Shown here piece by piece: positions 1 through 22,555 of a stretch of DNA of 22,555 nt. The stretch covers positions 1-22,555 of the IMG/VR virus record IMGVR_UViG_3300042542_001587; one strand, 5' to 3'. The position numbers were made by a program, and so were the translations under genes. A model generated the notes under the pieces. That model was not told where the DNA came from, did not search any database, and saw only the letters and a list, made by a program, of their open reading frames with translations. The stretch's first letter is position 1. Each line of letters opens with the position of its first letter. Origin of the DNA: a virus.

Positions 1-1378
1 TCCAATCAAAAATAAGATTACGGATATCGGCTGGAGACGGGCGGCTAATTTTAATAGCATCTACTATGTACCTCTTGCTCGTTGATCGGTCAATGGCGTA
101 GCAGATAGCTGCAGTATCGCCAATCATCGCGGGATCAAGACCGCAAATATAAGTGAATCCGTTTAAGTCTCTAGGATGGCCTGGGTGACCTGCAACTAAG
201 TTGCCTGCCTTACGCATACCATCAATAGATCCTTTAACACATACCGGATCAAAGGCAGCGTTTTCAGAAACGTCCTGCTGTTGATATACCAGCGCCCACG
301 TACTCGCGTCCATAGCCTGACGCTCATTGTAAAGGTTACGTCCTGACCAGCGAGGGTAGAGACCCTCATTGTTCTTATCAGATTCTAACTGTCCATCAAA
401 TGGAGCATCAGATGCGGGCCATAACGTAACCCACTTGTCGGGGTCTTCATCTGCTTCAAGCAGGGCCGGCATCGCTAGATACTTCCAAGGAACTTGGCCA
501 CCAGGGTAGCGGTCCTCAGAGCGTAGCTCACGGTATAGATCCACAGATGCCACACGAGTTCCAATAATAATCAGTTTACCCGTAGGGTTAAGACGGGATC
601 GCACATCCTGGGTTAACCAGCGGATCTGCTTCTCAAACTCATTGGCGTTCTTTAAGGTGACCGCGTCGTCTACAATAATCATATCTGCACGCTTACCGTA
701 GATCTGACCACCGATACCGACGGCTTCAATGTTTGGGTCCTTTTCAGATGACTCACGAAGTTCATCACCAAAGGTGACACGGGTTGCCTGCCACGAGGCA
801 GACTTAGAGTTAAACCCTACGCCAGCAGCATACGCAGTCTGTAATTCTTGATACATTGGATGCGTCAGACGTTGCTTGATGGCGTAGAGAAAGTCGGCAG
901 CTAACTGCTGCGTCTGGGATACAATCAATACTCTAAAGTTAGGATTCCTACATACCTGCCAAGTGACGTAGTCCACAGTGATTGTGATGGACTTGGCGTG
1001 GTTGGGCGGGATATTTATCAGGACGCGGTTTGCCGCAAGTCCTGGCTCAAATTTCATACTGGGGTGTAACCACTCAGGCTCTCGCCCTTCGATTACATCC
1101 ACAATGTTCTGCTGGTGGGGGAAGGTACGGCTATGCAGGAAACGTTGCCGGAACTCTGCAAAGGTCAGGTCGTGTACATCGCCAGAGGCGAACTGCTTAT
1201 CCTTTAACCCTAGGCGGGTACGATCCACCTTATCTGCAAAAATCTTGTCTGTGCGACGGTAATACTCATAAGTCTTAATGGACTTGCCAGCAGAGGCAGT
1301 TGCTGCCTCAACGGTCATACCTTCTGCTACAGCGCCGAGGATAACTCGTTTGGCGATGTCTGCTGAGTTATCAGCCAT
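1..1378 (-). CDS. terL: Terminase large subunit (5' part, runs off the left edge)
   Basis: ATP-driven DNA packaging motor and headful/cos nuclease. The frame is open from ATG 1378 to the window edge, giving about 459 codons. A Walker A-like loop, IPPNHAKS, lies at residues 123-130 and a Walker B, MIIVDDA, at 233-239 (D237, D238). GLDPA at 413-417 carries the first likely nuclease aspartate (D415), so the rest of the nuclease domain is beyond the edge. The first ~60 residues read like a helix-turn-helix (EGMTVEAATASAGKSIKTYEYY), a feature more usual in small terminases. The start is supported by AGGAG about 5 nt upstream. It is transcribed leftward, divergently from the small-gene train at 2142. 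The identity is firm; the N-terminal domain reading is inference. Confidence 0.93.
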   Translation of the reverse strand, partial: MADNSADIAKRVILGAVAEGMTVEAATASAGKSIKTYEYYRRTDKIFADKVDRTRLGLKDKQFASGDVHDLTFAEFRQRFLHSRTFPHQQNIVDVIEGREPEWLHPSMKFEPGLAANRVLINIPPNHAKSITITVDYVTWQVCRNPNFRVLIVSQTQQLAADFLYAIKQRLTHPMYQELQTAYAAGVGFNSKSASWQATRVTFGDELRESSEKDPNIEAVGIGGQIYGKRADMIIVDDAVTLKNANEFEKQIRWLTQDVRSRLNPTGKLIIIGTRVASVDLYRELRSEDRYPGGQVPWKYLAMPALLEADEDPDKWVTLWPASDAPFDGQLESDKNNEGLYPRWSGRNLYNERQAMDASTWALVYQQQDVSENAAFDPVCVKGSIDGMRKAGNLVAGHPGHPRDLNGFTYICGLDPAMIGDTAAICYAIDRSTSKRYIVDAIKISRPSPADIRNLIFDW

Positions 1379-1487
1379 TGGACTCCTAGGACCGGCTGGG
1401 CCGGAAGTGATTTTATTATCGGGCTGAGCAATTTATCGGATCTAGTATTAGATAGACCCCACCCGACTAAAAAGCGCCGCTAGCTGT

Positions 1488-1637
1488 CGGGCTTAGCGCC
1501 CGAAGGAGCCACAGCGAACTGAGGGGTAAGTCAGTACTCGGCCTAGGGGCCTCGTGAGAGGCAACCGTACGGGTCGCAAAGGTCTTCCCCGCTTTGCTCC
1601 CCTACTGTATATAAGGCAGGAAATTTACGGCATTTCC
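1488..1637 (+). other. Cluster of five perfect inverted repeats, possible structured RNA or packaging site
   Basis: Five perfect stems lie in series: CGGGC/GCCCG (1488-1492 with 1498-1502), ACTGA/TCAGT (1518-1522 with 1531-1535), GCCTC-GTGA-GAGGC with a GNRA tetraloop (1549-1562), GCAAAG/CTTTGC (1576-1581 with 1592-1597) and GGAAAT/ATTTCC (1619-1624 with 1632-1637). An 8-bp palindrome, CCGTACGG, is at 1565-1572. The density in 150 nt suggests a folded transcript or a protein-bound DNA site. No known RNA family was recognised. Confidence 0.4.
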
Positions 1638-1818
1638 CGTTTTAATAATGTGACGTTAATCACTTACGGTAAAAGTCCTGTTCAGAGCCTACTTCGGCCT
1701 TTCAATTTAGCAAATATTTTTTGTTGGGGTTTATATATGTATGCGCTGTAAAATTCTGCAACACGGGGTGCCTCTGCGCCTGCAGACTAGACCCCCCTAC
1801 CCCTGCCTTGCCCTGCGC

Positions 1819-1855
1819 GGGGATGATAGCGGGGAGATATGGGGGAAAGTGGGGG
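1819..1855 (+). other. Potential G-quadruplex: four G4-5 runs
   Basis: G-runs of 4, 4, 5 and 5 lie at 1819-1822, 1831-1834, 1841-1845 and 1851-1855, separated by 8, 6 and 5 nt, which fits the usual four-run rule apart from one slightly long loop. Immediately upstream (1792-1813) the same strand carries runs of C (6, 4 and 3), so the strand bias flips around 1815. The two blocks could alternatively pair with each other. The role is unknown; the position suggests origin or regulatory DNA. Confidence 0.45.
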
Positions 1856-1890
1856 CGTTGACTCTATATCGGGCGGGGCGTGACCCTTAA

Positions 1891-2043
1891 CTATATGCCT
1901 ATGATCTAGCAGCTAGCACCCTGCAGCTATGGCCTAGCCTTGCACCCTGCAGCTCTAACCCTATCGCCTAGCTCTAACACGGTAGACATCCCCGGCCTAT
2001 ATGTCTATGATGTTGCCTATCTAATCGTTACCTAATCGTTACC
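1891..2043. repeat. Patchwork of short direct repeats (iteron-like)
   Basis: GCACCCTGCAGCT occurs at 1916-1928 and 1942-1954. CTATATGCCTATGAT at 1891-1905 recurs as CTATATGTCTATGAT at 1997-2011 (14 of 15 identical). AGCTCTAAC occurs at 1951-1959 and 1970-1978. CTAATCGTTAC is tandemly repeated at 2021-2031 and 2032-2042, followed by a third CTAAT. The arrangement resembles an iteron or operator field upstream of a promoter, but units differ and no family was recognised. Confidence 0.55.
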
Positions 2044-2062
2044 TAATAAGCTGCGCTATATG

Positions 2063-2090
2063 TTGCACCCTTGCCCCTATACGGTATAGT
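2063..2090 (+). promoter_or_regulatory. sigma70-type promoter for the 2142 operon, with palindromic -10
   Basis: TTGCAC (2063-2068), a 16-bp spacer and TATAGT (2085-2090) give a good -35/-10 pair, with the expected start near 2097. The -10 lies inside a perfect inverted repeat, CTATAC-G-GTATAG (2077-2089), a plausible repressor site. Fourteen bases, ACGGTATAGTAAGG (2081-2094), recur exactly at 3361-3374. Just downstream GATAG-AAGAG-CTATC (2101-2115) would lie at the 5' end of the mRNA. Confidence 0.6.
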
Positions 2091-2141
2091 AAGGCATATG
2101 GATAGAAGAGCTATCTATAAACTACCGATAAGGATAAGACT

Positions 2142-2522
2142 ATGAAGAGTAAAGAGATCCCTAGTATTAAGGCGCAGCTACGCGGTATCACCGATCAAGA
2201 GCTGCAGCGTGAAGAGCTAGTGAAAGAGTATTTTAACGGTGAAGAGCGCGTCACCGTGTACACAATTCTAAGGCGCGTAAGCTCTAGCGGGATGACCCGC
2301 CATATATCTCTAAAGATCGCGCAGGGTGGAGAGATCTATGACATAACCTACAATGCAGCTCTAGCACTAGGCGAGAAGCTGCACGATGTAAACGGGTTTA
2401 ACACGATAAAGGTTAACGGGTGCGGTATGGATATGGGCTTCCACCTAGTCTATTCCCTCTCTAGTGTGCTCTTTCACGGGCAGGATCGCGCAGGGTATAA
2501 GATCGCGCAGCGGTGGATGTAA
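2142..2522 (+). CDS. Conserved actinophage protein of unknown function (GCGMDMGFHLVY motif)
   Basis: First gene of the plus-strand train, 126 aa. It carries two patches I associate with an unnamed family common in actinophages: SSSGMTRHI (residues ~47-55) and GCGMDMGFHLVYSLS (~93-107). The protein looks soluble with no signal peptide or membrane segment. Biochemical role is unknown. The start is supported by AAGGA about 7 nt upstream. Its stop overlaps the next start (TAATG at 2520-2524), indicating coupled translation. It is driven by the promoter at 2063-2090. Confidence 0.85.
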   Translation: MKSKEIPSIKAQLRGITDQELQREELVKEYFNGEERVTVYTILRRVSSSGMTRHISLKIAQGGEIYDITYNAALALGEKLHDVNGFNTIKVNGCGMDMGFHLVYSLSSVLFHGQDRAGYKIAQRWM

Positions 2523-2671
2523 TGAGACTTAATAGACGCGGGCGTATCGTGCGGGCGTTACTTATCGGGGCGGGCTTAGCTATCGCCCTATGGTTTATCT
2601 CTTCCCGCCTATGGTATACGGGCGAGGGCTATTGTGTAGGCTCTATGGTTAAGTGTATCGGCGGGCTATAG
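2522..2671 (+). CDS. Small single-pass membrane protein (49 aa)
   Basis: The start ATG overlaps the preceding stop (TAATG). After a basic N-terminus (MRLNRRGRIVR) comes one strongly hydrophobic segment, about residues 12-27, then a short C-terminal part with two cysteines. This predicts a small inner-membrane protein with the basic end in the cytoplasm. No family is recognised. The stop TAG sits at the end of a TATAG motif just before the first hairpin element, so it may end a transcription unit. Confidence 0.6.
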   Translation: MRLNRRGRIVRALLIGAGLAIALWFISSRLWYTGEGYCVGSMVKCIGGL

Positions 2672-2673
2672 TG

Positions 2674-2716
2674 TAGTGGCGTACTATCTCGCACCCTTTA
2701 CGGGGTGCGCGGTAGT
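2674..2716 (+). promoter_or_regulatory. CTATC leader hairpin element, copy A
   Basis: ACTATC (2683-2688) can pair with GGTAGT (2711-2716), enclosing the 7-bp stem CGCACCC/GGGTGCG (2690-2696 with 2703-2709). The same ACTA can instead pair with TAGT at 2674-2677 across GGCGT. TAGTGGCGTACTATC is identical to copy B (2674-2688 versus 4077-4091), while the inner stem differs in sequence but keeps pairing. It follows a TATAGT box (2667-2672) and precedes the gene at 2750, so it is probably a 5' leader structure or an operator. Confidence 0.6.
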
Positions 2717-2749
2717 CTGCAACTAGGCAGAATAGAGAGAGGGAAGAAT

Positions 2750-2893
2750 ATGCGAAAGTGTAAGAGCTGCGAAAGTGTAGAGCTAGTCTATAGCGGGGTG
2801 GATGCGTTTATTCTAGGCGTGCCTACGGAGACATATTGCTATCCTTGCGCTAATGAGATCAAGCGCGAGAGTGAGGGGGCGGTAATATGCTAG
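2750..2893 (+). CDS. CxxC/CxxC zinc-ribbon-like mini-protein (47 aa)
   Basis: Two CxxC knuckles (C4/C7 and C30/C33) separated by about 22 residues are typical of a small zinc ribbon. YCYPCANE resembles YCLPCADS in the 36-aa gene at 3245, so the two may be paralogues. An upstream in-frame GTG at 2705 lies inside hairpin copy A and is rejected in favour of ATG 2750, which has GAGAGAGGGAAG upstream. The stop overlaps the next gene's ATG region (2887-2893). Role unknown; nucleic-acid or protein binding is a guess. Confidence 0.65.
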   Translation: MRKCKSCESVELVYSGVDAFILGVPTETYCYPCANEIKRESEGAVIC

Positions 2894-3066
2894 AGCGCTG
2901 CGATAGCTGCGAGAATATGGCACGCGTTACCGTATCGGGGCATATCGTCCCGCGCTATCTATGCGCTAGGCACGCGGCGGCTCTATGCGTGAGCGTAGGG
3001 GACGCGGCGGGCTTAGCTCACTTTACCGCGCTAATGGCGGGGGATAGGCAGGGGGTGAGCGCGTGA
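2887..3066 (+). CDS. Small cysteine-rich protein (59 aa), putative zinc binding
   Basis: It starts inside the end of the preceding gene (ATGCTAG, 2887-2893) and ends in GTGA, overlapping the next start. C5/C8 and C26/H29 form a plausible CxxC/CxxH metal site, and the rest is alanine- and glycine-rich. No family is recognised. It belongs to the tightly packed group 2750-3355, which is co-transcribed behind hairpin copy A. Confidence 0.6.
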   Translation: MLERCDSCENMARVTVSGHIVPRYLCARHAAALCVSVGDAAGLAHFTALMAGDRQGVSA

Positions 3067-3245
3067 GCGAGAGACTAGAGCTACTTATCACGCGAGAGGG
3101 TAACGCTATCCTAGGCAATTTTTACCGCATCGTAGCCTATCGGGGTAGCTCACGCCTAGGAGAGAAGATCTACGCGGGCTATAACAAGCGCGAGAGCGTA
3201 CGCCTAGCGCGTGAGCTTATTAGAGAGAGAGGGCGATTAGACTAG
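3063..3245 (+). CDS. Small basic protein of unknown function (60 aa)
   Basis: GTG start overlapping the previous stop (GTGA, 3063-3066). The product is strongly basic, with 11 arginines and a C-terminus RELIRERGRLD that looks helical. No cysteines, signal peptide or membrane segment. The N-terminal half looks like a short beta-rich unit (LELLITREG..LGNFYRIVAYRG). Its stop TAG overlaps the GTG of the next gene. Function unknown. Confidence 0.6.
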   Translation: MSERLELLITREGNAILGNFYRIVAYRGSSRLGEKIYAGYNKRESVRLARELIRERGRLD

Positions 3246-3355
3246 TGTTAAAAATAGACACGATAGGGCAAGAGTATTGCCTACCCTGCGCGGATAGTTT
3301 AGAGATAGAGGGCGTGATAGTAGAGCGTGAGGGTAATTGCATAGAGTGCGGTTAA
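3245..3355 (+). CDS. CxxC/CxxC mini-protein (36 aa)
   Basis: The GTG start overlaps the preceding TAG (taGTG). C12/C15 and C32/C35 give a minimal two-knuckle zinc ribbon ending right at the C-terminus (NCIECG). YCLPCADS resembles YCYPCANE in the gene at 2750, suggesting duplication within the operon. It is small enough that coding status rests on the overlap pattern and the paired CxxC motifs. Confidence 0.5.
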   Translation: MLKIDTIGQEYCLPCADSLEIEGVIVEREGNCIECG

Positions 3356-3360
3356 GTAGT

Positions 3361-3374
3361 ACGGTATAGTAAGG
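3361..3374 (+). promoter_or_regulatory. Second copy of ACGGTATAGTAAGG, probable -10 region
   Basis: Identical over 14 bases to 2081-2094, which contains the -10 of the promoter for the 2142 gene. Here TATAGT lies at 3365-3370 but no good -35 is found at 16-18 bp, so it may depend on an activator or on a different sigma factor. A second weaker box, TATAGG, is at 3381-3386. It lies in the gap before the sliding clamp gene. Confidence 0.45.
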
Positions 3375-3380
3375 TAAGGC

Positions 3381-3429
3381 TATAGGTTATCTATCGCTCT
3401 CTCTTCACGGTAGGGAGAGAGGGCGGTAG
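3381..3429 (+). promoter_or_regulatory. CTATC leader hairpin element, copy C
   Basis: CTATCG (3391-3396) pairs with CGGTAG (3424-3429), enclosing CTCTCTC/GAGAGAG (3397-3403 with 3415-3421). The alternative partner for CTAT is ATAG at 3382-3385 across a 5-nt loop, as in copies A and B. Stem sequences differ from A and B but pairing is kept. It lies about 40 nt before the start of the sliding clamp gene. Confidence 0.55.
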
Positions 3430-3470
3430 AGGGCAAGTAGCCCTAAGTGAACGTGAAAGAGAGAGAATAT

Positions 3471-4073
3471 ATGAGCACTATGGAAGAGAATAAAGTAGGC
3501 GTTAATTACGTAGAGCTAGAGGGCGATAACCTATTGCAGCTATTAGAGGGCGTAAGTACGCACGCGGGCAAGGATAAGAGCCTACCTACGCTTAATGCGG
3601 TACACGTCGAGAGTGAGGGCGGTTTATTTAAGGCTAAGGCTACCGATAGATATCGCTTGATCGAGGGTAGTCTGCATAGCCTAGACGGGCGACTAGAGCC
3701 TAGCCTTATCTCACTAGAGGATATTAAGCGCACAATTACACTATGCAAGGCGCATAAGGCTAACCGCGTGCAGCTATCGCGTATCGGTGACACGATTACC
3801 GTAAGCTCACTAGGTGATGCGATTACCTTTACCCTATTAGGCGGTACCTATCCACCTACTGAAGAGCTATTAGCTAAGAGTGAGGGTGAGCCTACCGCAA
3901 TAGATAGCGTAGCCTTTAACCCTGCGCTTATGGCAGATTATGCGAAAATAGCGGGCAAGGGTGCAGCTATTAAGGTTTACTTTACGGGCGCGGGTAAGCC
4001 TATGCGTGTAAGAATTACGGGTGACGCGATTATATGGCGTGCCTTGCTTATGCCTATGCGTTACGTAGACTAG
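3471..4073 (+). CDS. DnaN-like sliding clamp, short form (200 aa)
   Basis: Probable processivity clamp that encircles DNA and tethers a polymerase. The beta-clamp signatures are LPTLNAVHVES (~38-48), ATDRYRL (57-63), TYPP (126-129) and, near the C-terminus, KPMRV (176-180) with LMPMR (193-197). At about 200 aa it is little more than half the usual ~370-aa bacterial clamp, so one of the three domains may be missing or reduced and the oligomer may differ. ATG 3471 is chosen over GTG 3447 because GAGAGAGA lies just upstream. It stands alone between two hairpin elements, suggesting its own transcription unit. No DNA polymerase is found in the window. Confidence 0.8.
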   Translation: MSTMEENKVGVNYVELEGDNLLQLLEGVSTHAGKDKSLPTLNAVHVESEGGLFKAKATDRYRLIEGSLHSLDGRLEPSLISLEDIKRTITLCKAHKANRVQLSRIGDTITVSSLGDAITFTLLGGTYPPTEELLAKSEGEPTAIDSVAFNPALMADYAKIAGKGAAIKVYFTGAGKPMRVRITGDAIIWRALLMPMRYVD

Positions 4074-4074
4074 A

Positions 4075-4122
4075 GATAGTGGCGTACTATCGTGCTCTAC
4101 CTATACGGTAGAGTGCGGTAGT
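4075..4122 (+). promoter_or_regulatory. CTATC leader hairpin element, copy B
   Basis: ACTATC (4086-4091) pairs with GGTAGT (4117-4122). The enclosed bases continue the helix through two wobbles into CTCTACC/GGTAGAG (4095-4101 with 4107-4113) and a 5-nt loop, about 16 bp in all. Alternatively GATAGT (4075-4080) and ACTATC form a perfect 6-bp inverted repeat around GGCGT. CTATACGGTAGAG in its apex differs by one base from the promoter palindrome at 2077-2089. Confidence 0.65.
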
Positions 4123-4162
4123 ATCTTACTAAAATATAGTGAGATAGAGAGAGGATATAGCT

Positions 4163-4333
4163 ATGCAATTAGAAGAGATAGATACCTTGCAAGATCTAAA
4201 GGTATGGGTAGAAGAGAATATGCAGGGAGCTAGCGTGCGGGAAGATATGCACGGCACTTTAATTATCCACACTAATTTAATATCCACTATGGGCGGATAC
4301 CTACACGAAAGAGAGGGAGAGGGTGATGAATAA
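4163..4333 (+). CDS. Small acidic protein of unknown function (56 aa)
   Basis: ATG 4163 follows GAGAGAGGATATAG. The product MQLEEIDTLQDLKVWVEENM... is acidic at both ends, with a probable amphipathic first half and a C-terminal HEREGEGDE tail. No motif or family recognised. It is the first gene after hairpin copy B; its 3' end overlaps the next gene, whose ATG is at 4326. Confidence 0.55.
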   Translation: MQLEEIDTLQDLKVWVEENMQGASVREDMHGTLIIHTNLISTMGGYLHEREGEGDE

Positions 4334-4511
4334 GGCTAAGAGTGGCGATACGGTAGTGTTTGATAAACCGATTGAATTCTTAAACGGCAAGGTACTTCAA
4401 GAGCTGCGCTTTATTAAACGCTCACAATTCTTAGATCCTATTACGGGGCAGGGCTATCATATTGTGGCGTGGCGTAACTATCCGCACACTATCAAGGGAG
4501 AGGGAGAGTAA
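4326..4511 (+). CDS. Small protein of unknown function (61 aa)
   Basis: The start is taken at ATG 4326, preceded by GGAGAGGG; GTG 4323 two codons earlier adds only one residue. The product looks like a compact beta-rich domain (SGDTVVFDKPIEFLNG..QELRFIKRSQ..GYHIVAWRNY) without cysteines or membrane segments. The stop TAA overlaps the next ATG (TAATG at 4511). No family recognised. Confidence 0.6.
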   Translation: MNKAKSGDTVVFDKPIEFLNGKVLQELRFIKRSQFLDPITGQGYHIVAWRNYPHTIKGEGE

Positions 4512-4864
4512 TGAGTACTTTATATCTATGCGGTAAGTGTTTAACACGGGACGGTAAAGAGAGAGCGGTATTGGATACCCCCGCTAACAATTATGTAGAG
4601 GTAAGTAATTGCCCTGATTGTAGAGAGGGTTTAGATACCGATACGATAAGCGAGGTAGAGGTGTTAAGCCTATTGCAGTCGCAGGATAGCTACTCTAATC
4701 AAGTAGAGAGGGAGGGCGCGTACGCTGCCACTACCCTAGATCTAATCAAGGGAATTATGGCCTTAGATCCTGAGAATGATGAAGAGTATAACGATCACGC
4801 CCTAGTGGATATGATCGAGACGGCTATTAAGTATCACCGTAATCATCAGGATAGGGAGGACTAG
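4511..4864 (+). CDS. Zinc-ribbon protein with acidic helical C-terminus (117 aa)
   Basis: N-terminal zinc ribbon made by C7/C10 (CGKC) and C34/C37 (CPDC). The remaining ~75 residues are acidic and probably helical (TLDLIKGIMALDPENDEEYNDHA, split here only as a description), ending KYHRNHQDRED. It could bind nucleic acid or act as an adaptor, but no specific function can be assigned. Start by TAATG overlap with the previous gene; preceded by GGAGAGGGAGAG. Confidence 0.7.
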   Translation: MSTLYLCGKCLTRDGKERAVLDTPANNYVEVSNCPDCREGLDTDTISEVEVLSLLQSQDSYSNQVEREGAYAATTLDLIKGIMALDPENDEEYNDHALVDMIETAIKYHRNHQDRED

Positions 4865-4867
4865 CGC

Positions 4868-5029
4868 GTGAACGATTACTATTATGCGGTTGATCCCGCC
4901 TTTGATGATAATTCTGAATGGATCTCTTGTGATACGTGCAAGAGAGAATATGACCGTAAAGAATATAATTCTGATACGTGCGTTGAGTGTGAGAATGAGC
5001 TAACTATCAAAGAGAGAGAGGCTAAGTAA
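4868..5029 (+). CDS. CxxC/CxxC zinc-ribbon mini-protein (53 aa)
   Basis: GTG start 3 nt after the preceding stop. C21/C24 (CDTC) and C38/C41 (CVEC) form a short zinc ribbon between acidic, tyrosine-rich ends. The C-terminal KEREAK is helical and charged. The stop overlaps the next ATG (TAATG at 5027-5031). One of five CxxC small proteins in this train. Function unknown. Confidence 0.6.
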   Translation: MNDYYYAVDPAFDDNSEWISCDTCKREYDRKEYNSDTCVECENELTIKEREAK

Positions 5030-5187
5030 TGAATCTATGGGATGAATGGGAATTTAAGACTGGCGATATAGAGCACGATAAAGATGGCAATGAAGTAGTA
5101 AGAATGGAACTAATCCTTACTATTGCTGCAAGTCGAGGCGATGTAGTCAATGCGGTAACCGATTTTCTAGAGGGAGGGCTAAAGTAA
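5029..5187 (+). CDS. Small acidic protein of unknown function (52 aa)
   Basis: Translation is coupled to its neighbours by TAATG overlaps on both sides (5027-5031 and 5185-5189). The product MNLWDEWEFKTGDIEHDKDG... ends in a probable helix (SRGDVVNAVTDFLEGGLK). No cysteines, signal or membrane segment, and no recognised family. Confidence 0.6.
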   Translation: MNLWDEWEFKTGDIEHDKDGNEVVRMELILTIAASRGDVVNAVTDFLEGGLK

Positions 5188-5354
5188 TGAATAAAGAATA
5201 TCTAATCGCTAAGGCAGACCTATGCAAGGATCTAGCCATAGAGCAGCTCACCAATGGTGAGAATGAAGAGGGCGTTAAGAACCTTAAGCGTATGATACGT
5301 GCGCTAGAGGAGATTAACCTTATCAACTACCTAGAAGAGAGAAGAGGGTTATGA
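5187..5354 (+). CDS. Small helical protein of unknown function (55 aa)
   Basis: Starts in the previous stop (TAATG) and ends in ATGA overlapping the next start (5351-5354). AGGGAGG lies just upstream. The composition (AKADLCKDLAIEQL, NLKRMIRALEEI) predicts two amphipathic helices, possibly a helical hairpin that could dimerise. Function not recognised. Confidence 0.6.
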   Translation: MNKEYLIAKADLCKDLAIEQLTNGENEEGVKNLKRMIRALEEINLINYLEERRGL

Positions 5355-5503
5355 GTAAAGTAACGGGGTTTACTATCTTTAATAAGGTAACGGGGCAGAA
5401 GCTAGCAACGCTACCGCTATCTATCCCTATCGGATCTACAGTAGATGCGTACAAGAGAGAAGGTTACGATATATCTTGGGGTTGGGAGGAGAGCAATGAC
5501 TAG
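5351..5503 (+). CDS. Small protein of unknown function (50 aa)
   Basis: ATG overlaps the preceding TGA (ATGA). The product is short and mixed in character, with a tryptophan-rich C-terminus (ISWGWEESND). Its 3' end overlaps the next gene by 8 nt, and the GGGAGGAG within its last codons serves as that gene's ribosome-binding site. No family recognised. Confidence 0.5.
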   Translation: MSKVTGFTIFNKVTGQKLATLPLSIPIGSTVDAYKREGYDISWGWEESND

Positions 5504-5744
5504 CTTTCACCCCAAAGAATATGATCTCATCAACCTATATGAGGTGACCGATGAGCAAGGCATAGCCCTATGGGGCGGTAATAATGAGGGTGAAGCCATA
5601 ATTTGGTGGCTCAAAGGCAACCAAGCTGGCCGGATTTTGGTTTCAGCCTGGGATAGCAATGAGGAGGATGCCTATATGATTGGTAGACCTATAGATATCA
5701 CCGATATCGTGGCCAAAACCTATGAATATTATGGTTTAGACTGA
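5496..5744 (+). CDS. Conserved-looking phage protein of unknown function (82 aa)
   Basis: ATG 5496 is chosen because GGGAGGAG lies 4-8 nt upstream; the frame stays open to GTG/ATG candidates farther 5' but these fall inside the previous gene. The product is acidic (SFHPKEYDLINLYEVTDEQG..LWGGNNEGEAIIWW..VSAWDSNEEDAYMIGRPIDITDIV) and looks like a small beta-rich fold. The stop overlaps the next ATG (TGATG). Function unknown. Confidence 0.65.
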   Translation: MTSFHPKEYDLINLYEVTDEQGIALWGGNNEGEAIIWWLKGNQAGRILVSAWDSNEEDAYMIGRPIDITDIVAKTYEYYGLD

Positions 5745-5833
5745 TGATCTTTACTATCGGAATTGCCATAGCCTTACTGGTAGGCTATGCACTTATAGTT
5801 ATGGAGGATAAATTTAATGACGGATATCGCTAG
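5744..5833 (+). CDS. Tiny single-pass membrane protein (29 aa)
   Basis: MIFTIGIAIALLVGYALIVMEDK... is almost entirely one hydrophobic helix (residues ~2-20) with an acidic/basic short tail. The start overlaps the previous stop (TGATG, 5742-5746) and the 3' end overlaps the next gene by 17 nt. GGAGG within its codons at about 5802 provides the next gene's SD. A tiny membrane protein of similar size also begins the minus operon at 12969. Confidence 0.5.
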   Translation: MIFTIGIAIALLVGYALIVMEDKFNDGYR

Positions 5834-6116
5834 AAGGATAGAGTCTGCTAAGCGTAGCGCGGTAGTCTATCGAAATTATAGGCGGGCAAGGGAGAGGGCT
5901 ATGACACGCCTATCCAATGCTTACCCTGAAACATACAAGGAACTGCTCGAACAGGAGAAAATTGTAGATGAACAGATGGGTAAGAAATGGCTTGATATTG
6001 ACGGTAATACTGGTCAGTCTATGGATCTTGATGCCAACACACCACTCACGGGTGGAGGAGAAGGCAACCAAGCCAGCTCCGGTCCAAACAAAAGCAACAA
6101 TGGAGGAGAAGCGTGA
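5817..6116 (+). CDS. Phage protein of unknown function with KKWLDIDG motif (up to 99 aa)
   Basis: The N-terminal two thirds look genuine: a highly basic helical part (RRIESAKRSAVVYRNYRRAR) followed by NAYPETYKELLEQEK and KKWLDIDGNTG, a pattern I associate with small actinophage proteins of unknown function. GGAGGATAAATTTA precedes ATG 5817. From 5968 on the same DNA also encodes the membrane segment of the transglycosylase-like gene in another frame. Accordingly the last ~45 residues are low-complexity (Gly/Asn/Ser), as expected for a frame constrained by its partner. Confidence 0.7.
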   Translation: MTDIARRIESAKRSAVVYRNYRRARERAMTRLSNAYPETYKELLEQEKIVDEQMGKKWLDIDGNTGQSMDLDANTPLTGGGEGNQASSGPNKSNNGGEA

Positions 6117-6387
6117 AAACAAGCGAATCGCTAAGCAATATAGTCGCGCTCTCGGATATACGCACAAGCAAACATCGTGCCTTATCACCCTATGGACCCG
6201 TGAAAGCAGGTTTGACCACCTTGCAGACAACCCAAGATCAACAGCTTACGGAATTGCTCAACTCCTTAGAGAGAAAAATCGAAACCCTGAATTACAAATC
6301 CTTCACGGTATACGATACATTGGTCATCGCTATAGAGGCGATGCGTGTAGCGCTCTCAGACACTCTGATCGAAGAGGATGGTACTGA
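5968..6387 (+). CDS. Membrane-anchored lytic transglycosylase-like protein (139 aa)
   Basis: Predicted peptidoglycan-cleaving protein. Residues ~7-23 form an N-terminal signal anchor (LILTVILVSLWILM). A linker follows, then a compact lysozyme-like domain: SCLITLWTRESRFD with probable catalytic Glu79, NPRSTAYGIAQLL (88-100), and GIRYIGHRYRGDACSAL up to the terminal GWY, the ending usual for actinobacterial transglycosylase-like domains. AGGAGA lies ~10 nt before ATG 5968. The gene overlaps the preceding one by 149 nt in another frame, and its stop is joined to the next start (TGATG). Being outside the main lysis group, it may act in cell-wall remodelling, release or entry; this is inference. 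Confidence 0.8.
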   Translation: MNRWVRNGLILTVILVSLWILMPTHHSRVEEKATKPAPVQTKATMEEKRENKRIAKQYSRALGYTHKQTSCLITLWTRESRFDHLADNPRSTAYGIAQLLREKNRNPELQILHGIRYIGHRYRGDACSALRHSDRRGWY

Positions 6388-6548
6388 TGTTTAGGTACTG
6401 GCTTATGTTCGGGATTAAGAGAGGGTGGATAAGCAAGCCCTATTGCTCCACGCACGATGGCAACTTTGAATATATGACTGAAGAAGAACTATATGAATGG
6501 AATGAAGGTGGCGATCCCTGCCACGTAGCAATATCCGTGCTACAATAA
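6387..6548 (+). CDS. Conserved actinophage protein of unknown function (53 aa)
   Basis: ATG overlaps the transglycosylase stop (TGATG, 6385-6389), which supports both genes. The central part GWISKPYCSTHDG..MTEEE followed by EGGDPCHVAI matches a small family I know only as hypothetical actinophage proteins. C20 and C45, together with H23 and H46, could bind a metal. It is the last gene of the plus-strand train, directly before the terminator. Confidence 0.7.
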   Translation: MFRYWLMFGIKRGWISKPYCSTHDGNFEYMTEEELYEWNEGGDPCHVAISVLQ

Positions 6549-6570
6549 TCTTGTTTCCTTCCAGCACAAC

Positions 6571-6608
6571 CTAGCCCTCACCGTTAACCTCTTTCCGGTG
6601 GGGGTTAG
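6571..6608. terminator. Hairpin terminator between convergent operons
   Basis: A 13-bp stem with two G-U pairs is formed by 6571-6583 and 6596-6608 (core CCCTCACCG/CGGTGGGGG), with a 12-nt loop. The stem sits between the stop of the plus train (6548) and the stop of the minus operon (6613). Only a weak T-stretch follows on the plus strand, so it may act as a bidirectional block or an mRNA 3' end protector. Confidence 0.6.
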
Positions 6609-6612
6609 TGCT

Positions 6613-6783
6613 TTATCCACCGTTACTGTAGAACCCTGGACCCTTAAAGGTGACAGCGGGTGATGACCAAGTACGGGACATAGACTGGTGGCAATCAGTA
6701 CACATAGGGTTGATTATCTCAGCGTGGATAGACTGCTCGATCTCCCTGATATTGCCACACTCACACTTGAAAGCATAGATCAT
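6613..6783 (-). CDS. FmdB-like zinc ribbon protein (56 aa)
   Basis: Small putative regulatory zinc ribbon: C7/C9 (KCECG) and C28/C31 (CTDC), followed by the family-typical tail TWSSPAVTFKGPGFYSNGG. The aromatic start MIYAFKC also fits. Length is normal for phage members. ATG 6783 overlaps the preceding stop (ATGA). Last gene of the leftward replication operon, ending next to the terminator. Molecular role not established for phage members. Confidence 0.8.
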   Translation of the reverse strand: MIYAFKCECGNIREIEQSIHAEIINPMCTDCHQSMSRTWSSPAVTFKGPGFYSNGG

Positions 6784-7163
6784 AGCTTTACTGCCTCTTC
6801 TATATCTAAGTAACCTACTAACTTGTAAACTTTATTCTTATTCTCAAACTCGGTAGTCACTGGCATCACTTGTGTATACCATTTAGGTTCTGGCAGATCC
6901 ATAAGATCGAAAGAATAAATACCAAGTGGGGTGGAGTTGATGTAGTACGGGATCAGATCTCGCTCTGCTGCCTGAGTGATGAGCTTGCGATACTTGATCT
7001 CTTCGATAAGCAGGGTGGGATAGTGCGTCTGTCTGCACTTAAGTTCGATGTAGTGTGCAGCCTTCTCGCTGGTGCAGTCATAGGTATCGTATATCCCTGG
7101 ACTCTTGACCAAGTCAGGGTAGAGACTGCCTTTGAGATAGTTAAATAACTCTTGTTCTATCAC
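6780..7163 (-). CDS. PD-(D/E)XK nuclease-like protein (127 aa)
   Basis: D26/D29 followed by IELKCR with E40-x-K42 resembles the core of PD-(D/E)XK endonucleases, and the spacing fits a small single-domain enzyme. I know similar small phage proteins only as hypotheticals, so nuclease activity is inference. GTG 7163 is chosen because it overlaps the upstream stop (GTGA), as is the rule in this operon; an in-frame ATG at 7220 would extend it deep into the sigma-like gene. The C-terminal half (YTQVMPVTTEFENK..) gives no motif. Confidence 0.6.
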   Translation of the reverse strand: MIEQELFNYLKGSLYPDLVKSPGIYDTYDCTSEKAAHYIELKCRQTHYPTLLIEEIKYRKLITQAAERDLIPYYINSTPLGIYSFDLMDLPEPKWYTQVMPVTTEFENKNKVYKLVGYLDIEEAVKL

Positions 7164-7792
7164 CGGAAGGGTGTCTCCCCGCCTAGTTCTTCCTGCAATC
7201 TGCGAAGGGATGCAGTACATCTACGATCAGCAGTAGACACAGCACACTCTAGGAACTTTGCGATCTGATGCAGGGTAGCGTTCTCATAGTGACGCATACG
7301 TAACACTGCCTGATCCTTCTCATCTAATTCAAGATAGGCTTTCTTAATATCTATCAGACTAGCCAGTAGATTGCCACCTTCTGCAGGCGATGATGAGCCT
7401 CGTGGTTGGCCATCTTTAATCATCTCTTGTGCCTGCTCTAGTACCTTTCCATCTATGATGGATGCAATAACAAAGGGTAGTAGCTGACCAAGCATTAAGG
7501 TTTCATAGTAAGCCTCATCCATCAACTGATAGCCAGACTTGTTAGCCTTCTCCTTACGTGCATAGCGTTCTGCTGCACGCCTCATCTGCCAAGCAATACG
7601 CTTTTCATTATGCTCTAACTGCTTAGCATCTTCAACACTCATCTGCTCAATGATGTAATCATTACGGGTGATAGCCCAGGCAATACACTCCTGAGTAATA
7701 TCATCCCTTTCAACCCAATGCTTGTAGCGCCGGTGGATTGCATAAGCAACTGATGGCGCTAGCTCATAGACAATAGGGTGGAGTTTAATCAC
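7160..7792 (-). CDS. Sigma-70-like RNA polymerase sigma factor (210 aa)
   Basis: Probable transcription factor that redirects host RNA polymerase. The N-terminal part has a region-2-like pattern (YAIHRRYKHWVERDDITQEC, residues ~17-36). The last ~60 residues resemble a region 4 helix-turn-helix (LDEKDQAVLRMRHYENATLHQIAKFL then STADRRC..SLRRL). The middle is poorly conserved. GTG 7792 is preferred since it overlaps the preceding stop (7785-7787); ATG 7822 would add ten residues. It could read the TATAGT-type boxes seen upstream of the plus-strand groups. A plain HTH protein is the alternative. Confidence 0.7.
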   Translation of the reverse strand: MIKLHPIVYELAPSVAYAIHRRYKHWVERDDITQECIAWAITRNDYIIEQMSVEDAKQLEHNEKRIAWQMRRAAERYARKEKANKSGYQLMDEAYYETLMLGQLLPFVIASIIDGKVLEQAQEMIKDGQPRGSSSPAEGGNLLASLIDIKKAYLELDEKDQAVLRMRHYENATLHQIAKFLECAVSTADRRCTASLRRLQEELGGETPFR

Positions 7793-8186
7793 AGTCAGTA
7801 GCTTCAACCTCTGGCCATACATTATCTAAGACCATCATTGCAATAGCAGAATAGTTCAATAGATCTAAGAAGCTATCACGCAGTGACTCATTGCTAGGCT
7901 TAACGCCTGAGTCAAGCAAGTTATTGATGCGAGCTATCTTATCCCACATACGTACACGCAAACCATTAAGTGGTCCACCTGGTGAGTGAGCAATATTCTT
8001 TGGGCCGTAGTCGTGATGCTTACGGATAAGTAAGTTACCTGCTGCATCCATAATACGCCAAACATCTGTAACAAATTCAGGATCTACCTTGTCTGTATAG
8101 GGCGCAGTAGAACTGTCTCTGTCTCCGTATTGATCTCTAGGATCTGGAAGCCCATATGTTCCAAAGTCTGTACCATCTGTAGCCAT
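7785..8186 (-). CDS. Nmad1/DUF1599-like nucleotide modification-associated protein (133 aa)
   Basis: The sequence HHDYGPKNIAHSPGG, then RMWDKIARINNLLDSG, then ESLRDSFLDLLNYSAIAMMVL is characteristic of the nucleotide modification associated domain 1 (DUF1599). This family is linked by computational work to DNA base modification or nucleotide metabolism. The first ~35 residues (Asp/Gly/Tyr-rich) are a non-conserved lead. No thymidylate synthase or other base-modifying enzyme is visible in this window, so the substrate is unknown. Ten nt separate it from the Toprim gene upstream. Confidence 0.8.
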   Translation of the reverse strand: MATDGTDFGTYGLPDPRDQYGDRDSSTAPYTDKVDPEFVTDVWRIMDAAGNLLIRKHHDYGPKNIAHSPGGPLNGLRVRMWDKIARINNLLDSGVKPSNESLRDSFLDLLNYSAIAMMVLDNVWPEVEATDCD

Positions 8187-8196
8187 TCGTCTCTAC

Positions 8197-8847
8197 TCAC
8201 CCTTTCGGTTCGCCCACTAGCAGGGTTCTGGTGGCATCTGCCCCATATGCTAAGTAGTAGTCATTGATATCCATACCAGGTGGTAGTGTAACAATAGTTG
8301 AGTTCAATATCTCGTTGGCGACACGCTTAGCGAAGTCAGCACCTGGGTTACTGCCATCCTCTTTGATGTCGTTATCGCCTACAACAAAGATAGTTTCATA
8401 TCCTGTAAATAGCTTAGGAAAGTGTGGCTTCCAAGACTGCACGCCAGGGACACCCACTGCTGGTATACCCAGCATCCCGCTAGTAACTACCGCATCTAGT
8501 TCACCTTCGCAGATAACTATATGAGGTGATAGTGGTAGCACATCTGCCACGTTGTAGAGGTGTGCCTTCTGTCCAGTAGGTGATCCATACTTAGGTTTGC
8601 CATCATCTAGGCGCCTGAACTTAAAGCCTACGCAACTACCACCGGCTGTGATGTAAGGGATAGAGATCCATCCATCGTACATCTCGTGACCATTCAGTGG
8701 ATCAGTGACTGTGCCTAACTGGAACTTAGCTGCTACAAGTTCAGAGATCCCACGTTCGTCTAGTGCGACTAGGGTTTCCGGACTTACCTCTTGAGCGTAT
8801 CGCTGCGCCGCTTCCAGTAGCAATTTCGACTGCGCGTTTGAGGCCAT
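8197..8847 (-). CDS. DNA primase, Toprim half (216 aa)
   Basis: Catalytic part of a DnaG-type primase. The Toprim motifs are IVICEGELDAV with E114 (residues 111-120) and VVGDND with D158/D160 (155-160). The C-terminal PPGMDINDYYLAYG is also typical of primases. The N-terminal ~100 residues would join the zinc domain to Toprim. The partner zinc-binding half is the overlapping upstream gene in a different frame. ATG 8847 has GGAG 7 nt upstream, supporting independent initiation rather than frameshifting. The gene sits in the leftward replication operon. Confidence 0.85.
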   Translation of the reverse strand: MASNAQSKLLLEAAQRYAQEVSPETLVALDERGISELVAAKFQLGTVTDPLNGHEMYDGWISIPYITAGGSCVGFKFRRLDDGKPKYGSPTGQKAHLYNVADVLPLSPHIVICEGELDAVVTSGMLGIPAVGVPGVQSWKPHFPKLFTGYETIFVVGDNDIKEDGSNPGADFAKRVANEILNSTIVTLPPGMDINDYYLAYGADATRTLLVGEPKG

Positions 8848-9118
8848 CCCTAAACTCCAAGTTCTCTATGATGCAGACTATGTTCACTGCATTTCCACCC
8901 TTACCGCAGGTGTGGCAAAAGTATAAATTCTTATACGTATTAATTACCGCAGACCTACGTGTGTCACTATGCAAGCAACACTTTACTGATACATCTTGTC
9001 CCTCTCGTACTTCCCCACCAAAATAGGTAACGATTGGACCTATGGGGATTGAGTTTGCATCAGTGGAGCTGGAACTCCCTTTACCTTTACCCAACCTTGA
9101 CCAGTCTTGTGCTGGCAT
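8741..9118 (-). CDS. DNA primase, CHC2 zinc-finger half (125 aa)
   Basis: DNA-binding zinc domain of a DnaG-type primase: C47-x2-H50 and C68-x2-C71 (KCCLH ... FCHTC), followed by GKGGNAVNIVCIIENLEF, the usual continuation of CHC2 domains. The last ~25 residues are Arg/Ser-rich and overlap the Toprim gene (107 nt) in another frame. ATG 9118 is chosen over ATG 9124 because GAAGG lies 6 nt before it. The first ~30 residues (overlapping the 57-aa zinc protein) are low-complexity, so the true start may be later. Confidence 0.8.
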   Translation of the reverse strand: MPAQDWSRLGKGKGSSSSTDANSIPIGPIVTYFGGEVREGQDVSVKCCLHSDTRRSAVINTYKNLYFCHTCGKGGNAVNIVCIIENLEFRDGLKRAVEIATGSGAAIRSRGKSGNPSRTRRTWDL

Positions 9119-9213
9119 ACGCATCCTTCACACTTCTCGTGCCAATGTGTGGCACGCTTGAGATGGTTGAGTGAGTTCTCCTCACCGGCCTTAAGACAAT
9201 TATCGCAAATCAT
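9040..9213 (-). CDS. Small Cys/His-rich zinc protein (57 aa)
   Basis: MICDNC (C3/C6), HWH (H23, H25), then C28, C31, C33 and H35 (EKCEGCVCQHKTG) make a dense metal-binding protein of a type common and unnamed in actinophages. Start ATG 9213 overlaps the upstream stop (ATGA, 9210-9213). The 3' 79 nt overlap the start of the primase zinc half in another frame. Function unknown; a DNA-transaction role is suggested only by position. Confidence 0.75.
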   Translation of the reverse strand: MICDNCLKAGEENSLNHLKRATHWHEKCEGCVCQHKTGQGWVKVKGVPAPLMQTQSP

Positions 9214-9464
9214 ACTTTCTTTGCTCTCTTCTTAGGTGCTGGTTTCTCAGCAACGTACTCTTCGATTGCTTCTTCAGCGTCAGCTTCTTTGATTGCTTCA
9301 TCTAGTGGTACAACTTCTGGTACAAGTATCTCTGATGTGGTGATTTCACCTTGTGGTACTGGCATTGTTACTACTACCTTTCCCCATCTCTGGGATTGAC
9401 TCATTGACTTACCGCGTTGTGCAGTACGCCGTCTACGACGAAGAGGCTTGATGGCAATAGCCAT
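9210..9464 (-). CDS. Charged low-complexity protein of unknown function (84 aa)
   Basis: The N-terminus is very basic (IKPLRRRRRTAQRGK), the middle is Val/Pro-rich, then comes an acidic helix (LDEAIKEADAEEAIEEY), and the end is Lys/Ala-rich (APKKRAKKV). Such a layout suggests a disordered nucleic-acid- or protein-tethering factor. No family recognised. Start overlaps the previous stop (TAATG) and stop overlaps the next start (ATGA). Confidence 0.6.
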   Translation of the reverse strand: MAIAIKPLRRRRRTAQRGKSMSQSQRWGKVVVTMPVPQGEITTSEILVPEVVPLDEAIKEADAEEAIEEYVAEKPAPKKRAKKV

Positions 9465-9673
9465 TACTTCTTCTCTCTTGCTGCTACTGCTTTGTATATT
9501 ACATCTTCTTGTTCAGAATCTTTTGAATCAATTTGAATTGATTCGTATGCAATATGGTACTCGCCTGATTCATAATGTTTTTTGAATAAACTAACAAGAC
9601 CTTTTTCATTAGTCCCAGTTATCCGCATACCACAATGACAAGTCATCCCATATTCAGGTGGTCTGTCAATCAT
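9464..9673 (-). CDS. Small protein of unknown function (69 aa)
   Basis: ATG 9673 has AAAGGAG 6 nt upstream and overlaps the preceding stop (ATGA), so it is preferred over ATG 9691. TCHCGMRITG near residue 11-20 followed by KKHYESGEYH gives two cysteines and two histidines that could form a single zinc finger. The C-terminal third is charged. No family recognised. Confidence 0.6.
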   Translation of the reverse strand: MIDRPPEYGMTCHCGMRITGTNEKGLVSLFKKHYESGEYHIAYESIQIDSKDSEQEDVIYKAVAAREKK

Positions 9674-10020
9674 TGCTTCTCCTTTAACCATTGTGCTAGG
9701 TCCTGGATGACCCAGGCTTGATCTATTGAAGCGTTGCGACGCTTAACTATCACATAAGACAGTGGCACTTCCCCGATACCACGAGCCTTAGCGTAGTTAA
9801 GCGCCTCAACTTGTGCTTCTCTCCAGAACTCAGGCAACGAAAGAGTTGCTCGGTTCTTGAGTTCAAGGATGTAAGTTTCTCCTGCGATAACAGTAACGAT
9901 ATCGCCCTCATCCTTTGCCCCAGCTTTAGTCAGACGTTCTGCAATGGCACCCATCTTACGTAGCCACTTCATTACATCTGTCTCAAACTGAGAACCCTTA
10001 GTCTTGTTGTACTGACTCAT
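9670..10020 (-). CDS. Holliday-junction-resolvase-like PD-(D/E)XK nuclease (116 aa)
   Basis: Probable structure-specific endonuclease for recombination or replication intermediates. The core is E13 in the first helix (KGSQFETDVMKWL), D40 in KDEGDI and E53-x-K55 in ILELKNR, matching the archaeal Hjc-like/VRR-type resolvase pattern widely annotated in actinophages. VIVKRR near residues 91-96 is the usual last strand. Its start overlaps the upstream gene by 23 nt and its stop overlaps the next start (ATGA). A Cas4-like and another PD-(D/E)XK-like protein are in the same operon. Confidence 0.8.
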   Translation of the reverse strand: MSQYNKTKGSQFETDVMKWLRKMGAIAERLTKAGAKDEGDIVTVIAGETYILELKNRATLSLPEFWREAQVEALNYAKARGIGEVPLSYVIVKRRNASIDQAWVIQDLAQWLKEKQ

Positions 10021-10210
10021 CTACCAGTACAACCTTGTTGATCTTATAGATGACATTACCTTCTTCATCCTTAACTAATTCGACAACACCAGATTGAAGT
10101 AGCGCACCAACAAAGTTGGTCAGATCTACCTTGATTGCATCAACGTCTGTACGCAGTGCCTCAATCTTAATATTATCTCTGTACTTATTTGACAAAGTTT
10201 CTTCCGTCAT
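9998..10210 (-). CDS. Small protein of unknown function (70 aa)
   Basis: The N-terminal half is helical and may form a short coiled coil (NIKIEALRTDVDAIKVDLTNFVGALL); the C-terminal half is beta-like (VVELVKDEEGNVIYKINKVVLVDE). AGGGA lies about 8 nt upstream of ATG 10210. Located between the helicase-like ATPase and the resolvase-like nuclease, it could be an accessory factor for either, but no family is recognised. Confidence 0.6.
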   Translation of the reverse strand: MTEETLSNKYRDNIKIEALRTDVDAIKVDLTNFVGALLQSGVVELVKDEEGNVIYKINKVVLVDESVQQD

Positions 10211-10222
10211 TTAATTCCCTAT

Positions 10223-11077
10223 CTATTGTTGGACTATGTAGTCGCCTTGGTATCCATTTACTGCATCGTTTCTTAACATAACACCCCACGCATTTTTATC
10301 AGATATCTGACAAGCAGCGTAGTTTACAAACAGTGTTACGTAGTCCTTGCCATCTGCAGCGTGTGGTCCAAAGCGGTTCTTTACTGCAGCTACCTTCAAC
10401 TCACCATTGGATGGGTCATAGCCCAGCGTTAGGATCAGCGCCGGTAGTTGACTTACCTTGCCGTGAATAGCACGTCTAGCAGGTGGATTAGATGGTGATC
10501 CATACTCGCTCTGCTCAGATACGTGGTGTAGCACAAGTACGCAGGCTTCAGTCTTACGTGCCATATCGTGCAATTCCATCATAATCGCACGTAAGCCAGC
10601 CCACTCATTGTCAGTCTCTGCTGCAACGTTCATTAAGTTGTCTATAACAATTAACTCTGGAGCGTGACCATAGAGTTCTACATATGCCCTGATCTCTAAC
10701 TCGATATCATCTAGCGATGGTGATGAATCAAAGACCCATTTAATATGTTCTAGTTTCCCAAAGTGTTTATCGTAGTAGTGCTTATCCTTAGATAAGTTTA
10801 GTTCCACCGATACCTGCGAGTGACCAGAGGCAACAGATGCTGCTCTCATCATTACAGTTGTAGTGTCAGTATCTGCTGAGAAGAAGAGCGTTGATACATT
10901 TGCTTTCATCGCATAGACGAGTGCAAACATAGACTTACCAGCATTAGGTGCAGCAGCTACCATACAGACTTGTCCCCGCCGGAACTTAATCTGCTTTAGT
11001 GATAGCGCCTGCCACACGTCAGGAAGAGGTGTTGCTTTGGTAAGCACACCACTCCAAGCACGTGATAAGTCAAGCAA
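10223..11077 (-). CDS. DnaB-like replicative helicase / RecA-fold ATPase (284 aa)
   Basis: RecA-fold P-loop ATPase: Walker A AAAPNAGKS (residues 41-49), Walker B ELIVIDNL (141-148, D146), and LVLHHVSEQ (181-189) corresponding to the DnaB H3 region. GKVSQLPALILTLGYD and KNRFGP match the later DnaB-type motifs. At 284 aa it lacks the DnaB N-terminal primase-binding domain, as in several phage helicases. TTG 11077 is the likely start: it overlaps the whiB stop and is preceded by a G-rich SD (GGGGGAAGG); a downstream GTG at residue 12 is possible. Confidence 0.8.
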   Translation of the reverse strand: MLDLSRAWSGVLTKATPLPDVWQALSLKQIKFRRGQVCMVAAAPNAGKSMFALVYAMKANVSTLFFSADTDTTTVMMRAASVASGHSQVSVELNLSKDKHYYDKHFGKLEHIKWVFDSSPSLDDIELEIRAYVELYGHAPELIVIDNLMNVAAETDNEWAGLRAIMMELHDMARKTEACVLVLHHVSEQSEYGSPSNPPARRAIHGKVSQLPALILTLGYDPSNGELKVAAVKNRFGPHAADGKDYVTLFVNYAACQISDKNAWGVMLRNDAVNGYQGDYIVQQ

Positions 11078-11336
11078 CGCCTTCCCCCTTTAATACTATC
11101 CGTCGTTTACGTCTGATTAGCCTGCGTTCGCCTTCAGCGATTCCTCCCCAAATGCCGTGACTTTCATTCTGTATTCCCCACTCAGCACACTCTGCTTGAT
11201 GTGGACACCTTCTACAAATTGATTTAGCCATAACCATCTCGGTACTATTAGAACTTCCAGATACCTTTTCAGGAAACCAGAAGTCGCCACCGACTGTAGC
11301 GCAAGCAGGATTCTCATAGAATCGAGGCTCGCGCAC
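11070..11336 (-). CDS. WhiB-family iron-sulfur transcriptional regulator (88 aa)
   Basis: Four cluster cysteines C12, C41, C44 and C50 (ICRRCPHQAEC) and the GIWGG turn (61-65), followed by the basic DNA-binding tail RRLIRRKRR, identify WhiB. The family is restricted to Actinobacteria and their phages; it binds a [4Fe-4S] cluster and works with the principal sigma factor. The start is GTG 11336, four nt after the preceding stop, with only a poor SD, so it may be translated by coupling. The stop overlaps the TTG of the ATPase gene. Confidence 0.92.
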   Translation of the reverse strand: MREPRFYENPACATVGGDFWFPEKVSGSSNSTEMVMAKSICRRCPHQAECAEWGIQNESHGIWGGIAEGERRLIRRKRRIVLKGEGVA

Positions 11337-11339
11337 CGA

Positions 11340-11723
11340 TCATCGAACCCAGATAGTTTCGCACTTATCTGTTGCACCCTTTGGTGCAGCACACATATAT
11401 CCATTCCAAGGTCCACGAGCTGATGTGCCTGAACGTAGAGCCATCACACCGTGACGACAGGTTTGTGTTCCATCTGCTGCAGGAGCAGAAGCAACTGGTG
11501 TTGCGTTAAATGCTGCAGCTACTGATGCAACTGTTGGCGCTGGCGCTGGTGCTGATGCTGTACTAGCACCTAGTTCTACACCTGTTGACTTAATGTTCAG
11601 TGCGTTCATAGCGAGATCTGCTAGTCCTGCTTCCAATTCTGCAACTGTTGCAGCATAAAGATTGATGAGTGTTCCATCAGATAACTTGTAGTTAACCTGG
11701 AACTTTGTTCCTTCTGTAGCCAT
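11340..11723 (-). CDS. Zinc-binding protein with Ala/Pro linker (127 aa)
   Basis: Two parts are joined by an Ala/Pro/Ser-rich linker (residues ~50-85). The N-terminal part is a small alpha/beta unit (FQVNYKLSDGTLINLYAATVAELEAGL). The C-terminal part is TCRHGVMALRSG..WNGYMCAAPKG..KCETIWVR with C89, H91, C111 and C121 as likely zinc ligands. Such zinc ends accompany Cas4-like nucleases in actinophages as I recall them. A nucleic-acid-binding partner of the nuclease is possible but unproven. Translation may be coupled to the gene before. Confidence 0.7.
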   Translation of the reverse strand: MATEGTKFQVNYKLSDGTLINLYAATVAELEAGLADLAMNALNIKSTGVELGASTASAPAPAPTVASVAAAFNATPVASAPAADGTQTCRHGVMALRSGTSARGPWNGYMCAAPKGATDKCETIWVR

Positions 11724-12680
11724 TTATTTTCCTCCACTAGGTTTGATGTTTAGCCTTGCAGTTTCTTGTCCAACACTTACTGGGACATAACCAATAAGTT
11801 CTTTAACTTTATCTTTGTCAACTGTCTCACGACCTTTAACCTTTGTCCAACTGATTTCAATACCACTGGCTGTGACACCAACAGTCCCCTCAAATGAACT
11901 TTTAATTGAATCTCTTTCTGTTTCAAGTTCTTTAATCTTTGCATCTAATTGTAGAAAGTGCAGTGCGTTCTTGTCAATTTGCTCATCCTCAATGACTACT
12001 TCACTCAGGACGATATGTTCTTTTTTTAAGCCAACACAACCCATCTGACCTGATGCGTCGTAGTACTGACAGTAGTGCTTACAGAAGGACTCATCCTTCT
12101 CAGGCTCTGGAGCTGACTCCATTGCCTTAACTTCAGTTAACCACTCTAAAGCCTCTAGTGCAACATCTTCATCGTAAGGTTCTGAGTGAACCTTGACATC
12201 CTTCTCAGCACCATCACGAGCGATAGCAACTAGGTTGACAGTGTTGACTGTGTGACCATTCTGCGCTAGCAGATAGCCATAGATCTGCACCTGCCAACGT
12301 TGTTGCTTAGACGGAAAGTATGAAAGGTTCTTGACCTTACTTGTCTTCCAGTCCACAACTGCGCCGGTGCTAGGTATAAATAGATCCACGTGTGCCTTCA
12401 TATCACCGTGCGCTACTGCAGTTTCAACTAGATAGTCCTTGCCATCTGGATCTAAGTGACCGATAGCCTCTTCGATTGCAGCGTGGATAGCAGTACCCAT
12501 AATTGCTGCTAACTTTGATTGGTTATCGTTAGTATCTGGTTGTCCGTTTAATCGGTACCAGACCTTACGACGACAACCACCAATCTCTGATGGACCTACC
12601 TGTGTCTGAGTACTGCGATCACGAGAGGCATCCTTAGCGTGGAGCACTGTCAATAGCAGTTCTTTTGGATCTGTAATCAT
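11724..12680 (-). CDS. Cas4/RecB-like PD-(D/E)XK exonuclease (318 aa)
   Basis: Recombination-type exonuclease. Motifs: GGCRRKVWYR (34-43, C36), GTAIHAAIE with H66, AHVDLFIP with D99, VVDWKTSK with D110 and K112, and QVQIYGYLL with Q132 and Y134. C200, C204 and C215 (CKHYCQYYD then GC) would complete a four-cysteine Fe-S site with C36, as in Cas4. A charged coiled-coil segment (~245-265) and a C-terminal beta unit follow. AAGGA lies ~7 nt before ATG 12680, which overlaps the upstream stop. No CRISPR array or other cas gene is present, so a role in phage recombination is more likely. Confidence 0.85.
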   Translation of the reverse strand: MITDPKELLLTVLHAKDASRDRSTQTQVGPSEIGGCRRKVWYRLNGQPDTNDNQSKLAAIMGTAIHAAIEEAIGHLDPDGKDYLVETAVAHGDMKAHVDLFIPSTGAVVDWKTSKVKNLSYFPSKQQRWQVQIYGYLLAQNGHTVNTVNLVAIARDGAEKDVKVHSEPYDEDVALEALEWLTEVKAMESAPEPEKDESFCKHYCQYYDASGQMGCVGLKKEHIVLSEVVIEDEQIDKNALHFLQLDAKIKELETERDSIKSSFEGTVGVTASGIEISWTKVKGRETVDKDKVKELIGYVPVSVGQETARLNIKPSGGK

Positions 12681-12883
12681 TGCGGGTTCCTTACTATTTT
12701 TACTGCTTTTTGTAAGCCATCGTTATAGCCTTCTTCGTATTTGCCATATGCAACGGGAAGATATTGATCTTCAATGTCTTGTGCAATATGTTCACGCAGT
12801 TCTATCTCCATAATAAACGGAGCTGCTGATCTGCGACCAGAAAGTATTGCTTCCTCTAGTGCATACTTCAGTGTCTTTTCCAT
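12677..12883 (-). CDS. Small protein of unknown function (68 aa)
   Basis: Predominantly helical and soluble (KTLKYALEEAILSG ... ELREHIAQDIEDQ ... YEEGYNDGLQKAVKIV). No cysteine or membrane segment and no family recognised. Its ATG overlaps the stop of the 28-aa gene (TAATG, 12881-12885) and its stop overlaps the nuclease start (ATGA). Confidence 0.6.
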   Translation of the reverse strand: MEKTLKYALEEAILSGRRSAAPFIMEIELREHIAQDIEDQYLPVAYGKYEEGYNDGLQKAVKIVRNPQ

Positions 12884-12969
12884 TATCGCTTATCTCTATA
12901 CTGTAGAAACGCATCGAAGGCATAAGCACAGACGAAGCCAATCAGTAATCCAAATAAAAATCCGAGCAT
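12883..12969 (-). CDS. Tiny single-pass membrane protein (28 aa)
   Basis: MLGFLFGLLIGFVCAYAFDAF... is one hydrophobic helix followed by a basic end (QYRDKR). AAGGATAAACA gives a clear SD before ATG 12969, only 3 nt after the HslV-like gene, and the stop overlaps the next ATG (TAATG). It resembles in size and plan the 29-aa protein at 5744. Function unknown. Confidence 0.6.
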   Translation of the reverse strand: MLGFLFGLLIGFVCAYAFDAFLQYRDKR

Positions 12970-12972
12970 TGT

Positions 12973-13527
12973 TTATCCTTTCTCTTGAGTAACTAATTGA
13001 ATCGGAGGACAGGTGTTCACGTCAAGTACCGACGCGATCTTTATTGCCCTTTCTGCTACAACCTTAGACATCAGCAAAGACTTATACGATCCAGGCTTGA
13101 GCGAGTAGAGATAGCCCAAGGCAAATGCCCCACCGCTACCGGCTGAGAAGAGTCCACGTTCACTGGAGTTAAAGGATAGATCTGATCCGATAGAAAATAA
13201 CATCCCATCAAAGGCTAGAAGATAAGCGAAGTTGGCTTCCTTATCGGATGGCTCGTATCCATTATCCTTAAAGGCAGCGTAGATACTTGGCAGTATCTTC
13301 TTGCCCATCCATTCGACAGGATCGTAATTCTTATACGTTGGTGGTTTCCAATTAAAGGCAAGGATATCTCCAGGTCGTGAGTCGCCCGTAATACCTAACA
13401 GGTAGCTCCCAATGTGAACAATCTTCGGAGTCTGCGTGGATATGATGCGTTGATCGTTATCGGTGATCTGCGAATCAGCAGCCATCACTACGAAGTCAGG
13501 TCCTTGGATACCTACCAGAGTTGTCAT
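12973..13527 (-). CDS. HslV/proteasome-beta-like Ntn-hydrolase peptidase (184 aa)
   Basis: Predicted threonine peptidase. Removing Met would expose T2 as the nucleophile (MTTLVGIQG). D18 (MAADSQIT), K35 (TPKIV) and the SAGSGGAFALGYL stretch at 128-140 correspond to catalytic D17, K33 and the S129/GSGG region of HslV and proteasome beta-subunits; the lysine is one residue displaced. TGDSRPGD at ~47-54 and ERAIKIASVLD near the C-terminus also fit. No HslU-like unfoldase or proteasome alpha-subunit is visible. It is first in the leftward operon, with a TATGAT box 6 nt before ATG and no SD, suggesting a leaderless mRNA. Substrate unknown. Confidence 0.75.
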   Translation of the reverse strand: MTTLVGIQGPDFVVMAADSQITDNDQRIISTQTPKIVHIGSYLLGITGDSRPGDILAFNWKPPTYKNYDPVEWMGKKILPSIYAAFKDNGYEPSDKEANFAYLLAFDGMLFSIGSDLSFNSSERGLFSAGSGGAFALGYLYSLKPGSYKSLLMSKVVAERAIKIASVLDVNTCPPIQLVTQEKG

Positions 13528-13533
13528 TGGCAG

Positions 13534-13560
13534 ATCATATCACGGCGTGTCGTAAGACAC
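13534..13560 (-). promoter_or_regulatory. Promoter of the leftward replication operon, with GTGTC/GACAC hairpin
   Basis: On the minus strand TATGAT (13539-13534) lies 6 nt before ATG 13527, so transcription would begin at or near the A of the start codon. No good -35 is present 16-18 bp upstream. Instead a 5-bp inverted repeat with a GTAA tetraloop, GTGTC/GACAC (13547-13560), occupies the spacer/-35 area and could be an operator, e.g. for the WhiB or sigma-like proteins encoded downstream. Confidence 0.5.
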
Positions 13561-13612
13561 ACTTCTACCAGGCTCTGTGTACAATATGAGCCGTAGGCGA
13601 ATAACAGTACAG

Positions 13613-13646
13613 CGGCCCTAGACGGGCCGAGAAGTATGGAGGCCCG
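13613..13646 (+). promoter_or_regulatory. Leader with two mutually exclusive stems, one hiding the SD
   Basis: CGGCCC (13613-13618) pairs with GGGCCG (13624-13629) over a 5-nt loop. The same middle bases CGGGCC (13623-13628) can instead pair with GGCCCG (13641-13646), which overlaps the ribosome-binding site GGAGG (13638-13642) of the gene at 13651. The leader lies behind a possible -10 box, TACAAT (13580-13585), and could switch translation. Alternatively it is a simple GC-rich operator. Confidence 0.5.
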
Positions 13647-13650
13647 TACA

Positions 13651-13920
13651 ATGCTTCTCCGTCTACTCTCCCTGCAGAAATTCATAGGCAGGAATAAGAC
13701 CTACAATGGCCTTCCTAAGCCCTTTGGGAGCGATCTGAGAGGTTTAGGACCCGTCCACGCGTGTACCTGTGGCTGTACTGTCTTTAACATTATGGCAGCC
13801 TTTGAGGACTATGACATAGCTTGGTGGCATCTTGACGGAACCTGTGCCAACTGCGGAAATTTGCTCACAATTCCCTGTCCTGTGGATAACCCTGATGGAC
13901 CACAAGCTAACGAATATTGA
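13651..13920 (+). CDS. Actinophage zinc protein of unknown function (89 aa)
   Basis: ATG 13651 has GGAGG 8 nt upstream and is preferred over ATG 13636. After a basic hydrophobic lead comes GPVHACTCGCTVFNI (C38, C40, C42), then FEDYDIAWWHLDGTCANCGN (C65, C68), ending in acidic/proline-rich residues. This is a zinc-ribbon type often seen in actinophage genomes without known function. The 3' end overlaps the HNH gene by 26 nt, so the two are probably co-translated. Confidence 0.7.
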   Translation: MLLRLLSLQKFIGRNKTYNGLPKPFGSDLRGLGPVHACTCGCTVFNIMAAFEDYDIAWWHLDGTCANCGNLLTIPCPVDNPDGPQANEY

Positions 13921-14245
13921 TGAGTCTGCTAGGACTGGAGTATGCTCAGTCTGTGGTCACACCAAGATTAAACTCAGAGACAAGAATAATCCCCTCTCTA
14001 GTAGGTACCGATGCAAGGCAGTCTATAAACGTAACATCATCAAGAACCAATACCCATACGTAGTCCACAAGAAGGATGTCTGTGAGCACTGTGGTTTCGT
14101 CCCAGTCCACAGTAGCCAGCTTGACGTTGACCACATCAACGGGGATGGTAGGGACCACGACCCGTCTAACCTACAGACGCTCTGTGCTAACTGTCACCGC
14201 TTAAAAACACACTTGCATAACGATAGTGACTCTGGTATTTTTTAA
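13895..14245 (+). CDS. HNH endonuclease (116 aa)
   Basis: Metal-dependent nuclease of the HNH/McrA-type. The domain is VCEHCGF (C63/C66), LDVDHINGDG with D79-H80, SNLQTLCANCHR with N92, C97, C100 and H101. A first zinc knuckle, VCSVCG (C17/C20) with C40, precedes it. ATG 13895 is chosen because the frame upstream lies inside the previous gene. HNH genes beside packaging modules often nick DNA for terminase; here it lies beyond the lysis group, opposite in direction to its neighbours, so a free-standing homing-type HNH is equally possible. Confidence 0.88.
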   Translation: MDHKLTNIDESARTGVCSVCGHTKIKLRDKNNPLSSRYRCKAVYKRNIIKNQYPYVVHKKDVCEHCGFVPVHSSQLDVDHINGDGRDHDPSNLQTLCANCHRLKTHLHNDSDSGIF

Positions 14246-14282
14246 CACAGCGGGGAAGCATAGTACCCGCGAGTGCTGGATG

Positions 14283-14320
14283 AAACCTCTACAGTCTTCG
14301 CGGCCTGTAGGGGTTTTGTT
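14283..14320 (+). terminator. Rho-independent terminator after the HNH gene
   Basis: A 12-bp stem AAACCTCTACAG/CTGTAGGGGTTT (14283-14294 with 14305-14316, one G-U) and a T-rich tail (TTTTGTTCTTTT) follow the HNH stop by ~37 nt. It ends the 13651-14245 unit and abuts the oppositely directed terminator at 14333-14374. Confidence 0.85.
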
Positions 14321-14332
14321 CTTTTCAGGCAC

Positions 14333-14374
14333 AAAAAAAGAACCCCCCACTCAGGATTTCTCCTGAGCAGGGGG
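14333..14374 (-). terminator. Rho-independent terminator of the structural/lysis operon
   Basis: Read leftward: CCCCC, CTCAGGA, a GAAA tetraloop, TCCTGAG and GGGGG(G), with small internal mismatches, then TTCTTTTTTT (A-tract at 14333-14339 on the plus strand). It is a strong terminator just after the last lysis gene (14400) and faces the HNH unit's terminator. Confidence 0.9.
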
Positions 14375-14399
14375 TATTTGCCTCGCGCTTATGGGCTAA

Positions 14400-14591
14400 T
14401 TACTTAGCGCCACGTCCAAACTCTTTTGCCTTTGGGTCTAGTGACTTCCAAATTGGTGCAATGAAAGCTGATGCAAAAGCGTAGGCTAATGTCTTTGGAT
14501 CTGTAATACCGGCTGCGTATAGCGCTACCACTGCTGGTACTGCTGCACGAGCATAGGTTGTTGCAATAGCAATTAACTTAGTTGTGTCCAT
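14400..14591 (-). CDS. Small membrane protein, holin-like (63 aa)
   Basis: Hydrophobic and alanine-rich (LIAIATTYARAAVPAVVALYAAG then TLAYAFASAFIAPIWKSL), fitting one or two membrane helices, with a basic C-terminus (KAKEFGRGAK). Position directly after the CHAP endolysin suggests a holin or phage-encoded membrane partner. AAGGAGATAAA gives a strong SD. The holin role is inferred from context. Confidence 0.65.
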   Translation of the reverse strand: MDTTKLIAIATTYARAAVPAVVALYAAGITDPKTLAYAFASAFIAPIWKSLDPKAKEFGRGAK

Positions 14592-14600
14592 TTTATCTCC

Positions 14601-15110
14601 TTATGATTTGAATACTGGCTTACCAAAACCAACGACAGCCACAGCTTGTGACTTACGTAGCTTGGAGCCATTCTTCTTTTTGTAAGCGCGTACCTTTAGG
14701 CATACTTGCCCTCCGTTACGCTGGTCACCCTTCTTATCTGGGGCTGTGTTGCCTTCGATACAGGTGACTGTGCCATCGCCGTTATCTTTAACGACAATGC
14801 CAACGTGTGAGATTCTGTCAACGCCATCTGATGGGAAATCAAAGAATACGATATCTCCTGGTAGTGGGACTGCCTCTTCTGCCTTCTCCCACTGGTCCTT
14901 CTTGATGAAGGCGGTTGCTCCACCTGGTGTGTATACACAGTTAGGGATCTTTAGACCTACTTGATTAGCACACCAGTTTACAAATGAGCCACACCAAGGT
15001 TGGAAGTTAGCCTTAGTAAAGGCTCCATACTTTGTTTCATTATCTTTAGGACCTTCAATGGTTCCAATTTCTGCTCTTGCTGTTTCAATAAACTTTTTAC
15101 GCTGGCTCAT
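14601..15110 (-). CDS. CHAP-domain endolysin (169 aa)
   Basis: Peptidoglycan amidase/endopeptidase for host lysis. The catalytic pattern is C40 in PWCGSFVNWC, H102 in RISHVGIV and E119/N121 in CIEGNT, with PGDIVFFDF (84-92) typical of CHAP. N-terminal ARAEIGTIEGPKDNETKYG is the common CHAP lead. No separate wall-binding domain is evident; the basic C-terminus may serve. ATG 15110 rather than 15113 because GGAAG spacing is better. It overlaps the upstream holin-like gene slightly and has no signal peptide, so it needs a holin. Confidence 0.88.
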   Translation of the reverse strand: MSQRKKFIETARAEIGTIEGPKDNETKYGAFTKANFQPWCGSFVNWCANQVGLKIPNCVYTPGGATAFIKKDQWEKAEEAVPLPGDIVFFDFPSDGVDRISHVGIVVKDNGDGTVTCIEGNTAPDKKGDQRNGGQVCLKVRAYKKKNGSKLRKSQAVAVVGFGKPVFKS

Positions 15111-15372
15111 CATCTTCCTTCTTTGGTTTGTCTTTTAGTCCGTTGCCTGCAAGTACTGCTCCTAGGCTTCCTGTAAGAAATACAGTCAGCGTAGTAAGCA
15201 GTTCAATGAAGGCTCTGTCATTTGGTGCTTGTTCACCCAAAGGTTGTGTTACAAATATCAATGCCCACAGGATTCCAAAGACTGAGCCTAGAAATACCAC
15301 ACCTAGTATTGCTCCAATAAAAACAACAAGTCTTGCTTTGAGTTGCTCGTTAGTAAATCTTTGTCTAGCCAT
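15097..15372 (-). CDS. Two-helix membrane protein, probable holin (91 aa)
   Basis: A basic N-terminus (MARQRFTNEQLKARL) precedes a hydrophobic helix at ~15-40 (VVFIGAILGVVFLGSVFGILWALIF), a short loop, and a second helix at ~56-78, then a charged tail (KDKPKKEDDEPA). This is a classic class II holin plan next to an endolysin. The gene overlaps both neighbours by a few nt. Confidence 0.75.
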   Translation of the reverse strand: MARQRFTNEQLKARLVVFIGAILGVVFLGSVFGILWALIFVTQPLGEQAPNDRAFIELLTTLTVFLTGSLGAVLAGNGLKDKPKKEDDEPA

Positions 15373-15550
15373 TGAAGGTACCCTCCGGAAGAATATCTTT
15401 TGTACAAGTTCCTGTTGGAATACACTGAGGCGGGTTACATTCTGAGTTATCCCAGTTCTGATATTCCTGACACGGGTATCTAACCCAACCTTGGTAACCG
15501 CAACCGCTAAGAGTTATTGCGAGAAAGAAGGATGCGATAAATTTCTTCAA
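15365..15550 (-). CDS. Small Cys-rich lipoprotein, possible spanin-like or accessory lysis protein (61 aa)
   Basis: MKKFIASFFLAITLSGC is a short lipoprotein signal with lipobox LSGC and acylated C17; the mature part has four or five further cysteines (YPCQEY, SECNPPQC, GTC). The start is TTG 15550, supported by GGAG 7 nt upstream. It overlaps its upstream neighbour by 44 nt, as nested lysis genes often do. The function is unproven: superinfection, envelope or lysis roles are possible. Confidence 0.65.
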   Translation of the reverse strand: MKKFIASFFLAITLSGCGYQGWVRYPCQEYQNWDNSECNPPQCIPTGTCTKDILPEGTFNG

Positions 15551-15710
15551 CTTGTCGCTCCAATCTGTTTACCGAATCTTTAACACTTGAACCACCGTTA
15601 GGCTTGAGTTCATTGAGGTAATGCTTAACCATCCAACGTACTGCTGCAGCAAAGCCACCAAATATAGTCATTACAGCAACTGTTAGAGTTGCATAGTCTG
15701 AGGCTTGCAT
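15507..15710 (-). CDS. Small membrane protein with coiled coil, holin-like (67 aa)
   Basis: One membrane helix (LTVAVMTIFGGFAAAVRWMV, ~9-28) is followed by a probable coiled coil (VKDSVNRLERQVEEIYRILLSR). This plan is common among small phage lysis proteins of the holin/antiholin kind. Its ATG overlaps the stop of the large virion protein gene at 15710. Confidence 0.65.
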   Translation of the reverse strand: MQASDYATLTVAVMTIFGGFAAAVRWMVKHYLNELKPNGGSSVKDSVNRLERQVEEIYRILLSRNNS

Positions 15711-17848
15711 TAGACCGTCCTTATTGTTACTAGAAGTGTGCCGCCAAAACCAGAGAACCGTTTATCCTCTGGGGTTTTGTTGATAAAATCCATCTCTTCG
15801 ATGATACCTAGATATGACTCACCGGTTCTAAAGTCTTGAACGCGGATAGTGTCGCCAACATTTTCAATAGATTCAAGCTGAGACATACGCTCATATGCAG
15901 ATCCTTCGTAGCCTACCTCGTTGCCAAACTTGTCGCTCTCGTGGTCATAGCAGAAAACTGGGTATTGGATCAGGCGCTGACGAGGAACTGCTGGCAGCGA
16001 CTTAAGTTGGTATCCAGTAAATAGTGGACCCTTGGTAACGTCGGTAGCAGATCGAAAAAGAGTAAATCTAAATCCTAAATACTCTTGCGCTGTTGTTGGA
16101 TAACTCACGTTAATCTCAGGTACGCTGGCCCCCTGTGAAAATGTACCAATACGATATTCAGTATCTACCGAGTCAATAGAATCAATGTTAATACCACCGT
16201 TAATGGTATTTATACGAGCTTGGAGTAACTTGTAGATCTTAGTCTCAAGTGTGTTGTAACGGATAAAGCCAGTACGCAAGTAACCACTTGCTACTAGGCT
16301 GGTTGTAGATTCAGCCCAGGTATTATTACCATTGGTAAATGCTGCTCGATCTGAGTTACCAAAGAAGGCAACCTGAGATGCGGTGGTAGTAGTACCAGTT
16401 GCTATGAGATCCCAAGCCCAAGGAAAGAACAGGCTATTTCCTATAACAGTAGTAGATAGATCAACACGAACTAACCCCGCTTCACCATCTACAAGGGTTG
16501 CAATGTAGGCATAACTATCTCTAAAAGCAATAGAGTTACAGGCAGCGTCTCTAAAAAGAAGTGGCCCGTACTGGATATCTCCAGTTGCGTCAGAAACTCC
16601 AACTCTAAAGCCTAGGTTAGTTGCAAGAATGGCATATGTGCCAAGGTAGACATCAAAGTCATTGATGCGTTCACCGCTTGGCATATCAATAATTACAGTA
16701 GGTGTTAGCAACTCTGGAAAGCCTAAAGAGTTAGTATTTGCTGTATCTAAGCCAACCTTAAATACTGAAGATGAAGTTCCGTTTGGATCATATCCTGAGA
16801 TATAGATAGCCTGTGGTCCTTCAGAGATACTTGACCATACCCAAGATGAATTAGGATGGGTAAACAAAGCAGTAGGTAGCGTAGTTTTGATAAATTTACC
16901 AGTAGTTGCTGCAGTAGTTACAGTAGCACTACCAACAACATAAGAAAATGTAGTAGGAGAACCAACAGCAGTAACTGTTGCAGAGGTATTATATGCCGTA
17001 AAAGGTGCAGGTAAATCAATAACAGTTACGGTATCACCAACAATCAAACCGTGCGCTACGCTAGTAGTAAGAGTGACGGTACCAGTTACCACTGCAGCAT
17101 TATTGATTGTAGAACTATAAGTCTTAGCAGCATTTAATTCATAGACAGCATTACCAATAGCAGTAATAAGGCGCTGCTTTACATAGCGGATAGTGGATCT
17201 AGTAGTAGATGCTGCTGCGTAGATGATTGAATCTGCAGGAGTTACACCTACTGAACCTTTATGAATAGTTGTGCCATTTACAAAGTAATAGTTAGAACCG
17301 TCAGTGGTAACACTTAAAATAGTTGAAGCAGTACCTGCTTGGGAAATAGTACTTGATACCGCAGCAGTAGTAATCTTCTTAAGGTCTGTGCCGTCTGTTA
17401 CAAAGATACAGTCATTGGTGCCATCATTAACACCAATTAACTGTGCAGCAGCAGCACCAGGATAAAAGCTGGCTGTGTCATTAAGCAGGGTTGCCTGTCC
17501 TCTAGTAAAGACATCTAAACCTTTAGACTCTGTGTATTGAAAGCGTAGCGACTCTTCTTGCTGTGGTTCAAAGAACTTAATACCGGCGCCAAGATGGAAG
17601 GATGATTGAGATCTAACCCACCAACCAGTCAGAGTCTGTTCTCCAGCCTCACGCGTCTGGTCAATCTGTTGCTTACGATACTGCGCTGTTACGCGACGAT
17701 ACGGTTGATCATCGGATGCAGCAAGAAAGAACGGAAGAGCAGCAAAGGCTACATCGTATGCTGGCCCAGTTGGAGTGTAAGTAGTAGATCCTGCAGGGTT
17801 GGAGAGTACATAGGGGATTCCCTCAGTAATATCATCGCCATAAGGCAT
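15710..17848 (-). CDS. Large virion structural protein, probably tail (712 aa)
   Basis: Long Thr/Ser/Ala-rich, beta-rich protein without membrane segments. A charged, helical start (YRRVTAQYRKQQIDQTREAG ~50-70) is followed by many short repeats of beta-propeller style (e.g. DGTNDCIFVTDGTDLKKI, DGSNYYFVNGT, VTGTVTLTTSVAHGLIVGDTVTV). The C-terminal QRLIQYPVFCYDHE then IRVQDFRTGESYLGIIE looks like a conserved virion domain. Placement between tail-fibre-like genes and lysis genes supports a tail component. Exact identity is not recognised. SD AAGGAG lies about 10 nt before ATG 17848. Confidence 0.65.
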   Translation of the reverse strand: MPYGDDITEGIPYVLSNPAGSTTYTPTGPAYDVAFAALPFFLAASDDQPYRRVTAQYRKQQIDQTREAGEQTLTGWWVRSQSSFHLGAGIKFFEPQQEESLRFQYTESKGLDVFTRGQATLLNDTASFYPGAAAAQLIGVNDGTNDCIFVTDGTDLKKITTAAVSSTISQAGTASTILSVTTDGSNYYFVNGTTIHKGSVGVTPADSIIYAAASTTRSTIRYVKQRLITAIGNAVYELNAAKTYSSTINNAAVVTGTVTLTTSVAHGLIVGDTVTVIDLPAPFTAYNTSATVTAVGSPTTFSYVVGSATVTTAATTGKFIKTTLPTALFTHPNSSWVWSSISEGPQAIYISGYDPNGTSSSVFKVGLDTANTNSLGFPELLTPTVIIDMPSGERINDFDVYLGTYAILATNLGFRVGVSDATGDIQYGPLLFRDAACNSIAFRDSYAYIATLVDGEAGLVRVDLSTTVIGNSLFFPWAWDLIATGTTTTASQVAFFGNSDRAAFTNGNNTWAESTTSLVASGYLRTGFIRYNTLETKIYKLLQARINTINGGINIDSIDSVDTEYRIGTFSQGASVPEINVSYPTTAQEYLGFRFTLFRSATDVTKGPLFTGYQLKSLPAVPRQRLIQYPVFCYDHESDKFGNEVGYEGSAYERMSQLESIENVGDTIRVQDFRTGESYLGIIEEMDFINKTPEDKRFSGFGGTLLVTIRTV

Positions 17849-17884
17849 TATTCAACTCCTTAGATTCTTTTAGGTACAACAAAG

Positions 17885-17902
17885 ACCCGCACGTCGGCGG
17901 GT
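17885..17902 (-). terminator. Short GC hairpin between virion genes
   Basis: ACCCGC/GCGGGT (17885-17890 with 17897-17902), 6 bp with a 6-nt loop. Read leftward it is followed by CTTTG, so it may be a weak terminator or an mRNA processing hairpin between the 113-aa gene and the large virion gene. Confidence 0.45.
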
Positions 17903-17919
17903 AAAATATTACTGATTAC

Positions 17920-18261
17920 TTAGAGAGCTTCTACTTCAACCCAAGAAGTTGTTTCTTCATTCCAAGTATAGATCTTGTCATCTGTAGGCATAGCCACTGG
18001 TGCTTGCCATAGATAAGTTTCTTCATCTAATGTCCAAGAAGCATACGGTTGTGGCGCAGAAAATCCTGTGCCATCCCAAGTGTAACCAATACCTGCGTAA
18101 TTCTTATGCAATGGTGTACCGCCTTGTGAGTGTACCCCGCCGTGTGTGTTGTAAGAAGTCTGCACCCAAGTACCACCAAGGTTTGCTTCACACCATTCTT
18201 TGGTGTCAGCAACAATTACTCGTTCTACAACACCATTAATTACTTCTGCAAAATGTGCCAT
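17920..18261 (-). CDS. Virion-associated protein of a family shared with cyano/pelagiphages (113 aa)
   Basis: MAHFAEVINGVVERVIVAD followed by GGTWVQTSYNTHGGVH, KNYAGIGYTWDG, and WTLDEETYLWQAP...W is a pattern widespread in phages of aquatic bacteria (T4-like and others), usually annotated as structural or unknown. The aromatic/glycine-rich makeup fits a compact beta domain. GGATAAATAA precedes ATG 18261. Its presence points to an aquatic phage gene pool; the assignment rests on recall of the pattern. Confidence 0.7.
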   Translation of the reverse strand: MAHFAEVINGVVERVIVADTKEWCEANLGGTWVQTSYNTHGGVHSQGGTPLHKNYAGIGYTWDGTGFSAPQPYASWTLDEETYLWQAPVAMPTDDKIYTWNEETTSWVEVEAL

Positions 18262-18465
18262 TTATTTATCCTTATCTTCGCCGTAAAGCGTTGCTGTATT
18301 TACTAACTTAACTTCGCGCTTTGTCATAATGCCACCTTTTTCATCAAGCTGAGACTTAGCACTTGCCTCGTCATCTGCAATGATGTGGATTAGCATTGTT
18401 ACTTCGTATGAAAAGCATTGAGTTGATTTAGTTTCTTTAATTTTAGTTACATTATCTTTAGTCAT
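18262..18465 (-). CDS. Small protein of unknown function (67 aa)
   Basis: An alpha/beta unit (MLIHIIADDEASAKSQLDEKGG ... REVKLVNTATLYGE) behind a Lys/Thr-rich N-terminus. No cysteine pair or membrane segment. AAGGAGAAACC lies before ATG 18465. It directly follows the glycine-rich gene and precedes the 113-aa gene, so a small virion or chaperone role is possible. No family recognised by name. Confidence 0.6.
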   Translation of the reverse strand: MTKDNVTKIKETKSTQCFSYEVTMLIHIIADDEASAKSQLDEKGGIMTKREVKLVNTATLYGEDKDK

Positions 18466-18476
18466 CTGGTTTCTCC

Positions 18477-20153
18477 TTATACTGGGTAACGAACTATAAC
18501 AATACCCGAACCACCTGCGAACTGTGCGTTAAATGCCTGTCCGCCGCCACCACCGCCGCCGCCAGTATTTGCACTTCCTGCAGTTCCAGCGGCAGTATCA
18601 TTACTGCCATTTCCACCGCCACCAGCGCCACCGACATTTCCTGTTTGATCTGCTGAACGCCCATCTTTTCCACCACCACCACCACCAGCGTAAAATGTAG
18701 ATGTTCCAGAAATTGCTACTGCAACACCCGCACCACCCACACCTTTATCTGTAAGTCCACCAGTTTTGCCAACTGCACCTGCACCACCGCCACCACCGCC
18801 CCAACCATAACTGTCATAAATTGCAGAAGTTCCACCGGCAAAGCCTTGGTTTGCTGTACCAGCCGCACCTGATTGTGTAAATGATGGGTCAATAGCATAG
18901 CCACCACCACCAGAGCCACCTGTGTTTGGCGCAAAACCATTCCAACTACCACTGCGCCCACCACCCGTAGAAGTAATTGTTGAAAATACTGAATCACTGC
19001 CATTAGCACCTGGAGCGGCGTTAGATGATGCACCTGCGCCACCAGCACCAACTGTTACGGTGTAATTAGTACCGCTTGTAAGAGATAGCGCAGTTTCAAG
19101 TGATCCACCGCCACCAGTTGCAGTAACAGTAGAACGCAAACCACCCGCACCACCACCACCTGCGGAGTTTTGTTGCCAACCACCACCACCACCACCAGCA
19201 ACTACCAAGTAATCAGCAGTTATAGCCGCAGTTGGAGTAAATGTGCCTGAACTTGTAAATGTGTGAATTGCAAAACCACCACTAAAGGTAATAGTTCCAC
19301 CGATTGCTTTTGCTTGTTGTGCAAGTGTTGCAAAAGTTCCTGAAGAATTGAATGTGTGAATTGTATGAGGACTTACAAAAGTTATAGTTCCACCTGTTGC
19401 CGCTTGTCCACCTGAATAGCGAGCAACAACAATACCTGAACCACCTGCACCCCCTGCTGTGTTGTTTACACCGCCCGCAGTCACACCACCACCACCACCG
19501 CCACCACCTGTGTTAGCAGAACCATTTACTCCAGCCGAAACTCCTGCAGAGCCATCTCCACCGCCGCCAGATCCGCCTGTTCCGTTAGTCTGCGTAGTAT
19601 TACAACCACCGCCGCCACCACCTGCATAAGTAACAGATGATCCAGTAATTGAAGAAGCGAGTCCTGCGCCGCCGTTGCCTGCAACATTGTTTGCGGCATC
19701 AACACCAACAGCATTAGCACCACCACCACCTGCGCCTGCATTAAAATTAGAAGCGCCACCATTATTGCCTTGCCCTGATGTTGCAGAACCACCAGTACCC
19801 AAGCCCGCGCTGTTACCTGCTCCACCACCTGAACCGCCAGTACCACCGTTTATGGTTGCTCCACCACCGAAACCACCACCTTTTACAAGTGTTAAGGTTT
19901 GAAATTGTGAGTCCACGCCAACGGTTCCGGTTGCTGTATTTGGTGTAGTGGGAGCGCCAGCGCCACCTGCACCTACTGTAACTGTGTAAGAAGTGTTAAA
20001 TGCAAGGCTTAATGCTGCACCTGCTATGTAACCTCCAGCACCACCACCACCACCTGAGCGTGTGCCACCGCCACCGCCACCTGCAACAACAAGGTAGTCA
20101 ACATCAAGGCCACGAACATAATCTTGTGAAGCAAAAATTCCAAGAATAGGCAT
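18477..20153 (-). CDS. Glycine-rich tail fibre/adhesin-like protein with internal duplication (558 aa)
   Basis: Most of the chain is glycine in runs of 4-8, broken by beta-strand-like Thr/Val patches, as in glycine-rich tail-tip adhesins that may form polyglycine-II bundles. Two copies of one module are clear: DYLVVAGGGGGG at ~19 and ~314, each followed by YTVTVGAGGAGA and ending GGSGIVVARY (~240-246) and GGSGIVIVRYPV (C-terminus). Between them a sub-repeat GGTITF..IHTF.SSGTF occurs twice. ATG 20153 overlaps the preceding stop (TAATG) and is preferred over an earlier GTG. Receptor binding is inference. Confidence 0.75.
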   Translation of the reverse strand: MPILGIFASQDYVRGLDVDYLVVAGGGGGGTRSGGGGGAGGYIAGAALSLAFNTSYTVTVGAGGAGAPTTPNTATGTVGVDSQFQTLTLVKGGGFGGGATINGGTGGSGGGAGNSAGLGTGGSATSGQGNNGGASNFNAGAGGGGANAVGVDAANNVAGNGGAGLASSITGSSVTYAGGGGGGCNTTQTNGTGGSGGGGDGSAGVSAGVNGSANTGGGGGGGGVTAGGVNNTAGGAGGSGIVVARYSGGQAATGGTITFVSPHTIHTFNSSGTFATLAQQAKAIGGTITFSGGFAIHTFTSSGTFTPTAAITADYLVVAGGGGGGWQQNSAGGGGAGGLRSTVTATGGGGSLETALSLTSGTNYTVTVGAGGAGASSNAAPGANGSDSVFSTITSTGGGRSGSWNGFAPNTGGSGGGGYAIDPSFTQSGAAGTANQGFAGGTSAIYDSYGWGGGGGGAGAVGKTGGLTDKGVGGAGVAVAISGTSTFYAGGGGGGKDGRSADQTGNVGGAGGGGNGSNDTAAGTAGSANTGGGGGGGGQAFNAQFAGGSGIVIVRYPV

Positions 20154-20521
20154 TAGGATATATCTCCAATCGCATACCAAGAATCGGTATCACGCTTTAC
20201 CAAAGTTATAGCTGAGTATTGTGCTCTGCACTTAGGAGAGGCTGCAGTTGCACCAGTTGAAACCACAGTTGTAGTTCCTGGTGTTGCTGCTGAAACTGTT
20301 ACCTGTCCAGCTCCGATTTGGATGAGGTTTAGTTGGGTCCCGATAGGAAACGCCGTTGTAGCGTTTGTTGGAATTGAATAAGCCTGTGTTGCTGCATTGC
20401 TTGCAGTAACTAACTTGTTATCAGCATCTGCCAATACAAAGGTATATGTAGTACCAGTCTGAGCATTAAACGCAAGTGCTGCGCTAGCGCTAGTGGTACC
20501 GCCTATTAGATTAACTGCCAT
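20153..20521 (-). CDS. Virion/tail fibre-like protein, paralogous to the C-terminus of the next gene (122 aa)
   Basis: Ala/Thr-rich beta protein. FNAQTGTTYTFVLADADNKLV followed by TASNAATQ, STGATAASPKCRAQY and YAIGDIS match, in the same order, LNAQTGTTYTLVAADSGKLV, TASNAS, STGATSAAPILRAQH and FTVIGDLS at the C-terminus of the protein at 20842. This indicates duplication of one virion domain. Stop and start overlap the neighbours (20153). Probably exposed on the tail or capsid. Confidence 0.7.
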   Translation of the reverse strand: MAVNLIGGTTSASAALAFNAQTGTTYTFVLADADNKLVTASNAATQAYSIPTNATTAFPIGTQLNLIQIGAGQVTVSAATPGTTTVVSTGATAASPKCRAQYSAITLVKRDTDSWYAIGDIS

Positions 20522-20842
20522 TTAGTTACCCTCCGACCCGAACGCACTAAAGGATGATGTTCCAGTAGTTGAATAAATTGTAATAACATCTGTATTTGCT
20601 AAGGTAATACCGATAGTAATAGCAAGTAGTGATCCGCTAGGTACCTGTACTCCGTAGGCTATGTAATGTAAATTCGCTAAAGTTGCACCTGCTGGGCGCA
20701 CTGCGATACGGATAGTATCGGCTGCACCACCAGTATTAGCCACATTTAGCGTAGATACAATCGTTGCATTTGTAGCTGTGTATAGCGTTGTATCAGTTGT
20801 AGCCGATGGCGCTGACTGCGCTAAGACTTTATATGTTGCCAT
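20522..20842 (-). CDS. Small beta-rich virion protein (106 aa)
   Basis: Thr/Ala-rich, no charged clusters, with TATNATIVSTLNVANTGGAADTIRIAV-like strands (split into short strands), then VQVPSGSLLAITIGITLANTDVITI. This looks like an immunoglobulin- or jelly-roll-like decoration or fibre-associated domain. It is sandwiched, with overlaps or one-nt spacing, between two fibre-type genes. No specific family recognised. Confidence 0.65.
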   Translation of the reverse strand: MATYKVLAQSAPSATTDTTLYTATNATIVSTLNVANTGGAADTIRIAVRPAGATLANLHYIAYGVQVPSGSLLAITIGITLANTDVITIYSTTGTSSFSAFGSEGN

Positions 20843-21681
20843 TATGATAGGTCCCCAATCACGGTAAAGGTATTAGTTGCCGTACAGATTACAGTTGCTG
20901 CTGAGTGTTGTGCTCGTAGTATAGGAGCTGCAGATGTAGCACCTGTTGAAGTAATGGTTACGCCAGCACCTGCAGCAAAACTGGTAAGACCAACACCGAT
21001 TGACTGAACATTTATTTGTTCACCTGCTGCAAATACTGATGGTGGAATGGTTATTACTACTGGGCTAGCGTTAGATGCGGTAACTAATTTGCCAGAGTCT
21101 GCAGCAACTAGAGTGTAGGTAGTTCCAGTTTGAGCATTAAGTGCAAGGTTTATCTTTGCAGTATTAATAACCGGAGCAGTCAAGGTCTTATTCGTTAAGA
21201 TATCGGTAGTCGCCTTACCTACCAAGGTATCGTTACTTGTAGCAGGTAGGGTTAGCGTATTAGTACCAGCAATAGCAGTTGCCTGCACTGTGGTAGTTCC
21301 AGATGTAGATCCGCTAAATGCAAATGATGATACAGGTGAGGCATTGTTACGGAAGAAGATTAAATCAGATGATGTAAGTACGTGCTTAATGGTTGCACCA
21401 GCAGTATGTGCTACACCAGATACTCCAGGAGTTCCGGTCCCTGCCTGACCTCTGCTGATCGTTAGTGTGTCACCAGATACTCCAGTTACAAAGACAATCT
21501 CTTCGTTAACCGTATCTACATCAAGGGCAACGGTAAAGATATCCACGTTAGATGGCGCTAGTGTGATACCACCCATTAGGGCTGTAGCAGTACCAGTTGC
21601 CACCGTTATAGTAGTAGCAGTTGTATTGATGCTACTAGCCAGCGTTGTCTCAACGCTAATACTTGAATACTGTCTAGTCAT
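20842..21681 (-). CDS. Tail fibre-like virion protein (279 aa)
   Basis: Beta-rich and low in charge. A first part (SSISVETTLASSINTTATTITV ... DVDTVNEEIVFVTGV..DTLTISRG) is typical of baseplate/fibre proteins. The TLVGKATTDILTNKTLTAP motif at ~150-168 is widespread in phage tail fibres, and a C-terminal module is shared with the 122-aa protein. ATG 21681 is ten nt after the preceding stop. A receptor-proximal or fibre role is inferred. Confidence 0.75.
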   Translation of the reverse strand: MTRQYSSISVETTLASSINTTATTITVATGTATALMGGITLAPSNVDIFTVALDVDTVNEEIVFVTGVSGDTLTISRGQAGTGTPGVSGVAHTAGATIKHVLTSSDLIFFRNNASPVSSFAFSGSTSGTTTVQATAIAGTNTLTLPATSNDTLVGKATTDILTNKTLTAPVINTAKINLALNAQTGTTYTLVAADSGKLVTASNASPVVITIPPSVFAAGEQINVQSIGVGLTSFAAGAGVTITSTGATSAAPILRAQHSAATVICTATNTFTVIGDLS

Positions 21682-21690
21682 TTATCTGCC

Positions 21691-22555
21691 TCACTTGGTA
21701 TAATGGATTCTTATCGGGTACTTGTCTTGCAGTTTAAGTGCTTCTTCATTAAGTCTTTGGTTGTATAGAGCAAAAATGTAACGAGATGAAGCAACACCTG
21801 CTGTGCTTGGAATCTTGGTATCGTTAAGGTCAGCCTCTGCTGAACTAAGATTGATACGTCCAGCATCTACATATGATAGTAACTTGTATGATGCTCCAAG
21901 AATTACTACTTCAACTGCTGAGGCAGGTAGCCCTGTTACATCCGCAAAGTCATCTGTTGGGTTATCTAAAGTATTAGGAGTAGTTGTGTAGTAGACCTGT
22001 ACTGTTCGTCCAGGCTGGATGTTCTCGTAAATGTTTACTGTGTTTGTTGTATTAAATGTTGCAATGTTTGCCATTGGATCTGCACGCCAGCGGTTAATAG
22101 GTAGCCATTCAAGGCTAGAACCTGTTGTCTGCCAAGACATATACAAGATTGATTCAACATCATCAGGTAGAGGATATGTGGTCTGGCTTGCATTAAAGGT
22201 AAAGGTAGTTGAGGCAACAGACCAGAGTTTAGGATAGAGGCTATTGATTACATCGTTGATAGCCTTCTTAATCATTATTCTTGGAAAGGTTGGAGTAAGA
22301 GTGATCTGTGCATACTGTGCGTGTGGTGAGGCGTTGGTGTTCTGATAGCCTCGACCAAATCCTGGAGCTGCATTAAGCGTGCTACTTGCTTGGCTAAAGT
22401 TATCAATCCAGATAAGTTCATCATCAATTTCGATGATACCTTTGGCTAAATTAGAACTTGAGCCAATTACCATAGCAGTATCGGTAGATGATATAGCATT
22501 ATTGAGATAGGTTATTCTATCTTGGCGCAGGGTATAACCTGCTAGAGATGAGCGA
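21691..22555 (-). CDS. Virion structural protein, possibly tail/connector (3' part, runs off the right edge)
   Basis: The frame continues upstream without a stop to the window edge (TLRQDRITYLNNAIS...), so ATG 22473 is not the true start. The visible ~287 residues include EIDDELIWIDNF, GFGRGYQNTNA (residues just after), FPRIMIKKAINDVINSLYPKLW and VEVVILGASYKLLSY, a soluble alpha/beta protein. Such sequences occur in head-tail connector or tail-tube genes of phages with short or non-contractile tails, but I cannot assign it firmly. Confidence 0.65.
   Translation of the reverse strand, partial: RSSLAGYTLRQDRITYLNNAISSTDTAMVIGSSSNLAKGIIEIDDELIWIDNFSQASSTLNAAPGFGRGYQNTNASPHAQYAQITLTPTFPRIMIKKAINDVINSLYPKLWSVASTTFTFNASQTTYPLPDDVESILYMSWQTTGSSLEWLPINRWRADPMANIATFNTTNTVNIYENIQPGRTVQVYYTTTPNTLDNPTDDFADVTGLPASAVEVVILGASYKLLSYVDAGRINLSSAEADLNDTKIPSTAGVASSRYIFALYNQRLNEEALKLQDKYPIRIHYTK

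Follow-up and report, generated by a model that had tools for sequence, protein, structure and literature searches.

What are the structured stretches that separate genes in the plus-strand operon of this phage, and what might they do there? The window analyzed here is a whole IMG/VR virus record of 22,555 nt. An earlier note on it had described three gaps with a shared hairpin plan and had proposed an RNA switch, an attenuator, mRNA 5' protection, or paired operators. To answer the question, we describe the phage and its operon, define the elements and the selection acting on them, and weigh the functions that they could serve.

The terminase of this phage has its nearest relatives in Planktophila phages (47%) and Streptomyces phages (41%), and the genes of the window include the actinophage marker WhiB and a sigma-70 region-4 protein. 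The records OX376640 and OX376641 are phage isolates from 'Ca. Planktophila' strain LanE-43 (PMC10202952). Based on the terminase, WhiB, and these isolates, we infer that the host group is the actinobacteria. No near-identical phage record was found for the window, and comparison of its clamp protein with named phages gave no match. Elsewhere in the window, the minus strand at 12973-13527 encodes a match to the N terminus of a proteasome subunit (Pfam PF00227, E 4.9e-7), which is unusual in a phage, and two strong hairpins facing each other at 14278-14375 are probably a bidirectional terminator.

The operon consists of small genes on the plus strand, from about 2142 to 6548, and contains a sliding-clamp-like gene whose product has a weak Pfam match to the central domain of DNA polymerase III beta (0.00014) and matches the PHROG DNA polymerase processivity factor (3.8e-13). 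It is preceded at 1400-2060 by about 600 nt of apparently non-coding DNA with many short repeats (CTGCAGCT, TACCTAATCGTT), and a promoter-like TATAGT motif (ACGGTATAGTAMGGCA) stands before the first operon gene and before the second element. At the operon end, a hairpin (CTAGCCCTCACC..GGTGGGGGTTAG) with a short T tail occupies 6571-6608 on the plus strand; it is kept in most relatives and looks like a terminator that closes the operon. Apart from the three gaps, the plus-strand operon junctions in the window overlap or are separated by a few nucleotides at most, counting a 30-aa open reading frame at about 5743. The gene ahead of the first gap encodes a conserved membrane peptide of about 47 aa with a GEGYCVGSM-like C-terminal motif, and it precedes the first element in most of the loci inspected. 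The relevant features are as follows.

2063-2090, plus strand: promoter-like TTGCAC-16-TATAGT of the operon (motif only)
2101-2115, plus strand: leader hairpin GATAG-AAGAG-CTATC, beside this promoter-like sequence and outside the element family
2522-2671, plus strand: small membrane-peptide gene upstream of the first element; a homologue stands before the element also where no clamp is detectable
3365-3370 (within 3361-3370), plus strand: promoter-like TATAGT, conserved near-upstream of many elements of the second type (motif only)
3471-4073, plus strand: sliding-clamp-like gene (DNA polymerase III beta, central domain), with elements at both sides

Each of the three elements, designated E1, E2, and E3, has a stop codon before it and a GAGAGAGG-like Shine-Dalgarno (SD) sequence after it, and is about 60-80 nt long. 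The common plan begins with a 5' strand at the upstream stop codon. After a further 7-8 nt come a long hairpin (H1) and, directly against it, a second hairpin (H2), and then the SD and the start codon. The loop of H2 is complementary to the 5' strand, and the two form a pseudoknot (PK). With the second hairpin included, the elements reach beyond the gaps first described and end at 2731, 3443, and 4145. Their parts are located as follows.

2674-2677, plus strand: E1 PK 5' strand TAGT (columns 6-9 of alignment A2; only 4 bp in E1)
2684-2715, plus strand: E1 H1 (CTATC...GGTAG), from folding, scan, and covariation; 65.9 bits with covariance model R1
2716-2731, plus strand: E1 H2 (TCTGC-AACTAG-GCAGA), with the loop ACTA at 2722-2725 as the PK 3' strand
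3378-3383, plus strand: E2 upstream strand GGCTAT, matching GTAGCC in H2 with one G-U pair; compensatory change at the central pair (UA:20/GC:6)
3391-3429, plus strand: E2 H1; 99.7% of cells paired, two-sided change in 10/14 pairs
3431-3443, plus strand: E2 H2 (GGGC-AAGTA-GCCC)
4077-4080, plus strand: E3 PK 5' strand TAGT
4085-4123, plus strand: E3 H1; 99.5% of cells paired, pair 15-53 being C-G in 33, G-C in 13, and U-A in 3
4124-4145, plus strand: E3 H2, with ACTA at 4128-4131 able to pair with TAGT at 4077-4080 (PK) or with TAGT at 4137-4140

The upstream stop codon of E1 is a TAG at 2669-2671, 2 nt before the PK strand. At E3, the stop codon of the clamp gene is a TAG at 4071-4073, and a second in-frame TAG follows at 4077-4079. 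The upstream strand of E2 is arranged differently: nucleotides 3437-3442 are also complementary to 3378-3383, which gives six pairs that compete with the H2 stem and partly exclude it.

Folding of 71-81 nt around each gap gave -33.8, -34.4, and -34.7 kcal/mol, with z-scores of -3.7, -6.6, and -4.9, and none of 200 shuffles was as good. A zipper scan across the entire plus strand returned only six hairpins of this strength, three of which are these gaps, as compared to zero to three in shuffled sequence. These results confirm the original observation of hairpins in all three gaps, with inner stems that vary in their letters and are nevertheless paired.

To assess conservation, copies from relatives were aligned separately as three sub-types, with about 50 (A), 49 (B), and 26 (C) copies. 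Type A is E1-like, is also found at the clamp flanks, and consists of the PK strand, 7-8 nt, H1, and H2 with CTGC, CCGG, or CCCG stems. In its 51 copies (50 distinct), standard pairs occupy 93.7% of cells across 23 pairs, and 20 of the pairs have changed on both sides, which none of 500 shuffles reached; slid controls gave 38-46%. Type B, to which E3 belongs and which follows the clamp gene, is 98.5% paired across its 26 pairs; at H1 pair 15-53, C-G, G-C, and U-A replace one another. Type C, represented by E2, is 97.1% paired over 20 pairs and includes the change from GGCUAU:AUAGCC to GGCGAU:AUCGCC. In a phylogeny-aware test of all pairs by tree-simulated substitution, seven H1 pairs and two H2 pairs had E<0.05, whereas the PK pairs lay above this threshold. 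The latter is probably a consequence of most PK changes falling together with changes of sub-type, and for this reason a separate test of the stop triplet was carried out, as described below.

The covariation in three sub-types and the phylogeny-aware result for H1 and H2 strongly support the proposed selection for RNA structure. G-U cells number 105, 184, and 76 in the three sub-types, as compared to 11, 2, and 5 A-C cells, an excess of about 10 to 90-fold. As G-U lies far above A-C, it is the plus-strand RNA that is under selection and not the DNA, which contradicts the suggestion of paired DNA operators. In addition, an unpaired G and A before H1 are conserved. We are highly confident that the elements are real, selected structures at the RNA level, pseudoknot included. 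Because evolution kept the fold while rewriting most of the letters, the element almost certainly has a job.

A distinctive feature of the family is the relationship of the pseudoknot to the stop codon. Examples of PK strand and H2 loop include CTAGGTA:TACCTAG, CTAAGCG:TGCTTAG, TAGACG:CGTCTA, TTGAT:ATCAA, and GTTAGTG:TACTAAC, among others. Among 112 non-redundant copies, the core triplet of the PK strand is UAG in 95, UAA in 10, UGA in 5, and UGG in 2. The loop triplets CUA, UUA, and UCA change with UAG, UAA, and UGA, and 110 of the 112 copies pair; permutation gave a mean of 94.4 and a maximum of 100 in 10,000 trials. On the element tree, there are about eight apparently independent joint changes of stop codon and loop. 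An earlier, unfiltered permutation of PK complementarity with the sub-types mixed gave a smaller but clear excess (9.35 vs 7.69, maximum 8.31). The PK triplet is the upstream reading frame's own stop codon in 58/112 copies, and the stop codon lies -12 to +4 nt from the triplet in 109/112. The distance from stop codon to H1 is 4-17 nt in 107/110 copies and 7-8 nt in 58. The next start codon mostly follows 18-30 nt past the element, and the SD, which is outside all conserved pairings, is free in every copy seen. The pseudoknot of E1 and E3 consists only of UAGU:ACUA, 4 bp worth about -0.5 kcal/mol, and closure of so weak a pairing may therefore need tertiary contacts or a protein.

The pairing of CTATC with the upstream TAGT or GATAGT, which had been put forward as one arm of a switch, did not hold up as a conserved alternative. 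It exhibits no two-sided change and is broken in 13/49 type B relatives, and the 13 breaks are exactly where H1 compensates from C-G to G-C. It is also weak, at -4.2 and -0.2 kcal/mol as compared to -24.2 and -19.6 kcal/mol for H1. As the upstream pairing is not conserved, a switch in which CTATC chooses between two partners is unsupported. The conserved partner of the upstream TAGT is ACTA in H2. Mutually exclusive pairings are conserved in other places: in the E3 type, H2 ACTA can pair with the upstream TAGT or with the TAGT 3' of ACTA, and in the E2 type, H2 GCC can join either its partner in the hairpin or the upstream GGCTAT. The sequence at 2101-2115, taken earlier for a partial version, is a plain 5'-leader hairpin without H1, H2, or PK, and unrelated hairpins replace it in relatives. 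An attenuator is likewise contradicted, since the region has no U-tracted terminator and positions 1400-7000 contain no terminator-like site (GC hairpin plus U run).

With the clamp protein as query, 34 and then 80 loci were collected from IMG/VR. The element flanks the clamp gene upstream in 77/81 and downstream in 80/80 loci, and its sequence is almost free. Of the four loci that depart from this upstream, one does have the element, although its H1 is imperfect, and the other three seem to have an extra intervening gene. A descriptor search at a score of at least 40 returned 162 matches on the plus strand; the other strand gave 26 and shuffled sequence 2. With covariance model R1, 100 loci yielded 136 copies at E<=1e-5, and further copies were present in pattern-derived loci. 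Overall, the family comprises more than 130 further copies on the early-operon strand, spread over about 100 IMG/VR contigs that belong to a single group of freshwater actinophages. In ten long records (30-42 kb), the confident matches are confined to the early operon. In about 35 loci with the element, no clamp is detectable; the ones inspected have a similar type of operon, with the element most often after the homologous membrane-peptide gene. In 14 further operons, hairpins occupy 32 of the 59 gaps of at least 45 nt and none of the 126 tighter junctions; the figure of 27 larger gaps that lack one is a maximum because the gap count overlooked short reading frames in some loci. The element is absent from isolate F5 (L105). 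A search of GTDB genomes with the clamp profile returned nothing, and a gapped pattern gave five matches there in unrelated taxa, a number not above a rough estimate of chance. None of 4227 Rfam 15 families matched the window at the gathering threshold, and in four relatives at E<=5 only one tRNA and two chance-level matches were obtained. No description of such an element was found in published papers.

Any mechanism must cover the position between the stop codon and a free SD, the stop codon in or beside the PK strand, the conservation of structure without sequence, the copies on either side of the clamp gene, the lack of internal terminators, and the terminator-like hairpin downstream. Our tentative working hypothesis, in which we have less than even confidence, is that the elements are ribosome-sensitive intercistronic barriers that separate and protect translation units. 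Ribosomes finishing the upstream gene would cover the 5' strand while H1 and H2 stay folded at the ribosome mouth, and upon ribosome departure the pseudoknot would close on the stop codon. The closed fold would stand in the way of exoribonucleases, the likeliest being enzymes of the RNase J type that arrive 5'-to-3' through the upstream gene, and would shield the upstream unit at its 3' end. Each unit, and in particular the clamp gene with its two flanking elements, would then decay and be expressed independently. Features that may be counted for this hypothesis are the structure itself, the pairing of the PK triplet, the position of the stop codon, the bracketing of the clamp gene, the occurrence of hairpins only at larger gaps, the free SD, and the plain 5' hairpin that the first leader of the operon has in an equivalent place relative to its gene. 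There is a precedent in a viral RNA whose pseudoknotted fold blocks bacterial RNase J1 (PMC5760640), and Streptomyces possesses RNases J, E, and III (PMC10126417). Points that count against the hypothesis are the weak 4-bp pseudoknot of E1 and E3, the PK pairs that lay above E<0.05 in the phylogeny-aware test, and a topology unlike that of the solved exoribonuclease-resistant RNAs (xrRNAs), the pairing strand being upstream of the hairpin. The elements are also compatible with the mRNA 5' protection named at the outset.

It is possible, if somewhat improbable, that the element works as a stop-codon-gated switch in which the H2 loop reads the upstream stop codon. A terminating ribosome would open the pseudoknot and its departure would close it, deciding the decay or translation of the next unit, and the operon would use the device repeatedly as a modular boundary whose loop evolves along with the stop codon. 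Translational control, the next candidate after the barrier, is rather doubtful. The element would couple or uncouple downstream translation to upstream termination, with a ribosome at the stop codon opening the pseudoknot and its absence closing it and altering access to the downstream SD. The stop codon within the PK strand, the fixed spacing from stop codon to H1, the start codon lying mostly 18-30 nt past the end of the element, and the exclusive pairings of the E3 and E2 types are in agreement with such control; however, the SD is outside every conserved pairing, and no conserved anti-SD pairing was seen. Readthrough of the stop codon, stimulated by structure 7-8 nt downstream, is scarcely credible. 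E1 is open in frame, and viral readthrough pseudoknots have a similar spacing from stop codon to structure, but UAG, UAA, and UGA are all in use here. The frame is open through the element in only 10/110 copies, with a median extension of 13 codons, which mostly refutes this candidate.

Three further candidates, namely processing by RNase III, operators for a protein, and antitermination of the put type, have weaker support than the barrier or translational gating. Cleavage of H1/H2 by host RNase III, by analogy to the sites between T7 genes, could separate messages and leave hairpin ends, and a long, sequence-free double helix is indeed conserved between early genes; Streptomyces has the enzyme (PMC10126417). 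We consider it unlikely, as H1 is mostly 13-18 bp, which is short for RNase III, and the stop-codon pseudoknot would be superfluous. At least as unlikely is an operator RNA, in which a structure-specific phage or host protein reads several copies as a feedback regulon: the several copies per operon, the conserved unpaired G and A before H1, and the conservation of structure over sequence would suit it, but no candidate binder was recognized, and the nearby small proteins have no family match. Antitermination by an RNA acting on RNA polymerase, by analogy to HK022 put, is very unlikely. The size and the two abutting stem-loops resemble put (PMC9378689); however, put action lasts over 10 kb, a terminator-like strong hairpin downstream closes the operon in most relatives, there are several copies per operon, and no put-like conserved unpaired sequence is present.

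Regardless of mechanism, the elements form a widespread and strongly selected RNA family in phages of bacteria that are probably dominant in freshwater. They suggest that what divides compact phage operons into units is RNA and not promoters and terminators, and their natural compensatory variants are available for studying the terminating ribosome, RNA fold, and mRNA decay together.

The family, which has no Rfam match, is a new structured element of intercistronic mRNA, unusual for its stop-codon pseudoknot. To our knowledge, there is no other family in which the 5' strand of a pseudoknot usually contains or abuts a stop codon while the loop changes with UAG, UAA, and UGA. The intercistronic RNase III sites of T7 are also repeated hairpins between early genes of a polycistronic phage mRNA; they differ from the elements in size and have no pseudoknot and no overlap with a stop codon. 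Stabilizers of the REP/BIME type likewise place a hairpin straight after a stop codon inside operons, but the REP sequence is conserved and dispersed genome-wide, whereas here it is the structure that is conserved, in one operon per whole record of about 40 kb. Like the elements, HK022 put is a cis-acting RNA of a phage early operon, about 70 nt long, with two abutting stem-loops (PMC9378689). There is no sequence relationship between them: put is sequence-conserved, with bulges and a triplex, binds the beta' zinc-binding domain of RNA polymerase to suppress termination, and occurs once per early promoter near the transcript start, whereas the elements are sequence-free, have a stop-codon pseudoknot, and occur in 2-5 copies at internal borders. 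With the xrRNAs of flaviviruses and plant viruses, one of which stops bacterial RNase J1, the elements share a compact fold with a loop pseudoknot and a place in a viral transcript; the pseudoknot is functionally important in the xrRNAs and conserved by covariation in the elements. Unlike xrRNAs, they have no three-way junction and no ring around the 5' end, and their pairing strand is upstream of the hairpin rather than downstream, which differs from the solved xrRNA topology. Short of the full definition of either, the elements resemble put in build and xrRNAs in spirit.
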